A stretch of DNA of 64,000 nucleotides. Source: Chromohalobacter moromii. GTDB taxonomy: Bacteria; Pseudomonadota; Gammaproteobacteria; Pseudomonadales; Halomonadaceae. Each line of letters opens with the position of its first letter. Position 1 is the stretch's first letter. Under the pieces are notes generated by a model. The model was not told the origin of the DNA and ran no database searches. It was given only the letters and a program-made list of their open reading frames with translations. A program made the position numbers and the translations under genes. The DNA is taken from positions 620,001 to 684,000 of the forward strand of contig NZ_JAHXDI010000002.1 of the NCBI RefSeq assembly GCF_023091865.1, written 5' to 3'. Of this stretch, positions 1 through 64,000 are shown one piece after another.

Positions 1-228
1 GCGGTTGAGCTCTTTCTTGTTATAGGTGTAGTCGGCGTTCTCGCTGCGGTCCCCCTGGGCGGCGGCTTCGCCGACCTTGGTGGAAAGCGCGGGACGTTTG
101 ACGCGGGAAAGATGCTCATGGATGCCCTTGAGCCGGGCATAGCCCTGTGCCGTGATCAGCGGGCTCTTCTTTTCCTGGCGCGGGTCCTTGGCAGGATCGC
201 GCCAGCGGGTCATGTTGCGGCCTTTCAT
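1..228 (-). CDS. greB: Transcription elongation factor GreB (5' part, runs off the window)
   Basis: Reading leftward from an ATG at 226-228, the frame stays open to the window edge (76 codons). The protein has the Gre N-terminal coiled-coil pattern, including ITAQGYARLKGIHEHL and the segment GDRSENADYTYNKKEL, which is diagnostic of the GreA/GreB family; the basic N-terminal extension and YTYNKKE fit GreB. GreB enters the secondary channel of backtracked RNA polymerase and stimulates transcript cleavage. A GGAGG lies 5 nt before the chosen ATG; a second in-frame ATG at 211-213 is possible. The C-terminal domain is outside the window. Confidence 0.9.
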   Translation of the reverse strand, partial: MKGRNMTRWRDPAKDPRQEKKSPLITAQGYARLKGIHEHLSRVKRPALSTKVGEAAAQGDRSENADYTYNKKELNR

Positions 229-425
229 GCCTACCTCCAGAGCGTGGAATGCTTACCCTACGCAAGCCTTGCCGGTACGCCAACCCCGCTACCCGGTGCG
301 GAACCGTCGAGACGGCAACTCGAACTACGACGAATCGACTTAGCGATTAATTCAAACGTTCGTTACATTTTAGGGCGAGTGAACATATCCATCATCGCAA
401 TGGTGCAGCATGCCAGGAGGTCGCC
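229..425. other. Intergenic region between divergent greB and the TPR gene
   Basis: This 197-bp spacer must hold promoters for both divergent genes. It has an AT-rich stretch around 335-375, consistent with promoter elements, but no clear operator, repeat or RNA gene. Confidence 0.5.
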
Positions 426-1109
426 ATGCAGGTTCGTTATGTTGAAGGAGCACGCCGCCGATGCCGTCTCGTTCCGGCACGTCTTTATGTTGTCTTGTGC
501 GCCGCATTGATCGGTGCGCTCAGTAGCGCTATGGCCTGGGCCGATGATTCGCCGGATGGTGTGTATCCGTTGATGTCGCGTTGGGGAAACGTGGAGTATG
601 GCATGCAGGGCGCGGCACAGGAAAAGGCGCTTGCAAGCCTGGCGGAAGAGGCCGGTGCTCTCGCTGAGTCGCATCCCGACAACGCACATGTATTGACGGC
701 CGAGGGAATTATTCTTGCCTCGTACGCCAAGGCCAAAGGCGGTCTCGGGGCGCTGGATCTGGCGAAGCGTGCCCGCAAGGCGCTGGAACGTGCCATCGAG
801 CTCGACCCGCGCGGCGATAACGGTTCTGCCTATGTGACGCTGGGCGCGCTATACGATCGTGCGCCGGGCTGGCCCGTGTCGTTCGGCGATGACGACAAAG
901 CCGGTGAACTGTTGCGTCGCGCGCTGGAAATTCGTGGCGATGGCATCGACACTCATTACTTCTATGCCACGTATCTCCGTGACGAGGGGCGCCGCGCCGA
1001 GGCACGTCGCCACGCGCAGCAGGCCGTCGATGGCCGGGCCCGCAAGGGACGCGATTCTGACGAGGCGTTGCGAGAGAAAGCGCGGCGGCTATTGGACGAA
1101 TTGTCATAG
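426..1109 (+). CDS. Periplasmic TPR-repeat protein
   Basis: 227 residues. A basic N-terminus followed by a hydrophobic stretch (about residues 19-38) ending in AMAWA gives a likely signal peptide cleaved near residue 39, so the protein is probably periplasmic. The rest is alpha-helical with TPR-like units (NAHVLTAEGIILASYA, ALERAIELDPRGDNG, GIDTHYFYATYLRDEG). TPR proteins usually serve as protein-interaction scaffolds; no enzymatic motif is visible. AGGAGG sits 5 nt before the ATG. The next gene, nudF, begins 126 nt downstream on the same strand. Partner unknown. Confidence 0.75.
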   Translation: MQVRYVEGARRRCRLVPARLYVVLCAALIGALSSAMAWADDSPDGVYPLMSRWGNVEYGMQGAAQEKALASLAEEAGALAESHPDNAHVLTAEGIILASYAKAKGGLGALDLAKRARKALERAIELDPRGDNGSAYVTLGALYDRAPGWPVSFGDDDKAGELLRRALEIRGDGIDTHYFYATYLRDEGRRAEARRHAQQAVDGRARKGRDSDEALREKARRLLDELS

Positions 1110-1235
1110 AAGAGCGCCGGCGCGGTTGGCATTGCCATGCCGCGTCGGGATAATGAGGCGCATTGTGCCCGTGTTCGGGGGCGACGCGCCTTGCACCGTG
1201 CCGCCTCGTTCATGGCTTTATTGTCAGGAGGCGTC

Positions 1236-1865
1236 ATGGCTGAACAGGCTCACCCCTACACGCCGCGTTACGCGCATGAGTCGGTTGAGGAGCGCTTCGA
1301 TGAAACGCTGCAGTCGGGATTCTTCAGTCTCGAGCGGCGTCATTATCGGCATCGTCGTTTTGACGGCGGATGGAGCGAACGTGTCCTCCGTGAAGTCCAT
1401 GTGCGCCACGACGCGGTCGGCGTGCTGCTTTACGATCCGCAGCGTGATTGCGTGGTGCACGTCGAACAAATACGTGCCGGCGCGTTGGACGATCCGCTAA
1501 GTCCCTGGAAGCTGGAGCCCGTGGCGGGATTGGTCGACGCAGGCGAGACCAGTGCCGAGGTCGCCCGCCGTGAATCCATGGAAGAAGCGGGCTGTGAGAT
1601 CGGCGAGTTGATCGAATTGTATACGTACTATCCGAGCCCCGGCGCGTGCACCGAGCGAGTTACCTTGTTCTGCGGGCTGGTGGATAGCGATGGTTTGGGG
1701 GGTGTGCATGGTCTCGAGAGCGAAAACGAAGATATTCAGGTCCACGTACTGAGCTTTGCCAAGACCTGGGCGCTGCTCGAGCAAGGCGTCATCGATAACG
1801 CGATGTCCCTGATCGCGTTGAATTGGCTGGTGCGTGAGCGTGCCTCGCTACGGGCAAGGAGGTAG
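1236..1865 (+). CDS. nudF: ADP-ribose pyrophosphatase (Nudix hydrolase)
   Basis: 209 residues. A complete Nudix box runs from G98 to C120: G98, E104, R112-E113, E116-E117 and G119 all fit GX5EX7REUXEEXGU. NudF enzymes hydrolyse ADP-ribose to AMP and ribose 5-phosphate. The start at 1236 is preferred over an upstream in-frame ATG (1137) because CAGGAGG lies just before it and homology-like sequence begins there. It opens a nudF-yqiB-cpdA run as in E. coli, with yqiB starting 3 nt after its stop. Confidence 0.92.
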   Translation: MAEQAHPYTPRYAHESVEERFDETLQSGFFSLERRHYRHRRFDGGWSERVLREVHVRHDAVGVLLYDPQRDCVVHVEQIRAGALDDPLSPWKLEPVAGLVDAGETSAEVARRESMEEAGCEIGELIELYTYYPSPGACTERVTLFCGLVDSDGLGGVHGLESENEDIQVHVLSFAKTWALLEQGVIDNAMSLIALNWLVRERASLRARR

Positions 1866-1868
1866 AAA

Positions 1869-2315
1869 ATGGCGAAAGCGGCATATGTTAACGACCTCAA
1901 GTCCCTGCAAGGCGAGTGCACGGCCAACTACCTGCGCCTGAGCCGATTGCTCGGCGACATGGGCGCCGGAGAAACACGCGAGGTCGTCCTGGCCGGTGAG
2001 CATCGTCGCTTTGGTTCGCTGTGGCTGGAAGTGCTCGAATGCGCGCCTTATACCACTATTTGCCGTGTCTCTCAGAGTGGTGTGCTGGACGGCATCATCG
2101 AGTCGCCGCGTATGCGCGTACACCTGTATCACGATGCGCGCATGGCGGAAGTCACCGACTTTCAGCGCCAACGACATTTTCATGGCCGGTATCGCTACCC
2201 CAATGCGCGCATGCATCAGCCCGACGAAAAACTCCAGCTCAATCGTTTCTTGGGGGAGTGGCTGGAGCATGGGTTGGCTCACGGGCTGACCGTGGACGTG
2301 CCGGAGCTGCCTTGA
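1869..2315 (+). CDS. yqiB: DUF1249 family protein YqiB
   Basis: 148 residues matching the conserved YqiB/DUF1249 family by sequence (early YVNDLKSLQGECTANYLRL; the segment MRVHLYHDARMAEV; the C-terminal PDEKLQLNRFLGEWLEHGL) and by context. Its biochemical function is not established. No signal peptide or membrane segment is visible, so it is probably cytoplasmic. It sits tightly between nudF and cpdA, and its stop codon shares one base with the cpdA start (TGATG), which suggests translational coupling. Order and spacing match the enterobacterial nudF-yqiB-cpdA operon. Confidence 0.88.
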   Translation: MAKAAYVNDLKSLQGECTANYLRLSRLLGDMGAGETREVVLAGEHRRFGSLWLEVLECAPYTTICRVSQSGVLDGIIESPRMRVHLYHDARMAEVTDFQRQRHFHGRYRYPNARMHQPDEKLQLNRFLGEWLEHGLAHGLTVDVPELP

Positions 2316-3037
2316 TGCGCCTGATTCAGATCAGCGATTGTCATCTCTGTGCCAATCCCGAGGCGCGCTCACGCATCGGATACCCGCTGCGTCAATTGCG
2401 TGCTGTCGTCGCTCAGGCACGGCGGTTGCGCCCAGACATCGTGCTGGTCAGTGGCGATATCGGTCATGACGAATCCCCGGCAGCATACCGTCATGCCTTC
2501 GAGGTCTTCACCGAGTTCGAGTGCCCATGGTTCTGGATGACCGGCAATCATGACCATCCCGAGTTCATGGAAGAGCTACATCCCTTCCACGATGAACTCG
2601 ACCTCGGCGAGTGGCGTCTATTGCTGCTGGACTCCCGCATACCCGGTCAAGCGGGCGGAGAGCTGGGCCAAGCCGCCTTGCAGGACCTTGCCATGCGTCT
2701 CGAGGAAGACGACCGTCCCACGTTGTTGGCCATGCACCACCCGCCGCTTAAAATCGGCTCGGCGTGGATGGATGCACTGGGCTTGGCGGACCGCGAGGCG
2801 CTATGGCAGACGCTGGCCGCTTACGGCCAGGTACGGGCGGTGCTGTGTGGGCACATCCATCAGGCGTTTGCGAAGCGCCATGGCGACATTGCCGTGTACG
2901 GCTGTCCCGCCACCGCCGATCAGTTTCTTCCCCGGCGAGATGAGTTCACGCTCGATGAAGCGTCTCGCCCCGGTTTTCGCATCATCGACCTGGAAGGACA
3001 GCGTTTGTCGACCTGGGTGGAGCGCGTCGATCCTTGA
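2315..3037 (+). CDS. cpdA: 3',5'-cyclic-AMP phosphodiesterase CpdA
   Basis: 240 residues of the calcineurin-like metallophosphoesterase fold. All metal-binding blocks are present: D8-x-H10, GD48xxxD52, GNHD at 77-80, H141, and GHIH at 179-182. The family hydrolyses cAMP to AMP and so tempers CRP signalling. The start at 2315 overlaps the yqiB stop by one base; the open frame extends upstream within yqiB, but the catalytic D-x-H begins at residue 8 from this ATG, which decides the start. Last gene of the nudF operon. Confidence 0.92.
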   Translation: MRLIQISDCHLCANPEARSRIGYPLRQLRAVVAQARRLRPDIVLVSGDIGHDESPAAYRHAFEVFTEFECPWFWMTGNHDHPEFMEELHPFHDELDLGEWRLLLLDSRIPGQAGGELGQAALQDLAMRLEEDDRPTLLAMHHPPLKIGSAWMDALGLADREALWQTLAAYGQVRAVLCGHIHQAFAKRHGDIAVYGCPATADQFLPRRDEFTLDEASRPGFRIIDLEGQRLSTWVERVDP

Positions 3038-3211
3038 GGGTGGGCGCGTTGCATTCATGCCTTTTATTCTTTTGCGTGCTTAAAAGATAGTCCTTAATTC
3101 TTTGACGTTATCATGTGTCTCTAGGTACCGTGAGCGCCATGACGCGTAGAGCGGCGGGCCACGAGCTTCCAGCTTGTCTCAACGACTGTTCCTAAAAACC
3201 AAGGTTTTCAG
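3038..3211 (+). promoter_or_regulatory. Probable cysDN promoter region
   Basis: 174-bp spacer with an AT-rich block around 3060-3112 and a possible -35 TTGACG at 3102-3107. I cannot fix a -10 element or a CysB site with confidence. Its place before cysD makes it the likely regulatory region of the sulfate-activation operon. Confidence 0.4.
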
Positions 3212-4129
3212 ATGTCTGAAATCTCACCCGAACGCCAAACTCACCTGAAGCAGCTTGAAGCGGAGTCGATCCATATCATCCGCGAGGTAGCCGCTGAATT
3301 CGCCAACCCGGTGATGCTGTACTCCATCGGCAAGGATTCGTCGGTGATGCTGCACCTGGCGCGCAAGGCGTTTTATCCCGGCACGCCGCCGTTCCCGTTG
3401 ATGCATGTCAACACCACCTGGAAGTTCCGCGAGATGATCGAGTTTCGCGACCGCATGGCGGACGAGGTGGGCATGGAATTGATCGAGCATATCAATCAGG
3501 AAGGCGTCGAGGCGGGCATCAATCCGTTCGATCACGGCAGTGCCAAGCATACTGACATCATGAAAACCCAGGCGCTCAAGCAGGCCTTGGACAAGCACGG
3601 CTTCGATGCGGCCTTCGGCGGCGCGCGCCGCGACGAGGAAGCCTCGCGTGCCAAGGAACGTGTCTACTCCTTCCGCGACAAGCATCACCGCTGGGACCCC
3701 AAGAACCAGCGTCCGGAGCTGTGGAGCATCTACAACGGCAAGATCAACAAGGGCGAGTCGATCCGCGTCTTCCCGCTCTCCAACTGGACCGAGCTGGATA
3801 TCTGGCAGTACATCTACCTCGAATCGATCCCCATCGTCCCGTTGTATTACGCCGCCCCGCGCCCGGTGGTCGAGCGCGACGGCACGTGGATCATGGTCGA
3901 CGATGACCGCATGCCGCTGGAAGAAGGCGAAGTCCCCGAAGAGAAGTGGGTACGTTTCCGTACGCTGGGCTGCTACCCGCTGACCGGTGCGGTGGAATCG
4001 AAAGCCGACACGCTGCCCGAGATCATCCAGGAAATGCTGCTGACCAAGACCAGCGAGCGCTCCGGCCGTACTATCGACCGCGACCAGGCAGGGTCCATGG
4101 AGCGTAAAAAACGCGAAGGGTACTTTTAA
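3212..4129 (+). CDS. cysD: Sulfate adenylyltransferase subunit 2 (CysD)
   Basis: 305 residues, the usual length. The PP-loop motif [10 protein letters not shown] is near residue 40, followed by conserved [17 protein letters not shown] and SLRD-type segments. With CysN it forms ATP sulfurylase, making adenosine 5'-phosphosulfate from sulfate and ATP, the first step of assimilatory sulfate reduction, in the cytoplasm. The SD is weak (AAGG about 9 nt upstream). The stop TAA shares its last base with the cysN ATG, so the two are translationally coupled. Confidence 0.97.
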
Positions 4130-5556
4130 TGTCACACCAGTCATCGCTGATCGCCGACGATATCGAGTCCTACCTGCATGAGCATGAAAACAAGGATCTC
4201 TTGCGTTTCATTACCTGCGGGAGCGTCGATGACGGCAAGTCGACCCTGATCGGGCGCTTGCTGCACGATTCCAAGATGATCTACGAGGATCAGCTCGCGG
4301 CGATCACGCAGGCCTCCAAGACCAGCGGCACCACCGGCGATAAGGTCGATCTGGCGCTGTTGGTCGACGGCTTGCAGTCCGAGCGTGAGCAGGGCATCAC
4401 CATCGATGTCGCCTATCGGTACTTCTCCACCGACAAGCGCAAGTTCATCATCGCCGACACCCCCGGGCACGAGCAGTACACCCGCAACATGGCGACCGGC
4501 GCCTCCACGGCCAGCCTCGCGGTGATCCTGATCGACGCCCGCCATGGCGTGCAGACCCAGACCCGGCGGCACAGCTTCATCGCCGACCTGCTGGGCATCC
4601 AGCACCTGGTGATCGCGGTCAACAAGATGGACCTGGTCGATTATTCCCAGGCACGCTTCGACGAGATCGTCGCCGAGTACCGCGAGTTCGCTGCCAAGCT
4701 CAACGCGCCGGACATTCACTTCGTACCGCTGTCCGCGCTGGAAGGCGACAACGTCGTCAACAAGAGCGAGGCCATGAGCTGGTACGAGGGCCCGGCGCTG
4801 CTCAATCTGCTGGAGACCGTCGAGGTCACGCACGACCGGAACCTGACGGACCTGCGGCTGCCGGTACAGTACGTCAACCGCCCGCACCTCGACTTCCGCG
4901 GCTACTGCGGCACGCTCGAGGCCGGCATCCTGCGGCCCGGCCAGCGCGTCAAGGTGCTGCCCTCTGGCAAGTCCTCCACGGTGGCGCGCATCGTCACCTT
5001 CGACGGCGATCTCGAGGTGGCGTATCCGGGGCAGGCGATCACCGTCACGCTCGACGACGAGATCGACATCTCGCGGGGTGACTGGCTGGTCGCCGCCGAT
5101 GCCGAAGTGCCGCTGGCCGACGCCTTCGAGGCGGACATCGTGTGGATGAACGACACCGCTCTCGAGACCGGTCGGCTTTATGACCTCAAGCTCGCCACCC
5201 GGGATCTCGCCGGCAAGGTGAGTCAGATCGACTACCAGATCGACGTCAACACGCTCGAGCATCACGCTGCCGAGACCCTGGGGCTCAATGCCATTGGCCG
5301 CTGCCGCATCGAAGTGGCCGGCACGCTGCCGGTGGACGATTACCGCGTGAGTCCCGGCACCGGCAGCTTCATCGTCATCGACCGGCTGACCAACGTCACC
5401 GTGGGTGCAGGGATGGTACGTGGCGCGGCCAAGAGCGCCGGTACGAGCAACGGTGAGGTGGATTGGCAGGCCTTCGAGATAGAACTCAATGCGTTGGTTC
5501 GTAAGCATTTCCCGCATTGGGAGGCGAAAGACGTCCGCTCGCTGATGGGACGCTGA
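4129..5556 (+). CDS. cysN: Sulfate adenylyltransferase subunit 1, GTPase (CysN)
   Basis: 475 residues. An EF-Tu-like GTPase domain shows the P-loop GSVDDGKST (31-39), [11 protein letters not shown] in switch II and NKMD for guanine recognition, followed by beta-barrel domains. GTP hydrolysis drives APS synthesis by CysD. The length is that of stand-alone CysN; there is no C-terminal APS kinase (CysC) fusion, so APS kinase, if present, is encoded elsewhere. Overlaps cysD by one base and ends before a clear terminator. Confidence 0.97.
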
Positions 5557-5580
5557 GCCGCGGCTGCCTAGTGTCTTGCA

Positions 5581-5612
5581 TGCCCTTTCCCGCCTGCGGG
5601 GAAGGGCATTTT
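5581..5612 (+). terminator. Intrinsic terminator after cysN
   Basis: A 12-bp stem (5581-5592 with 5597-5608, one G-U pair) and a 4-nt loop are followed by TTTT, 24 bp after the cysN stop. Confidence 0.8.
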
Positions 5613-5738
5613 GCATTGGGTGCTGCGGTAAGCGCTGTGGCAAGCTCTACGCGAAGAAAGTGCATGGGATCGAGGTCGCACTCGATCATGAGGCGGCTTA
5701 TCATGAGGCACTCGCATTCATTGAGGACACGGTGAGGT

Positions 5739-6650
5739 ATGCATAACGTCGATTGGCAGCTTGAGGAAATCGTGACGCAGTTGAGAGCTACTCGTGAAAC
5801 CTGGCGCGAGCGTCATGGGCGCTCGCGCGAGCGTGGCTGTCGTGAACTGCCGTCGCGGAGTGCCATTCGTGTCATTACCGACGACTTGATCGGGGCGTTG
5901 TTTCCGATGCGTCTCGGCCCTAGTGATCTGCGTCGCGAGAGCGAGGACTTCTACGTCGGCCACACGCTGGATGCCACCCTCAATGCGCTATGCCACGAAG
6001 TGTGCCTGGAGCTGAAGTACATCGCCCGGCAACTAGGGCACGATGCCGGTGATACCCAGGCGCGTGCGGTGGAGATCGTGCAGGGGTTCGCGGCCGACTT
6101 GCCCGAGCTTCGCCGCCGCCTCGATGCCGATGTGATGGCGGCCTACCATGGCGATCCGGCGGCGCGCAGCGTCGACGAGGTGTTGTTGTGCTATCCGGGG
6201 GTGCATGCGGTCATCCATCACCGTATCGCCAGCTATTTTTACCAGGAGGATCTTTCGTTGCTGGCGCGGATGATCGCGGAAATCGCGCATTCGGATACGG
6301 GCATCGACATCCATCCGGGAGCCACTATCGGCGAGGGTTTCTTCATCGACCATGGCACTGGCGTGGTCATCGGTGAAACCGCGATCATTGGCAATAACGT
6401 GCGTCTCTATCAGGCCGTGACGCTGGGGGCCAAGCGCTTTCCATCGGATGAGCGCGGCCATCTGGAAAAAGGCCTGCCGCGCCACCCCATCGTCGAGGAC
6501 GATGTGGTCGTCTACGCCGGGGCGACCATCTTGGGGCGTATCACCATCGGCAAGGGCTCGATCATTGGGGGCAACGTGTGGCTCACGCGTAGTGTGGAGC
6601 CGGGCAGCAACGTGACTCAGGCCAACCTGCAAAGCGGGCCGTGTCCGTAA
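5739..6650 (+). CDS. epsC: Serine O-acetyltransferase, EpsC type
   Basis: 303 residues: an alpha-helical N-terminal half and a left-handed beta-helix of hexapeptide repeats from about residue 185 (IDIHPGATIGEGFFIDHGTG, VVIGETAIIGNNV, ATILGRITIGKGSIIGGN). The IDHGTG segment holds the His/Asp catalytic pair of the CysE/EpsC family. It makes O-acetylserine from serine and acetyl-CoA, supplying the carbon acceptor for the sulfide produced downstream of cysDN, so the neighbourhood is coherent. It has its own transcription unit between two hairpins. The SD is poorly placed (GGTGAGGT directly before the ATG). Confidence 0.9.
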   Translation: MHNVDWQLEEIVTQLRATRETWRERHGRSRERGCRELPSRSAIRVITDDLIGALFPMRLGPSDLRRESEDFYVGHTLDATLNALCHEVCLELKYIARQLGHDAGDTQARAVEIVQGFAADLPELRRRLDADVMAAYHGDPAARSVDEVLLCYPGVHAVIHHRIASYFYQEDLSLLARMIAEIAHSDTGIDIHPGATIGEGFFIDHGTGVVIGETAIIGNNVRLYQAVTLGAKRFPSDERGHLEKGLPRHPIVEDDVVVYAGATILGRITIGKGSIIGGNVWLTRSVEPGSNVTQANLQSGPCP

Positions 6651-6674
6651 GACTAAGAGAGCCAGTCTATATTG

Positions 6675-6706
6675 CGACGCGCGGTTTCGGCCGCGCGTCG
6701 TCGTTT
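6675..6706 (+). terminator. Probable terminator after epsC
   Basis: A perfect 10-bp GC-rich stem (6675-6684 with 6691-6700) and 6-nt loop lie 24 bp after the stop. The following T-run is short (TCGTTTG), so it is scored as probable. Confidence 0.6.
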
Positions 6707-6827
6707 GTGAAAGCGCCTCTTTTCCCGCTGATACCTCTTACCTTTTATTTCTAATTAGCCCGCTAACGTGTCGTCAGCGGCGTCCAAGGCCGGTATAGTG
6801 TGCGCGCTTATCAGGCTTGGATGACAT

Positions 6828-8924
6828 ATGTATAAAGATTCCGTGACCGTTTCGCGTTGGCAGCACTGGCGCGAAATGAACCGTCAACTGTGGCGGCTGG
6901 GGCTCATTGGGGTAGTGACCCTGACCTTGATGCGTGTCTTGCTGTGGCAACTGAATGCGCCGTCTTCGCTCGATGTCCCGGCCGGGGAGTTGCTGCAAGC
7001 CTTCTGGATGGGGCTACGTTTCGACGCCAAGATCATGGCGATTCTCCTGGGGCCATGGCTGGTGGTGGCGACGGCATTGCTCCCCCTCCCGCGCGTCTTC
7101 TTGGCTGGCTGGCGTCGCCTATGGCCAGTCTGGGCCATTGCCATCATGGTGTTGATCAATCTCTTGGCGTTGATCAATCATTTCTTCTTCACCTTTTATC
7201 AGGGCCCGATCAACTCGCTGATATTCGGGTTGTTCGAAGACGATACCCAGGCGGTACTGGAAACGATCTGGAGTGATTATCCCTTTTTCTCCTTGCTGAT
7301 TGCCTTGACCGGCATGACGGGAATCCAAGTCGCCTTGATGCGGCACGGCCACCGACAAGAACGGCGTCGGCTAGGCTGGCGTCGGGCCACCTTGTTGGTG
7401 GTCGTTTCCTGGGTGGCGTTGATTGGGTTGGGGCGTGGCACTCTGGGGACCTTTCCCTTGCGCGAGATGCACATGGCGGTGTCGTCGAGTGCCTTTGTCA
7501 ACGATTTGGTGCCCAGTGGACCGCAGGCGCTTTATCTCGCCTGGAAGGAGCGTCAGGTCAATCAGATTGGCGACGATCCTCAGTCGGGCTTGGCGCGTTA
7601 TGGATTCAGCTCGCCCATGGCGGCGGCAGAAGTGCTCGGTTGGTCGCAGGCCGATACTCCGCAGGCGGTTTTCGACCACATGACCGAGACGACTCCCGCG
7701 CGATCCGCTGAAAAAGATAAACCGCCGCATGTCGTGTTCAGTTTGATGGAGAGCTGGGGGCGTCACCCGCTGGATTTCGACGACGCCGAAGACAACGATC
7801 TGCTGGGCCACTTGCGTCCCTGGATGCAGGAAAAGGCAGATTATTTCCCGCATGCACTATCGGCCGAGAACGGCACGCATCCCTCCCTGGAGGGGCTACT
7901 GTTCGACACGCCGATCAGCCCGTTGACGCAAAGTCGTTATGGCTATCGTCAGTATTCGACGTCGACGGTGTTGCCTTATGAGCGCGCGGGTTATCACACT
8001 GTCTTTTTGACCTCGGGCTCGGCGCAGTGGCGTAATCTCGATGGTGCACTCAAGCGCCAAGGCTTCGACGAGGTGCTGGGAGAGAGCGCGATACGCGAGC
8101 GCTTCCCTGATGCCGAGGGTAGCACCTGGGGACTCTTCGATGAGTGGATGTTCCGTTATGGCGAAGAGCTTCTGAAAGAGGCCGAGGCCAACGACGAGAA
8201 GCTGATGCTGGTGATGCTCTCGATCACCAATCATCCGCCGTACAAGATTCCGGAAGACTACGAACCCGCACCCTTGGATGTCTCGCGGCTGGGCGATGAG
8301 CTGGCCGTCTCGCCCGAGTTTGGTACCTCGATCCTCGAGACCTATCAGTATGCCAATGACAGCATGGGGCGGTTTCTCGACCGTCTCGACGCGGATGGAT
8401 TGATGGATCATACGCTGTTCGCGGCGACCGGCGATCACAATACCCGCTCCCTCATGCAGTACCCCGACGCGCATGATTTGTTCGATCAATTCGGTGTGCC
8501 GGTGCTGATGTGGGTGCCTCCGGCCTATCGGGGTGATGGCGAGGCGCAGGTCGAGGACTGGACCAGCCATCGGGATATTTTCCCGACACTCTGGGCGCAT
8601 TCGCTTTCCGACGTGCAGGTGCCGTGGATGGGGCGCGATCTGTATACGCCGCAAGCATCGCCGATGGCACTGACATTCAACCATCAGGATGGCGGGCAGG
8701 GTGTCATGGTCAGCGAGGCGGGTGCGGTGACGAGTCTCACCGATCCTACCTACTATCGTTGGTCGAACGACTCACCTGACTTGGAGGATCGCGCGTTGGC
8801 GGCCACGGCGTCGCCATCACGCGCCTTGGAGGATCAGGCGCAGCGTGCCCAGGCGCGCATGGCACTGGAAGACTGGCGCATTCGGCGTGAGGCCTTGCAG
8901 GCCGACACGCCCGAGACCGATTGA
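6828..8924 (+). CDS. LtaS-like membrane sulfatase / phosphoglycerol transferase family protein
   Basis: 698 residues. About five membrane helices occupy residues 25-210, followed by a periplasmic alkaline-phosphatase-fold (sulfatase) domain from about residue 300. Key residues of the LtaS/OpgB-type family are visible: HVVFSLMESWG with metal ligand E308, the nucleophile region AENGTHPSLEG (T350), and ATGDHNTRS with the later metal-binding D and H. Relatives transfer phosphoglycerol or phosphoethanolamine to envelope glycans or lipids. In a Gram-negative the likely targets are periplasmic glucans or LPS; this is inference. It is a single-gene unit convergent with the next gene (2-bp gap). Confidence 0.85.
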   Translation: MYKDSVTVSRWQHWREMNRQLWRLGLIGVVTLTLMRVLLWQLNAPSSLDVPAGELLQAFWMGLRFDAKIMAILLGPWLVVATALLPLPRVFLAGWRRLWPVWAIAIMVLINLLALINHFFFTFYQGPINSLIFGLFEDDTQAVLETIWSDYPFFSLLIALTGMTGIQVALMRHGHRQERRRLGWRRATLLVVVSWVALIGLGRGTLGTFPLREMHMAVSSSAFVNDLVPSGPQALYLAWKERQVNQIGDDPQSGLARYGFSSPMAAAEVLGWSQADTPQAVFDHMTETTPARSAEKDKPPHVVFSLMESWGRHPLDFDDAEDNDLLGHLRPWMQEKADYFPHALSAENGTHPSLEGLLFDTPISPLTQSRYGYRQYSTSTVLPYERAGYHTVFLTSGSAQWRNLDGALKRQGFDEVLGESAIRERFPDAEGSTWGLFDEWMFRYGEELLKEAEANDEKLMLVMLSITNHPPYKIPEDYEPAPLDVSRLGDELAVSPEFGTSILETYQYANDSMGRFLDRLDADGLMDHTLFAATGDHNTRSLMQYPDAHDLFDQFGVPVLMWVPPAYRGDGEAQVEDWTSHRDIFPTLWAHSLSDVQVPWMGRDLYTPQASPMALTFNHQDGGQGVMVSEAGAVTSLTDPTYYRWSNDSPDLEDRALAATASPSRALEDQAQRAQARMALEDWRIRREALQADTPETD

Positions 8925-8926
8925 CG

Positions 8927-9715
8927 TCAAGGCGTGGCGTCCGGCGCCTTCGACAGAGGTGTCTCCGCCGTCGGCGGGGTCACCTGAACCCTGAGTACAT
9001 GGCGTACCGCCGACGTCACGTTGGTGCAGCGTGCATCGGCGTTCATCCACCACACGCGATCACAGCATGCGAGACTCGCGTCGCACTGGCTGACCACCGG
9101 GACGATGCACAAACGGTGGCGCCGTGAGGCGGCGCCTAGATCGGCTAAGAGGCGCTGCTCTTCCATCGGTGCCAGAGGCTCGAGGTCTAGGAGCAGAATG
9201 CCGTTGTCGCGCCGCTGTCGGAGTGGGCAATGGGGCGCCGCCGCGACTTGGCACAGCGAACGCGCGATCATCGTGCGTTGAGCATTCGCTGGGTCGAGTT
9301 CTCCCAGGCGTTGATCGCCCAGAGCCTGTAGATCGAGCGCTTTGAGTGCCGTTTCAACCGCAAGCGGAAGGCAGGGCGGCGAACTGGCACCGTGCTGGGT
9401 GACGCGTGAGCAACTCTCCAGCAGTCCCAGTCCGACCAGGTCTCGCACGCGCCAATCGGCCAGGCTTTGCGGTGGTGCGACGACATGCGCGATGCGTTGG
9501 GCGCGGTAGGTGCTAGGCCAGCAGTGCAGGGGTTGTCCGTCGAGGCAGATGCTACCGCGCGTGGGTCGGTAGAGACCGGCGAGCAAGCCGATCAGGGTAC
9601 TCTTGCCGGCGCCATTTGGCCCGCAGATGCCGAGTAGTTCGCCCGGTACCAGGCGATCGGTGAAGGGCATCAGACGCGGCGTTCCCTCGAGGGCCGTATT
9701 GAAGAGCGACAGCAT
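8927..9715 (-). CDS. Orphan ABC-type ATPase with eroded motifs, under a Fur box
   Basis: 262 residues resembling ATPases of iron-siderophore/cobalamin importers (FecE/BtuD type). Walker A (GPNGAGKST, 32-40) and the Q-loop Q83 are intact. The LSGGQ-type signature is replaced by LDPAN (140-144), Walker B reads LLLDLEP (D167, with an extra residue before E169), and the H-loop region (SQCDASLA) has no histidine. No permease or binding-protein gene is adjacent. GGAGG lies 6 nt before the ATG and a near-perfect Fur box lies 21 bp upstream, so iron repression is expected. Either a decaying remnant or a protein repurposed for nucleotide binding. Confidence 0.8.
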
Positions 9716-9735
9716 GATAGGCCTCCTACGACATC

Positions 9736-9754
9736 GATAATGATAAACATTATC
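9736..9754 (-). promoter_or_regulatory. Fur box
   Basis: GATAATGATAAACATTATC matches the 19-bp Fur consensus GATAATGATAATCATTATC at 18 of 19 positions. It lies 21 bp upstream of the minus-strand ABC ATPase start, the position expected for a repressor site overlapping its promoter. Confidence 0.88.
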
Positions 9755-9791
9755 GTTCGCATGTCGAGAGAGAGCAAGTCAAATACGCGCC

Positions 9792-9859
9792 AGTCGAATG
9801 CAAACGGCAGTCGAATGCAAACGTCAGACGAATATAAGCGTTAGTCGAATATAAGCGTC
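9792..9859. repeat. Four 17-bp tandem repeats ending in the cmoB stop codon
   Basis: Units at 9792-9808, 9809-9825, 9826-9842 and 9843-9859 follow AGTCGAATGCAAACGGC or AGTCGAATATAAGCGTC. The first two units are nearly identical, as are the last two, which suggests successive duplications. The last unit includes two bases of the cmoB stop codon. There are no spacers, so it is not a CRISPR array. Confidence 0.9.
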
Positions 9860-10862
9860 ACTCCGGCTTGCGTGCTACCAGCACGGCACGCCGTGGCGCC
9901 GGATAGCCTTCAAGGGTTAGCGTGGGATCCTCGGGATCGAGAAAGTCGGCCAACGACTGGAATCTCATCCACGCGGTGCTGCGCTGTTCTTCCAGCGATG
10001 TCGGGGCTTCGTCGACGACTCTCACGTCCTCGAAACCGCAGCGCACGAGCCAGTGCGATAGTGCCGCCGAAGAAGGCAAGAAGTATACGTTGGGCATGGC
10101 CGCATAGCGCTCACCGGGCATGAAAACCGTGTTCGCGTCACCTTCGACGACCAGGGTCTCGAGGACGAGTTCGCCGCCGGGGCACAGCGTATCGCGCAGT
10201 TGCGCTAGATGCTCGAGTGGGGAGGAGCGGTGGTAGAGCACGCCCATCGAGAAGGTGGTGTCGAACGCTTCGAGTTGCGGGGGGACGTCCTCGATACCGA
10301 CCGGCAGGAAATGCGTACGCCATGCGTCGGCATCGCCGACGAAATGACGTATGGCCTGAAATTGGTAATAGAAGCGTGGCGACGGGTCGATGACTAGCAC
10401 AAACGCCGCGCCTGCGCCGGCCATGCGCCAAGCGTGGTAGCCGTTGCCGCCGCCGACATCCAGCACGCGGCGTCCCTCGAGCGGGGATAGATGCGGTGCG
10501 ACGCGCTGCCATTTCCAATCCGAACGCCATTCGGTGTCGATGTGGATTCCGCCCAACACATAGGGCCCTTTGCGCCAGGGCATCAACTTGCGCAGCAGGT
10601 TCTCGCACTGGCGTTGGCGGCTGTCGTCGAGCGCGACATCGACCCGCACGCTGTCCTGGTCGAGAGTGACATCACGCGACTCGGGCAATGCCGGGAGTTT
10701 GGCGACGGCCTTCTCCCAGGCGGGTAGATCGCCGAAGCGTCGACGGTCAAGACCGTTGGCGAGTTGCGCCGGCAGCTGTGCGACCCATTCGGTCAGTCCG
10801 TGATCGAGGAAGGCATCGAAGAGCGCACGTTGGGGGCGGTCGAGCGAGAAGCGATCAGGCAT
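9858..10862 (-). CDS. cmoB: tRNA U34 carboxymethyltransferase CmoB
   Basis: 334 residues. An N-terminal helical region is followed by a Rossmann methyltransferase-like domain with [15 protein letters not shown] (motif I) and a later [15 protein letters not shown] segment typical of CmoB. It transfers the carboxymethyl group of carboxy-SAM to 5-hydroxyuridine at the wobble position of tRNA, giving cmo5U. The start at 10862 is chosen because MPDRF begins the family-like sequence; it overlaps the cmoA stop by 8 bp. The open frame continues further upstream inside cmoA and is ignored. Its stop codon is embedded in the 17-bp repeats. Confidence 0.93.
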
Positions 10863-11598
10863 CCTTGAAGGCCACCATCGAGGCGAAATTGAGATACTGA
10901 AACCAGGTGCTGACGCGCGTAAAACCGGTGGTACGCAGTCGGTCGTGATGTGTCTCGAGGGTATCCGGGACCAGCACGTTTTCCAGCGCGGTGCGCTTCT
11001 GGCTGATTTCCATGTCGCTGTAGCCGTTGGCGCGCTTGAAATCGTGGTAGCGTTCCACCAGCCAGGCATTTTCCTGCTCGTCGGGTAACACGATCTTCTC
11101 CGAGAGCACCAGCACGCCGCCGGGTTCCAGAGCGTTGTACAGGTGTTCGATGACCGCGCGGCGGTCCTCGGGCGGCAAGAATTGTAACGTGAAGTTGAGC
11201 ACGATCATGCCGGCGGGTCGGTAATCGACGTGGCGGATATCGCCCTCGACGATATCGATGCGATGATCGGGACATTCTTCGCCGAGCGTTTCACGCGCAC
11301 GGGCGACCATCGTCGGTGACAGGTCGACCCCGGTCAGCGTGAAGGCGTCGGGCGGCAAGCGCCCGGCGAGCGCGAGGGTTACGGCCCCCAGCGAGCAGCC
11401 CAGGTCATAGACATGCGCGCCGAAGCGCAGGTGGCGTTCGGCGATCAAGCCCAGCATGCCAAGTATCTGGCCATAGCCGGGTACCGAGCGACGAATCATG
11501 TCGGGAAAGCAGGCGACGACCTGTTCGTCGAAGGAAAAGTTGGCCACCCGGTCGAGGGGTGTCGAAAAGATCGCGTCACGGTAAGATGCGTCACTCAT
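10855..11598 (-). CDS. cmoA: Carboxy-S-adenosyl-L-methionine synthase CmoA
   Basis: 247 residues, family length. Conserved features: [20 protein letters not shown] near the N-terminus, [14 protein letters not shown] (SAM-binding motif I) and [13 protein letters not shown]. It makes carboxy-SAM from SAM and prephenate, the cofactor used by CmoB, which is encoded directly downstream with an 8-bp overlap. The pair reads leftward, divergent from pgi across a 117-bp spacer. Confidence 0.95.
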
Positions 11599-11715
11599 GA
11601 GGCACTCATCGAGTCGAGGCGTGGCGGGGCCACAGGGAATGGCGCATTGTACGCGCCGCGCCGGGGCTGTGCATCCGCGGGGCCATTAGCGAGCTTGTCA
11701 AGGAGAGTACGAGTC

Positions 11716-13395
11716 ATGACCCAGTCAACCATGATCCACCATTCACCGGCCTGGCAAAGGCTCGCCGCGCATGCCACTGAGATGCGTGATGTGCATCTCA
11801 AGAGCCTGTTCACCGAGCATTCCGGCCGTCATGCACGCTTCACGCGACGCGGGGTGGGGCTGACGCTGGATCTGTCCAAACATCGCTGGCGTGACGAGAC
11901 GCTTGCGATGCTACTCGAGCTGGCCCGCGAGGCGGATCTCGAGGGCGCCATCGCGCGTTTGCAAAACGGCGATCGGGTCAATCTCTCCGAGGATCGCCCG
12001 GCCTTGCATACCGCCTTGCGTCTACCAGCCGATGCTAGCCTGGTGGTCGAGGGCGAGGACGTCGTGCCCGATGTCCATGAAACGCTGGCCCGCATGCAAG
12101 CGATGGTCGAGAAATGCCACGCCGGCCAATGGCGCGGCGCCACGGGACGGCCGATCACCGATGTGGTGAACCTGGGTGTCGGCGGTTCCGATCTGGGGCC
12201 TTTGATGGTGACCCACGCCCTGGCCGATTACCGGCCACGCGACGTACATCAAGTCGACATTCATTTCGCCTCGACCATGGACGGCTCGCAACTCGCCGAC
12301 TACCTGACCCGGTTCAATCCTGCCACCACGCTGTTCGTGCTGTCATCGAAGTCGTTCACCACCATCGATACGCTGTCCAACGCCTCGACCGCGCGTGACT
12401 GGTTGATGACGCGCTTGACCGATGGCGATCAAGACACCGAGATGAGCGAGTTGGTGATGCGCCAGCATTTCATCGGTGTCTCGGCCAAGCCCGAGAAGAT
12501 GAGCGAGTGGGGCATCGATCCGCGTCATCAGTTGCGCTTCTGGGAATGGGTCGGCGGTCGTTATTCGCTATGGGGGGCCATTGGCTTGCCCATCGCGTTG
12601 GCAGTGGGCATGGACAACTTCCGTGAACTGCTGGCGGGCGCTCACGACATGGACCGCCATTTCCGTGAGACACCGCTCGAGGACAACCTGCCGGTGCTGC
12701 TGGCCTTGGCGGGCATCTGGAACGTTAACTTCCTCGACGTGCGCGCGCATTCGATTCTGCCCTACGATGGCCGGCTCGAGTATTTCGCCAGCTATCTCGA
12801 GCAGTTGGAGATGGAATCCAACGGCAAGTCGGTCACCAATAGTGGCGAGATCACGCCGTATTCCACCTGCCCAGTATTGTGGGGACAGCTAGGTCCCAAT
12901 GCGCAACACGCCTTCTATCAGTTGCTGCATCAGGGAACCCAGGCGGTGGAGTGCGATTTCATCGCCCCGGTGCGACGTTATGATCGAGTCGAAGATCCGG
13001 CTACGCGAGCGCACCTCAAGGCCCAGCACCGTTTGACGCTGGCCAACTGCGTTGCCCAGTCACGAGTCTTGATGCTGGGGGACGAAGCCTTGCCCAGCGA
13101 TGCCCCGCGCCCCAGTCACAAGCGTTACCGCGGCAACCAGCCCTCGACCACGCTGCTGCTCGATCGCCTGACACCGCGCACGCTGGGCTCGCTGATTGCG
13201 CTCTACGAGCACAAGGTGTTCGTGCAAGCCACCCTCTGGGACATCAACCCCTTCGATCAGTGGGGCGTGGAACTGGGCAAGCAGATCGCCTCCGAAACCG
13301 AGCAGATTCTGGCCTCGCGGCGCGGTGCTGAGACGCTGGACGATTCCAGCCGAGGCCTGCTCGATGTCGTATGGCAAGCACAGGACGGAACATGA
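11716..13395 (+). CDS. pgi: Glucose-6-phosphate isomerase
   Basis: 559 residues, close to the usual 550. Shows the PGI signatures VNLGVGGSDLGPLMV, the phosphate-binding SKSFTT segment and VLWGQLGPNAQHAFYQLLHQG, plus the C-terminal QWGVELGK segment carrying the conserved lysine. Interconverts glucose 6-phosphate and fructose 6-phosphate. The start at 11716 has AGGAG 10 nt upstream; a second ATG 15 nt later is possible. Followed at short range by yqiA-parE on the same strand. Confidence 0.96.
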   Translation: MTQSTMIHHSPAWQRLAAHATEMRDVHLKSLFTEHSGRHARFTRRGVGLTLDLSKHRWRDETLAMLLELAREADLEGAIARLQNGDRVNLSEDRPALHTALRLPADASLVVEGEDVVPDVHETLARMQAMVEKCHAGQWRGATGRPITDVVNLGVGGSDLGPLMVTHALADYRPRDVHQVDIHFASTMDGSQLADYLTRFNPATTLFVLSSKSFTTIDTLSNASTARDWLMTRLTDGDQDTEMSELVMRQHFIGVSAKPEKMSEWGIDPRHQLRFWEWVGGRYSLWGAIGLPIALAVGMDNFRELLAGAHDMDRHFRETPLEDNLPVLLALAGIWNVNFLDVRAHSILPYDGRLEYFASYLEQLEMESNGKSVTNSGEITPYSTCPVLWGQLGPNAQHAFYQLLHQGTQAVECDFIAPVRRYDRVEDPATRAHLKAQHRLTLANCVAQSRVLMLGDEALPSDAPRPSHKRYRGNQPSTTLLLDRLTPRTLGSLIALYEHKVFVQATLWDINPFDQWGVELGKQIASETEQILASRRGAETLDDSSRGLLDVVWQAQDGT

Positions 13396-13423
13396 CACTG
13401 GCTGTTTGTACAGGTTGTGCGGT

Positions 13424-14101
13424 ATGCTGACGATGCCCGTGGCCAATATGACGCCTGTGGCTAATATGACGCCCGTGGCTAATATTCTGTATCTGCACGG
13501 TTTCAACAGTGGCGCGGCGTCGCCCAAGGCGCGCTTGATCGCGGCCACCTGCGAGCGTTTGGCGAGCGAGGATGTGGCGCCACCTCGGTGTGTCACGCCG
13601 CAATTGCCGCATCGCCCCGATGAAGCCTTGGCATGCGCTGAGCGCGAGTTGCATGCCCTGGGCAATAACACCTTGCTGATCGGCAGTTCGATGGGCGGCT
13701 TTCTAGCCACCTGCCTGGCCGAACGCTTCGGAGTGCGCGCGGTGTTGATCAACCCCGCGGTGCGTCCGGCACGGTTGGTGACACAGTGGATGGGCGCTCC
13801 GCTGGAGAATCCCTATACCCACGAACGCTTCACCATCGACGAGCGCCATGGCGAAGCACTCGAGGCGATGACGCCCGCCGCCGTCATCGACCCGGGCCGC
13901 TATCAAGTGCTGCTGGGCAGCGCCGATGAAACACTGAATTGCCGCGATGCGCTAACTTTTTATGCCGGTGCTTCGATGCTCGTGCATCCTAGCGGCGATC
14001 ACGGTTTCAGTGCCCTGGCCGATTATTTGCCGGCCATCTTCGCGCATGGTGGTTGGACGCTGCCCGCCCGATCGTACGCGCGCTCTGACGAACTCACTTA
14101 A
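13424..14101 (+). CDS. yqiA: Alpha/beta-hydrolase esterase YqiA
   Basis: Up to 225 residues. The core fits YqiA: ILYLHGFNSGAASPKA (oxyanion region), LIGSSMGGFLAT with the serine nucleophile, and a C-terminal GDHGF histidine. It lies directly upstream of parE, as in E. coli. The N-terminus is odd: an 18-bp unit encoding MTPVAN-like residues is triplicated (13430-13483), offering in-frame ATGs at 13424, 13433, 13448 and 13466. None has a good SD, so the true start is uncertain; the shortest version still keeps the whole catalytic domain. YqiA shows carboxylesterase activity in E. coli; its natural substrate is unclear. Confidence 0.82.
   Translation: MLTMPVANMTPVANMTPVANILYLHGFNSGAASPKARLIAATCERLASEDVAPPRCVTPQLPHRPDEALACAERELHALGNNTLLIGSSMGGFLATCLAERFGVRAVLINPAVRPARLVTQWMGAPLENPYTHERFTIDERHGEALEAMTPAAVIDPGRYQVLLGSADETLNCRDALTFYAGASMLVHPSGDHGFSALADYLPAIFAHGGWTLPARSYARSDELT
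13430..13483 (+). repeat. Three 18-bp tandem repeats at the yqiA start
   Basis: Units at 13430-13447, 13448-13465 and 13466-13483. The last two read ATGACGCCYGTGGCTAAT with a single C/T difference; the first starts ACGATG instead. Each carries an in-frame ATG, so copy number alters the N-terminus without a frameshift. Confidence 0.9.
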
Positions 14102-14111
14102 TGGACAACGC

Positions 14112-15992
14112 ATGACGCAATACAGTGCCAGTTCCATCGAGGTCCTGTCGGGACTCGACCCGGTGCGCAAGCGCCCCGGAATGTACACCGATACCAGTCG
14201 CCCCAACCACCTCGTGCAGGAGGTCATCGACAACAGCGTCGACGAGGCGCTGGCCGGACACGCGCGCCACATCCGCGTGCGCCTGCATGACGACGGCGGC
14301 ATCGAAGTTAGCGACGACGGGCGTGGCATGCCCATCGACATGCACCCCGAGCATGGGGTCTCAGGCGTCGAACTCATCTTGACCCGACTGCATGCGGGCG
14401 GGAAGTTCTCCCAATCGAGTTACCGCTTTTCGGGCGGTCTGCACGGTGTCGGGGTGTCGGTGGTCAATGCGCTGTCGCGGCGTCTGGAAATCGAGGTCTG
14501 CCGCGACGGCGACCGCCACGGCATAGCCTTCGCCCATGGCGACAAGGTAGAGGAACTCGCCGTCATCGGGTCGTGTACCAAGAAGACCACGGGCACGGTG
14601 CTGCGCTTCTGGCCCGACGAGAGTTATTTCGATAGTCCTAAGCTCTCGCTACCGCGTCTTCAGCACCTGCTGCGCGCCAAGGCGGTCCTCTGCCCTGGGC
14701 TCGAGGTGACATTGGTGGATACCGACGGCAGCGAGAGCGTCTGGCAATACGCCGACGGCTTGCGCGATTACCTGGCCCAGGCGACCGACGATGTCGAGGC
14801 GCTACCCAGCTCGCCGTTTCTCGGCCATTTCGAGGACGATGATCAGGGCGTCGACTGGGCAATCCAGTGGCTCCCCGAAGGCGGCGAATTACTGCAAGAG
14901 TCCTACGTCAACCTGATTCCCACACCGCTCGGCGGGACGCACGTCAATGGCTTGCGCTCGGGGCTGCTCGAGGCGCTGCGTGAATTCTGCGAATACCGCA
15001 GCCTGCTGCCGCGCGGGGTCAAATTGACCGGCGATGATCTGTGGGAGCGTGTCGCCTTCGTGCTCTCCGTGAAGCTGCTCGATCCCCAGTTCGCCGGCCA
15101 GACCAAGGAACGACTCTCCTCGCGCGTGGTGGCGGGCTTCGTCTCCGGCGTCGTCAAGGACGCCTTCTCTTTGTGGCTCAACCATCACGTCGACCAAGCC
15201 GAGGCGTTGGCCGAACTGGTGATCAATGCCGCCCAGCGGCGCCAGAAGAGTGCCAAGAAGGTGGCGCGCAAGAAGGTGACCTCCGGTCCCGCCTTGCCGG
15301 GTAAGCTTGCCGACTGCGCAGGGCAGGACCCGGCGGCCTCCGAGCTGTTTCTGGTCGAGGGCGATAGCGCTGGCGGCAGCGCCAAACAGGCGCGAGATCG
15401 TGAGACGCAGGCGATCCTCCCGCTGCGTGGCAAGATCCTCAATACCTGGGAAGTCGAGGCGCACGATATCTACAGCTCCCAGGAGGTCCACGACATCGCC
15501 GTGGCCATCGGCATGGACCCCGGCAGCGACGATCTCACCAAGCTGCGTTATCACAAGATCTGCATCCTCGCCGATGCCGACTCCGACGGCCTGCACATCG
15601 CAACCCTGCTGTGCGCGTTGTTCGTGCGTCACTTCCCCGCGCTGGTCGATGCTGGCCATGTGTTCGTGGCCATGCCGCCGCTGTATCGCATCGACCTGGG
15701 CAAGGAAGTCCACTATGCCCTCGACGAAAGCGAGAAGGCTGCCATCTTGAAACGCCTCGAAGGCAAGCGTGGCACGCCGAACGTTCAGCGCTTCAAGGGC
15801 CTTGGCGAAATGAGCCCATTGCAGTTGCGTGAAACCACCATGGCCGCCGATACGCGTCGCCTTGTGCAACTGACCCTCGCTACGGACGACGGCACCCGCG
15901 AGATGATGGATATGTTGCTGGCCAAGAAGCGTGCCGGCGACCGCAAGAACTGGCTCGAGGATTACGGCAACCTCGCCGATATCGAGGTGTAA
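14112..15992 (+). CDS. parE: DNA topoisomerase IV subunit B (ParE)
   Basis: 626 residues. GHKL ATPase domain with EVIDNSVDEALAGH and DDGRGMPIDMHPE, a transducer domain, and a TOPRIM domain with EGDSAGGSAKQARDR and PLRGKILN. With ParC it unlinks replicated chromosomes. The length (about 630, not about 800) and the yqiA/parC neighbours identify it as ParE rather than GyrB. The ATG at 14112 is 11 bp after the yqiA stop; the frame is open further upstream but falls within yqiA. Confidence 0.96.
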   Translation: MTQYSASSIEVLSGLDPVRKRPGMYTDTSRPNHLVQEVIDNSVDEALAGHARHIRVRLHDDGGIEVSDDGRGMPIDMHPEHGVSGVELILTRLHAGGKFSQSSYRFSGGLHGVGVSVVNALSRRLEIEVCRDGDRHGIAFAHGDKVEELAVIGSCTKKTTGTVLRFWPDESYFDSPKLSLPRLQHLLRAKAVLCPGLEVTLVDTDGSESVWQYADGLRDYLAQATDDVEALPSSPFLGHFEDDDQGVDWAIQWLPEGGELLQESYVNLIPTPLGGTHVNGLRSGLLEALREFCEYRSLLPRGVKLTGDDLWERVAFVLSVKLLDPQFAGQTKERLSSRVVAGFVSGVVKDAFSLWLNHHVDQAEALAELVINAAQRRQKSAKKVARKKVTSGPALPGKLADCAGQDPAASELFLVEGDSAGGSAKQARDRETQAILPLRGKILNTWEVEAHDIYSSQEVHDIAVAIGMDPGSDDLTKLRYHKICILADADSDGLHIATLLCALFVRHFPALVDAGHVFVAMPPLYRIDLGKEVHYALDESEKAAILKRLEGKRGTPNVQRFKGLGEMSPLQLRETTMAADTRRLVQLTLATDDGTREMMDMLLAKKRAGDRKNWLEDYGNLADIEV

Positions 15993-15993
15993 G

Positions 15994-16100
15994 AAGGAAG
16001 ATGGAAGAGATAAGGACGAAGAACTAAGAAGGCAGACGTGAGAGGGAAGGGAAACGATGCGTTTATCTTCCCTCTCAAGGCGCGAAGCGCCGTTCTTCTC
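15994..16100. repeat. Purine/pyrimidine hairpin repeat, copy 1 (upstream of parC)
   Basis: A purine-rich strand is followed by a 10-bp stem GAGAGGGAAG/CTTCCCTCTC (16040-16049 with 16067-16076), then a small hairpin GGCGC-GAA-GCGCC (16079-16091) and a pyrimidine tract. The same architecture recurs at 18426-18513. It may terminate parE transcription or be a REP-like element. Confidence 0.65.
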
Positions 16101-16169
16101 TCTTCAAGCTATGTTTCGTGCGGGCACTGTCCGCGAAGTTTCCATGATGGTAGATAGGGCCCCAAACCC

Positions 16170-18425
16170 ATGACCATGGATATCCATGTCGAGGAAGGCG
16201 ACGTCGAACGGCTTTCCCTCAAGGAATACACCGAGAAGGCGTACCTCGATTATTCGATGTACGTGATTCTCGACCGTGCGCTGCCGCATATCGGCGATGG
16301 CATGAAGCCGGTGCAACGGCGCATCGTCTATGCCATGCGCGAGTTGTCGCTGACGGCGAGCGCCAAGTACAAAAAGTCGGCGCGTACCGTTGGCGACGTG
16401 CTGGGTAAGTTCCATCCACACGGCGACAGCGCCTGTTACGAGGCGATGGTGTTGATGGCGCAGTCGTTCAGCTATCGCTATCCACTGGTCGACGGCCAGG
16501 GCAATTGGGGGAGTCCCGACGATCCCAAGTCGTTCGCGGCGATGCGCTATACCGAGGCGCGACTGTCGAAATTCTCCGAAGTGCTGCTCTCCGAACTCGG
16601 CCAGGGCACCGTCGACTGGACGCCCAACTTCGATGGCACCCTCGACGAGCCGGCCGTGCTGCCGTCGCGTTTGCCGCACGTGTTGCTCAATGGCGCGACC
16701 GGTATCGCGGTGGGCATGGCCACCGACATTCCGCCTCATAACGTGCGCGAAGTCGTGGACGCGACCTGCCATTTGCTGCGCCATCCCGAGGCCAGCGTCA
16801 GTGACCTGATGCGTTACGTGCCGGCGCCGGATTTCCCCACCGAAGCGGAAATCATCAGTTCGCCGGCCGATCTCGGCAAGCTCTACGAGAGTGGGCGCGG
16901 CTCGGTGAAACTGCGCGGGCGCTATACGCTGGAAGAGGGCAATGTGGTGGTTACCGCACTGCCCTATCAGGTCAGCGGCGCCAAGGTGCTCGAGCAGATC
17001 GCCGCGCAGATGCAAGCCAAGAAGCTACCCATGGTGGCGGACTTGCGTGACGAATCGACCCACGAGACGCCCACGCGTCTGGTGCTGGTGCCGCGCTCCG
17101 GCAAGGTCGATGTCGAGGCACTGATGGCGCACCTGTTCGCCACCACCGATCTCGAGAAGAACGTGCGCGTCAACCTGAACGTGATCGGGCTGGATGGCCG
17201 GCCGCGCGTCATGGCACTCCACGCCATCCTGGGCGAGTGGCTGCGGTTCCGTCGGGCGACGGTGCGCCGCCGACTCGAACACCGCCTCAAGAAGGTCGAG
17301 GACCGCCTGCATATCCTTGAAGGCTTGCTGGCGGCGTATCTCGATATCGATGAGGTGATCCGTATCATCCGCGAGGAGGACGAGCCCAAACCGGGATTGA
17401 TTAACGCCTTCGGGTTGTCCGAGCGTCAAGCCGAAGCGATTCTCGAGCTGCGTTTGCGGCATCTGGCCAAGCTCGAAGAGTTCAAGATTCGCGGCGAGCA
17501 GGACGAGCTGAGCGCCGAACGCGAACGCCTCAAGGAACTGCTGGGCAACGATGAGGCGCTGACTGACCTGATCGAGCGCGAATTGCGCCAGGACGCCGAC
17601 GACTATGGCGATGCACGCCGCGCGCCGCTCGTCGAACGCGGCGAAGCCAAGGCCTTGTCCGAGGTCGAGCTGGTAGGCGCCGATCCGATTACCGTGGTGC
17701 TCTCCGAAAAAGGCTGGATTCGCAGTGCCAAGGGCCATGAGATCGACCCTGCAGGACTTTCCTACAAGGCGGGCGACAGTTTTCATCTGGCCGCACGGGG
17801 CAAGTCCAATCAACCGCTGGTACTGCTCGATGACGCTGGACGCAGCTATACGCTGCCTGCACATAACCTGCCCTCGGCCCGCAGCCAAGGTGAGCCCATC
17901 ACGGGACGCATCAATCCCGGCGCCGGCGCGAGCATGGTCGGCGTCATGCTCGATGTCCCCGAAGCACGCTATGTGCTGGCATCCGATGGGGGCTATGGTT
18001 TCATCGCTCGGCTCGATGACTTGATCGGCAAGAGCAAGGCGGGCAAGGCCGCGCTCAGCGTGCCCAAGGGGTGCAGTGTCATGCCGCCTGTCGCGGTGGC
18101 GGAAGGAGAAGACACGCGCATCGCCGTGGTCTCCAACGAAGGACGTTTGCTGGTGTTCCCGCTCGAGCAACTGCCGGTCATGGCCAAGGGCAAGGGCAAC
18201 AAGATGATCGATATTCCCGGCGCGCGCGCCGCCAACCGGGAAGAGTTCGTGCGTGATCTCGCCATGCTGCCCGCCGGCGCTTCGCTGGTGGTTCACGCCG
18301 GTAAACGCAAGCAGACGCTCTCGAGTCGCGATCTCGACTATTACGTCGGTGAGCGTGGCCGCCGGGGCAGCAAGTTGTCGCGAGGCTTCCAGAAAGTCGA
18401 CCGCTTAGAAGTCGAAGAGAAATAG
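16170..18425 (+). CDS. parC: DNA topoisomerase IV subunit A (ParC)
   Basis: 751 residues. The breakage-reunion domain has the active-site tyrosine in [13 protein letters not shown] (Y127), followed by a C-terminal beta-pinwheel. The quinolone-resistance region reads [12 protein letters not shown], with Ser (S87) and Glu (E91) at the usual susceptibility positions. No GyrA box is seen in the C-terminal domain, supporting ParC over GyrA. Start at 16170, or at the in-frame ATG two codons on; neither has a strong SD. Separated from parE by the first hairpin repeat. Confidence 0.95.
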
Positions 18426-18513
18426 AAGAAGGAAGGCAGAAGAGGAAAGACGAAAGGTGGGATATTGTGGTTTTCTTCCCTCTTTCAGGCGCGTGGCGCC
18501 GCTCTTTCTTCTT
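18426..18513. repeat. Purine/pyrimidine hairpin repeat, copy 2 (downstream of parC)
   Basis: Same layout as the copy at 15994-16100: an AAGAAGGAAGGCAGAAGAGG-type purine tract, then TCTTCCCTCTTTC, the small hairpin GGCGC-GTG-GCGCC (18488-18500) and a CTCTTTCTTCTT tract. Lies between the parC stop and serB. Confidence 0.65.
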
Positions 18514-18534
18514 ACATCTAGATCCAGAGGTGAT

Positions 18535-19758
18535 ATGACACAGCGGTTATTGATTCGCGCCGGCGGCCCCGACCATCCGGGCCAGTTGGCAGCGCTAGGC
18601 GCGGCCTTGATGGAATGCCAGGCGCGACTTGTGGACATTCACCAGCACAGTGCGTTGGGCCACGTTGCCTTCGAGATGCTGGTGAATGCCGAGGTAGGCG
18701 CCAATGCCTTCAAATCGCAACTGATCGAGCATCTCGCCGCGAAAGGCCTGGCTCAACGGGGACTTGCCGTCGAGGTCGAAGCGGTAGCGGCGGACACAGG
18801 GCAACACCTGCAGGCTCAGGCCGAGATGCCGCGCTTGATACTGACCTTGCTGGCGCCTCGGCTGCCCTCGGGGATTCTCGCCGACGTCGGTGAGCTGGCG
18901 GCGTCGCATGGGTTGAGCGTCGAGCGTATTGAGCGATTGTCGGGAGGCGACTCCCTCGATGAACAACCTCCTCATGGCGCCTGCGTGGAGTTCATCCTGC
19001 GCGGGGCGGCGGTCGAGTTGCCCCGTCTGCGCGAACAGGCCCTGGCGCTGGGTGAGCGCCAGGGCGTTGATGTTGCCATTCAGGAAGACTCCTTGTGGCG
19101 CCGACATCCAAGGCTAATTTGCTTCGACATGGACTCGACCCTGATCCAGGCCGAGGTGATCGACGAGCTGGCTCGCCGGCACGGTGTCTACGATGAAGTG
19201 GCCGCCGTCACCGAGCGTTCCATGCGCGGCGAGCTGGATTTCAAGCAGAGCTTCCGCGAGCGCATGGCCAAGCTGGAGGGGCTCGACGAGTCGGTGTTGC
19301 GCGAGATTGCCGAGACCCTGCCGCTGATGGATGGCGTCGAACGCTTGATGACGCATCTCAAGCGCCTGGGCTATCGCACTGCGATCATCTCCGGTGGGTT
19401 CACCTATTTCGCGCGCTATCTGCAGGAGCGCCTGGGTTTCGACGAGATTCACGCCAACGAACTGGTGATCCACGCGGGCAAGATCACCGGCGAGGTGCGC
19501 GAGCCGATCATCGATGCCGAGCGCAAGGCCTGGTGGTTGGGCGAAATCGCGCGGCGCGAAGGGTGGGACATGGCGCAGACCATTGCCGTGGGCGACGGCG
19601 CAAACGACCTCAAGATGCTGGAAAGCGCTGGGCTGGGCATTGCTTTCCGCGCCAAGCCGCTGGTGCGCCAACAAGCACGGCAGTCGATCAGCACGCTGGG
19701 GCTGGACGCCGTGTTGTACCTGTTGGGCTATCATGAAGATGAGCTGACTCGACTGTAG
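18535..19758 (+). CDS. serB: Phosphoserine phosphatase with tandem ACT domains
   Basis: 407 residues, longer than E. coli SerB (322). Two ACT-like regulatory domains (about 5-85 and 95-175) precede a HAD phosphatase with FDMDSTLIQAEVIDELA, ISGGFTYFARYL and VGDGANDLKML, i.e. the nucleophilic Asp, the motif II Ser and the motif III Asp residues. Catalyses the last step of serine synthesis. The tandem-ACT layout suggests amino-acid feedback. Start chosen at 18535, where AGAGGTGAT precedes the ATG. Confidence 0.95.
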   Translation: MTQRLLIRAGGPDHPGQLAALGAALMECQARLVDIHQHSALGHVAFEMLVNAEVGANAFKSQLIEHLAAKGLAQRGLAVEVEAVAADTGQHLQAQAEMPRLILTLLAPRLPSGILADVGELAASHGLSVERIERLSGGDSLDEQPPHGACVEFILRGAAVELPRLREQALALGERQGVDVAIQEDSLWRRHPRLICFDMDSTLIQAEVIDELARRHGVYDEVAAVTERSMRGELDFKQSFRERMAKLEGLDESVLREIAETLPLMDGVERLMTHLKRLGYRTAIISGGFTYFARYLQERLGFDEIHANELVIHAGKITGEVREPIIDAERKAWWLGEIARREGWDMAQTIAVGDGANDLKMLESAGLGIAFRAKPLVRQQARQSISTLGLDAVLYLLGYHEDELTRL

Positions 19759-19820
19759 TCGCGGCTAGGCACTATTCAAGTCTTGCATGATATAGTCGAT
19801 AACAGATTACATATCCTTAC

Positions 19821-19856
19821 ACGAGCACGCCGCGTGACGGAGGTGCTCGTTTTCGT
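19821..19856 (+). terminator. Intrinsic terminator after serB
   Basis: ACGAGCAC (19821-19828) pairs perfectly with GTGCTCGT (19843-19850) over a 14-nt loop, followed by TTCGTTT. Confidence 0.65.
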
Positions 19857-19877
19857 TTCGTCAGCATCGAGACCTCA

Positions 19878-21590
19878 ATGTCGTCACCCGATTCCGCACC
19901 AACCCAAGACGTCACGCATCCCGGCGAACTTTACGGCTTTCTCGAGGCCCTTACCCTACCCGGGGGCGCGAGTCTGTGCTTCGAGAGTGGTGACGGAACG
20001 CCGTGGCCTGTGGTGGTCATGGATATCGTTCAGGAGGACTCGCTGTGCCTGGATGTCTCGGCGGTCCGCGAGATCATTCCTCGGCTACGGCGCGGTGAGA
20101 CATTCCAACTGATGGGGCAGGTCGATGGCGCGATGCTGACCACCCAGACACTCGCGGTGAATGAATGGCGCGAGCAGGGGGAGCGCCTGCAGGTGGTATG
20201 CGATTATCCGCAGGCGGTGTCCGTGATGCATCGGCGTCAGAGCTTTCGTGCCGCGTTGCGCGCAGGCATGGAGGTCAGCGTCTTATTGCGCGTGGCGGGG
20301 GAAGAAACGTCATACGAAGGACGGCTTTGCAATCTCTCCTTGGGGGGCTGTCTGATCGCGTTACCATTGGCCGCAGCGGCGGCGATCAAGCCCGAGAAGG
20401 CCATCGAGAGCATTCGTCTGACGTTTCCCAATCAGCGTCATTTCGAACTGCCGGCCAGCGTCCGTCACGTGCGCACCGACGAGGCATGGACGCAGGCGCA
20501 GGCGGGCTGCGAGTTCATCGGTTTGTCGCCCGCGATGGAGCGTCTGGTGTGGTACTGCGTGAAGGAGATCGAGCGCGAAAGCGCGCGTACCGTCATGCAT
20601 ACCGGCCGCCCCCTGGAACCTTCGACACTGTTTCAAATGCCTGACGCTGCCCGGCGTGACGTTTCGCGGCGGCAGCAGGCGCGATCGCAACCGGGAGGCG
20701 CAATGGCATCCCGGCTGCAGAAGGTCGCCGATTATCTCAACGCGCAATTGGTGCAGTTGAAAAGCGGCGAGCCGGTGGCCTCGACTCAGCTCTCGCGGAG
20801 TACCGACACGTTGCTGACGCTATGGCAGCAGGACCGTCAGGCGCTGCTATATGCGAGCGCGTGTCTCACCCAAGAGTCGCATCTGGTGCAGCATAGCCTG
20901 ATGGTGGCCGTGCGCATGCTGGATCTTGCCCAGTCGCGACGCATGGCGCCTGAACGTCTCAAGGCGGTGGTGGCGTGTGTCCTGCTTCACGATCTGGGCA
21001 AAGGCATGCTGCCCGATGCCTTGTTGCGTGATGAAGTGCTGTGCCCAGAAGAGCAAGATCAACTCCACACCCATGTCGGTTTGATACGCGAGCGCCTGGA
21101 CGATTGCCGTTGGCTAGATGGTGATGTCGTCGAGCAAGTCATCGGCATGGCCAACGAGCGACTCGATGGCAGCGGCTACCCAGCGGGCAAGCGGGGGGAC
21201 GCATTGCCCGAGCTGGCGCGCATGATGGCGGTGGTCGATGTCGCCGACGTGATGACGCGCCCGCGCCCTGGACGTGCTGCCTGGACGCAGCGCGAGGTCT
21301 ATCGCCATCTGCTGACACAGGACGAGGGCTTCGACAACACCTGGGTACAGCGTTATATCCGCCGTTTCGGCATGGCGCCGATAGGATCACTTGCGCTCTA
21401 TGCCAACGGCGCCCTGGCATGGGTCCAGCGCCACGATGCGCATGGTACTCCAAGCCAGGTGCATGTCGTGCTCAATACCCGCAATCCCAAGCGGCGTCTC
21501 GACCAGCCGCTTAGTGGTAACGATCTCGACCAATTGGGTGGGCTGAAGGAAGCCGTCAATTCTGCCCGCTATCGCCTGACGCCGGTCTAG
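19878..21590 (+). CDS. YcgR/PilZ c-di-GMP receptor fused to a degenerate HD-GYP-like domain
   Basis: 570 residues. A YcgR-type N-terminal domain (about 15-110) is followed by a PilZ domain with both c-di-GMP motifs, RxxxR (R120-R124) and NxSxxG (N152, S154, G157), then a linker and an HD-GYP-like domain. HDLGK (371-375), H339, H397 and GSGYP (431-435) remain, but the metal-binding HHE preceding GYP reads ANE (425-427). Inference: a c-di-GMP sensor whose phosphodiesterase half is altered or inactive, perhaps regulatory for motility. No good SD. Stands alone downstream of serB. Confidence 0.8.
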   Translation: MSSPDSAPTQDVTHPGELYGFLEALTLPGGASLCFESGDGTPWPVVVMDIVQEDSLCLDVSAVREIIPRLRRGETFQLMGQVDGAMLTTQTLAVNEWREQGERLQVVCDYPQAVSVMHRRQSFRAALRAGMEVSVLLRVAGEETSYEGRLCNLSLGGCLIALPLAAAAAIKPEKAIESIRLTFPNQRHFELPASVRHVRTDEAWTQAQAGCEFIGLSPAMERLVWYCVKEIERESARTVMHTGRPLEPSTLFQMPDAARRDVSRRQQARSQPGGAMASRLQKVADYLNAQLVQLKSGEPVASTQLSRSTDTLLTLWQQDRQALLYASACLTQESHLVQHSLMVAVRMLDLAQSRRMAPERLKAVVACVLLHDLGKGMLPDALLRDEVLCPEEQDQLHTHVGLIRERLDDCRWLDGDVVEQVIGMANERLDGSGYPAGKRGDALPELARMMAVVDVADVMTRPRPGRAAWTQREVYRHLLTQDEGFDNTWVQRYIRRFGMAPIGSLALYANGALAWVQRHDAHGTPSQVHVVLNTRNPKRRLDQPLSGNDLDQLGGLKEAVNSARYRLTPV

Positions 21591-21669
21591 CGCGCCTCGT
21601 TGTGCTTGATTGGGCATCCTGAGCCACACTGCCTGGGTATGCCCGATAGGTGATCGAGGAACCAAGTTC

Positions 21670-22713
21670 ATGTCAGATCCGAAGATTTCAGCGTGCGGCT
21701 TCATGCCGCCCCACGTACTCGAGCGCGTCGCGGCGCAGGGCTCGGTACGCCTACGTCGTTGTGCCCAGCAGACGCTCGAGGCCGATCACTGGTTTCGCCA
21801 GCGCGGCGCGCCGGCACCCCAGCGGGATGCTGCACGAGCCGTTGTCGGGCGCCCTGACCGCCGGATTCATTCCGCCGAGAATGAGCAGACGCTGCCGGGG
21901 CGCCTGGTGCGCGACGAAGGCCAGCCAACGAGTGGTGATCCGGCGGTGGACGAAGCTTATGAATGGCTAGGTGCGACCTATCGTTTCTACTGGGAGGTCT
22001 TCGAGCGCGATTCCATCGATGACAAGGGCATGCCGTTGATCGGCACCGTGCATTACGCTCGCGACTACGACAATGCGTTCTGGAACGGCTCGCAGATGGT
22101 CTTCGGCGACGGTGATGGCGAATTGTTTCGGCGCTTCACGGCGGCGCCGGAAGTCATCGCGCACGAATTGACTCATGGTGTGATCGAGCGCGATGTCGGC
22201 TTGATCTACGCCGATCAGGCCGGGGCGCTCAACGAGTCGCTGGCCGATGTGTTCGGAGTGCTGGCCAAGCAGTACCATGCCGGCCAATCGCCCCAGGCAG
22301 CCGATTGGCTGATCGGCGCGAATCTGTTGACCGACCAGGTGCAAGGTCAGGCCCTGCGCTCCATGAAAGCACCGGGGACGGCTTATGACGATCCCGTGCT
22401 GGGGCGTGATCCACAGCCGAGCCACATGCGCGATTTCGTCGACACGCAAGCCGACAACGGCGGTGTGCATATCAATTCAGGTATTCCCAACCGTGCGTTT
22501 TACCTTGCCGCGGTGGCCCTCGAGTCACCCGCGTGGGAAAGCGTGGGGCCGGTATGGTACGCAGCGATGCGCGACGCGGCATTGAGTCGAGAAGCGGATT
22601 TCGCGGCCTTCGCTGCCCTGACGCTCGATCACGCCGAGCGCCTGCACGGACTCGAGAGTCGCGAGCGTCGCGCGGTGGATGAGGCTTGGCGCGAGGTGGG
22701 CGTCGTCTCATGA
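21670..22713 (+). CDS. Protealysin-like M4 metalloprotease
   Basis: 347 residues, near the protealysin precursor length. There is no signal peptide; the short N-terminal propeptide includes MPPHVLERVA, matching the PPH-type propeptide box of protealysins. Zinc site: HELTH (H165, E166, H169) with third ligand E189 in ALNESLADVFG; the active-site histidine lies in DNGGVHINSGIPNRAFY. Family members are made as cytoplasmic precursors. GAGGA lies 9 nt before the chosen ATG. Its TGA overlaps the ATG of the inhibitor gene (ATGA), a typical protease-inhibitor pairing. Confidence 0.92.
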   Translation: MSDPKISACGFMPPHVLERVAAQGSVRLRRCAQQTLEADHWFRQRGAPAPQRDAARAVVGRPDRRIHSAENEQTLPGRLVRDEGQPTSGDPAVDEAYEWLGATYRFYWEVFERDSIDDKGMPLIGTVHYARDYDNAFWNGSQMVFGDGDGELFRRFTAAPEVIAHELTHGVIERDVGLIYADQAGALNESLADVFGVLAKQYHAGQSPQAADWLIGANLLTDQVQGQALRSMKAPGTAYDDPVLGRDPQPSHMRDFVDTQADNGGVHINSGIPNRAFYLAAVALESPAWESVGPVWYAAMRDAALSREADFAAFAALTLDHAERLHGLESRERRAVDEAWREVGVVS

Positions 22714-23063
22714 GCGACACCGACGAGCTGCCTGTACTGTCGGGCGATACGCGTCTGGCAGTCACGCGAGAGGGCGGCTTCGCTTATCTACCGGGGTTGG
22801 CCGCGCCGCGCGAGATCGATTGCGACCGGCTGACGCCCTTGCAATGGGCGCGTCTCGACGCGGGGTTGCGAGCCTTGGTTGCGCTGCCCGAGGCGGAGCG
22901 TATGTCGCCCGACGGGCGTTTTTTCCGTCTCACGCTGTCCTCGCGCCGTACCGGGCAGCCACATTGGCAGCGCTGTCTCGACGAGCCGCATGCCCCGGCG
23001 TGGCTGGTGCGCCTGTGGCGAGACGGCCACGCGGCGCTCGATGAGGAGATGCCATCATCGTGA
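22710..23063 (+). CDS. Emfourin-type protealysin inhibitor
   Basis: 117 residues. The early segment LAVTREGGFAYLPGL is characteristic of the small proteins encoded next to protealysins and shown in Serratia to be slow, tight inhibitors (emfourin, M4in). No signal peptide, so it should act in the cytoplasm where the protease precursor is made. The ATG at 22710 overlaps the protease stop by four bases, so translation is coupled and the two products are probably made in a fixed ratio. Confidence 0.85.
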   Translation: MSDTDELPVLSGDTRLAVTREGGFAYLPGLAAPREIDCDRLTPLQWARLDAGLRALVALPEAERMSPDGRFFRLTLSSRRTGQPHWQRCLDEPHAPAWLVRLWRDGHAALDEEMPSS

Positions 23064-23453
23064 GTGGCGGTTGACAGTCATGCACGCAGCTGTTTAGTTA
23101 GCTATATGACGATCTTCGACATGCGACTACTACGTTTAGACCTACGACTTACCATCGGCCTATGAGCCGGCGGATGCCTCGTGCATCGTCACCCTCTCGG
23201 TCTAACGAAGCCCAGTCCAACGAAGAAAAATCCGCCATGTCGAATATCGCCACTCTCTCCCCGACCTCTCCGAATGCTGTTCGCCCCGTTGTCGGGCGTT
23301 CTTCAGTCCGCGCTGAGGATCGCGCGCCGATGTGTCATGTCATTGCCGACGCCCCGTGGTGCTTATCCGCTGCGGGGCGTCGTCGTGTTTCAGGGCGGGC
23401 GGGGAAGTGCTTCCGATTCCCGAAATTTGAACATCGCAGAAGGAGATAACGCC
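23064..23453 (+). promoter_or_regulatory. leuA: leuA leader region (390 bp)
   Basis: The gap before leuA has an AT-rich start (about 23090-23150, a likely promoter), a short open frame from the ATG at 23238 to a stop at 23447-23449 inside the leuA SD, and a strong GC hairpin at 23348-23381. The leuA frame is also open upstream of its start; a stretch near 23275 has four Leu codons in 14. This layout suggests attenuation or translational coupling, but no classical run of Leu codons with a stop is seen. Confidence 0.4.
23348..23390 (+). terminator. Possible leuA attenuator hairpin
   Basis: GACGCCCCG (23348-23356) pairs with CGGGGCGTC (23373-23381) across a 16-nt loop, followed by GTCGTGTTT. 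It lies about 70 bp before the leuA start, a position suited to attenuation. The T-run is weak. Confidence 0.45.
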
Positions 23454-25169
23454 ATGATGCTCCAGGATCCTTCCACCAAATATCGTCCCTTCGAGGCCGT
23501 CGACCTGCCCGATCGTCAGTGGCCGGCGCAGCGGATTACGCATCCGCCCGTGTGGTGCAGCGTGGACATGCGCGATGGCAACCAGGCGCTGATCGATCCC
23601 ATGGATCTCGAGCGCAAGCGGCGCTTCTTCGACTTGCTGGTCAAGGCCGGCTTCAAGCAGATCGAGGTTGGCTTTCCCTCGGCCTCGCAGATCGATTTCG
23701 ATTACGTGCGTGAGCTGATCGAGGACGACGCAATCCCCGACGACGTCACCATCCAGGTGCTGACCCAGGCGCGGCCGCACCTCATCGAGCGCACCTTCGA
23801 AGCACTGGAAGGCGTCAAGCGGGCCATCGTGCACGTCTACAATGCCACCGATCCGGTCTTCCGCCGGGTGGTATTCGGCGTCGATAAGACCGAGTGCATC
23901 CAGATCGCCAAGGACGCCACTGCGCAGATCAAGGACATGATGGCGGCCCGCCCGCAAACCGACTGGACCTTCCAGTATTCGCCGGAGCTCTTTACCTCGA
24001 CCGAGCTGGACTTCGCCGTGGAAATCGTCGAAGCGGTTAGCGAGGTTTATGGGCCGACGCCGGCCAAACCGATGATCGTCAACCTGCCGGCAACCGTGGA
24101 AATCGCCACGCCCAATCACTATGCCGATCAGATCGAGTGGTTCTGCCGTCACGTCGCCCGGCGCGATAGCCTGGTGGTGAGCGTGCATCCGCACAATGAT
24201 CGTGGCACCGGCGTGGCGGCGGCAGAGCTTGCGATGATGGCCGGCGCCGACCGCGTAGAAGGCACGCTGTTCGGCAATGGCGAGCGCACTGGCAACGTGG
24301 ATATCGTCACCCTGGCGATGAACATGTACACCCAAGGCGTGCATCCTAAGCTCGACTTTTCAAACATCACGCCGCTGATGCGCGAGGTGGAGCACTGCAA
24401 CCAGCTGCCGGTGCATCCACGCCATCCCTATGTCGGTGACTTGGTGTTCACGGCCTTCGCCGGCTCGCATCAGGATGCCATCAAGAAGGGCATGGCCGAG
24501 CGCCGCGACAATCCCGAGAGCCCCTGGGGCGTGCCGTACCTGCCCATCGACCCGCTCGACGTGGGGCGCTCCTACGAGGCGGTGATCCGCGTCAACAGCC
24601 AGTCGGGCAAGGGCGGAGTGTCCTATCTGCTCGAGCAGGAGCACGGCATCGAGTTGCCGCGTCGTCTGTCCATCGAATTCAGCCAGGTGGTGCAGACGGT
24701 GGCTGAGCGCACCGGACGCGAGATCACATCAGAAATGATCTATCGCACCTTCGAGGACGAATACCTCACCAGCCGTGATCCTTACGCACTGATCAATCAT
24801 CGCTTGAGTTCGGATGACGATAGCCCTCGCGTGCGTCTCGACGCCCAGATCGATGAACAGGGCGAACGTCGCCATGTCACCGGAGAGGGTAACGGCCCCC
24901 TGGCGTCCTTCATCAAGGCGCTGGCGGCCCATGGGCTGGACGTCGAGATCATCGACTATCACGAGCATTCGCGCGGCCAGGGCGCCGATGCCGAGGCGGT
25001 GGCCTATGTCGAGGTGCGTGTCGAGCAGACGCCGGTATTCGGGGTCGGTGTCGACGAGAGCATCACCAGCGCTTCCATGAAGGCGGTGCTCGGGGCGCTG
25101 AATCGCCATTGGCGTACCCAGCAGGCGCCAGCACCTAATGTCACTGCCGAGACGCTCGGCGAGGCCTGA
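23454..25169 (+). CDS. leuA: 2-isopropylmalate synthase, LeuA type 2
   Basis: 571 residues, the length of the long LeuA type found in pseudomonads and actinobacteria. HMGL-like TIM barrel with [13 protein letters not shown] (metal Asp/Arg), the metal-binding HPHNDRGTG, the GNGERTGN loop, and a C-terminal LeuA allosteric domain (from about residue 430) expected to bind leucine. Condenses 2-oxoisovalerate with acetyl-CoA, the first committed step of leucine synthesis. AAGGAG lies 8 nt before the ATG. A paralogue lies at 43598-45289. Confidence 0.94.
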
Positions 25170-25176
25170 GATCGGC

Positions 25177-25638
25177 ATGGACATGCGTCGCCGCGCGATC
25201 CTCCTCGGCCTGACGTTCGCGGCGGCGGTACTCGTGTTGGCCGGGGCGTTGGCGGTCCTGGCGCCATCGGTTTCGGCACCGTCGACTGGCGAGGGTGCGC
25301 GCTCGGGCGTCGTGACGCTACGCGAGGCCTACCAGGAGCACCACAGTGGGCTTCAGGTCGAGGCACGCGGCGAGGTGGTACGCGTGCTGCCGGATGACAA
25401 TGAAGGTAGCCGCCATCAGCGCTTCATCCTGCGCCTGTCGAGCGGCCAGACCGTGCTCATCGCGCACAATATCGACCTGGCGCCCCGACTCGAGGGGCTG
25501 CGCGCGGGCGATATGGTGGGCTTCTTCGGTGAGTACGAATGGAACCCCGAGGGTGGGGTCGTGCACTGGACGCATCGCGACCCCGGCGGCGATCATCTCG
25601 ACGGTTGGTTGGAATATCGCGGGCAGCGCTATCGATGA
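25177..25638 (+). CDS. DUF3465 family exported protein
   Basis: 153 residues. A hydrophobic N-terminal segment (about 8-31) acts as signal or anchor. The body contains the conserved pattern of DUF3465: FILRLSSGQTVLIAHNIDLAPR, GDMVGFFGEYEWNPEGGVVHWTHRDP and the GWLEYRGQRYR terminus. It resembles a small OB-like fold; function unknown. It starts 7 bp after the leuA stop, so it may be co-transcribed, though no link to leucine synthesis is evident. An ATG two codons downstream is equally possible. Confidence 0.82.
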   Translation: MDMRRRAILLGLTFAAAVLVLAGALAVLAPSVSAPSTGEGARSGVVTLREAYQEHHSGLQVEARGEVVRVLPDDNEGSRHQRFILRLSSGQTVLIAHNIDLAPRLEGLRAGDMVGFFGEYEWNPEGGVVHWTHRDPGGDHLDGWLEYRGQRYR

Positions 25639-25645
25639 GTCTTAT

Positions 25646-25677
25646 TTAGATATACACATTCTTAGATATACACATTC
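25646..25677. repeat. Perfect 16-bp tandem duplication
   Basis: TTAGATATACACATTC occurs at 25646-25661 and again, identically, at 25662-25677, with a degenerate third copy after it. Lies in the spacer before the DUF4202 gene. Confidence 0.9.
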
Positions 25678-25716
25678 AGACACGCACGTTCGGGCACGTA
25701 CCCTAAGGAGGTCAGC

Positions 25717-26310
25717 ATGACCGAGAGCACGCCCTTTCAGCGCGCGCAGGCGGCTATGGATGCCGCCCATGCTGAGGATCCTAAGCGCGAGGCGACGGAG
25801 GGAACCGGCGAACGGCCCGCCGAGCTGCTCTATGCGCAGCGCATGAGCGACTGGCTGGCGCGGGTCGCTCCGGAGGCCTCGGAACCGTTGCAACTCGCGG
25901 TGCGCGCCCAGCATCTGCGGCGCTGGGAAGTGCCGCGCGACGATTACCCGCGCGATCGTCCCGGCTATCTAGCCTGGCGACGCGATCTAGGACGCCGCCA
26001 AGCGGCGTTGGCCGAGACGATCGTGCGCGAGGCAGGTTACGACGAGGCGGCGGTGGAGCATGTCGGCGCCTTGATCCGCAAGGAAAATCTCAAGCGTGAC
26101 GCGGACACCCAAGCGCTGGAAGACACCGCTTGCCTGGTCTTCATGGCGCATTATTTCAGCGATTTCGCCCGCGAGCACGATGACGACAAGCTGGTGCGCA
26201 TCGTCGCCAAGACCTGGCGCAAGATGTCCCCGCGTGGGCACGAGCTGGCATCAGCCCTGACGCTGCCCGAGCGGGAGCGCGAGATCGTGGCGCGAGCGCT
26301 GTCCGCCTGA
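25717..26310 (+). CDS. DUF4202 family protein
   Basis: 197 residues, alpha-helical and soluble. Conserved family blocks are visible: AQHLRRWEVPRDDYPRDRPGYLAWR, the RKENLKRDADTQALEDTACLVF block and FMAHYFSDFA. The combination of conserved His and Asp residues suggests an HD-like metal site, but activity is unknown. An ideal SD (AAGGAGGT) lies 5 nt before the ATG. Convergent with epmB. Confidence 0.82.
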   Translation: MTESTPFQRAQAAMDAAHAEDPKREATEGTGERPAELLYAQRMSDWLARVAPEASEPLQLAVRAQHLRRWEVPRDDYPRDRPGYLAWRRDLGRRQAALAETIVREAGYDEAAVEHVGALIRKENLKRDADTQALEDTACLVFMAHYFSDFAREHDDDKLVRIVAKTWRKMSPRGHELASALTLPEREREIVARALSA

Positions 26311-26339
26311 GACCGGGGCCCTCGGAGCCGTCCAGAAAC

Positions 26340-27398
26340 CTAGGCCAGTGGCGTCTTGCTGGCCTCCCCGGGAATCTCGCGCACCAGGCGCGGCATCAAA
26401 AAGCCGGCGAGGTGGGTGCGTAGGGTCTCGACCAGCGATACTGCCTCGGCATCGGATACGTCGAAATGCGCGGCGCCCTCGACGGGGTCGAGCACGTGCA
26501 AGTAATACGGCAGGATGCCGACGTCGAAAAGCCGCTCGGAAAGTTGGGCGAGGGTGTCGACGTCATCGTTGACGCCCCGCAGCAGCACGCTTTGATTGAG
26601 CAAGGTGACGCCGGCGCCGCGCAAGCGCGCCATCGCATCGGCGACATGTGTATCGATCTCGTTGGGATGGTTGATATGTACCACCATCACGGTTTGTAAT
26701 CGCGTGGCTGACAGCCAGTCGAGCAGGGCGCCATCGACGCGGTCGGGAATCACCACCGGCAGGCGCGTGTGCAGGCGCAGGCGCTTGAGATGCGGTATGT
26801 CCGCCAGGCGCTCGGCCAGCCAGGCTAGGCGCCGGTCCGGCGAGGCCAGGGGGTCGCCGCCGGAGAAAATGGCCTCGTTGATCGAGGTGTCTTGGCGCAG
26901 GTAGTCGAGCGTGGACGCCCACTGCTCCCGCGAGGGCGAATTCTCGGCGTAGGGGAAGTGCCGGCGAAAGCAGTAGCGACAATTGATGGCGCAGGCCGGG
27001 CTGGCGATCAACAGCACCCGATTGCGATACTTGTGGATCAACCCCGGGCGCGGTCGGTGTTCGGCTTCCTTGAGTGGGTCGCTGACAAAGCCGGCGACGC
27101 TGTCGCTTTCCTGCTCGAGGGGTAACACCTGGCGTAGCAAGGGGTCGTCTGGGTCGCCATGACGAATGCGCGATAGATAGGCGTGCGGCACGCGTACCGG
27201 AAATAGGGCATGGCCTCCCTCGGCGCCCGGTAGCCAGGCGGGATCGAGCCCCAGGTGCCGACACAGTGCGTGCGGATCGCGTACCGCATCGCGCAACTGG
27301 GCTTGCCAGTCCTGGGAGTGCTGACGCGGGGTCAACGTGGCGCCTTTGCCGGACTCGGCATTCGCGCTCTGCAAAGCGATGGATGTTCGGGTTATCAT
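26340..27398 (-). CDS. epmB: EF-P (R)-beta-lysine 2,3-aminomutase EpmB
   Basis: 352 residues of the lysine-2,3-aminomutase radical-SAM family. The CxxxCxxC cluster motif is C136, C140, C143 (CAINCRYCFRRHFPY), followed by SGGDPLASPD and the PLP-binding region near the C-terminus. It converts (S)-alpha-lysine to (R)-beta-lysine, which EpmA then attaches to EF-P. Divergent from efp across 110 bp, with epmA directly after efp, so the genomic clustering supports the assignment over catabolic aminomutases. Confidence 0.94.
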   Translation of the reverse strand: MITRTSIALQSANAESGKGATLTPRQHSQDWQAQLRDAVRDPHALCRHLGLDPAWLPGAEGGHALFPVRVPHAYLSRIRHGDPDDPLLRQVLPLEQESDSVAGFVSDPLKEAEHRPRPGLIHKYRNRVLLIASPACAINCRYCFRRHFPYAENSPSREQWASTLDYLRQDTSINEAIFSGGDPLASPDRRLAWLAERLADIPHLKRLRLHTRLPVVIPDRVDGALLDWLSATRLQTVMVVHINHPNEIDTHVADAMARLRGAGVTLLNQSVLLRGVNDDVDTLAQLSERLFDVGILPYYLHVLDPVEGAAHFDVSDAEAVSLVETLRTHLAGFLMPRLVREIPGEASKTPLA

Positions 27399-27508
27399 GG
27401 GCGGCTATTTCCTATGGGCCTCGTGATGGCGGTGGTGTCATCCCATGACGAGGCGCATCGAGCAATCTGCGTAGCGCACGCTACGACGCATGCAACTAGC
27501 GAGGCATC

Positions 27509-28075
27509 ATGGCGACGTATTCTACCAATGAATTCAAGGGCGGTCTGAAAGTCATGCTTGACGGGGATCCGTGCAGCATCCTCGAGAACGAGTTCGTCAA
27601 GCCGGGCAAGGGCCAGGCATTCAGCCGCGTCAAACTGCGCAACTTGATCACCGGTCGGGTCTGGGACCGGACCTTCAAGTCCGGCGAGTCGCTGGAAGGT
27701 GCCGATGTGCTGGAGCTGGACATGGAGTACCTCTACAGCGACGGCGACATGTGGCACTTCATGCGCACCGACGGCTCCTTCGAGCAGTATGCGGTCGACA
27801 AGAAGGCCATCGGCGACGTCGAGAAGTGGCTCAAGGAGCAGGTCGTCTACACCGTGACATTGTGGAACGACAACGCGATTGCCGTCTCGCCGCCCAACTT
27901 CATCGAGCTGGAAGTGGTCGAGACCGACCCCGGCCTCAAGGGCGACACGGCACAGGGCGGCTCCAAGCCGGCCACGCTGTCCTCCGGCGCGGTGGTGCGT
28001 GTGCCGCTGTTCATCAACGAAGGCGAAGTGCTCAAGGTCGATACGCGTAACGGCGAATACGTCTCGCGGGCGTAA
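27509..28075 (+). CDS. efp: Elongation factor P
   Basis: 188 residues with the three-beta-barrel EF-P architecture. The modification loop reads VKPGKGQAF with the target lysine at position 34, as in E. coli. EF-P binds next to the ribosomal P site and relieves stalling on polyproline. The neighbours epmB and epmA indicate beta-lysylation rather than rhamnosylation or 5-aminopentanol modification. A hydroxylase (EpmC) gene is not in the window. Ends at a strong terminator. Confidence 0.97.
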
Positions 28076-28095
28076 GATCGGCTTCGAGCTTCGAG

Positions 28096-28126
28096 CGAAA
28101 AATGCCAGCGTCGCTGGCATTTTTCG
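28096..28126 (+). terminator. Strong intrinsic terminator after efp
   Basis: A perfect 14-bp stem (28096-28109 with 28113-28126) around AATGCCAGC/GCTGGCATT includes A- and T-runs on either side, 20 bp after the efp stop. Sequence symmetry would allow it to act in both directions. Confidence 0.9.
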
Positions 28127-28185
28127 TTTAAGGGCAGCACGCGCGATTTTCGTGGCTCGCGGCCCGAGACTTAAGGGGAGCCTGC

Positions 28186-29160
28186 ATGTCTGACGATTGG
28201 CGGTCTACGGCGAGTATCGAGACACTGCGTGAGCGAGCGAGGCTATTGGCACGTGTGCGAGCGTTCTTCGCCGAGCGTGATGTGCTGGAGGTGGAAACCC
28301 CGGTGCTGGGCCATGGTGGCAGCACCGACCCACACCTGGCGAGCCTGTCGCTAGAGGCCACGACCCCGGGTGGTCGCGAACGGTTGTGGCTGCAGACCTC
28401 GCCGGAATTCCATATGAAGCGCTTGCTGGCGGCGGGCAGTGGCCCGATCTTTCAGCTGGCGCGTAGCTTCCGCGACGGCGAGGTGGGGTGTCGCCACAAT
28501 CTCGAGTTCACCATGCTTGAATGGTATCGCCCGGGATTCTCGCTTTCCGCCCTGATCGACGAGACCCAGGCATTGATTCGCCACGTGCTGGGGCGCGATC
28601 CCGGGCCGTGTCGGCAACGCCGCTATCGGGAGCTGTTTCGCACTCAGGTGGGGCTCGATCCCTTCACTGCGTCGCTGACGACATTATGTCAGGTTGCCGA
28701 GCGCGAGACCGGCATGGACCTGCACGATGCCGAGCGCGATGCGTGCCTGGACGCGCTGATGGCCTTTGCCATCGAACCGCATCTCGGCCAAGAGGGGCTG
28801 GAGGTCGTCGTCGATTATCCGGCCAGTCAGGCGGCGCTGGCCCGCAAGCATCGCGATCCCGAAGATGGCGCGGTCGTCGCCGCGCGCTTTGAGGTCTACT
28901 GGCAAGGGGTGGAGCTGGCCAATGGTTACGATGAGCTCACCGATGCCGAGGAGCAGGCCGCGCGCTTTGTCGAGGATAATCGAGAACGCCAGCGGCTAGG
29001 GCACTGCGAGGTGGATGCCGATGTCCGACTGCTGGCGGCGCTCGAGGCGGGCATGCCATCCGGCAGCGGGGTGGCGCTGGGCATGGATCGTCTGATCCAA
29101 CTGGCGTTGGGCAAGGCGAGCGTGGCGGAGGTGATGGCGTTTGCCACGCCACGCTGTTAG
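28186..29160 (+). CDS. epmA: EF-P beta-lysylation protein EpmA (LysRS-like)
   Basis: 324 residues: a class II lysyl-tRNA synthetase catalytic core without the anticodon-binding domain, as in PoxA/GenX. Visible motifs: LQTSPEFHMKRLLA, FRDGEVGCRHNLEFTMLEWYR (motif 2) and GSGVALGMDRLIQLALG (motif 3). It activates beta-lysine and ligates it to EF-P Lys34. AAGGGGAG precedes the start. Transcribed separately from efp because of the strong terminator between them. Confidence 0.95.
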   Translation: MSDDWRSTASIETLRERARLLARVRAFFAERDVLEVETPVLGHGGSTDPHLASLSLEATTPGGRERLWLQTSPEFHMKRLLAAGSGPIFQLARSFRDGEVGCRHNLEFTMLEWYRPGFSLSALIDETQALIRHVLGRDPGPCRQRRYRELFRTQVGLDPFTASLTTLCQVAERETGMDLHDAERDACLDALMAFAIEPHLGQEGLEVVVDYPASQAALARKHRDPEDGAVVAARFEVYWQGVELANGYDELTDAEEQAARFVEDNRERQRLGHCEVDADVRLLAALEAGMPSGSGVALGMDRLIQLALGKASVAEVMAFATPRC

Positions 29161-29329
29161 CACCGTGCTACTGGGAAACACAGCCTTAACGCCGCAAGTC
29201 GTCGCGCGGGGGGTGTAAATTCTCCCAGGGCGCTACGTTTTTGCCATCCCTGGCAAGAAGACCCTCGCTTCGCCTTGCCCCGAACGGCATGGTGACGCTC
29301 TCTCGGTCGTTCTGTCTCGGCAAATGGGC

Positions 29330-30235
29330 TCAGGAAGCGAGCGATTGCCCCATGCTGACGACCAGGCCGTCGGTGCAGACATCGCGAAATGCGACGTCGT
29401 GACCGAAGCACATCACCACGGTGGAGCCGAGTTTGAAGCGGCCCATTTCCTGTCCCTTCTCGATCACGATGGGCTCGTCGAAACGCGTCGTCTGGACACG
29501 CCCGCTGAGCGGGGTGACCTGACCCGCCCAGACCGTTTCGATGGCGGCGACGATCATCGCGCCCACCAACACCATCGCCAGCGGGCCGTGTTCGGTGTCG
29601 AACAGGCAGACTAGGCGCTCGTTGCGGGCGAAGAGCCCCGGCACGTGGTTGGCGGTGGCCTGATTGACCGAGAATAACCGCCCCGGCACATAGACCATTT
29701 CGCGCAGAGTGCCGGTGACGGGCATGTGCACGCGGTGGTAGTCGCGCGGCGACAGATAGACGGTGGCGAAGCTGCCGTCCCGAAAGGGCGCGGCCCGGTG
29801 GGTATCGCCCCCCAGCAGAGCGGTCAGGGAATAGGTGTGCCCCTTGGCCTGGACGAGGGTGCCGTTGTCGATGGAACCGAACTGCGACAGCGTGCCATCG
29901 GCGGGGGAGACGATGCCCTCGCCAATGGGCCGGGCATCCGCACGCAACGCCCGGGTGAAGAAGTCGTTGAAACAGGCGTAAGCCTCGGGATCGCTTTCGA
30001 CGGCCTGGCTCATGTCGACGTCGAAGGTACGAATGAAACGCCGAATCGCCCAGTCCTTGAGCCATGGCGTGCGGCTCTCGGCGAGCTTGCCCACCCCACG
30101 CGAGATCAGGTGGTGGGGAAGGGGGTACTGCATTCTGGCGAAGAGTTCGTCGCGATCCACGGGCATATCCACGGCAAGGTCGAAAGGCATGCCACGATAG
30201 GGGCGTGGCGTCATGGGCGCAATAGCCCCTGGCAT
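29330..30235 (-). CDS. psd: Phosphatidylserine decarboxylase proenzyme
   Basis: 301 residues. The autocleavage site LGST lies at 269-272 (cut between G270 and S271, giving the pyruvoyl group). Other family blocks are [35 protein letters not shown] and [13 protein letters not shown] with the conserved D and H residues. Makes phosphatidylethanolamine at the inner membrane. A second start at 30214 is possible; the 30235 ATG lies on a hairpin whose 3' arm covers a potential SD for 30214. Follows rhdA on the same strand by 32 bp. Confidence 0.93.
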
Positions 30236-30251
30236 GCGTGCGTCGCCAGGG
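30227..30251 (-). promoter_or_regulatory. Hairpin overlapping the psd start
   Basis: On the minus strand CCCTGGC and GCCAGGG form a 7-bp stem with an 11-nt loop ending at the psd ATG. It could modulate psd translation or mark the end of rhdA; there is no T-run. Confidence 0.4.
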
Positions 30252-30267
30252 AATGATGGGGTGTGGC

Positions 30268-31098
30268 TTATTTCTCTATCGGCGTGTCGTCGCGGTTACC
30301 CCATTCCTGCCAGGAGCCGGGGTAGGCGCGCATCTTCTCGAAGCCCAGGGCCTTGCCGACCAGCCAGGTGAAGCCGCTGCGGTGGTGGCTCTGGCAGTGG
30401 GTGACGATCTCCATGTCCGGCGTCAGGCCTTTCGCCTCGAGTTCGGCGATGAGTTCGGCGTAATCGCGCAGGCGCAGGTGGCGTTCGGGGTCCATGGCGT
30501 CGGTCCATTCGAAATTGACGGCGCCGGGAATATGCCCCATGTGGGCGTTCTTGCCTTTTTCACCGCGATATTCGTCCGGTGAGCGGGCGTCCCAGACCGC
30601 GAGTTCACGCTCACTCAGGCGGTCGATGAGTTCCTCGCGGCGGATCTGAGCCTGGGGGTGATGGATGGTCGCCTGGTAATCGCTGGGCGAGGGCGTGTTG
30701 GGTTCGCGCTCGACGCGTTGCCCGTCGGCGCGCCAGGCATGAATGCCGCCGTTGAGGTAGGAATACCGGGTGTGGCCGAGGAGTTCCAGCGTCCACAGCA
30801 AGCGTCCGGCCCAGCCGCCGCCTTCATCGTCATAGGCGATGACGTGGGTGTCGCGGGTCAGGCCGAGTTCGGAAAAAAGCTTGGATAGCGCCTCTTCGTC
30901 AGGGATGTCGTTGGGTACCGTGCCGCTGCCGACGAGCAGGCGGCGATGGTCGAGAAACACCGCGCCGGGTACGTGGCCGTCGCTGTAGCTGTCGGCCTTG
31001 AGCGGTACATCGACGATCAATAGTTCCGGAGCGCCGAGATGCTCGGCGAGCTGCTCGGGCTCGACGATCAGCGGCAGCAGGTTGTCTTCTGAACTCAT
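30268..31098 (-). CDS. rhdA: Tandem-rhodanese thiosulfate sulfurtransferase RhdA
   Basis: 276 residues with two rhodanese domains; the first (about 8-125) lacks the catalytic Cys, the second carries C235 in the loop CQSHHRSG. That loop closely resembles the CQTHHRSG of Azotobacter vinelandii RhdA and differs from the CRKGV of classic rhodanese and CGSGV of mercaptopyruvate sulfurtransferase. It transfers sulfane sulfur from thiosulfate-type donors; a role in redox balance or Fe-S supply is known for RhdA. GGGAG precedes the ATG. It leads into psd. Confidence 0.9.
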
Positions 31099-31261
31099 GG
31101 TCTTCTCCCGCGTGGACGTGGGGCGCGTGAATGCTTGTCAGATCATGGCACAAGCACGCGGCCTTGTGCAGCCATGATGTGGCTGGGGATGAGCATGAGG
31201 GGCGAGATTGGCTATACTGCGCGACGTCTCATCCCAACCCAACCTGTGTGGAGAACGCGAC

Positions 31262-32596
31262 GTGTTCGAACGACTTTTCGGCATCCGGGCTCAGGGGAGT
31301 ACCCCGCGCACCGAGATCCTGGCGGGGATCGCGACCTTTCTGGCCTCGATGTACATCATCGTCGTCAATCCGACGGTGCTCAGCGATGCCGGCGTGCCCT
31401 TTTCCAGTGCTTTGACTGCCACCGTACTGGTCAGTTTCTTCGGTAGTGTGATGATGGGGTTTTACGCTAAAAACCCCATCCTGGTGGCGCCTGGCATGGG
31501 CATCAACGCGCTGTTCGCCTACACCATGGTATTGGGGGCGGGCATGGAATGGCAGACCGCGCTGGGCTGCGTGTTCTGGGCTGGGGTCATCTTTGCGCTG
31601 CTGGCGGCATTCAATGCGCGTCAGTTGGTGATCGATGCGATTCCGGCGCAATTGCGTTACGCCATCGCCTGCGGCATCGGGCTATTCATCACCACCATCG
31701 GCTTGGTCAACGCGCAGTTTATCGTGCCCAATCCGGTCACCGTGGTGGGCATGTCTTCGCTCGACCCGGTGCTGGTGACGTTTCTCATCGGCTTCGCGGT
31801 TACCGCCTGGCTGGTGGTGCGCAATGTGCCTGGTGCGCTGATCCTGGGGATCGTCTTCACCACCTTGGCGAGCGTGCCCATCGGCCGCCTGTGGGGCGAC
31901 GGCAGTCGTTACTTTCCCGAGGGCATGGCGTCGTCGACGCTGGTCAACTTCAATGGCGTTTTCTCGATGCCGGATCTCAGCGGTTTGATGGCGCTCGACC
32001 TATGGGGTTCGCTGTCGGTAGCGTATTGGCCGTTCATCTTCGTGTTGCTGTTCACGACTTTTTTCGACGCGCTTTCCACCTTCATGGGGGTTTCCGAGGC
32101 GGGTAACTTGAAGGATGCCGATGGCAATCCGCGCAACATTCGTCGCTCGATGATCGTCGATGCCAGCGCCGCGCTAATCTCTGGGCCGCTGGGAACCAGC
32201 CCGGCCAACGCCTATGTGGAATCCGCTGCGGGGATCAGCCAGGGCGGTCGCACCGGGCTCGTCGCGGTGGTGGTGGCGGTGCTGTTCCTGCCGTTTCTGT
32301 TCCTCTCGCCGCTGTTGTCGCTGGTGCCCGCGATCGCCACGGCGCCGGCCCTGATTCTGGTCGGCGTGTTCATGATGGACCCCATTCGCAAGATCCATTG
32401 GCACCAATTCGACGACGCCATCCCGGCCTTCGTCGCCATGGTGTTGATTCCCTTCACCTATTCGATCACGCACGGGATCGCTTTCGGCTTTTTAACGTTC
32501 GTGATCGTCAAGCTGGCGGTGGGCAAGACTCAAGAGATCAAGCCCACCATGTGGGTGTTGTTCGCGCTTTCGCTGTTGTTGCTGTTCGAAGGCTGA
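31262..32596 (+). CDS. NCS2-family purine permease (AzgA type)
   Basis: 444 residues, highly hydrophobic with about 12-14 membrane segments. Signatures of the AzgA-like branch of NCS2 (guanine/hypoxanthine/adenine-proton symporters): NPILVAPGMGINALFAYTM early, TTFFDALSTFMGVSEAGNL in the middle and GPLGTSPANAYVESAAGI later. The start is a GTG at 31262 with GGAG 8 nt upstream; the family N-terminus (FERLFGI...STPRTEILAG) begins there. Exact substrate cannot be fixed; adenine, guanine or hypoxanthine is most likely. It stands alone, so no pathway context. Confidence 0.9.
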   Translation: MFERLFGIRAQGSTPRTEILAGIATFLASMYIIVVNPTVLSDAGVPFSSALTATVLVSFFGSVMMGFYAKNPILVAPGMGINALFAYTMVLGAGMEWQTALGCVFWAGVIFALLAAFNARQLVIDAIPAQLRYAIACGIGLFITTIGLVNAQFIVPNPVTVVGMSSLDPVLVTFLIGFAVTAWLVVRNVPGALILGIVFTTLASVPIGRLWGDGSRYFPEGMASSTLVNFNGVFSMPDLSGLMALDLWGSLSVAYWPFIFVLLFTTFFDALSTFMGVSEAGNLKDADGNPRNIRRSMIVDASAALISGPLGTSPANAYVESAAGISQGGRTGLVAVVVAVLFLPFLFLSPLLSLVPAIATAPALILVGVFMMDPIRKIHWHQFDDAIPAFVAMVLIPFTYSITHGIAFGFLTFVIVKLAVGKTQEIKPTMWVLFALSLLLLFEG

Positions 32597-32642
32597 ACGA
32601 GGTGTGTCGGCGCTGGCGTCCTCCGTGCCGGCACCGGTGTTG

Positions 32643-34139
32643 TCATAAGCGCGTTTCCGAGGTCGCGTGGCGCTCCAGACGCGCCAGGAACATATCCATG
32701 ACGCGTGCGTATAGCCGTGCCCCGAGGTAAGCATCCTCGACACCGGCATCCAGGTTGGGGTTATCGTTGACCTCGATGACCACGACCCGCTCGCCGATCT
32801 GCTTGAGATCGACCCCGTAGAGGCCATCGCCGATCAGTCGCGTGGCCTTCAGTGCGGCCTTGAGAATCGCTTTGGGTACGTCCGAGGGAGGGTGCGTGGT
32901 AAAGCTGCCGCTGCGCACCCTCGGACGTGAGTGATCGTAGATCTGCCAGTGCCCGCGTGCCATGTAGTAGCGGCTGGCGAAAAGCACCTCACCATCCAGA
33001 ATGCCGATGCGCCAGTCGAAATCGGTGGGCAGCCATTCCTGCAGCAACAGCAGCGCGGAGGAGGCGAACAAACGCGAAGCCTGCTCCTTGAGTTCGTCGA
33101 GCGAGGTGATCTTGACCACGCCTTTCGAGAACGCGCCGTCGGGCACCTTGAGGACCAGGGGAAAGTCGAGGCTGGTGACCTTGTGCGACAGTTGGCTCAG
33201 GTCATCGCGACTCAATAGCACGCCGCGCGGCGCGGGAACGCCGCGTGCACCGAGCAGTGCATGCAGGTAGACCTTGTTGGTACAGCGGAGTATCGACTGA
33301 GGGTCGTCGATGACCACTAGACCTTCGTGCTCGGCGCGTTTGGCCATGCGGTAGGTGTGATGGTCGAGCCGCGTGGTTTCACGAATGAACAAGGCATCGA
33401 ACTCGGCCAGACGGCCTTCGTCCTTGCGGGTGATGAGACTGACATCAATGCCGCGTCGACGACCGGCACGAATGAATTGCTTGAGTGCACTCTTGTTGCT
33501 GGGCGGCATGGCCTCCTGAGGATCGATGAGAATCGCCAGATCGAAACGGTAGCGACGCCGAGCCTTGGGCGTGCGCCATACCTTGCGCGAATGTCGGTTC
33601 AAGGCCGCCGCGAAACGATCCTGCGCGCCGCCCTGCAAGGAAGTGAGCGCCAGAGGCTTGAGCCGGGTCAAGCGCCATGTGCCATGACGCTTCTGGAACT
33701 TGGCTCCCAGCAAGGGGCACGGCAGGCGCTCGAAGAGGCGTCGCGCCAAGCGGCCGAGTCCGTCGTGCTCGCATTCGCCGAACAGCACCGTAAGGCTTAG
33801 TTCATCGCCGCTCAGCGCGCTGCGCTTTTCGAGATCACGCATCATGGGTTCCAGCGATTCGAGCTGGAGGTCGATCAAGGCCTTGCGCGAGAGTTGGTTG
33901 AGCGTCTCGACCGAGGGTAGGACGCGCTGGCCGCGCGCCTGGGCAAGTAACGAGACATAGTAGCCCGTCTCCAGATAGTCGAGACCACGGCAGAGGTTGA
34001 TGATATGCGTGGCATCGCGTGTCTTGTCGGGGGCGCTCGACTCCAGTGCCAGGAAATCGGCAGCGCTGATCAGGTCTTCGGTGGGGTAATAGGGTGACCA
34101 GTCGTCGAGGCGGTCGACGACGATACGCAGGCGGGACAT
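32643..34139 (-). CDS. RimK-family ATP-grasp ligase with N-terminal extension
   Basis: 498 residues. The C-terminal part (about 290-480) is an ATP-grasp domain (FPLVLKVPDGAFSKGVVKI, LLQEWLPTDFDWRIGILDG, VIEVNDNPNLDAGVED) of the RimK alpha-L-glutamate ligase-like family; the first 280 residues form a separate, basic domain. ATP-grasp ligases join a carboxylate to an amine via an acyl phosphate; the substrate here is unknown and need not be ribosomal protein S6. Divergent from a GNAT acetyltransferase gene 150 bp away. Confidence 0.85.
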   Translation of the reverse strand: MSRLRIVVDRLDDWSPYYPTEDLISAADFLALESSAPDKTRDATHIINLCRGLDYLETGYYVSLLAQARGQRVLPSVETLNQLSRKALIDLQLESLEPMMRDLEKRSALSGDELSLTVLFGECEHDGLGRLARRLFERLPCPLLGAKFQKRHGTWRLTRLKPLALTSLQGGAQDRFAAALNRHSRKVWRTPKARRRYRFDLAILIDPQEAMPPSNKSALKQFIRAGRRRGIDVSLITRKDEGRLAEFDALFIRETTRLDHHTYRMAKRAEHEGLVVIDDPQSILRCTNKVYLHALLGARGVPAPRGVLLSRDDLSQLSHKVTSLDFPLVLKVPDGAFSKGVVKITSLDELKEQASRLFASSALLLLQEWLPTDFDWRIGILDGEVLFASRYYMARGHWQIYDHSRPRVRSGSFTTHPPSDVPKAILKAALKATRLIGDGLYGVDLKQIGERVVVIEVNDNPNLDAGVEDAYLGARLYARVMDMFLARLERHATSETRL

Positions 34140-34289
34140 AAACCTTCCTTGTGAAGGAGAAACGTCAATAGACCCTGAAAGGTCGTGTCTAGAATGGGCA
34201 GCGAGCCGCGTCTCGACAATAGCCCCGCCTTGAAATAATTTCTATACACGATTCGCGTCACCCTGTCCGCGTTACCCGGAGACATTCGC

Positions 34290-34814
34290 ATGTCCTGTTC
34301 CCTGCGCGCCGCCACCGTTACTGACCTCGATGCGCTCTGTCATCTCGAGGCGATATGTTTCGATGGCGACCGCTTTACACGCCGTCAACTGGCTTATCTA
34401 TTGGCGCGCGCCAACGCGTATACGCTCGTTGCATATACCACGCCGGATAGCGAGGTAGTCGGTTACGCTACGCTGCTTTTCCGACGCAACAGTCGTGTTA
34501 CGCGGCTTTACTCGTTCTGCGTGGCCCCACAAGCGCGCGGTGGCGGAGTAGGCCGTGCGTTACTAGAGGCACTTGAGCGTGAGGCGAGGAGGCGTGACAT
34601 GACATGCTTGCAACTGGAAGTTCGCGCCGATAATCGCGTTGCGTTGGGCCTTTATCGGCGCATGGGGTTTTCCGTACTGCGCTGGCTCGAGGATTATTAC
34701 GTCGATGGCTGCGCGGCCTGGCAGATGCGCAAGGCGCTGGACGGTTCGACGTTTGATGAGCGCCCCGTCGTATCGAGCGGCGCCGTGGGCAAGCATGCGC
34801 GGGGTTCATGCTAG
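34290..34814 (+). CDS. GNAT-family N-acetyltransferase (RimI-like)
   Basis: 174 residues. One GNAT domain with the acetyl-CoA motif SFCVAPQARGGGVGRALLEAL and RADNRVALGLYRRMGFSVL. It resembles RimI-like protein acetyltransferases, but the target is unknown. Start at 34290 with GGAG 8 nt upstream. Divergent from the RimK-family ligase. The C-terminal 30 residues are low in conserved features and there is no peptidase C39 extension, which I recall in some relatives beside RimK-family genes. Confidence 0.83.
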   Translation: MSCSLRAATVTDLDALCHLEAICFDGDRFTRRQLAYLLARANAYTLVAYTTPDSEVVGYATLLFRRNSRVTRLYSFCVAPQARGGGVGRALLEALEREARRRDMTCLQLEVRADNRVALGLYRRMGFSVLRWLEDYYVDGCAAWQMRKALDGSTFDERPVVSSGAVGKHARGSC

Positions 34815-34850
34815 AATCGCGCCCGATTTTACCCGAGTGAGGAAAGTGTC

Positions 34851-35336
34851 ATGCCATCTTTCGATATCATCTCCGAGTTCGACAAGCACGAGGCCAGCAA
34901 CGCCGTCGATCAAGCCAATCGCGAGATCCAAAACCGTTTCGATTTTCGGGGCGTGACCGCGAGCTTCGCCCTAGAGGGCGAGACGGTGACCCTCGAAGCC
35001 GAGGTGGATTTTCAGCTCAAGCAGATGCTCGACGTGCTGCGCAACAAGCTCATCGCCCGTGGCATCGATGCCCGCTGCATGGAGATCAAGGACCCCGTCA
35101 CCAGCGGCGTGCGCGCCCACCAGGACGTAGTGCTCAAGCAGGGCCTCGAGCAGCCGGAATGCAAGGACATCGTCAAGCGCCTGAAGGAGGCCAAGCTCAA
35201 GGTGCAGGCGCAGATCCAGGGCGACAAGGTGCGTGTCACCGGTAAGAAGCGCGATGAACTCCAGCAGGCAATCGCCTTGTTGAAGAGCGATGCCGGCCCC
35301 GAACTGGCCCTGCAGTACACGAATTTTCGCGATTGA
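34851..35336 (+). CDS. yajQ: YajQ-family nucleotide-binding protein
   Basis: 161 residues, the normal length. The N-terminus MPSFDIISEFDKHEASNAVD and the QEVQNRFDFRG-like EIQNRFDFRG are diagnostic. YajQ proteins have two ferredoxin-like halves; some bind c-di-GMP and act with transcription factors. Of note here because a PilZ protein is also encoded in the window. Start 34851 with AGGAAA upstream. Confidence 0.94.
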   Translation: MPSFDIISEFDKHEASNAVDQANREIQNRFDFRGVTASFALEGETVTLEAEVDFQLKQMLDVLRNKLIARGIDARCMEIKDPVTSGVRAHQDVVLKQGLEQPECKDIVKRLKEAKLKVQAQIQGDKVRVTGKKRDELQQAIALLKSDAGPELALQYTNFRD

Positions 35337-35469
35337 AGGGGATTCGTTCCAGTACCTTGATACGCATCATCCTTGTGGTCGGCTAGCGTTGCCAGCCGTG
35401 CCTGTGCGCTCGATCCTGTCGTTAAAACAACCGCAACGACAAAATAAAACGAGCGACAGGAGAACGAAG

Positions 35470-37035
35470 ATGTTTGATCTGGGACGCGGCTTTCTTGCCA
35501 CGGTCGAGCGGCGCCCACACGCCGTTGCGATCAGTGATGGCCAGACGCAAAAGACATACGCGCAGTGGTATGCGGACATCCAGAGCGTGGCTCGCCACCT
35601 TCGGCATTTGGGGCTCGTCAAGGGTGACCGATTGCTGGTGGCCATGCACAATCGCTGGCAGATGGCCACGCTGTACTGGGCCTGCCAATTCACAGGCATC
35701 ATCGTCACTCCGGTGAATTGGCGTTCGACGACGCTGGATATTCGTTACTATCTCAAGAACTCGGGCGCTGGCGCCATCGCTCATGACGATGCGACCGCCG
35801 AGGCGGTACAGACGTGCATCGAGGCCCATCAAATACCCCGGATCGTGGTCGGCGCTACAATACCGCCGGGGGCGATCGCCTTCGACTCGATGCTCGGCAC
35901 GGATGGCGAAACGCTGTTGATGGCGACGCCTGATGATTACTCGATGATGCTCTACACCTCAGGCACTACCGGTAGGCCCAAGGGCGTGCCGCGTAGGCAT
36001 CGTGTCGAGCGCGCCGCGACGGCCGCGTACATAGCCCAGAATCTTTACCGGCACGATGAGACCATGCTGGGCGTGATGCCCCTCTACCACGCCACGGGCG
36101 TACGCGCGCTGCAAGCGATGGCGATGGTAGATGGACGCTTCGTGTGTATTCCCAAGTTCGAATCGGAGGCGACGCTACAAGCCATCGAGCGTGAGCGCAT
36201 TTCCAGTCTCAATCTGGTGCCGACGCTCTATCATATGCTGCTCGAAGCGCCGGGATTCGCTCCGCATCGGGTCGCCAGCATCGATAAGATCGGTTTTGCC
36301 GGTGCGTCCATGAGTGCGGGATTGATTGCGCGCGTCGAGGCGGCCTTTAAGCCGAGCCTGTTCGTCAATCAGTATGGTTGTTCGGAGCTCTATGCGCTGA
36401 CCGTGGACCAGCATGCCAACCATAAGCCCGGCTCGTCGGGACGCGCGGCGCTCAACCAACGCCTGCGGATCGTCAAGGTGGGCGCTACGTCGCCTGAGAT
36501 GTGCGTGTCGCCTGGTGCGGAAGGTGAGGTCATCGCCGACATGAACGGAGATGAGGCCTTCGAGGGTTATTGGCAGTGCCCCGAGGCGGATGGCAAAGCT
36601 CTCAGAGACGGTTGGTATTTCACTGGGGACACCGGATATTTCGATGACGATGGGGATCTGTTCGTCACCGGCCGTGTCGATGACCTGATCAATTCCGGGG
36701 GCGAGAACATTAGCCCGTTGGAAATCGAGAATGTGCTCTCGCTACATCCGCAAGTCGAGGAGGTCGCGGTCGTGGGATTGCCAGACGACAAGTGGGGCCA
36801 GGTCGTAACGGCCTTCATCAAGGCACGTAGTGACATCGACGAGCAGGAACTCGGGCGTTATTGTCTAGACGCTGGGCTGACGCGCTTCAAGTGTCCACGT
36901 GGCTACCGTTTCATCGAGGAGCTGCCCAAGTCACCGGTGGGTAAAGTCTTGCGCCGTATGCTGCGTTTACCGCCGACCGCGACGACCGATGTGCAGGGCG
37001 CGCCGCCCCGACAGGCTAACGCTACCATCGGATAA
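35470..37035 (+). CDS. Class I adenylate-forming acyl-CoA synthetase
   Basis: 521 residues of the ANL superfamily. Nucleotide loop YTSGTTGRPKGV (162-173), A5 motif NQYGCSELYAL, A7 YFTGDTGYFDDDG, hinge RVDDLINSGGENISP, and the catalytic lysine K492 in SPVGKVLRRML. The short N-terminal region and overall layout resemble aryl-CoA ligases such as 4-chlorobenzoate/benzoate-CoA ligase, so an aromatic or short acyl acid is plausible but unproven. AGGAGA lies 6 nt before the ATG. No catabolic genes adjoin it, so the pathway cannot be read from context. Confidence 0.85.
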   Translation: MFDLGRGFLATVERRPHAVAISDGQTQKTYAQWYADIQSVARHLRHLGLVKGDRLLVAMHNRWQMATLYWACQFTGIIVTPVNWRSTTLDIRYYLKNSGAGAIAHDDATAEAVQTCIEAHQIPRIVVGATIPPGAIAFDSMLGTDGETLLMATPDDYSMMLYTSGTTGRPKGVPRRHRVERAATAAYIAQNLYRHDETMLGVMPLYHATGVRALQAMAMVDGRFVCIPKFESEATLQAIERERISSLNLVPTLYHMLLEAPGFAPHRVASIDKIGFAGASMSAGLIARVEAAFKPSLFVNQYGCSELYALTVDQHANHKPGSSGRAALNQRLRIVKVGATSPEMCVSPGAEGEVIADMNGDEAFEGYWQCPEADGKALRDGWYFTGDTGYFDDDGDLFVTGRVDDLINSGGENISPLEIENVLSLHPQVEEVAVVGLPDDKWGQVVTAFIKARSDIDEQELGRYCLDAGLTRFKCPRGYRFIEELPKSPVGKVLRRMLRLPPTATTDVQGAPPRQANATIG

Positions 37036-37298
37036 TGCCGCATGCGTGAGGAGGGGGTGCGGGACCTAGGGCGGGATGCTGAGGAGATCGCGGCCTTGGT
37101 CTTGGCCCCTTGCTTTGCGCTAGAATGGAACGCACGTGTCCAGTCCTTGGCGATAATCGCCTCGATAGTAAGGGACGATTTCTCTGGATACGCTATTCGG
37201 GCTTCAATGCAAGAGGTGGCGTCGGGCTTCGCCATGCCTGCCAGCGATCTCGCGTGAAGCTCGGCGTTTCCCTCTATCACGGCAAGGTGGCGCGGCGC

Positions 37299-37733
37299 AT
37301 GTACGATATACGCAAACTATTGTTCATCTGCTTGGCTGGCGTCAGCTTCTCTCTGGGTGTGATTGGCTTGTTCCTGCCGGTCATGCCGACGACATGTTTC
37401 ATGCTGGTGGCGGTTTGGGCGGCCTCGAAAAGCTCTCCGCGTTTCGCCAACTGGATTCGTCGTCATCCGCGCTTTGGCCCCTCCATTCTCGCCTGGGAGC
37501 GCGAACGCGCCATTCCCCGTCACGCTAAATGGATGGCGTGCGCCATGCTAGCTGTCTCAATGGGCGTGATCGCCTTCACGGTCGACTCCCTCACATTGCG
37601 TGTGGCGTTGATCATTGGTCTGACGGGGATTGCGGTGTGGATTCTGACCCGTCCAACACCGTCGATGGGGCGGTGCCCGGTCTTGTCTTCTTTCGAAGAG
37701 TCTTCCCCCAGCCAGCGCCAGGAGTCTCGCTGA
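37299..37733 (+). CDS. YbaN family (DUF454) inner-membrane protein
   Basis: 144 residues with three to four membrane segments. Conserved family blocks: LGVIGLFLPVMPTTCFML, FANWIRRHPRFGP and a WERERAIPRHAKWMA loop. Function unknown. The start at 37299 begins the family-like sequence; the frame is open a further 63 codons upstream without family features. Sits in front of pepN on the same strand. Confidence 0.82.
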   Translation: MYDIRKLLFICLAGVSFSLGVIGLFLPVMPTTCFMLVAVWAASKSSPRFANWIRRHPRFGPSILAWERERAIPRHAKWMACAMLAVSMGVIAFTVDSLTLRVALIIGLTGIAVWILTRPTPSMGRCPVLSSFEESSPSQRQESR

Positions 37734-37877
37734 GAGCGTGATGAGGCGCGGCATTGCCCGCACTTTTGAGCCGACTCCACCGGACGCCGTACAATGCTCG
37801 GCATGTGCCTCGCGTTTTATGCGCGAAGCGATGTCTTGGGGGCGAGTGCATGCCCCGATCTCAAGGAGCGTCGATCG

Positions 37878-40517
37878 ATGTCCGAACCGCAAGCGACCCA
37901 TCTCAAGGATTACCTGCCGCCCGCCTATCGGGTGACGCATACCGAGCTGAAATTCGACCTGGCCCCCTCGGCGACCACCGTCACGGCGCGCCTGCATGTC
38001 GAGCGTCACCCCGAGCGCGAAGCGGGGCTTCCGCTACGTTTCGCCGGTGACAAGCTGTCGCTGGTGCGTATCGCTGTGGATGGACAGACGCTGGAAGCCG
38101 ATGAGTACGAGGTCGATGACGAAGGCTTGACCATCCCCAGCGTCCCGGAGCGCTTTTTGCTGGATACCGAGGTGTCGATCGACCCCGCCGCCAATACCGC
38201 CCTCGAGGGGCTCTATGTCTCCAGCGGCATGTTCTGCACGCAGTGCGAGCCACAAGGCTTTCGCCGTATTACCTTCTATCCCGACCGCCCGGATGTCATG
38301 GCGACTTTCTCCACCACGGTGGTGGGTGATAAGACCGAAGCGCCGGTGCTTCTCTCCAACGGCAATCCGGTGGAAAGCGGCGAGCTGCCAGGTGGCCGGC
38401 ATTTCGTGACGTGGGAAGACCCGCATCCCAAACCCAGCTATCTGTTCGCCCTGGTCGCGGGCAAGCTCGAGAAGGTCGAAGATCGCTTCACGACCATGAG
38501 TGGACGCGATGTCACGCTGCAGATTTGGGTCGAGCCGGAAAATCTCGACAAGACCGACCATGCCATGGCGTCGCTCAAGCGGGCCATGCGCTGGGATGAA
38601 GAGACTTACGGCCGTGAATACGATCTCGACCGCTTCATGATCGTCGCCGTCAACGACTTCAATATGGGCGCCATGGAGAACAAGGGGCTCAACATCTTCA
38701 ACTCGGCGGCGGTGCTGACGCATCCGCAAACCGCTACCGATGCGGCCTTCCAGAGCGTGGAGGGCATCGTCGCCCATGAGTATTTCCATAACTGGTCGGG
38801 CAACCGCGTGACCTGCCGCGACTGGTTCCAGCTCTCGCTGAAGGAAGGCTTCACCGTCTTCCGCGACCAGAGCTTTTCTGCCGACATCAATTCGGCGCCG
38901 GTCAAGCGCATCGAGGACGTTTCGTTCTTCCGCACCGCGCAGTTCGCCGAAGACGCTGGCCCGACAGCGCATCCCGTGCGTCCCGATCATTACATCGAGA
39001 TCTCCAACTTCTACACCCTGACGATTTACGAGAAGGGTGCCGAGATCGTGCGCATGCTGCGCCATCTCCTCGGTTGGGAGACGTTCCGCCAGGGGTCGGA
39101 TCTGTACTTCGCGCGTTTTGACGGTCAGGCAGTGACCATCGAGGATTTCGTCGACTGCATGGCGGAAGTCTCGGGGCTCGATCTGAGCCAGTTCATGCGC
39201 TGGTATTCCCAGGCGGGCACGCCGGAGATCGACGCCCATGGCGAATACGACTATGCCAAGTGCGAGTATCACCTGCGGCTCTCCCAGCGCACACCGCCCA
39301 CCCCCGGCCAGGCGGAGAAGCAACCGCTGCACATTCCGGTACGCATGGGGCTGGTGGGTACCAAATCCGGGAACGACATGGCGTTGACGCTGGACGGTGA
39401 GTCGCTGGGCCACGAGACGGTGCTGCACCTGCGCGACACTGAACAGACGTATGTCTTCACCGGCATCGACGAGGCGCCGACGCCGTCGCTGTTGCGCGGT
39501 TTCTCGGCGCCGGTCTATTTGCGCTATCCGTATTCGCGCGAGGAGCTGTCCTTCCTGCTTACCCATGACGCGGACGATTTCAACCGTTGGGACGCGGGAC
39601 AGCGGCTGACAATGCTGGCCCTCGACGATCTCATCGCGGCGCATCGCAACGGAGTTGAAAAGGTCATGGATAGCCGCGTCATCGACGCTTATCGGCGCCT
39701 TTTGACCACCGAGACCGATGACAAGGCGGTGCTTGCCGAGATGTTGACGCTGCCTTCAGAGGCTTACATCGCCGAGCAGCAGCCGATGGTCGATGTGGAT
39801 GCGATCCATGCCGCGCGCGTTTTCGTCAAGCAGTCGCTCGCCACGGCCTTGCGCGACGAGTTCCTGGCCATGCATGAAGCCCACCGCAGCGATGAGCCCT
39901 ACGCGCCGGAGCCGGATCAGATCGCGCGGCGTCGGGTGAAGAATGTGGCGCTGGAATATCTGATGAGCATCGAAGACGAAGAGGGCGTCGCGTTGGCCGA
40001 GGCGCAGGTCGACGCCGAGGACAACATGACCGATGTACGTGCCGCCTTGACGATGCTGGTGCATAGCTCGCGCAGCGACATCGCCGAGCCGGCGCTCAAA
40101 GCGTTCGGCGAGAAGTGGGCGCACGATCCACTCGTGATGAACCAGTGGTTCACCATCCAGGTCACACGTCCGCAGGAGGATGTGCTGGAACGCGTCAAAT
40201 ACCTGATGGCGCATCCGCTGTTCTCACTCAAGAATCCCAACAAGGTGCGTGCGCTGATCGGTGCTTTCGCGGCGCAGAACCGCGTTAACTTCCACCGACT
40301 CGACGGCGAGGGCTATCGCCTGCTGGCGGATGTGGTGATCGAACTCAACCGGCTCAATCCTGAGATTGCCGCGCGCATCATCACGCCGTTGACGCGCTGG
40401 CAGCGTTTTGACGAGCAACGTCAGGCGTTGATGAAGGCCGAACTCGAGCGCATTCGTGCCGAGGAACTCTCGCCCAACGTCTTTGAAATGGTCGAGCGGG
40501 CGCTGGCCGAGGCCTGA
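37878..40517 (+). CDS. pepN: Aminopeptidase N
   Basis: 879 residues, as for bacterial PepN. M1-family zinc metallopeptidase: exopeptidase motif GAMEN (264-268) and zinc site HEYFH (H300, E301, H304) with E323 in SLKEGFTVF. Removes N-terminal residues from peptides in the cytoplasm. Start 37878 has AAGGAG 9 nt upstream. Followed by a strong terminator. Confidence 0.97.
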   Translation: MSEPQATHLKDYLPPAYRVTHTELKFDLAPSATTVTARLHVERHPEREAGLPLRFAGDKLSLVRIAVDGQTLEADEYEVDDEGLTIPSVPERFLLDTEVSIDPAANTALEGLYVSSGMFCTQCEPQGFRRITFYPDRPDVMATFSTTVVGDKTEAPVLLSNGNPVESGELPGGRHFVTWEDPHPKPSYLFALVAGKLEKVEDRFTTMSGRDVTLQIWVEPENLDKTDHAMASLKRAMRWDEETYGREYDLDRFMIVAVNDFNMGAMENKGLNIFNSAAVLTHPQTATDAAFQSVEGIVAHEYFHNWSGNRVTCRDWFQLSLKEGFTVFRDQSFSADINSAPVKRIEDVSFFRTAQFAEDAGPTAHPVRPDHYIEISNFYTLTIYEKGAEIVRMLRHLLGWETFRQGSDLYFARFDGQAVTIEDFVDCMAEVSGLDLSQFMRWYSQAGTPEIDAHGEYDYAKCEYHLRLSQRTPPTPGQAEKQPLHIPVRMGLVGTKSGNDMALTLDGESLGHETVLHLRDTEQTYVFTGIDEAPTPSLLRGFSAPVYLRYPYSREELSFLLTHDADDFNRWDAGQRLTMLALDDLIAAHRNGVEKVMDSRVIDAYRRLLTTETDDKAVLAEMLTLPSEAYIAEQQPMVDVDAIHAARVFVKQSLATALRDEFLAMHEAHRSDEPYAPEPDQIARRRVKNVALEYLMSIEDEEGVALAEAQVDAEDNMTDVRAALTMLVHSSRSDIAEPALKAFGEKWAHDPLVMNQWFTIQVTRPQEDVLERVKYLMAHPLFSLKNPNKVRALIGAFAAQNRVNFHRLDGEGYRLLADVVIELNRLNPEIAARIITPLTRWQRFDEQRQALMKAELERIRAEELSPNVFEMVERALAEA

Positions 40518-40543
40518 TAGCCGACTTGGCAAGAAAGTAACGC

Positions 40544-40573
40544 AAACGCCGCTGCCAAGGCAGCGGCGTTTTT
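40544..40573 (+). terminator. Intrinsic terminator after pepN
   Basis: A 13-bp stem (40544-40556 with 40559-40571), AAACGCCGCTGCC against GGCAGCGGCGTTT, with a tail of T residues. It probably serves both pepN and the convergent gene at 40600. Confidence 0.88.
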
Positions 40574-40599
40574 GCATGGGGCCGTGGCAGCAAAGCGCC

Positions 40600-40893
40600 T
40601 CAGCGGATGAGCCAGCCGAGCACCAGCAAGCCAAGGAACAACCATACGATACCGCCGACGAAGGCGCGTCGGACAAGCGCGCGAATCCCCTTGTAGAGCA
40701 TCCACACGCCGATGATCAACACTACCAGGTTGATGAGTGAGGGATTGACGCCCAGCGAACGGGCGAGGCCGTCGAAAAAGCGATCGATGGCTACCCAAAG
40801 CCCCGCGAATAGGGTGGAGAGCGCGTCGACGACGACGCGCAAGGCATCGCCCAGGAGCTCGCCGAGCCAGTGGAAGAATCTGTCGATCTGCAT
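40600..40893 (-). CDS. Small inner-membrane protein, unknown function
   Basis: 97 residues. An amphipathic N-terminal half (FFHWLGELLGDALRVVVDAL) is followed by two membrane segments, about 55-72 and 78-95 (INLVVLIIGVWMLYKGI; GGIVWLFLGLLVLGWLI). The start at 40893 is chosen over an upstream in-frame ATG because AGGA lies 6 nt before it. Family not recognised. Convergent with pepN. Confidence 0.65.
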   Translation of the reverse strand: MQIDRFFHWLGELLGDALRVVVDALSTLFAGLWVAIDRFFDGLARSLGVNPSLINLVVLIIGVWMLYKGIRALVRRAFVGGIVWLFLGLLVLGWLIR

Positions 40894-41083
40894 GTCACAT
40901 CCTTTTGTGAGCGTGCTTATGTAGGCGTCTCGTCCTCGTGCTATCGAGCGCATGGCTTGTGGGTCCGCCATTCTAAGCGGCGAGGCGCCAGGATGGCAGG
41001 GGGTGCCTTACGGCGAGATGGCCTTTATGCTTTTCTTCTTGCATGCTGAAGATGTCATGCGTTGGCTGTCGGTCGTGGGCGAT

Positions 41084-41110
41084 GAAAGTTTGTTGCGCCC
41101 TGGCCGATAA
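41084..41110 (+). promoter_or_regulatory. Sigma-28 (FliA) promoter
   Basis: GAAAGTTT, an 11-nt spacer and GCCGATAA: the -10 is a perfect match to the sigma-28 consensus and the -35 differs from TAAAGTTT only in the first base. The spacer is exactly the family value. It ends 45 bp before the YjfB-type gene. Confidence 0.88.
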
Positions 41111-41155
41111 CTAGAAAGCGTAAAGCGCATTCATTCACTTGAAGGGAGAAGCTTC

Positions 41156-41359
41156 ATGGATTCATCCGTGAACGCAGCCGTGGGCACTGCGATGGCGCTG
41201 CAACAGCACAACGCCGATCAGCAGGCGCAGGCGAGCCTGCTCAAGGAGTCGCTCAACAATCAGGCGTCACACGTGTCGCAACTGATGGAAGCGGTGTCCC
41301 CCCAGCAGTCGCTAGCGACGACCGGCACCGTGGGTACGCAGGTCAATACCTACGCCTGA
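41156..41359 (+). CDS. YjfB-type putative motility protein
   Basis: 67 residues with no Cys, Trp or signal peptide; Ala/Gln/Ser-rich and helical (MDSSVNAAVGTAMALQQ, LLKESLNNQASHVSQLMEAV). This matches the short YjfB-type family annotated as putative motility proteins, whose function is not established. The sigma-28 promoter just upstream independently supports a flagellar role. AAGGGAG lies 7 nt before the ATG, and a strong terminator follows, so it is a monocistronic late flagellar-class unit. Confidence 0.82.
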   Translation: MDSSVNAAVGTAMALQQHNADQQAQASLLKESLNNQASHVSQLMEAVSPQQSLATTGTVGTQVNTYA

Positions 41360-41377
41360 GTCTAAGGTACGCGAGTA

Positions 41378-41412
41378 AAAAATGCCGTGGCGCCAAGCGT
41401 CACGGCATTTTT
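41378..41412. terminator. Bidirectional intrinsic terminator
   Basis: AAAAATGCCGTG (41378-41389) pairs with CACGGCATTTTT (41401-41412). The A- and T-runs allow termination in both directions between the convergent YjfB-type gene and the lipoprotein gene, whose stop codon it touches. Confidence 0.9.
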
Positions 41413-42023
41413 CATGGCAGTGAGAGCCCGTCGTTGATCTCATGCAGGCGTTGCATGGCGCGCTTGGAAGAAAACGGGGGCTCGCGCGGGGGATCGTAGA
41501 CTTCGCCGCGGGTGCCGTTGACGATCAGGTCGATGGCATAGCAGGTATCGTCGATCACGGCTCGGTAGCCAGTGATCCGTTGAAAGTGGCTCATGCCGGC
41601 GTCGTCGAGCGTGAAGGCCTGGAAATCATGACCATCGATGCTCGCGGTGGATCGCGAGTGGGCATTGGGTGGCGGCGTCAGGCAGTTGGAGATCGCCTTG
41701 GCGTCGTGACTCGCGCCCAGACGCCAGTGCGCGGCCGTGATGTCGTTAGAGCTCGGCAGTGCCAGCGTGATCAGACGCTCGCCCGGTGCATCATCCGCAA
41801 TCTGCCAGCTGCCGGTATCGAAGTATCCCGACTGTGGCGCTGTGATGCGTGCGAGCGAGGCATCGGCGCGCAGCCTGACGGGATAGGGCGCCAGCGTGAA
41901 GTCCGTGGTTTCTTCGTTGGCGGGGGGAGACAGCGTTTCGCGAGGCGCGTGCGTGCATGCCGACAGCGATATGGCGCCCCCAAACACGGCCATAATGGCA
42001 GTCGCGATGAATATCCGCTTCAT
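41412..42023 (-). CDS. Predicted lipoprotein, unknown function
   Basis: 203 residues. Signal sequence MKRIFIATAIMAVFGG with lipobox LSAC, so a lipid-anchored envelope protein. The body includes several cysteines and beta-rich sequence; no known domain is recognised. AAGGAG lies 8 nt before the chosen ATG; a longer frame starting 10 codons upstream lacks a SD. Monocistronic. Confidence 0.7.
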   Translation of the reverse strand: MKRIFIATAIMAVFGGAISLSACTHAPRETLSPPANEETTDFTLAPYPVRLRADASLARITAPQSGYFDTGSWQIADDAPGERLITLALPSSNDITAAHWRLGASHDAKAISNCLTPPPNAHSRSTASIDGHDFQAFTLDDAGMSHFQRITGYRAVIDDTCYAIDLIVNGTRGEVYDPPREPPFSSKRAMQRLHEINDGLSLP

Positions 42024-42068
42024 GCACGGGGCTCCTTGTGTGATGGCGAACACTCATACCGTACCAGT

Positions 42069-42839
42069 CTATTGATCACCCTTGTAGCGTGCCACGGTCT
42101 CCTTGGCGGCTTGTCGCAATAGGCTGATATCGATGCCCACGGCGATGAAATCGAATCCCCAGTCGGCATAGCATCTGGCGTCTGTCTCGACGGGGGCCAG
42201 GATACCGGCGGCCTTTCCGGCAGCGTGGGTGGCGTCCAGGGTATGTCGAATCATCGCCTGGACCTCGGGATGATTGGGGTTGCCGATATGCCCGATGTCG
42301 GTGGATAGATCGAAAGGACCGACGAACACGGCGTCGATACCGGGGGTGGCGGCGATGGCCTCGGCGTTGTCGACGCCGCTGCGGGATTCCACCTGCACGA
42401 TCAGGCACAGTTCTTCATGAGCCGTCGCCATGTAGTCTTCTACCTCGCCCCAACGCGTGGCGCGCGTCAGGCCACCCCCCACGCCGCGAAAGCCCTGCGG
42501 CGGGTAACGCGTGGCGGCGACCAATTGGGCGGCCTGTTCGGCGGTATCGACCATGGGGATCATCAGCGTCTGAGTGCCGATGTCGAGCAGTTGCTTGATC
42601 AGTGCAGGGTCATGGTTGACGGCACGCACGACGGGAGCGCAGGGATAGGCGGCTACCGCCTGCAACTGAGCAAGAATCGTGGGGACGGTGTTGGGCGCAT
42701 GTTCGCCGTCGATCAATAGCCAGTCGAAGTCCGTGGTGGCAAGGATCTCCGTGGCGTAGCCAGTGGCGAAACCGGCCCAGCATCCATAGCGTGTATCGCC
42801 TGTCAGTGATGCCTTGAAAGGGTTGCGGGGCAGTTGCAT
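42069..42839 (-). CDS. HpcH/HpaI-family aldolase
   Basis: 256 residues, TIM-barrel class II aldolase of the 4-hydroxy-2-oxoheptanedioate aldolase (HpaI)/2-keto-3-deoxy-L-rhamnonate aldolase (YfaU) type. Conserved GFATGYATEI, DWLLIDGEHAPN, VRAVNHDPALIKQLLDIGTQ, IPMVDTAEQA, IVQVESRSGVDNAEAI and FVGPFDLS (metal and substrate residues). It cleaves 4-hydroxy-2-oxoacids to pyruvate and an aldehyde; the exact substrate is undetermined. AGAGGA lies 8 nt before the ATG. It reads in the same direction as the Lrp-type regulator just upstream. Confidence 0.88.
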   Translation of the reverse strand: MQLPRNPFKASLTGDTRYGCWAGFATGYATEILATTDFDWLLIDGEHAPNTVPTILAQLQAVAAYPCAPVVRAVNHDPALIKQLLDIGTQTLMIPMVDTAEQAAQLVAATRYPPQGFRGVGGGLTRATRWGEVEDYMATAHEELCLIVQVESRSGVDNAEAIAATPGIDAVFVGPFDLSTDIGHIGNPNHPEVQAMIRHTLDATHAAGKAAGILAPVETDARCYADWGFDFIAVGIDISLLRQAAKETVARYKGDQ

Positions 42840-42933
42840 GGCACACATCCTCTTTAGTAGATGACTATTGCATACAAAAAACGTAACAGCCTTTCGGCGC
42901 GTCAACCATTGCACCAGTGTCTAATGGGCGGCG

Positions 42934-43443
42934 TCAGTGTGGCGTGTCCGAATACGAGGGGACTGGCCGGTGCTCGAGGACTCGGCGCAAGACGAAACTG
43001 GAGTGCGCCCCGGTGACGCCTTCGATACGCGTGATCTGATTGAGCAACAGGTTCTGGTAGTCATCCATATCGTGGACCACGACCTTGAGTTGGTAATCGG
43101 CCTCCTGGCCGGTGATCAGCAGACATTCCTGCACCTGGGGCAGTGCCGCGACCTTGGCCTCGAAGTTGGCGAAGCGTTCCGGGGTATGCCGGTCCATGGA
43201 GATATGCAAGAGCGCCGTGAGGCTATGGCCCAGCCGTTTGGCATCTACCAGGGCACGATAGCCGGTGATCAAGCCGTTGTCTTCCAGGGCTCGCACGCGC
43301 CTCAGGCAGGGTGAAGGCGACAGGCCGATGCGCTCGGCCAGTTCCTGATTGTTGATACGCCCATGGCGCTGGAGGATATCGAGTATTTGGCGATCGTAAC
43401 GGTCAAGCGTCACCCCGACGGCTGGCGGGCTCTCTTTTGGCAT
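42934..43443 (-). CDS. Lrp/AsnC-family transcriptional regulator
   Basis: 169 residues. N-terminal winged helix-turn-helix (LDRYDRQILDILQRHGRINNQELAERIGLSPSPCLRRVRALE) and a C-terminal RAM/AsnC ligand domain (LLITGQEADYQLKVVVHDMDDYQNLLL). These proteins usually bind an amino acid and form octamers around DNA. It is divergent from the second leuA across an AT-rich 154-bp region, which is its likely target. Confidence 0.93.
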   Translation of the reverse strand: MPKESPPAVGVTLDRYDRQILDILQRHGRINNQELAERIGLSPSPCLRRVRALEDNGLITGYRALVDAKRLGHSLTALLHISMDRHTPERFANFEAKVAALPQVQECLLITGQEADYQLKVVVHDMDDYQNLLLNQITRIEGVTGAHSSFVLRRVLEHRPVPSYSDTPH

Positions 43444-43597
43444 TATCGTTCTCTTTTAATAATGATATTGGAATTATATGCCAAAAAAATCGCTCGTCGA
43501 GGGCGAGTTTGCAATCGCCTGCGGGGCTGGGCGGCGTAGACTGTATTCATTGCCACGAGCAATGGGCTCGTTCATCCATTTTCACAGGACCGTTGTC
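43444..43597. promoter_or_regulatory. AT-rich divergent promoter region between the Lrp gene and leuA paralogue
   Basis: The first 50 bp are unusually AT-rich for this genome and include an imperfect palindrome around TAATGATATTGGAATTATA (43459-43477), a plausible Lrp-type operator. The match is by composition and position only. Confidence 0.45.
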
Positions 43598-45289
43598 ATG
43601 AGTTGCTTCGATCATCGCAAGTACCGCCCGGCGCCGCGTGTGCCAGCCTTCGACCGCCAGTGGCCGGATCGTGACCTGGTGGCGGCGCCGACCTGGGTTA
43701 GCGAGGACCTGCGCGACGGCAACCAGGCGCTACTCGAGCCGATGAGCGTCGAACAGAAGCAGCGTCTGTGGCACCAGATCATCAAGGTCGGCATCAAGGA
43801 AGTCATGGTCGGCTTTCCGTCGGCCAGTCAGCCCGATTATGACTTCGTGCGCTGGCTGATAGAGGAAGATCAGATCCCCGACGATGTGACCATCGCGGTG
43901 TTGGTGCAGTGTCGCGAGCATCTCATCGAGCGAACCTTCGCCTCGTTGGTCGGTGCCAAGCGCGCCATCGTGCATCTCTACAATTCCACCTCGACCGTGC
44001 AGCGTGAACGCGTATTCGAGATGGACCGCCAAGGCATCGTCGACATCGCCGTACAGGGCGCGAGCTGGGTCAAGGCGCACGCTGCGCGCTATCCCGATGT
44101 CGAGTGGCGCTTCGAATACACGCCCGAGAGCTTCTCCAGCACCGAGATCGATTTCTCGCTGGCGATCTGCGAAGCGGTGATGGATGTCTGGCAGCCGACG
44201 CCGGAGAAAAAGTGCATTCTCAATCTACCCACCACGGTTGAGGTGGGCGGGCCGCATCATCACGCCGATCAGATCGAGTATTTCTGCCAGCATATCAGCC
44301 GCCGCGACAGCGTGATCGTCTCGGTGCATACGCATAACGATCGCGGTGGTGCGGTGGCGTCCGCCGAACTTGCCTTATTGGCCGGCGCCGAGCGTGTCGA
44401 AGGCACGTTGCTGGGCAATGGCGAACGGACCGGTAACATGGATATCGTCACTTTGGCGATGAATCTGTACAGCCAGGGCATCGATCCCGAACTCGATCTG
44501 TCACGTCCCGACGAGATCATCGAGGTGGTACAGGAATGCACCGGTATTCCCATGCATCCTCGTCATCCCTGGGTAGGGGAGATGGTCTACACCGCGTTTT
44601 CCGGCAGTCACCAGGACGCGATCCGCAAGTCGCTCAGAAAGCAGCAAGCGGACGAGCCGTGGCAGGTAGCGTACCTACCGATCGACCCGCGCGATATCGG
44701 GCGCGATTACCAGGCGGTCATTCGCGTCAATAGTCAGTCCGGCAAGGGCGGCATGACGTTCCTGCTCGAGCGCGACTACGGAATCAGCTTGCCCCGTTGG
44801 ATGGCGCTGGAGCTGGCCCCGGCGGTGCAGGCGGTGAGCGAGACGGTGAGTGGCGAGTTGTCCAGTCAGCGCATTCGCGAGGTGCTGACCGAGACCTTTT
44901 CCCGCCATGAGCCGCTCTCGTTGACTGGCTACCGGCTGGATCGTGACGCCGATGAAAGCTTGACGGTATCGCTCAACGATGCCGGTCGGGCCGTGCGTTT
45001 GAGTGGTCAGGGCAACGGTGTCATTTCGTCTTTCATGACCGCCTGGCAAACCCACACGGGGCAATCGGTGAGTGTCGTCGATTACAGCGAGCACGCGTTG
45101 GGCGAGGGTAGTGACGCCGTGGCGATCGCCTTCGTGCAACTCAATGTAGGAGGGCAGCGCATCAGTGGCATGGCCGAGGATGGCGACACCGTCAGTGCGT
45201 CCCTCAAGGCCGTGTTGAGCGCGCTCAATCGCGCGGGGCATCAAGGCACGATGTCGGAGTTGGCAGCCGAGGCGCAGGCCTCAGCATAA
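43598..45289 (+). CDS. Second 2-isopropylmalate synthase-like protein (LeuA paralogue)
   Basis: 563 residues, co-linear with the LeuA at 23454: [42 protein letters not shown] and a C-terminal LeuA regulatory domain. The catalytic Asp/Arg and metal HxH are intact, so it should condense an acyl-CoA with a 2-oxoacid. Whether it is a true IPM synthase under other regulation or acts on another 2-oxoacid is not readable. AGGA lies 8 nt before the ATG. Divergent from an Lrp-type regulator. Confidence 0.9.
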   Translation: MSCFDHRKYRPAPRVPAFDRQWPDRDLVAAPTWVSEDLRDGNQALLEPMSVEQKQRLWHQIIKVGIKEVMVGFPSASQPDYDFVRWLIEEDQIPDDVTIAVLVQCREHLIERTFASLVGAKRAIVHLYNSTSTVQRERVFEMDRQGIVDIAVQGASWVKAHAARYPDVEWRFEYTPESFSSTEIDFSLAICEAVMDVWQPTPEKKCILNLPTTVEVGGPHHHADQIEYFCQHISRRDSVIVSVHTHNDRGGAVASAELALLAGAERVEGTLLGNGERTGNMDIVTLAMNLYSQGIDPELDLSRPDEIIEVVQECTGIPMHPRHPWVGEMVYTAFSGSHQDAIRKSLRKQQADEPWQVAYLPIDPRDIGRDYQAVIRVNSQSGKGGMTFLLERDYGISLPRWMALELAPAVQAVSETVSGELSSQRIREVLTETFSRHEPLSLTGYRLDRDADESLTVSLNDAGRAVRLSGQGNGVISSFMTAWQTHTGQSVSVVDYSEHALGEGSDAVAIAFVQLNVGGQRISGMAEDGDTVSASLKAVLSALNRAGHQGTMSELAAEAQASA

Positions 45290-45305
45290 AATGGCAGTCA
45301 GTGAT

Positions 45306-45344
45306 GCGCCACGACCGTATGAAGACGGAGAGCGGTCGTGGCGC
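45306..45344. terminator. Convergent hairpin between leuA paralogue and Bug-type gene
   Basis: A perfect 12-bp stem (45306-45317 with 45333-45344) and 15-nt loop lie between the two stop codons. No T-run follows on either strand, so an intrinsic terminator is not certain. Confidence 0.5.
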
Positions 45345-45355
45345 GTCGAAGACGC

Positions 45356-46336
45356 TTACTGCTTGGCGAGACCGATGGCCTTCATGATCTCACCGAATTC
45401 GGCGTCGCTTGTCTCCATGTAGTCACCAAAGGCTTGTGCGTCTTTCCACTGCACGCCATAGCCTTGCTTGGCCATGAAAGTTTGATAGGTGTCGCTTTCG
45501 TAGGCGGCATGCAAGGCGGTTTCCAGTGTCTCGACGATGTCGTCGTCCATGCCCTGTGGCCCGATCACCCCGCGCCACGCGCCGGTAGTGAACTCGCTGT
45601 CTACCTGCGAGGCCACGGTGGGCACGTCGGGGAAGCTTTCCAGAGGTTCTTCGGCCATCACACCGAGGCTACGCACGCGGCCGGACTCGATCATCGAGCG
45701 CGCTTCGGGTAGCGAGGTGGCGGCCATGTCGACGCCCCCGGAGGCGAGCTCCGTCATGGCCGGCGCGGCGCCTTGGCTGGGAATCCAGTTGACCTTGTCG
45801 GCGGACATGTCGAGATCCATCAGCAGCCCGCCCAGCGCGACATGCCAGATACCACCCAGCCCGGTGCCGGAAGCATTGAAGTGGCCATCGGGCTGATCGC
45901 GGATCGCCTCCATCAGTTCGCCCAGGTCCTGGTAATCGGCGTCCTCGGCGACGCTGATGCTGGCGGCATCGAAGTTGATCTGTCCGATGGGAGTGAAGTC
46001 TTCGTAGGTGAGATCGGTCAGGCCTTGCCAATGCATCATGTTGATCTCGACCGTGCCCAGGCCGAGCGTATAGCCATCGGGTTTGGCCCGCGCAATGGCG
46101 GTATGCCCCACGACGCCGCTACCGCCCGTGCGGTTGACCACATTGATGGTTTCGCCGAGTTCTTCCTCCAGGGCTTTAGCGATGATACGTGCCGTGGCAT
46201 CGGTTCCGCCGCCGGCGGCCCAGGGGACGATCAGCGTGATGGGTTTTTCGGGATAATCGGCAAGCGCCGGAGTGGCGAGCCCCATGACCAGTGCCGCGGC
46301 AAGCCAATACGGTGTGCGTGGTGTGGCGTGTCCCAT
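45356..46336 (-). CDS. Bug-type tripartite tricarboxylate transporter binding protein (orphan)
   Basis: 326 residues. Signal peptide ending in ATPALA, then YPEKPITLIVPWAAGGGTDATAR, the conserved N-terminal block of TctC/Bug periplasmic receptors, and the PDGYTLGLGT block. These receptors bind carboxylates and feed TctAB permeases or signal via sensors. Neither tctA nor tctB is adjacent, so it is an orphan, as is common for Bug proteins. The neighbouring HpaI aldolase and LeuA paralogue make an organic acid ligand plausible. GAGGG lies 9 nt before the ATG. Confidence 0.9.
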   Translation of the reverse strand: MGHATPRTPYWLAAALVMGLATPALADYPEKPITLIVPWAAGGGTDATARIIAKALEEELGETINVVNRTGGSGVVGHTAIARAKPDGYTLGLGTVEINMMHWQGLTDLTYEDFTPIGQINFDAASISVAEDADYQDLGELMEAIRDQPDGHFNASGTGLGGIWHVALGGLLMDLDMSADKVNWIPSQGAAPAMTELASGGVDMAATSLPEARSMIESGRVRSLGVMAEEPLESFPDVPTVASQVDSEFTTGAWRGVIGPQGMDDDIVETLETALHAAYESDTYQTFMAKQGYGVQWKDAQAFGDYMETSDAEFGEIMKAIGLAKQ

Positions 46337-46535
46337 TGTTATTGTCCCTCGTCATCGATCCGGTCAGGCCGGGTGGGTGGTATGAGCTACTTAAGCTTTA
46401 ACAGGCACTCGGGCGCTTCGCTAATTCCGAAACTCAGCATGCTGATAAAAGCTGGTTATCACGAGAGAGTGTTGGGCGCTCTGTGGTGCCTCGTTCGTGA
46501 GAGTGCATAAAACGGCATAGACGAATGGACAAGCT

Positions 46536-46557
46536 CGGCACGCCGGTAGGCATGCCG
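46536..46557 (-). terminator. Hairpin after the FNT gene
   Basis: A 9-bp stem with one wobble pair (46536-46544 with 46549-46557) and 4-nt loop, 26 bp downstream of the minus-strand FNT stop; the T-run is poor. The rest of the 246-bp gap 46337-46582 shows nothing else recognisable. Confidence 0.4.
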
Positions 46558-46582
46558 AATCAGGCCTTTATAAGATAGCTGT

Positions 46583-47419
46583 TCAGGTGTCGCTGCGAAC
46601 CTGTGCGTGGCTAATGAGGGCAAAGATGAAGGTGCCGCCGATCACGTTGCCGGCCAGCGTCGGCAGGGCGAAGTGAAAGAGATATTCACCTAGGCTGGCT
46701 TGGCCGGCGAACATCAGGTACATCACTTCCGTGGACCCCACGATGATGTGCGTGAAACCGCCCAGTGCGACGAGATAAGTGACGATCAGAATCACCCAGA
46801 TCTTGGCGGCTCCAGCGGCAGGGAGCAGCCAGACCATGGTGGCGATCATCCAGCCGGCGATGATGCCCTTGGCAAACATCTGGCTACCAGTATTCTCCAG
46901 AATGTGATGCCCCAGGCTGAGAAAGGCCTTATGCGTCTCGGCATCGAACAAAGGCATGTAGAGAATCGCGTACGCGGAGATTGCCACCCCCACCAGGTTG
47001 CCGATGAGCACTACGCCCCATAGCTTCAATAGCTTGAGAAACTGCATGATGCGTGGCGTGCTCATCACCGGTAGCACGGCGGTGACGGTATTTTCGGTGA
47101 AGAGTTGCTGGCGTGCGAGGATGACGACCAAAAAGCCGATGGTGTAGCCGAACGACGCGACGAGATAGCCGATATCGCTGTCCGGCAGGCGCGCGTGCAG
47201 CAGCCCCTTGGCAAGCATCGAGAAACTCATCGATAGGCCGGCGGCGATCGCCGACCAGAACAACGCCGACGCGGCGCGTTTGAGTTCCGTCTCGCCTTCT
47301 TCACGGATCGATTCATGGACGCCCGCCGCACGCGATGGCCGGGGGCCGCCGTTGAGATGCAGGTCGTGCTCGTCTTCTTCCACCCGACTGGGTGGCGTGA
47401 GGTTGGAAGGGTGGCTCAC
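46583..47419 (-). CDS. Formate/nitrite transporter family protein (YfdC type)
   Basis: 278 residues. An acidic, charged N-terminal tail of about 45 residues precedes six membrane helices with the FNT fold (FGYTIGFLVVILARQQLFTENT; GIIAGWMIATMVWL; GFTHIIVGSTEVMYLMF). The long N-tail and RQQLFTENT fit the YfdC-like branch rather than FocA. Substrate unknown. Start is a GTG at 47419 with AAGGA 7 nt upstream. Divergent from the MgtC-family gene. Confidence 0.87.
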   Translation of the reverse strand: MSHPSNLTPPSRVEEDEHDLHLNGGPRPSRAAGVHESIREEGETELKRAASALFWSAIAAGLSMSFSMLAKGLLHARLPDSDIGYLVASFGYTIGFLVVILARQQLFTENTVTAVLPVMSTPRIMQFLKLLKLWGVVLIGNLVGVAISAYAILYMPLFDAETHKAFLSLGHHILENTGSQMFAKGIIAGWMIATMVWLLPAAGAAKIWVILIVTYLVALGGFTHIIVGSTEVMYLMFAGQASLGEYLFHFALPTLAGNVIGGTFIFALISHAQVRSDT

Positions 47420-47528
47420 GCAGCGATCCTTCTATCGAAAGGTGGGAAATCGTCGTGGATTCTGTGGGATACAGTGGCAGACGCTATGCTGACACGATAG
47501 ACGATAACGCAGGAGAAGGAAGAGGCGA

Positions 47529-48224
47529 ATGGCAACGATTTCATGGACGATAGTGCTGCATCTGGGCATGGCCTGGCTGGCGGGGAGCCTGATTGGCTTG
47601 GAACGTACCTTTCATGGGCGCCCGGCAGGATTTCGGACACATGCGCTGGTGTGCGTTGCCTCGGCGTTATTGATGCTGGTGACGGTCTATCAATGGCAGT
47701 GGCTGGGTAGTGATGTACCCGAAGAGACGATCAGAACCGATCCCACGCGCATGGCCCAGGGCATCATGACGGGCATCGGCTTTCTGGGGGCCGGCGTGAT
47801 CTTCAAGGAGGGGCTGACGGTACATGGCCTGACGACGGCGGCCTCGATCTGGATTACGTCGGCGTTGGGCATACTCTTCGGCGTCGGCTTTTGGTTGCCG
47901 GGCGTGATAGCGACGCTGGTGACCTTGTTGACGCTGTCGTTGTTTCGTTTGGTCGAGGCACGGATGCCGAGCCGTACCTTCGCGCGCTGCATTCTACGCT
48001 TCGATAGCCAGCGGATACTCGGGGAGTCAGAAATCTATGCGTTAATGAAAGCGCATCGGTTCCATATCGAAAGCCTCAGTTACCGCACGCGCGACGAGGG
48101 TCGGCAATTCGAATACCGCATGATGCTACGAACGCACGACCGTCACTACCTGCCGTTATTGGCCACCGACTTGGGCCACCATGAGACGCTGTTGGAATTC
48201 CAGTTGTCGCCGACCGGTGATTGA
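47529..48224 (+). CDS. MgtC/SapB-family membrane protein
   Basis: 231 residues. Four to five membrane helices with MgtC signatures: AWLAGSLIGLERTFHGRPAG, RTHALVCVASALLML, RMAQGIMTGIGFLGAGVIF and GLTTAASIWITSALGI. A C-terminal soluble domain (about 150-231) resembles the ACT-like tail of MgtC. MgtC aids survival at low magnesium and affects the F-ATPase in pathogens; the role of environmental homologues is less clear. A strong purine-rich SD precedes the ATG. Confidence 0.9.
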   Translation: MATISWTIVLHLGMAWLAGSLIGLERTFHGRPAGFRTHALVCVASALLMLVTVYQWQWLGSDVPEETIRTDPTRMAQGIMTGIGFLGAGVIFKEGLTVHGLTTAASIWITSALGILFGVGFWLPGVIATLVTLLTLSLFRLVEARMPSRTFARCILRFDSQRILGESEIYALMKAHRFHIESLSYRTRDEGRQFEYRMMLRTHDRHYLPLLATDLGHHETLLEFQLSPTGD

Positions 48225-48230
48225 TGAAGG

Positions 48231-48262
48231 CCTGCCAGCATCGATATCTGGATGCTGGCAGG
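48231..48262. terminator. Convergent hairpin between MgtC-family and FlgO genes
   Basis: A perfect 12-bp stem (48231-48242 with 48251-48262) and 8-nt loop just after the MgtC-family stop. No T-run on either strand, so its role as terminator is probable only. Confidence 0.5.
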
Positions 48263-48312
48263 TAAAGCTCATGACAGGGCCGATCGGGCTCCATGTTTGA
48301 GAAGAAAGACCT

Positions 48313-48879
48313 TTACCAGTTAGAGGGCAGCAAGGTCCTGATGTCGTTGTCCATTGGCACTTCGAAGCTCGAGGCACCCAAGACCTGGCGGTCCATGATA
48401 CGTACCAGGCGAGCGTTGACGAACAGCGTGTTCTCGCCTTGGGCATAGGTGCCCAGCAATACGGCCTGGGCATCGTGATTATCGCTCAAGCGCTGTACGT
48501 TGCGGGACAGAATCAGCTCCCCGGTATTCTGCTCGATGTATAGGCTGTCGCGCATTTTGACTTCGATGACATTCATGCCGCCCTGGACGAGACGCGAGGT
48601 AAAGGTCTCGGACAGCGTGCGCCCAAGTGTCGATGACTGATCCAGTTGGTCGATATCGACGAATGTGGTGGCGATGATCGGCGCCCGATTGCCGAGCTGT
48701 TCGCTGCTGGTGGCGAGCAGTTTGTCGGCGGCTTCGTCGACGCGCGTCAGCATGCTGGGTTCGGGGGCGGCCGCTTGACGATTGGGAAAAAGGCTACAGC
48801 CCGAGAGCACCAGCAACAGGATGGCCAAGGTCAGCAAGCGCCCTGTAAGGCGTCCGGTGGGACGTTGGTTGAATGACAT
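48313..48879 (-). CDS. FlgO-family outer-membrane lipoprotein
   Basis: 188 residues. Signal sequence with lipobox LSGC (LLTLAILLLVLSGCSLF), then the FlgO domain (PIIATTFVDIDQLDQSSTLGRTLSETFTSRLVQGG; VLLGTYAQGENTLFVNARLV). In Vibrio, FlgO is an outer-membrane protein needed for flagellar stability and motility. Start chosen at the ATG 48879, with GAGGAG upstream; a GTG six codons earlier is part of that SD. It is the second gene of an operon preceded by a sigma-28 promoter, which agrees with a flagellar role. Confidence 0.87.
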   Translation of the reverse strand: MSFNQRPTGRLTGRLLTLAILLLVLSGCSLFPNRQAAAPEPSMLTRVDEAADKLLATSSEQLGNRAPIIATTFVDIDQLDQSSTLGRTLSETFTSRLVQGGMNVIEVKMRDSLYIEQNTGELILSRNVQRLSDNHDAQAVLLGTYAQGENTLFVNARLVRIMDRQVLGASSFEVPMDNDIRTLLPSNW

Positions 48880-48893
48880 GTCGAGCGATCTCC

Positions 48894-49568
48894 TCACCAG
48901 TCGGATGATAGCGGCAGGCCAGCGGAATCGCCGGTGCCGGGTGCACCGTACTGATCGCTATCGCCCGCGTTGATGTAATACATATTCGAGGACGAGTAAT
49001 GCAGCGTGTCGTATTGGCTTACTTGGGTCGTGATAATGACTTCCTGCTTGCCGGTGGTGGTCCAGCTACCGCTGAAGGTGTCGGCCAGTGCGGCGGCGGG
49101 AATCAGTCCCAAGGCGGGCTCGGTCCAGTGATTGAAAGGAATGGTCGCCACGGCGATGCCAGTCGCCAATGCGGTCAGGGCACCCTGGGGAGGCCGTACG
49201 AAGCCGCGATCCTGGTGGTTGATCACCTGGACATCGAAGCTGACATGGGCGCTGCTAGGGTCCGGCTGAGTACGCACGATGGCGCCTTGCTCGACGAGCT
49301 CACTGGTCAGCAGGGAACGGAACCCGTGGCTGAAGGCGGTCTCCTGTTCATGCTTCTCGACATAGAGTGGCTTGCCCCACAAGTCGCGCTTGGCGAGGAT
49401 ATCGCCTGCCTCGTGTTCGGCAAGCACTTCCCAATGCTGAGCGGCCTGCATGCGTTGCTGTTCACTGATCGGGTAGGTCGTGGCGATGGGGGCCTGCGAG
49501 GTATTGACCCCGAAGCAGCCGCCCAATAGGACGGCGCTTAGCACGACCCCCCAGGTGCGGAATGGCAT
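48894..49568 (-). CDS. Predicted lipoprotein, first gene of the FlgO operon
   Basis: 224 residues. Signal sequence MPFRTWGVVLSAVLLGGC with lipobox LGGC. The body has ITEP-like sequence rich in Thr/Ser/Asp; the C-terminal 40 residues contain several Tyr and Ser residues. No family recognised. AGGAA lies 5 nt before the ATG. It ends 14 bp before the FlgO gene and begins downstream of a sigma-28 promoter, so it is probably a flagellum-associated outer-membrane lipoprotein acting with FlgO; this is inference. Confidence 0.78.
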   Translation of the reverse strand: MPFRTWGVVLSAVLLGGCFGVNTSQAPIATTYPISEQQRMQAAQHWEVLAEHEAGDILAKRDLWGKPLYVEKHEQETAFSHGFRSLLTSELVEQGAIVRTQPDPSSAHVSFDVQVINHQDRGFVRPPQGALTALATGIAVATIPFNHWTEPALGLIPAAALADTFSGSWTTTGKQEVIITTQVSQYDTLHYSSSNMYYINAGDSDQYGAPGTGDSAGLPLSSDW

Positions 49569-49629
49569 GGCGTTTCCTGTGCGATGGATGATCGGCGAGG
49601 CATTGCTTGGATCATTGCCCTGAAAGGCA

Positions 49630-49656
49630 ATATCGGCGAGGTGCGTATGAGCTTTA
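49630..49656 (-). promoter_or_regulatory. Sigma-28 (FliA) promoter
   Basis: On the minus strand: TAAAGCTC, an 11-nt spacer, GCCGATAT. This matches the TAAAGTTT-N11-GCCGATAA consensus at 13 of 16 positions with the exact spacer. It ends 61 bp before the first lipoprotein ATG (49568). Confidence 0.82.
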
Positions 49657-49792
49657 GGCCTTGTCTTAAACGTGTCTACGCGTGTCGACTTTTCGGGCGA
49701 CACCGCAATAGTAAAATGTACGTATCATTGGTCAGTTGCATCTTGGCGTGTTCGGGGTAAGGTGGCGTTCTTTTTGTCGCTGCGGAGGTTTC

Positions 49793-50962
49793 ATGTCGGG
49801 TGCCCGTTTGCTGCCCTTGCTGGTGGGCTGCGTGATGTTGTCGCCACTGGCGATCGATATCTACCTGCCATCACTGACGGTCATGGCGCGCGAGTTCGAC
49901 GTCCCGTTCAGCCGGTTGCAGTTCACCGTGACATTACTCTTGTTGAGCGTCGGCCTTGGGCAAGTGCTCGTCGGTCCGCTGACCGACCGTTTCGGTCGTC
50001 GCCCGGTGCTGCTTTGCGGCACTGTGGTTTATATGGCGGGGGCATTACTGGGGATGATGGCGACCAGTCTCGGGCCGCTTTACGTATCGCGTGTTCTGCA
50101 AGGTCTGGGGGCTTGCGCGAGTATGACGGTGGCCTTCGCCGCGGTGCGCGACTGCTTCACGGCCGAGCAAGGCGCTAAACTCTACAGTTACCTCAATGGG
50201 GCACTGTGCATCATTCCTGCACTAGCGCCCGTCATCGGCGGAAGCCTGGCGGTGACCTTCGGTTGGCGCAGCAATTTTGCATTCATGTTCGTCTTTGCGG
50301 CGGTGCTGGGTGTGGCCGCCTTATGGCGCTTCGCCGAGACGCGGCCTCAGGACACGGCGCCCGAGCGCCGACTTTATCATTGGGCCCGCTACCGACCGGT
50401 GCTGACCAGTGTGCGCTTTGTCTATTTCGCGGGGCTGGCCGGGGTGATCATGTCGGCGATCCTGGTGTATGTATCGACCGCGCCGGTCATACTGGTGGAT
50501 CGGTTGGGGCTTTCGGAGTTGGCATTCAGCGGTTGGTTCGGCGCCAACGCCGTGGTCAACATCCTGGCGTTTTTCTTCGCACCCCGCGTCATTCACCGTC
50601 TCGGGCGCGTCGGGACCGTGCGTTTAGGGCTGGGGCTGATTATCGTCTCGGGCGTCTTGCAGGCGCTGATCGTCACGGCATTGCCGCTGTCGTCAGTCGG
50701 CTTCATGGGGCCGATAGGGGTGCTCTCCGTGGGCTTTTCATTGGCGCTGGGTGCAACCTCGAGCCTGGCTCTCGAGCCGTTTCGTGAGCGCGCTGGGACG
50801 GCGGCAGCTTTGCTGGGCGCCTTGCAGTTGGGCGGCGGTGCGTTGTTGGCTACGCTATTGCTGGCGATGCCGTTGGCGCCGCAATGGGCCTTGGCATTGA
50901 TCGGCGTTGTCTTGGTTTCACCTTTGCTGTGGCTTTCCTGGCGAGTGGCGCCGGCGGCGTGA
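49793..50962 (+). CDS. Bcr/CflA-family MFS drug efflux transporter
   Basis: 389 residues with 12 predicted membrane helices. The early MLSPLAIDIYLPSLTVMAREF and GPLTDRFGRRPVLL (MFS motif A) are typical of Bcr/CflA drug-proton antiporters such as Bcr and CmlA. Substrate unknown. CGGAGG lies 4 nt before the chosen ATG; the frame extends 19 codons upstream without transmembrane features. It stands divergent from the FlgO operon. Confidence 0.9.
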   Translation: MSGARLLPLLVGCVMLSPLAIDIYLPSLTVMAREFDVPFSRLQFTVTLLLLSVGLGQVLVGPLTDRFGRRPVLLCGTVVYMAGALLGMMATSLGPLYVSRVLQGLGACASMTVAFAAVRDCFTAEQGAKLYSYLNGALCIIPALAPVIGGSLAVTFGWRSNFAFMFVFAAVLGVAALWRFAETRPQDTAPERRLYHWARYRPVLTSVRFVYFAGLAGVIMSAILVYVSTAPVILVDRLGLSELAFSGWFGANAVVNILAFFFAPRVIHRLGRVGTVRLGLGLIIVSGVLQALIVTALPLSSVGFMGPIGVLSVGFSLALGATSSLALEPFRERAGTAAALLGALQLGGGALLATLLLAMPLAPQWALALIGVVLVSPLLWLSWRVAPAA

Positions 50963-51021
50963 GTTTGTAAAGATGCGCAAGGCCAAGTGACGTGCCAGGC
51001 GGCAGATATTAAGGAGCAGCC

Positions 51022-51312
51022 ATGTTCATCGTATCGCTGGAGTACGTGGTCGATCCGGACGCGGTCGAGCCCTATCGAATGGCTCATATGGCATGGGTGC
51101 GGGAAGGCTTCGAGCGAGGCGTATTTATCGCGTCGGGGCGTAAATCGCCTCCGAGTGGTGGCATCATTTTGGCCAGAGCGCCTGCGCGGGAGCGTTTGAC
51201 GGCCTGGCTTAATGAAGACCCATTTATCGTCGCTGGCGTGGCGCAATACCATGTTGAAGAATTTTTGCCCACGACGGTAGGCAATGGTTTCGAGGTGCTC
51301 AAAGGAATATGA
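51022..51312 (+). CDS. YciI-family protein
   Basis: 96 residues, ferredoxin-like. FIVSLEYVVDPDAVEPYRMAHMAW carries the conserved His (H22) and the later Asp (D66) that form the YciI active-site pair, followed by DPFIVAGVAQYHVEEF. Physiological role unknown for most members. AAGGAG lies 5 nt before the ATG. Followed by yegS within 75 bp on the same strand. Confidence 0.87.
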   Translation: MFIVSLEYVVDPDAVEPYRMAHMAWVREGFERGVFIASGRKSPPSGGIILARAPARERLTAWLNEDPFIVAGVAQYHVEEFLPTTVGNGFEVLKGI

Positions 51313-51384
51313 GACCCGTTGGTGCAAGGTGCGTGTGGCGAGACGAGAAGCCGGCGTGTCTCAAGGAATGAGGATGATAAAGCG

Positions 51385-52332
51385 ATGAGTGAAACACTCC
51401 AGCCTGCTGCAACTGATGGTGATGCGTGGCTGATTCTCAACGGTAAATCTGCCCAGCTTCCGGATATCCGTGAGGCGGTGAGGCGCGTTCGTGAAGAGGG
51501 TCACTCTCTGGCGGTGCGAGTGACCTGGGAAGCCGGCGACGGTGCGCGCTTGGCTCGGGAAGCCAGCGAAGCGGGTATCCAACGTATCATTGCCGGCGGC
51601 GGCGATGGAACGGTCAATGAAGTCGTTGGCGGCTTGATGCAACTGCCCCAGGTTGCAAGGTCGACCCTTGGTATCCTCCCGCTGGGTAGTGCCAACGATT
51701 TTGCACGTGGTCTGGAGCTGCCCTTGGAGCCTCTTGAGGCGCTGCGTGTGGCATTGGAAGCCCGTCCCCACAATGTCGATGTGGGTAGCTTGGGTGGTGA
51801 TTATTTCATCAACCTTGCCTCGGGCGGCTTCGGTGCTCAGATCACCAATTCGACACCGGCTCCTCTCAAACGCCTCTTGGGTGGTGGCGCCTATTCGTTG
51901 ATGGGCATGCTCAAGGCCTGGAATTACCAGCCTTACCGGGGGCGTTTGCGACTTCCCGATGGAGAGCGCGACATCCCCTTGTTTCTGCTCGCCTTGGGCA
52001 ATGGTTCTCAAGCGGGAGGAGGGCAGCAGTTGGCGCCCCTGGCCAAGGTCGATGATGGTCTACTGGAGCTGCTCATCGTGCGCCATTTTACCTCGCTCAG
52101 GGAGATGAAGCAGCTGATCGACGAGCTGGAAAACCTCCCCGAAAGTGGCCAGTTCGTCGAGTATTTGCAGGTGCCTTGGGTCGAATTCGAAGGCGAGGAT
52201 GCCCTGCCGCTTAATCTCGATGGCGAGCCGTGTTTCCACGAGCGCTTTCGCGCTGAGTTGATACACGGCGCGCTTTCCTTGGCGGCACCTTCTTCTTCCG
52301 CACTGTACTCATTGCCAAGCGATGAGGGCTGA
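51385..52332 (+). CDS. yegS: Lipid kinase YegS-like
   Basis: 315 residues. Diacylglycerol-kinase catalytic domain with GGGDGTVNEV (71-80) and LPLGSANDFARGL, then a C-terminal domain with conserved PLNLDGEP. YegS-type enzymes phosphorylate phosphatidylglycerol or similar lipids at the membrane surface. Start 51385 has AGGA upstream; the frame is open 22 more codons but the family-like sequence begins here. Confidence 0.92.
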   Translation: MSETLQPAATDGDAWLILNGKSAQLPDIREAVRRVREEGHSLAVRVTWEAGDGARLAREASEAGIQRIIAGGGDGTVNEVVGGLMQLPQVARSTLGILPLGSANDFARGLELPLEPLEALRVALEARPHNVDVGSLGGDYFINLASGGFGAQITNSTPAPLKRLLGGGAYSLMGMLKAWNYQPYRGRLRLPDGERDIPLFLLALGNGSQAGGGQQLAPLAKVDDGLLELLIVRHFTSLREMKQLIDELENLPESGQFVEYLQVPWVEFEGEDALPLNLDGEPCFHERFRAELIHGALSLAAPSSSALYSLPSDEG

Positions 52333-52463
52333 GGCGCGACCCGCTGTCTTGCGTGATCGTGTTTCAGGAGCCCTTCGAGGAACGGGCGCTTGAAATGAAC
52401 GCGGAAGTGCCCAACCTCTACGAGTGTAACGTGGTGCACAAGGTGAATGGCAAAAGGATCACC

Positions 52464-52910
52464 ATGGATCGATTTATGCAGGCGGCCATCGACGAGGCGC
52501 GCAAAGGATACGACGCGGGTGGGGTTCCCATCGGTTCGGTGCTTGTGCATCGGGGGGTTATCATCGGGCGTGGGCACAACCAACGCCAGCAGCGTGGTAG
52601 TGCCATTTTGCACGGCGAAATGGACGCCTTGGAAAACGCCGGTCGTTTGGCGGCGCATGTGTATCGTGAAGCGGTGCTTTATACCACACTGTCACCTTGT
52701 GCCATGTGCAGTGGCGCCATTTTGCTCTATGGCATCCCCGAAATCGTGATAGGCGAAAATTCGACCTTTCAAGGTGAGGAAGCATTATTACGTCAACGTG
52801 GTGTCACGCTCACGGTCTACGATGATCCCCAGTGCAAGGCGCTGATGGAACGGTTCATCGTCGAAAGGCCCGAGATCTGGTACGAAGATATTGGCGAGTC
52901 CTGCATGTAG
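52464..52910 (+). CDS. Yeast-type cytosine deaminase
   Basis: 148 residues of the CDA/TadA zinc deaminase fold. Zinc and catalytic residues H50, E52, C79 and C82 (HGEMDALENAGR; SPCAMCSGAILLYGIP). Compared with Saccharomyces Fcy1, N39 in GRGHNQR and W139/D142 in the C-terminal IWYEDIGE occupy the same spacing as N51, W152 and D155, which bind cytosine. So it is a cytosine deaminase of the fungal type rather than TadA or E. coli CodA. AAGGA lies 5 nt before the ATG; the longer frame upstream (52353) lacks this. Ends at a terminator. Confidence 0.88.
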   Translation: MDRFMQAAIDEARKGYDAGGVPIGSVLVHRGVIIGRGHNQRQQRGSAILHGEMDALENAGRLAAHVYREAVLYTTLSPCAMCSGAILLYGIPEIVIGENSTFQGEEALLRQRGVTLTVYDDPQCKALMERFIVERPEIWYEDIGESCM

Positions 52911-52927
52911 GGCTTGTCTACTCTGTA

Positions 52928-52957
52928 CCATGAGGCCTGGATGGCCTCATGGACTTT
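52928..52957 (+). terminator. Intrinsic terminator after the deaminase gene
   Basis: CCATGAGGCC (52928-52937) pairs perfectly with GGCCTCATGG (52943-52952), then ACTTTT. Confidence 0.85.
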
Positions 52958-53004
52958 TAGGAAATTGCCGGCCCCCGGCAGAAATGAGCGACTCAAGGAG
53001 AGAA

Positions 53005-53496
53005 ATGATGACGTATAAGCAATGGACGATGAGTGCGTTGGCATTGGTGATGTCACTTGGCCTAGCGGCCTGCGATAGCGGTGACGATCCCGCTCAGGAA
53101 GCTTCAAACAATAGCGAACAGGCGGCTGAAGAAACCCAGCAAGCTGCTGACGAGGCTGGCGACGAAATGTCCGAGATGAGCGACGAAGCCAGCGACGACA
53201 TGGAAGAAATGGGTGACAACGCGGCTGATGAGTCCTCCGATGCCATGGATGAAGCGGGCGAAGAGATAGACGAAGCGCAAGATGCAACTGCAGACGCCGT
53301 CGATGAAGCCGGCGATGAAATGAGCGAAGCCGCCGATGAGGCTGGCGATGCAATGGATAATGCCGCTGACGAAACACAAGAGGCAGCGGACGAGGCAACC
53401 GACGAAGCGGCGGATGAAATGGACGACGCGGCTGACGAAGCCGAGCAGCAAGCGGATGAGCTTGAAAACGAAGCCGAAGACGACAACCAGTCGTAA
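53005..53496 (+). CDS. Extremely acidic Ala/Asp/Glu-repeat lipoprotein
   Basis: 163 residues. Signal sequence with lipobox LAAC (the Cys is C23), followed by about 140 residues made almost entirely of A, D, E, M, S, Q, N, G and T. The mature part contains no Lys, Arg, His, Phe, Tyr or Trp. Repeats of DEAGDEMSE/DEAADE type with regular Ala/Met spacing suggest a single long helix or coiled coil. AAGGAG lies 4 nt before ATG 53005 (7 nt before ATG 53008). Own terminators on both sides. A surface or periplasmic polyanion role is inference; no family recognised. Confidence 0.85.
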   Translation: MMTYKQWTMSALALVMSLGLAACDSGDDPAQEASNNSEQAAEETQQAADEAGDEMSEMSDEASDDMEEMGDNAADESSDAMDEAGEEIDEAQDATADAVDEAGDEMSEAADEAGDAMDNAADETQEAADEATDEAADEMDDAADEAEQQADELENEAEDDNQS

Positions 53497-53523
53497 CATC
53501 GTCGTCTCATGCCGTTAGAGGCA

Positions 53524-53563
53524 AGGGCACATGGCGTGTGGGTATGCGCCATGTGCCCTCTTT
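53524..53563 (+). terminator. Intrinsic terminator after the acidic lipoprotein
   Basis: A perfect 13-bp stem (53524-53536 with 53547-53559) and 10-nt loop, followed by CTTTC. Confidence 0.75.
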
Positions 53564-53596
53564 CGTATACGGCAAGGACAGTCATATATGATCTGG

Positions 53597-53626
53597 AAAT
53601 AAAAGAGCCCACCGTTAGGTGGGCTC
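53597..53626 (-). terminator. Intrinsic terminator of the cold-shock gene
   Basis: On the minus strand a 9-bp stem (GAGCCCACC/GGTGGGCTC, 53605-53613 with 53618-53626) and 4-nt loop is followed by TTTTATTT, about 50 bp after the csp stop. Confidence 0.9.
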
Positions 53627-53674
53627 ATGCGTTCGGAGTCCGATGTCGGTCTCACGACCGCTGGGGTATCGGAA

Positions 53675-53881
53675 TTAACCGACCACCTTGATGTTGGACG
53701 CCTGCAGGCCTTTCTTGCCCTGGGTGACCTCAAAGCTCACTTTTTGGCCATCCTGCAGCGTTTTGAAGCCTTCAGCCTGGATCTCGGAGAAGTGCGCGAA
53801 TAGGTCATCGCCACCATCTTCCGGAGAGATGAAGCCGTAGCCTTTGGTGTCGTTGAACCATTTGACAGTGCCAGTTGCCAT
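53675..53881 (-). CDS. CspA-family cold-shock protein
   Basis: 68 residues, one OB-fold cold-shock domain. RNA-binding motifs [12 protein letters not shown] (RNP1 type) and DLFAHFS (RNP2 type) are intact. Acts as an RNA chaperone or antiterminator; the paralogue type cannot be named. TAAGGAA lies 6 nt before the ATG. An upstream in-frame extension lacks family features. The long region upstream probably includes a structured 5' UTR, as in cspA genes. Confidence 0.95.
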
Positions 53882-54333
53882 TTCGAATTCCTTAACTTGC
53901 GAAGTAATGATGCGGGCCGACCCATGGGCGACCATGGTACGTGGGTAAGACAAGGAGGGAATGCGCAAGGGCGATCGAGAATTCGATTAACAGCTGACGA
54001 CATTCGACTTGCAAACCTACGCAGCGGAGAATGCATGACCCTAGGGTAAGCGTCAAGCTTATTGCTGAGGGGCCTTTCCCGGTACCATGCACCGCATATG
54101 CAACATAGATCGAAAACTCGGGGGCGTCCAGAACGTCAGTGTATGCGCCGTGGGTAAAGTGTGGCGCTTTGATTGAAGGCATTATACTGCTGCCTGACGA
54201 GCGCCGAGGCCTTGCCATGCAAAGCGTAACGGCGTGGCAGAAACTTGGGCGTGACCTGGGGGGTTGTCACGGTGATTCTGCACCTTGGAGAGAGGTGCGG
54301 AGCGAGCTAGTTTCATTTTGGAGGAATTATCAC
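53882..54333. promoter_or_regulatory. Divergent 452-bp region between csp and the TM2 gene
   Basis: Holds the csp promoter and long 5' leader on the minus strand, and the promoter of the TM2-protein gene on the plus strand. It is less GC-rich than its surroundings. A frame running into the TM2 gene from 54139 has no supported start except the GTG at 54334; no RNA gene or repeat is evident. Confidence 0.5.
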
Positions 54334-54756
54334 GTGTCTCATACAGCCGTCGCTGCGAACGATACGCATAGCAAGATAGTGGGCTATCTATTGTGGGTGT
54401 TTGGCTTTACCGGTTCACACCGCTTTTACTACGGCAAGCCCATCACCGGCACGATCTGGTTTTTCACGCTAGGACTGCTGGGCATCGGCTGGTTGATCGA
54501 CTTCTTCCTGATCCCGCTGATGGATCGTCAGGCGGATCTGCGTTTTCAGGCGGGCCCCACCAGCTACACGCTTGCCTGGATATTGCTGACCTTTTTGGGC
54601 ATCTTCGGCCTGCATCGAATGTACATGGGAAAATGGCTGACCGGGCTGCTATATCTCGTCACCGGGGGATTGTTCTTGTTGGGGGTGCTGTACGATTTCT
54701 GGACGCTCAATGACCAGATCTCGATGAAGCATGCCAAGCGTGGCCTGTTTGACTGA
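54334..54756 (+). CDS. TM2-domain membrane protein
   Basis: 140 residues. Two TM2-like units: SKIVGYLLWVFGFTGSHRFYYGK and WILLTFLGIFGLHRMYMGK, each with a G-x-HRxYxGK signature and a helix pair. Function unknown; the domain is common in small bacterial membrane proteins. The start is the GTG at 54334 with GGAGG 9 nt upstream; an in-frame ATG at 54217 is less likely. The ExoD gene follows after 63 bp. Confidence 0.85.
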   Translation: MSHTAVAANDTHSKIVGYLLWVFGFTGSHRFYYGKPITGTIWFFTLGLLGIGWLIDFFLIPLMDRQADLRFQAGPTSYTLAWILLTFLGIFGLHRMYMGKWLTGLLYLVTGGLFLLGVLYDFWTLNDQISMKHAKRGLFD

Positions 54757-54819
54757 TAGTATATGCGGCCTTCCACTGTTCAAGAGCGTCATCAAAACCG
54801 CTCCAAGGAGAAATCGCGC

Positions 54820-55395
54820 ATGGAGTCGCGCATCAGTTTGACCCAGTTGCTGGAAACGCTCGACGACGCCAATGATGGCAAGACCATCCGCTTGCAAGAT
54901 ATCGTCGAGACGTTTCGCTCGCGGGGCTTCGGTCCCCTGATTACGCTGCCTGCATTGCTGGCATTCTTGCCCACCGGTGGCGTGCCCGGTGTGCCCACGC
55001 TATGTGCCGTGTGCATCGTTTTGATGGCGTCGCAACAGCTGCTGGGGCGGCAATCTCCTTGGTTGCCGAGGAAGTTGCGTGAGCGGGGCATCAGCCATGA
55101 CAAGCTGCATCGCACCGTCAAACGCGTCCGGCCCTGGACGCAACGTATCGACAAGCTGCTGGCACAGCGCTTGGAGATATTTTTGCAACCGACCGCGCGC
55201 CGCCTAATCGCCGTACTGGTCATCGTGCTGGCGCTGGGCATGATTCCTCTGGAATTGCTCCCGTTCGCGGCGGCGATGCCGGCGCTGGCGATCACCGTCA
55301 TCGGGCTGGGAATGACGGCGGACGATGGCCTTCTGCTATTGATCGGTCTGTTGCTGACGTTGGGCACGGCCGTCTTCGCCTTCTGGCTCTGGTAG
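54820..55395 (+). CDS. ExoD-family membrane protein
   Basis: 191 residues with four membrane segments. Conserved LLETLDDANDGKTIRLQDIVETFRSRGFGPLI, PGVPT and the RPWTQRIDKLLAQRLE basic loop identify the ExoD family. The Sinorhizobium member affects exopolysaccharide production and alkaline tolerance, but the mechanism is unknown. AAGGAG lies 9 nt before the chosen ATG. Confidence 0.87.
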   Translation: MESRISLTQLLETLDDANDGKTIRLQDIVETFRSRGFGPLITLPALLAFLPTGGVPGVPTLCAVCIVLMASQQLLGRQSPWLPRKLRERGISHDKLHRTVKRVRPWTQRIDKLLAQRLEIFLQPTARRLIAVLVIVLALGMIPLELLPFAAAMPALAITVIGLGMTADDGLLLLIGLLLTLGTAVFAFWLW

Positions 55396-55464
55396 GAAGC
55401 ACGCCGGCGTGGCTCGCCCGGTTTCTCCATTGCGTCTTTTCACGCTTCTGCTCAGGAAACAGGT

Positions 55465-56106
55465 ATGTTCTTCGACGCCCAGTTTTGGCCGTTTCTAGTG
55501 GCGATTACACTGCTGACGCTGACACCGGGCGTGGATACGTTACTGGTCATTCGTAACACCTCACGCGGGGGCGTGCGCGATGGCATGTTGACCAGCATTG
55601 CGATCTGCTCTGGCTTGTTCGTGCATGCTACCGTCTCGGCACTCGGTATCTCGCTGATCTTGCTGCAATCGGCTTGGGCCTTCAACGCGCTCAAGCTGCT
55701 CGGTGCAGGATACTTGATCTGGTTGGGTCTCAAGAGCCTAGTTAGTGCGCGCCGGGGGAGTGGTTTGCCGGTGGCCGATATGGGCGTACGCAAGGAGCGA
55801 GTCAGCACTTGGGTGTCACTGCGTGAAGGCTTTCTCTCCAATGTGCTCAATCCCAAGACCGTCGTTTTCTATATGGCGTTTTTGCCGCAGTTCATTGCGC
55901 CGGGCGATCCCGCATTGGCCAAGTCGTTGTGGCTCGCAAGCGTGCATTTCGTGATCGCCAATATATGGCAGATGGGCGTGGTGCTGATGGTGGGGAGTGC
56001 TGCTAGATGGCTGGCTAAACGCTGGGTATCGCGGATGATGGAAGGAGCCACCGGTACGGTACTGGTAGCATTCGGCGTCAAGCTGGCGCTGGCTCAGCGC
56101 CCCTGA
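55465..56106 (+). CDS. LysE/RhtB-family amino-acid exporter
   Basis: 213 residues with five to six membrane helices. Conserved LTPGVDTLLVIRNTSRGGVRDG, the GAGYLIWLGLKSL block and GFLSNVLNPKTVVFYMAFLPQF are typical of LysE-type exporters (RhtB/homoserine-lactone exporter branch). Substrate unknown. AGGAAACAGGT directly before the ATG. Convergent with slt through a strong hairpin. Confidence 0.88.
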   Translation: MFFDAQFWPFLVAITLLTLTPGVDTLLVIRNTSRGGVRDGMLTSIAICSGLFVHATVSALGISLILLQSAWAFNALKLLGAGYLIWLGLKSLVSARRGSGLPVADMGVRKERVSTWVSLREGFLSNVLNPKTVVFYMAFLPQFIAPGDPALAKSLWLASVHFVIANIWQMGVVLMVGSAARWLAKRWVSRMMEGATGTVLVAFGVKLALAQRP

Positions 56107-56129
56107 GAAAGTTCGCAAACCTTGGTGAT

Positions 56130-56164
56130 GCGCCGACGCCCTCGAGGGGCGTCGGCGCTTGCGT
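56130..56164. terminator. Convergent hairpin between lysE-type gene and slt
   Basis: A perfect 12-bp stem (56130-56141 with 56147-56158) and 5-nt loop, followed by TTGCGTTT on the plus strand. Placed between two convergent stop codons. Confidence 0.7.
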
Positions 56165-58153
56165 TTACGGGTTACGGGCCAGCAGCGTGGTGTCGTAAAT
56201 GCCTTCACGTTCGGCTTGGGTCAGCAGTGCGACGCCTTGCGAATCGCCTTGTTTGGCGAGGCTCTCGAAGATGACTCGATACGTCAGCACGGCTTGCACA
56301 TAGGCGCGAGTTTCGTGGTACGGAATGCGCTCCACGAAAAGGTCGAAATTACCGGACGCTTCGCGAAGCCAGCGATCGACACGCCCAGGGCCAGCGTTGT
56401 AAGCCGCTGCGGCGGCGAGACGATTGCCTCGATAGCGCTCCATCATGTCGCGAATGTAAGCGCTCCCCAAGCGAATGTTGGTGGTTGGCTCGAAGAGCTC
56501 GCCGAGACTGGGGGCATCGATGTCCAGGTTACGACTGACATGCGATGCGGTGCCTGGCATGAGCTGCATGAGTCCGCGTGCGCCAACCGGTGAGACGGCT
56601 TGGCGATTGAATGAGCTCTCCCGCCGGGAAATCGCCATCAGCAGATAGGGATCGACCCCGTTGCGTTGTCCCCATTGAGTGAAGTCCGCTTGATAGGCGG
56701 GAGGAAAGCGCCAGGCCAGGGCATCCCATTGCTTGGCCATGATCGCCCCATGCACGGCCAGGTCGTACCAACCCCGTTCGAGCGCGTAGGCGTTGAGTGC
56801 GGCGGCATCGGACGCGCTGGCTTGGCCAATGGCGTGGAACCATTCGCTACGCGCCAGGCCCGGCTCGCCGATGCGTCGCAGGGCCTCGCTACGCTGGACG
56901 CTGGGTCGCATGGCGGCCAGTTCGCCTTGCAGCGGCGTAACGTCGGGCATGTCCATGTTCAAGGCATAGGGTTGGCCGAGCTTGTCGGCGGCCGCGAAGC
57001 CAAAGAATCCGCGCTCCTGAGCAGCAAGTTGCCAAGCGGCCTGCGCGGACTCGGTGTCACCGCGCTGATTGAGTGCGCGGCCCAGCCAGTATTGCCAATG
57101 TGCTTTCTGACGAGTGGTGGCTTCCGGCATCGCATCGATCCAGTCGATGACCTCGCCCCAATCTTGATCGGCCAGGGCGTTGCGTACCCGCAACTCGAAC
57201 AGGTCGCCATCCGCGAGACGGGGCAAGGCGTCGTCGGTCCAGCCGAGGTTATTGTCGACGTCGCGTACCATCGAATAGAACGCCAGATCGTGTTCGATGG
57301 TGTGGCGTTGCGTGTCGCTCAGCGAGAGATGGGGCGCGATCTTGCGCCAGGCCTCTAGCGCGGCTTCCGTGTCGGCGCGCGTAAAATTGTGCATCGCGGC
57401 GGTGAAGAGCGCGCCGCTGCCTTGTCCCTGAGGGCCAATATCAGTGGGGATCTCGGTAATAGCGGCGTAGTTACTGCGCAGGCGCTCGAGTGCGGCGATA
57501 CCGGCGTCCCAGTCACCGTCGAGCTGATCTGCCAGGTAGTCGACGAGGCGACTCTCGCCGCCTTGCCAAGCGAGTGTCAGCCGCGTCCAGATATCGCCTT
57601 CGTCGATGTCGTCGCGTGCGCGCAAGGTATCGAACAATCTGTCGCAGGCATCGGGCTGCGAATGTCCGACTCGCCATAGTTCGCGTCCGCCTTGCGCAGC
57701 TTCTTGTGGTTGGCGATCGAGCAGGGCGGTGTAGTAATAACATTGCCGGATGGTGCCCGAGGGCTTGCCATCGCTGATGGCCAGCAGATCATCGAAGCGC
57801 CCGTCACGGCCAAACGCGATCTGTGCCTGGCCGCGCATCCAGTTCGAGAGGGGCGAGTCGATATGACGTGCGATGTAGCTTTCTACCTCGACCGCCGGGG
57901 CGCTCGTCAGGTGTGCCTTGAGCCGATGGTATTCAACGTAGCCGGCCAGCACGTGATCGTCGATGGCAGCGTCATCGATGCGTGACCAGCGGTGATCGCG
58001 GGCAGCGGCGAGCGCATTTTTCATGGCGCGATCCGCAGCGTCGAGCGTCTGCGTGTCGGATTGCGCCTGGACGTCGGTGGCCTGTAACGCAAGTCCCAGC
58101 GAGGTCACCGATAATAGGGTCAGCCAGCGTTGGCGAAGCCGCGATGCGAGCAT
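56165..58153 (-). CDS. slt: Soluble lytic murein transglycosylase
   Basis: 662 residues. Signal peptide ending in VQA, then a long alpha-superhelical U/L domain, then a lysozyme-like domain with catalytic Glu E512 (SRRESSFNRQAVSPVGARGLMQLMPGTA) and AAAYNAGPGRVDRWL. Cleaves murein glycosidic bonds with 1,6-anhydro ring formation in the periplasm. Size and layout match Slt70. AGGAG lies 9 nt before the ATG at 58153; the longer frame is not preferred. Confidence 0.95.
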   Translation of the reverse strand: MLASRLRQRWLTLLSVTSLGLALQATDVQAQSDTQTLDAADRAMKNALAAARDHRWSRIDDAAIDDHVLAGYVEYHRLKAHLTSAPAVEVESYIARHIDSPLSNWMRGQAQIAFGRDGRFDDLLAISDGKPSGTIRQCYYYTALLDRQPQEAAQGGRELWRVGHSQPDACDRLFDTLRARDDIDEGDIWTRLTLAWQGGESRLVDYLADQLDGDWDAGIAALERLRSNYAAITEIPTDIGPQGQGSGALFTAAMHNFTRADTEAALEAWRKIAPHLSLSDTQRHTIEHDLAFYSMVRDVDNNLGWTDDALPRLADGDLFELRVRNALADQDWGEVIDWIDAMPEATTRQKAHWQYWLGRALNQRGDTESAQAAWQLAAQERGFFGFAAADKLGQPYALNMDMPDVTPLQGELAAMRPSVQRSEALRRIGEPGLARSEWFHAIGQASASDAAALNAYALERGWYDLAVHGAIMAKQWDALAWRFPPAYQADFTQWGQRNGVDPYLLMAISRRESSFNRQAVSPVGARGLMQLMPGTASHVSRNLDIDAPSLGELFEPTTNIRLGSAYIRDMMERYRGNRLAAAAAYNAGPGRVDRWLREASGNFDLFVERIPYHETRAYVQAVLTYRVIFESLAKQGDSQGVALLTQAEREGIYDTTLLARNP

Positions 58154-58291
58154 CTTCCATGTCTCCTTGCTTGCCTGGCGGGATAATGATGTGATCATCC
58201 TCGCTCAGGGGACGCGCCTTGGGTAGTGTTGTCGAACGGCGACACCCTGCATGATGACCCCAGCAGGCACGCAACGCCAAGGAGGCATGCC

Positions 58292-58624
58292 ATGAAATTC
58301 ATGCGAGGACTGGCCCGGTGGTCGCGGCTCAAGCAACGTAGCGGGGCATTGATGCGCATTGCCCGCGCGCTGCGTGTGTTCGTGCCCATGCTGGGCGACG
58401 TGACTGCCGGCCGTTATCGTCCCGTGCCCTGGGCGGCCTGCGGCTGGATGACGGCGGCGGTAGCCTACTTGATCATGCCGTTCGATATCATTCCCGATTT
58501 CCTGATGCTCATCGGCGTGATCGATGACGTCTTCATCGTCGGATGGTTGCTGACCCGCGTCGACCATTCGCTGGCGCCTTACCGTCGCTGGAAAGGCATC
58601 GATCCGCCCGATGCCGTGCCCTGA
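58292..58624 (+). CDS. DUF1232 (YkvA-type) membrane protein
   Basis: 110 residues. A basic N-terminus and hydrophobic helices around AACGWMTAAVAYLIMPFDIIPDFLMLIGVIDDV; the PFDIIPDFLMLIGVIDD segment is the DUF1232 signature. Function unknown. AAGGAGG lies 7 nt before the chosen ATG. Sits between slt (divergent) and htpG. Confidence 0.88.
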   Translation: MKFMRGLARWSRLKQRSGALMRIARALRVFVPMLGDVTAGRYRPVPWAACGWMTAAVAYLIMPFDIIPDFLMLIGVIDDVFIVGWLLTRVDHSLAPYRRWKGIDPPDAVP

Positions 58625-58670
58625 CGTTGAAGCCCTTGGCCATGAGAACGCTTGGGCCGAATCGCAAGCG

Positions 58671-58698
58671 CTTGAAAAGTCTCGCGCGGCCCCCATAT
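58671..58698 (+). promoter_or_regulatory. Sigma-32 heat-shock promoter of htpG
   Basis: CTTGAAA, a 13-nt spacer and CCCCATAT match the sigma-32 consensus (CTTGAAA-N13-17-CCCCATNT). It ends 79 bp before the htpG start. Confidence 0.88.
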
Positions 58699-58777
58699 CG
58701 ATGCGCATGACGACATCTATCGTCACATTTTTCACCGTTTAACATGCATCCGTTATGGCCACAGGGGAATTTCGACC

Positions 58778-60676
58778 ATGACTACCGCCACTCAAGCCGA
58801 AACAATGGGCTTCCAGACCGAAGTCAAACAGCTCTTGCAGCTGATGATCCACTCCCTGTATTCCAACCGGGAGATCTTCCTGCGTGAGCTGATTTCCAAT
58901 GCCGCGGATGCTTGCGACAAGTTGCGCTACGAGGCGTTGGACAACGACGCGCTGTACGGCAATGACAGCGAGTTGCGCGTGGAGATCGAGCACGATGCCG
59001 AGGCGGGCACCGTCACCGTGCGTGATAACGGCATCGGCATGAGCCGCGACGAAGTCATCCAGAACCTGGGTACTATCGCTCGCAGCGGCACGGCGGAATT
59101 CCTCCAGCAGCTCTCCGGCGAAAAGCAGAAAGATGCCAAGCTGATCGGTCAATTCGGTGTGGGCTTCTATTCCGGTTTCATCGTTTCCGACGAAATCACC
59201 GTGCGCACGCGCCGCGTCGATCAGGAACAGGGCGTGGAATGGCATTCTCGTGGTGAAGGCGAATTCGATATCGCGGATATCGACAAGCCCGAACGTGGCA
59301 CCGAAATCGTGCTGCACTTGAAGGAAGACGCCAAGGAATTCGCCGACGCCGAGCGCCTCAAGCATCTCGTACGCACCTACTCCGATCATATCGAAGTTCC
59401 GGTGCGCATGCCCAAGGTCGAGAAGGCTCACGATGAAGAAGGCAACGAGATCGAGGGTAGCGAGACCGTCACCTGGGAAACCGTCAATGAGGCGACGGCG
59501 CTTTGGGTGCGGCCCAAAGAAGAAATCAGCGATGACGAATACAAGGCATTCTATAAGCACGTGGCGCATGACTTCAGCGACCCGCTGACCTGGAGCCACA
59601 ACAAGGTCGAAGGCACGCTCGAATACACCAGCTTGCTTTACGTGCCGGGGCGCGCGCCATTCGATCTCAATCAGCGCGAGGGCGTGCGTGGGCTCAAGCT
59701 CTATGCACAGCGCGTGTTCATCATGGACGACGCCGAGCAATTCCTGCCGCTTTATCTACGTTTCATCAAGGGCGTGGTCGACTCCAAGGATCTGTCGCTC
59801 AACATCTCGCGTGAATTGCTGCAGAAAGACCCTCAGGTCGACAAGCTCAAGTCCGCGTTGACCAAGCGCTCGCTGGACATGCTCAAGAAGCTGGCCAAGG
59901 ATGAAGAAGCCTACCAGACGTTCTGGAATGCCTTTGGCAACGTGCTCAAGGAAGGGCCGGCGGAAGACTTCGCCAACCGTGACAAGGTCGCCGAGCTGTT
60001 GCGTTTCTCTTCCACGCACACCGACAGCGCGACTCAGGATCAGTCGTTGGCTGGCTACGTGGAGCGCATGAAGGAAGGCCAGCAGAAGATTTATTACCTG
60101 GTGGCCGATGGCTTCAATGCGGCAAGCCACAGCCCGCACCTGGAGATCTTCCGCAAGAAAAGCATCGAAGTACTCTTGCTGCATGATCGTATCGACGAGT
60201 GGCTGATGAGCCATCTCACCGAATACGACGGCAAGTCCTTGGTCGATGTCGCCAAGGGTGATCTCGATCTCGACGAGATGGCCGACGAGGAAGAGAAGAA
60301 AGCCCAGGAAGAGACGGCCAAGGCCAAGGCGTCACTGCTCGAACGCGTCAAGGCGGCGTTGGGCGACGAGGTGCAGGAAGTGCGCGTGACGCACCGTCTG
60401 ACCGATTCGCCGGCATGTGTCGTGCTTTCCGAGCATGACATGGGCTATCAGATGCGCCGCTTGATGGAAGCGGCCGGACAGCCGCTGCCGGAGGTCAAAC
60501 CGATCCTCGAACTCAACCCCGAGCATGGGCTGGTGACACGCCTGGAAAGCGCCGAGGACGCCAGGTTCGATGATCTCGCGCGGATCCTGCTCGATCAGGC
60601 GATCATCGCCGAGGGCGGGCATCTCGAGGACCCCGCGACCTATGTCCAGCGTCTCAACAAGCTCTTGAGCAGCTGA
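58778..60676 (+). CDS. htpG: Molecular chaperone HtpG (Hsp90)
   Basis: 632 residues, standard bacterial Hsp90 without the charged linker. N-terminal GHKL ATPase motifs: [44 protein letters not shown] and [10 protein letters not shown] middle and a C-terminal dimerisation domain follow. An ATP-driven chaperone for client maturation. AGGGGA lies upstream of the ATG. Preceded by a sigma-32 promoter and followed by a hairpin, so it is a heat-shock monocistron. Confidence 0.97.
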
Positions 60677-60697
60677 TAGGCGTTGGTGTTCGCTTAC

Positions 60698-60728
60698 CGG
60701 GCCGGCCTTATGGGCCGGCCCGTTGCGT
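60698..60728 (+). terminator. Probable terminator after htpG
   Basis: A perfect 10-bp stem CGGGCCGGCC/GGCCGGCCCG (60698-60707 with 60713-60722) and 5-nt loop, then TTGCG with few Ts. Confidence 0.65.
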
Positions 60729-60806
60729 TTCGATAGTGACAATATTGACTCAACATGGACGCTCGTTGTTGCTAGACTGACGTCTTCATGTTCAAGGAGT
60801 CGTCTC

Positions 60807-61649
60807 ATGCCGATTCGACACGACTTGTTCTTTTCTCGGCGGTGGCGTGGCGTAGTCGCGGCGACATTGCTGGGGGCGCTTGGCGTGGCGGTGACGCCGC
60901 CACCTCTGGATGCCCACGCCGCGTCTCCCTTGCGAGACGTGCGAACTCTCGAAAGCAACGTCGAGACGCCGGCCCTCGACCCCATCGAGGAGATGCCTGA
61001 CCTGCGCGACTATGCGGCCGGGCCCGAGCGTAAAACGGCGTTTCTCGAGTTGCTGGTGCCGTTGGTCGAAGCCGAAAACGCCAAGATCCAGGCCCAACGC
61101 GATTGGTTGCTCGACGCGCGTGAGCGTCAGGATTCGCTGAGTGATGCCGAGCGGTCGCATCTGCAACGACTGTGCGATAGCTATCAGATCGAATGCGGCA
61201 CATCCAACACGTTCGAGTACCTTCTGTCTCGTGTCGATACGTTGCCGTTGGAAATGGTGGTCATTCAGGCCGTTGAAGAATCGGGGTGGGGGACTTCACG
61301 CTTCGCGCGCAAGGGCAACAACCTGTTCGGCTTGCGTTGCTTCAGTGATGGCTGCGGCTTGACGCAGAGAGGTAGTAGCCGCCATTACCAGAACTTCGAT
61401 AGCGTCCAGGCGAGTATCGAAGCGTACCTGCATAATTTGAACACGCACCGTGCATATCTTGCGATGCGTCAAACGCGGGCCGCGCAGAATGAAGAAGGAG
61501 CGCCCGTCAGCGCCGAGTCATTGATTCGCACACTGGACAGCTATTCCGTGCGCGATAATTATTTCGACGTGCTGTTGGCGCTACTACGCACCAATGCTGA
61601 ATTGATTCGCGAGCACAGCAGCAACGACGCCGGAGACAGCCCGGCTTGA
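60807..61649 (+). CDS. Bax-type glucosaminidase-domain protein
   Basis: 280 residues. A hydrophobic segment (about 15-30) acts as signal. The domain matches the mannosyl-glycoprotein endo-beta-N-acetylglucosaminidase (Bax) family: LCDSYQIECG, QAVEESGWGTSRFARKGNNLFGLRC with catalytic Glu at E147 or E148, and the SVRDNYFDVLLALLRTN tail. Probably hydrolyses murein in the periplasm. AAGGAG lies 8 nt before the ATG. Confidence 0.88.
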   Translation: MPIRHDLFFSRRWRGVVAATLLGALGVAVTPPPLDAHAASPLRDVRTLESNVETPALDPIEEMPDLRDYAAGPERKTAFLELLVPLVEAENAKIQAQRDWLLDARERQDSLSDAERSHLQRLCDSYQIECGTSNTFEYLLSRVDTLPLEMVVIQAVEESGWGTSRFARKGNNLFGLRCFSDGCGLTQRGSSRHYQNFDSVQASIEAYLHNLNTHRAYLAMRQTRAAQNEEGAPVSAESLIRTLDSYSVRDNYFDVLLALLRTNAELIREHSSNDAGDSPA

Positions 61650-61770
61650 GGCGTTATCTCTGCCATTTTTCGACACCGCCTTCGCGCGGTGTTTGTGGTT
61701 GCCCGGCACGCTTTTAACGGTCGCCGCCGGGCGTGTAAAGTAGGTAGACATGCCCCTTCGCGAGGTCACC

Positions 61771-63234
61771 ATGACGCTCGATGCGCTGCGCTTCGACAAT
61801 GCCTGGGCACGTCTGCCCGACGACTTTTTCACCCGGGTCAGCCCCGCAGCCTGGAAAAACACGCGACTGGTGGATATCAGTCCGCGCGGTGTCCATGCGC
61901 TAGGCCTCGACCTTGCGCTTTTCACTGACGATTCCCCGTCGCGGGAGACTCTGCGCCAAGTCATGGGGGGCGAAACCGTATTGCCGGGGATGGACCCGCT
62001 GGCACAGAAATATACCGGCCATCAGTTTGGGGTCTATAACCCTGCCTTGGGTGATGGGCGCGGACTTCTGCTGGGAGAAGTGGAGACCGACGACGGTTTC
62101 TGGGATCTACATCTCAAAGGAGCCGGACAAACACCGTATTCGCGTTTTGGCGATGGCCGCGCGGTACTGCGTTCGACGATTCGTGAATATCTCGCCGGTG
62201 AGGCCATGGCGGGCTTAGGGATTCCCACGACGCTGGCGCTGGCTCTGTCGATCAACGATGAGAAGGTCCAACGCGAGCGGGTCGAGCCCGGCGCGACACT
62301 ATTGCGCCTGGCGCCCAGCCACGTGCGCTTCGGGCATTTCGAATGGCTGTATCAGGCGCGTCGCAACGATGACCTTGAGCGCCTCGTCGCGCATGTCATT
62401 ACGCGTCATCGTCCGTCCTTGGCGGAAAGTGAGGTGCCGGCGGAGGCTCTGTTCGGCGATACGGTTGTGCGCACGGCACGCCTAATCGCCGCCTGGCAAG
62501 CTTATGGCTTCGTCCATGCGGTGATGAATACCGACAACATGTCGATTCTGGGCTTAACACTGGACTACGGACCCTATGCCTTCATGGATCGCTACGAGCC
62601 CACCCTGGTGCCCAACCACACCGATACCGCGGGCCGTTACGCCTTCGATCAACAACCCGGGGTAGGGTTGTGGAATCTCTCGGTACTGGGCCAGTCGCTG
62701 ACGCCGTTGGCCGATCCAGAAGCGCTGCGTACGCAGCTGGCGGAGTACGAACCGGCGCTACAACAGGAGTATGCGCGTTTGATGCGGGCACGCTTGGGGC
62801 TTGAGTACGTGCAAGATGGCGATGCCCAACTGGTGCAGGACTGGCTGACGCTGCTGTCCGATGCCGGGGCCGACTATCATCGCGCCTTTCGTGCCTTGGG
62901 GGAATGGGCTGTCGATGAGGGCGCATGGCTGCATGAAGAAGTGCCGGCCGAAGGTCTGGAAGCCTGGCTATCACACTATCGCCAGCGTCTCGAGGATGAA
63001 ACCCGCGATGCCGCGTCGCGCCGTGATGCCATGCAGGCGGTCAACCCTCTCTATGTACCGCGCACGCACCTCATTCAGCAGGTCATCGAGGCGGCAGAGG
63101 CAGGCGATATGGCGCCGTTGGCTGAATTTCGGGCCTTGCTCGCCGATCCCTTCACTCCGCGCCCGGGCATGTCGCATTGGGCGGCCGCCCCCGCGCCGGA
63201 GGCCTCGGTGATCTGTCTTTCCTGCTCGTCATGA
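61771..63234 (+). CDS. selO: Protein adenylyltransferase SelO
   Basis: 487 residues, family length. Pseudokinase fold with KYTGHQFGVYNPALGDGRGLLLGE, HLKGAGQTPYSRFGDGRAVLRSTIREYL, NTDNMSILGLTLDYGPYAFMD and a cysteine-containing C-terminus (ICLSC), as in YdiU/SelO. It transfers AMP to Ser/Thr/Tyr of proteins in redox stress responses. GAGGT lies 4 nt before ATG 61771; an in-frame ATG at 61750 is possible. Confidence 0.95.
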   Translation: MTLDALRFDNAWARLPDDFFTRVSPAAWKNTRLVDISPRGVHALGLDLALFTDDSPSRETLRQVMGGETVLPGMDPLAQKYTGHQFGVYNPALGDGRGLLLGEVETDDGFWDLHLKGAGQTPYSRFGDGRAVLRSTIREYLAGEAMAGLGIPTTLALALSINDEKVQRERVEPGATLLRLAPSHVRFGHFEWLYQARRNDDLERLVAHVITRHRPSLAESEVPAEALFGDTVVRTARLIAAWQAYGFVHAVMNTDNMSILGLTLDYGPYAFMDRYEPTLVPNHTDTAGRYAFDQQPGVGLWNLSVLGQSLTPLADPEALRTQLAEYEPALQQEYARLMRARLGLEYVQDGDAQLVQDWLTLLSDAGADYHRAFRALGEWAVDEGAWLHEEVPAEGLEAWLSHYRQRLEDETRDAASRRDAMQAVNPLYVPRTHLIQQVIEAAEAGDMAPLAEFRALLADPFTPRPGMSHWAAAPAPEASVICLSCSS

Positions 63235-63351
63235 TATTCCACGACGTCGCATCGCCAGACGCTGTATGACGGCGTCTTCTGACAGCCGTTTTTCGACAAT
63301 TGCCATGATGCGCCATACTCAAGACGAAGCGGTTCGTCGAAAGGAGGCGTC

Positions 63352-63924
63352 ATGGCACCTCGTTGTCAGATATTACCCCTTCATCCTCACGAGGCCCGCG
63401 ACGCGCCGGCTGCGTTGCTTATGGTGGCCATGCTGCACTCGCCTGCGCGGCCCAAGCTCGTTGCGCCGCTGACAGCACTGCTGGATGATTGGCGCGGTGG
63501 CGAAGGTTGTATAGTTCATATTCGCCGCTTCCCGCATAAGCCGCATTCTTCTTGTCGGACGGGCCACCCCAGTGCCGAAGCCATGCCTTGCGCCGTGCCA
63601 CTTCCCGGTGAACGCGTGGTCACGAGCCATACCGATGACGCGTTCGTCGATACCGATCTCGAGGCCTGGCTGCGCCGTCACGGCATCTCGCACTTGGTGT
63701 TGGCGGGCGCCACTACCCTGGGGACGATCACGACGCTGGCGCGGCATGCGCAGTGCCTCGGATTTTCGGTCACGGTACTGGCCGATGCCTGTGCCGATGA
63801 TGAGATGACGGATCGAGACGGTTTTCACTGGAAGGCCGACATCCTGCATGAGTTGGGGCTTACGCTCCTTGAGCGCCAGGGAGTCGATATTCTGAGCGTG
63901 GAAGAGCTATGTCGCGATTGTTGA
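63352..63924 (+). CDS. Isochorismatase-fold protein without its catalytic residues
   Basis: 190 residues with the isochorismatase/cysteine-hydrolase layout (ALLMVAML strand, DTDLEAWLRRHGISHLVLAG, TVLADACADDEM). Aligned with active members, the catalytic Asp is A26, Lys is S92 and the nucleophilic Cys is T125. All three triad positions are lost, so it is probably a non-hydrolytic member with a binding or regulatory role. AAAGGAGG lies 4 nt before the ATG. It follows selO by 117 bp. The frame, codon use and SD look intact, so it is not a pseudogene. Confidence 0.78.
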   Translation: MAPRCQILPLHPHEARDAPAALLMVAMLHSPARPKLVAPLTALLDDWRGGEGCIVHIRRFPHKPHSSCRTGHPSAEAMPCAVPLPGERVVTSHTDDAFVDTDLEAWLRRHGISHLVLAGATTLGTITTLARHAQCLGFSVTVLADACADDEMTDRDGFHWKADILHELGLTLLERQGVDILSVEELCRDC

Positions 63925-64000
63925 AGTTACAATCATATTATCGGTGTTCGTGACATTAACATGCGTGAGGTTTAACTAAGCGAAGGCGCGAATAATGTAT
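63925..64000 (+). other. End of window, possible upstream region of the next gene
   Basis: An AT-rich spacer after the last stop ends in AAGG and an ATG at 63995-63997, which could start a gene beyond the edge; two codons are too few to judge. Confidence 0.3.

Follow-up and report, generated by a model that had tools for sequence, protein, structure and literature searches.

Two lipoproteins of other bacteria were the nearest described ones that we found to the protein reported here, and neither is a family match by curated cut-offs. BilRI is an outer-membrane lipoprotein of Aggregatibacter actinomycetemcomitans that, in the portion of its description available to us, is LEA_4-like and built from 11-residue repeats (PMC8096337). 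Two servers predicted 92 and 97% helix for BilRI, but NMR found at most 19-21% in the repeats, making the protein disordered by NMR despite a confident helix prediction (same portion of PMC8096337). Ag473 (NMB1468) of Neisseria meningitidis, again as given in the available part of the source, is an Ala-rich lipoprotein with tandem repeats and no aromatic residue (PMC3402496). An aspartate at position +2 of a mature lipoprotein leads to inner-membrane retention in E. coli, a rule that the accessible text calls less general outside enterobacteria (PMC6469965). Searching by title and abstract opening, we found no paper on the lipoprotein analysed here, and the portion of a salinity RNA-seq study that was at hand does not mention it (PMC6104435).

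We analysed a window of Chromohalobacter moromii DNA (the whole stretch of 64,000 nucleotides), which contains the gene of an unusually acidic lipoprotein (Table 1). The signal peptide ends in LAA-C23 by translation of the ORF, and the C-terminus is DDNQS. As originally predicted, the approximately 140 residues after the lipidated cysteine lack Lys, Arg, His, Phe, Tyr and Trp altogether: there are none among the 141 residues from Cys23 onward. Sixty of these residues are acidic (30 D and 30 E), alongside 33 A, 10 S, 9 Q and 8 M, in line with the predicted abundance of Ala, Asp, Glu and Met. As own-genome background we used the window and a further 20 segments of 20 kb from its contig, 464 kb in all of a 3.47-Mb genome, from which greedy non-overlapping selection of ORFs (80 aa or longer) gave 440 for ranking. 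The lipoprotein had both the longest run free of K/R/H/F/Y/W (156 aa, 15 of them in the signal peptide; runner-up 63) and the most negative 100-aa stretch (-47; runner-up -26), and because it came first in both rankings its composition is not a matter of chance. Of six further lipobox ORFs in this genome, five were near neutral, at -0.04 to -0.11 per residue.

Table 1. Features at the lipoprotein locus (positions in the window)
Feature	Position	Strand	Basis and remarks
Acidic lipoprotein coding sequence	53005..53496	+	ORF, 163 aa counted from the first ATG; probable true start 53008
Signal peptide MMTYKQWTMSALALVMSLGLAA	53005..53070	+	Part common to tadA-linked lipoproteins of other genera
Lipobox Cys (mature +1)	53071..53073	+	Residue +2 is Asp, invariant in 10/10 orthologues
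Acidic hendecad-dominated body, residues 29-162	53089..53490	+	Period 3.64; predicted single unbroken helix
AAGGAG	52995..53000	+	Sequence; identical in 10/10 aligned loci; presumed ribosome-binding site
Hairpin between tadA-like gene and lipoprotein gene	52928..52952	+	Sequence; 10-bp stem
Intrinsic terminator-like hairpin 3' of lipoprotein gene	53524..53559	+	Terminator scan; 16 pairs
tadA-like deaminase gene, upstream neighbour (landmark)	52353..52910	+	ORF; PF00383 82.7 bits; upstream in related loci

Translation probably starts at the second ATG, since C. marismortui lacks the first in an alignment of 10 Chromohalobacter loci. Under the E. coli rule the invariant +2 aspartate would point to inner-membrane retention, though that rule may be less applicable to this host. 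We take the upstream deaminase gene to be tadA, a name that we assume. Folding predicted a stem for the hairpin between the two genes in all 10 loci; in C. israelensis two base pairs differ on both arms of the stem, and four other loci carry mismatches. The hairpin is possibly the terminator of the tadA-like gene, and was absent from the sites given by the terminator scan. A sigma-70 scan from 52800 to 53700 found no promoter, and a DNA tandem-repeat search returned three short arrays only. Third positions changed in 3/52 cases in codons 2-12, in 11/76 in codons 13-23 and in 20-40% further on. RNA-level constraint at the 5' end of the gene was set aside; we read this gradient, for which there was no control on other genes, as ordinary start-region constraint.

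The gene was present in every one of 10 Chromohalobacter genomes searched, so that absence in all relatives, the finding named beforehand as speaking against the protein, does not apply. A further search returned nine loci, eight of them from Chromohalobacter (family Halomonadaceae), which agrees with the proposed link to halophiles; the ninth, a Streptomyces match (L089, E 6e-5), was set aside as weak. The dN/dS of the mature part was 0.07-0.14 in seven of nine orthologue comparisons, synonymous sites being saturated in the other two. These values rule out a frame artefact, the other objection raised in the original prediction, and indicate strong purifying selection on the Chromohalobacter body. 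Internal stops suspected in the C. marismortui copy were dismissed, as its ORF is open (152 codons counted from the previous stop). Among the derived residue states counted in the orthologue alignment, which are not independent events, 3 of 113 were K/R/H/F/Y/W, all of them Lys, against 18-21% expected from the codons. This deficit indicates that the lack of basic and aromatic residues is maintained by selection, though not absolutely: 4 of the 10 orthologues have a single Lys, and the strict basic-free state is therefore not fully kept. Mature length ranged from 110 to 141 residues. Lipobox, composition and conservation all back the view that the product is lipid-anchored and polyanionic.

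The mature part had been described as heptad-like, and here the prediction has to be revised in favour of a hendecad-dominated repeat. The hydropathy period peaked at 3.63-3.64 in 10/10 orthologues (3.64 in the window protein), between 18/5 and 11/3, and no shuffle out of 500 matched the observed peak. Power at the heptad value of 3.5 was 0.3-1.9, against 33-41 at the peak, which excludes a heptad coiled coil. A pure hendecad is not exact either, as power at 3.6 exceeded that at 3.667 in 3 of 10 orthologues; by its sequence periodicity, a peak between 18/5 and 11/3 is as expected for hendecads mixed with some heptads. Identity by lag was highest at 22 and 11, and in the C-terminal half the hendecads are easily seen (EAQDATADAVD EAGDEMSEAAD EAGDAMDNAAD ETQEAADEATD EAADEMDDAAD EAEQQADELEN). 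The body of about 130 residues is thus almost purely acidic, with a stripe of Ala and Met at hendecad-like spacing. Nine of ten internal alignment gaps among the orthologues were 4, 7, 11 or 22 residues long and so kept the phase (two terminal gaps excluded; one count per place and length gives 7/8); the formal p of this test overstates the effect because several gaps are common by descent yet were treated separately.

That the repeat forms a rod, as first proposed, was upheld in one respect and weakened in two. AlphaFold, run on a 10-row alignment, predicted one helix over residues 29-162 (mean pLDDT 81.9, pTM 0.39), and a single-chain AlphaFold helix of an Ala-rich repeat is weak evidence. 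The charge-hydropathy balance of 0.352 lies on the disordered side of the boundary of 0.566, as it does for 3 of 6 control lipobox ORFs, and the helix prediction for BilRI, a comparable protein, failed; as an analogy drawn from the part of that report available, BilRI is the strongest warning against taking a predicted helix at face value. A PDB sequence search gave 12 weak matches (best E 1e-4), mostly to designed helical proteins, which we attributed to composition.

In profile searches, none of the Pfam and NCBIfam families listed for the lipoprotein reached its cut-off. Matches to apolipoprotein A1/A4/E (PF01442; 29.7 bits, E 6e-7, curated cut-off 90), YtxH (PF12732; 21.3 bits, curated cut-off 37.5) and Ag473 lipoprotein (NF047840; 28.1 bits, curated cut-off 100) were taken as composition-driven and rejected. 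With E values up to 10 admitted, the Pfam list for the protein did not include LEA_4 (PF02987); HMMER filters may drop weak matches in such a search. The original prediction had recognised no family at all, and this has not stood, as both the anchor and the genomic place of the protein are common to lipoproteins of other Halomonadaceae genera (referred to below by number, g3, g5 and so on). With a threshold of E 1e-30, a tadA-like gene was matched in 40 of the 71 family genomes, from 13 genera, and the linkage counts cover these 40 only. A lipoprotein ORF lay downstream at 30 of the 40 loci, in 10 of the 13 genera (22 in a first set of 30 loci, 8 in the remaining 10), with only lipobox-type ORFs scored as present; no lipoprotein was found at the tadA loci of g3 (5 genomes), g20 (3) and g21 (2). 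Downstream frames L057, L062 and L073, and second frames at L071, L072, L074, L078 and L079, were dropped as basic or Pro-rich non-lipoproteins, and at L051 the program misassigned the lipobox in a correct reading frame. In the window the gene likewise lies directly downstream of its tadA-like neighbour, on the same strand.

A profile of about 32 N-terminal residues, built from 18 of 24 non-Chromohalobacter members, gave the window protein 55 bits (E 2e-17), against at most 11.5 for the 88 other lipobox candidates in the 464 kb of its own genome. The match covers the signal peptide and the first mature residues. Lipoproteins at other places can also score on this profile (G029 25.5 and G055 25.9 bits). 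By anchor and place, the window protein represents, in Chromohalobacter, a Halomonadaceae lipoprotein whose gene stands beside a tadA-like gene. We also observed a promoter-like element, TTG-N20..22-TG[C/G]AAT, whose first base lies 59-97 nt before the start codon at 18 of the 23 loci outside Chromohalobacter, from g5, g6, g11, g14, g16 and g19 (for example L064, L067, L070 and L094). Its background is about 0.003 per 200 bp of own-genome DNA, for a pattern picked after viewing the sequences; it was absent in g7, g9, g23 and the 3 Chromohalobacter loci checked.

The bodies behind this anchor are of several types: acidic hendecads in g1; Lys-containing hendecads in g6 (period 3.65 in the one computed), except that at L074, one of the five g6 loci, the first half is rich in Pro and Lys; an acidic low-complexity linker followed by a conserved C-terminal segment in g5, g11, g14, g19 and g23; low complexity in g7 and g9; and a Pro/Thr-rich body with no K/R/H/F/Y/W in g16. 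One representative from each of 10 genera was net acidic in every case (-0.12 to -0.43 per residue), and all 10 fell on the disordered side, a weak test in that 3 of 6 control lipobox ORFs did likewise. We compared the window body with those of 17 tadA-place relatives of other genera against residue-shuffled versions. It resembled g6 bodies beyond the shuffles (z 4.7, 8.7 and 9.0) and, in part, those of g19 (z 2.3-4.7), g14 (2.9) and g11 (0.5 and 1.9), and did no better than shuffles with g5 (z 0.5, 1.4), g7 (-1.0, 1.4), g9 (0.6), g16 (0.7) and g23 (1.3). Block shuffles of 11 residues matched the g6 scores in 4-19 of 200 trials, which shows that the shared repeat accounts for much of the resemblance to g6.

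An alignment that we call A3, of seven proteins from g5, g11, g14, g19 and g23, defines a C-terminal helix-like segment with K/R and F (consensus ETERRFEEAQxEIDxQF). Its profile matched 38 of the 71 family genomes, with 31 strong matches at E 1e-24 or better, spread over 11 genera, and 7 weak ones. The window protein has no such segment, and its own genome gave no match to the profile at E 1e-4; in 2 of 6 genus genomes (G004 and G007) the profile found the Chromohalobacter orthologue, at E about 1e-8 and 9e-8. In g20 and g21 the strong hits and the tadA-like gene were on different contigs; the two genes are therefore often, but not always, linked. In four g20 genomes (G028, G067, G079 and G089) the profile matched twice per frame of 262-297 codons, the C-terminal part being seemingly duplicated. 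The A3-type lipoproteins are like the Chromohalobacter protein in their tadA-adjacent place, similar signal peptide and acidic mature start, and differ in having an acidic low-complexity linker and a K/R/F segment where the Chromohalobacter body is an unbroken acidic repeat.

These comparisons could well describe one place and one anchor with changeable acidic bodies, in which what is inherited would be a lipid-anchored polyanion and not a fold, and Chromohalobacter would be the K/R/H/F/Y/W-free extreme; we consider this a serious possibility, just short of being probable. The dissimilar designs that it would have to span are acidic hendecads, Lys-containing hendecads, an acidic linker with a terminal helix, and Pro/Thr-rich bodies, and we hold this part with the same reserve. 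It is made less probable by the resemblance of the g6 bodies, and in part those of g14 and g19, to the window body.

A second acidic lipoprotein, short and of a type that we name by its motif GPAEEAGE, occurs in 10/10 Chromohalobacter genomes. A Tim44-like gene (PF04280) is also at its locus in 10/10, with two partial or weak matches. The copy in the genome of the window (L035/L102, G000:C2:138-308) has a 41-residue mature part free of K/R/H/F/Y/W. It is like the window lipoprotein in this acidic mature part and in sharing its genome, and differs in anchor profile, place and length: the GPAEEAGE profile gave the window protein 24.4 bits and two members kept outside the profile 62.9 and 68.9. 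A 5S rRNA gene lay near the GPAEEAGE lipoprotein in 3 of 8 loci of other genera (L018, L025 and L029), the 8 being those covered by the Rfam scan; L020, L025 and L029 are further loci with short acidic lipoproteins of this type. In g21 (G029, locus L011) a long acidic body with a period of 3.63 follows the GPAEEAGE anchor; it is closer to the window body (z 12.7) than any g6 body is, and no Tim44-like gene was found at that locus. This similar body on another anchor suggests that the acidic repeat design either arose twice or was moved between anchors. Elsewhere, two lipoprotein genes, L013 and L028 (G025:C10), follow a 5S rRNA gene in tandem and encode unlike bodies rich in Ala, Asp, Ser and Lys, and L105 in the own genome, at about 10.9-11.3 kb, has two small lipoprotein frames close together, which we take to be entericidin-like.

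We tentatively favour, while holding it somewhat less than probable, the reading that the lipoprotein is a lipid-anchored, polyanionic, hydrated tether or spacer that may be helical only where salt screens its charge. The lipid would hold the protein to the membrane, facing the periplasm. At low ionic strength, repulsion among some 60 carboxylates would leave the chain extended and disordered; in the high salt of the habitat the charges would be screened and a helix gained, either alone or weakly associated through the Ala/Met stripe. Such a tether would keep cations and water near the membrane, and the protein is probably not an enzyme but a charged cushion or spacer. This reading is supported by the outlier composition, the periodicity in 10/10 orthologues, the phase-keeping gaps and the avoidance of basic and aromatic residues, as well as by the similarity of anchor, the place at 30 of 40 tadA loci, the acidity and predicted disorder of the representatives of all 10 genera, the near-neutral charge of most other lipobox ORFs of the genome and the AlphaFold helix. 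What is preserved across genera seems to be the anchor and the bulk negative charge, not the fold. Two results count against it: the low dN/dS means that the exact body is more constrained than a generic brush requires, and the conserved K/R/F segment (seven proteins; strong matches in 31 of 71 genomes) suggests a specific partner at that segment, which fits charge alone poorly.

We think it unlikely that the protein is instead a LEA-like protectant, membrane-anchored and disordered, whose amphipathic hendecad helix would form on water loss and shield the membrane or periplasmic proteins under osmotic or drying stress. The hendecad-like period, the richness in Ala, Asp and Glu and the charge-hydropathy disorder would suit such a role, as would the g6 relative, whose Lys-containing hendecad body is related to that of the window protein beyond composition, and BilRI offers, in the part of its description seen, the precedent of an 11-mer LEA_4-like lipoprotein. 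The absence of LEA_4 from the families listed points the other way, however; the window protein lacks the Lys of the LEA_4 pattern and has no basic residues at all for pairing with lipid headgroups.

Somewhat more doubtful still is the idea that only anchor and expression matter, with the body a near-arbitrary spacer and the working C-terminal helix of several other genera lost or replaced in Chromohalobacter. This idea would account for the bodies of g5, g7, g9, g16 and g23, which match the window body no better than do shuffled versions of themselves (z -1.0 to 1.4) while the N-termini are alike, and for the C-terminal segment common to the seven aligned proteins. It sits badly with strong purifying selection on the Chromohalobacter body, with the helical phase that is kept, and with the likeness of the g6 (z 4.7-9.0) and partly the g14 and g19 (z 2.3-4.7) bodies.

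A structural spacer like Lpp, a helical lipoprotein that fixes envelope spacing by oligomerising, is very improbable even given the long predicted helix with its Ala stripe: the protein has no C-terminal Lys, PF04728 and NF040598 were not listed for it (which led us to reject identity with Lpp), its repeat is hendecad-like and not heptad, and its mature length varies from 110 to 141 residues within the genus. PF04728 was absent from all 10 genus genomes, the control matching only in E. coli, and in each of these genomes a separate alanine-zipper lipoprotein (NF040598, above cut-off) is encoded at another place. A surface-exposed antigen or ligand-binding lipoprotein like Ag473 or BilRI, with which the protein shares an aromatic-free, Ala-rich, repetitive composition class (as far as their available descriptions go) and a weak Ag473-profile score, is hardly credible, the score being far under the cut-off and an acidic body being expected to repel DNA.

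Were the reading of one anchor with changeable bodies right, the family would provide, in salt-living bacteria, a naturally occurring set of acidic bodies behind a single anchor, which would allow one to ask if bulk polyanion charge near the membrane, and not a fold, gets selected; a hendecad-type protein free of Lys and aromatics would also be a clean test of salt-driven coil-to-helix folding. Compared with known systems, the Chromohalobacter protein is like Lpp/OprI (PF04728, NF040598) in having an Ala-rich helix, here predicted, on a lipid anchor, and differs in lacking the terminal Lys, in its hendecad-like repeat and in being far more acidic. With Ag473 it shares the lipid anchor, Ala-richness, tandem repeats and freedom from aromatics, whereas the Ag473 repeats are described, in the part of the source at hand, as 7-residue, and the score of 28.1 bits compares with a cut-off of 100. 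With BilRI it shares 11-residue repeats in a lipoprotein of low complexity, without aromatics and predicted to be helical; in the available description, however, KD[A/T] closes ten of the eleven BilRI repeats, whereas the Chromohalobacter protein has no Lys in 141 residues and no listed Pfam LEA_4 match. The composition of the Chromohalobacter protein is a real and strongly selected oddity, found in one variant of a Halomonadaceae lipoprotein whose anchor is common to several genera and whose acidic body varies.
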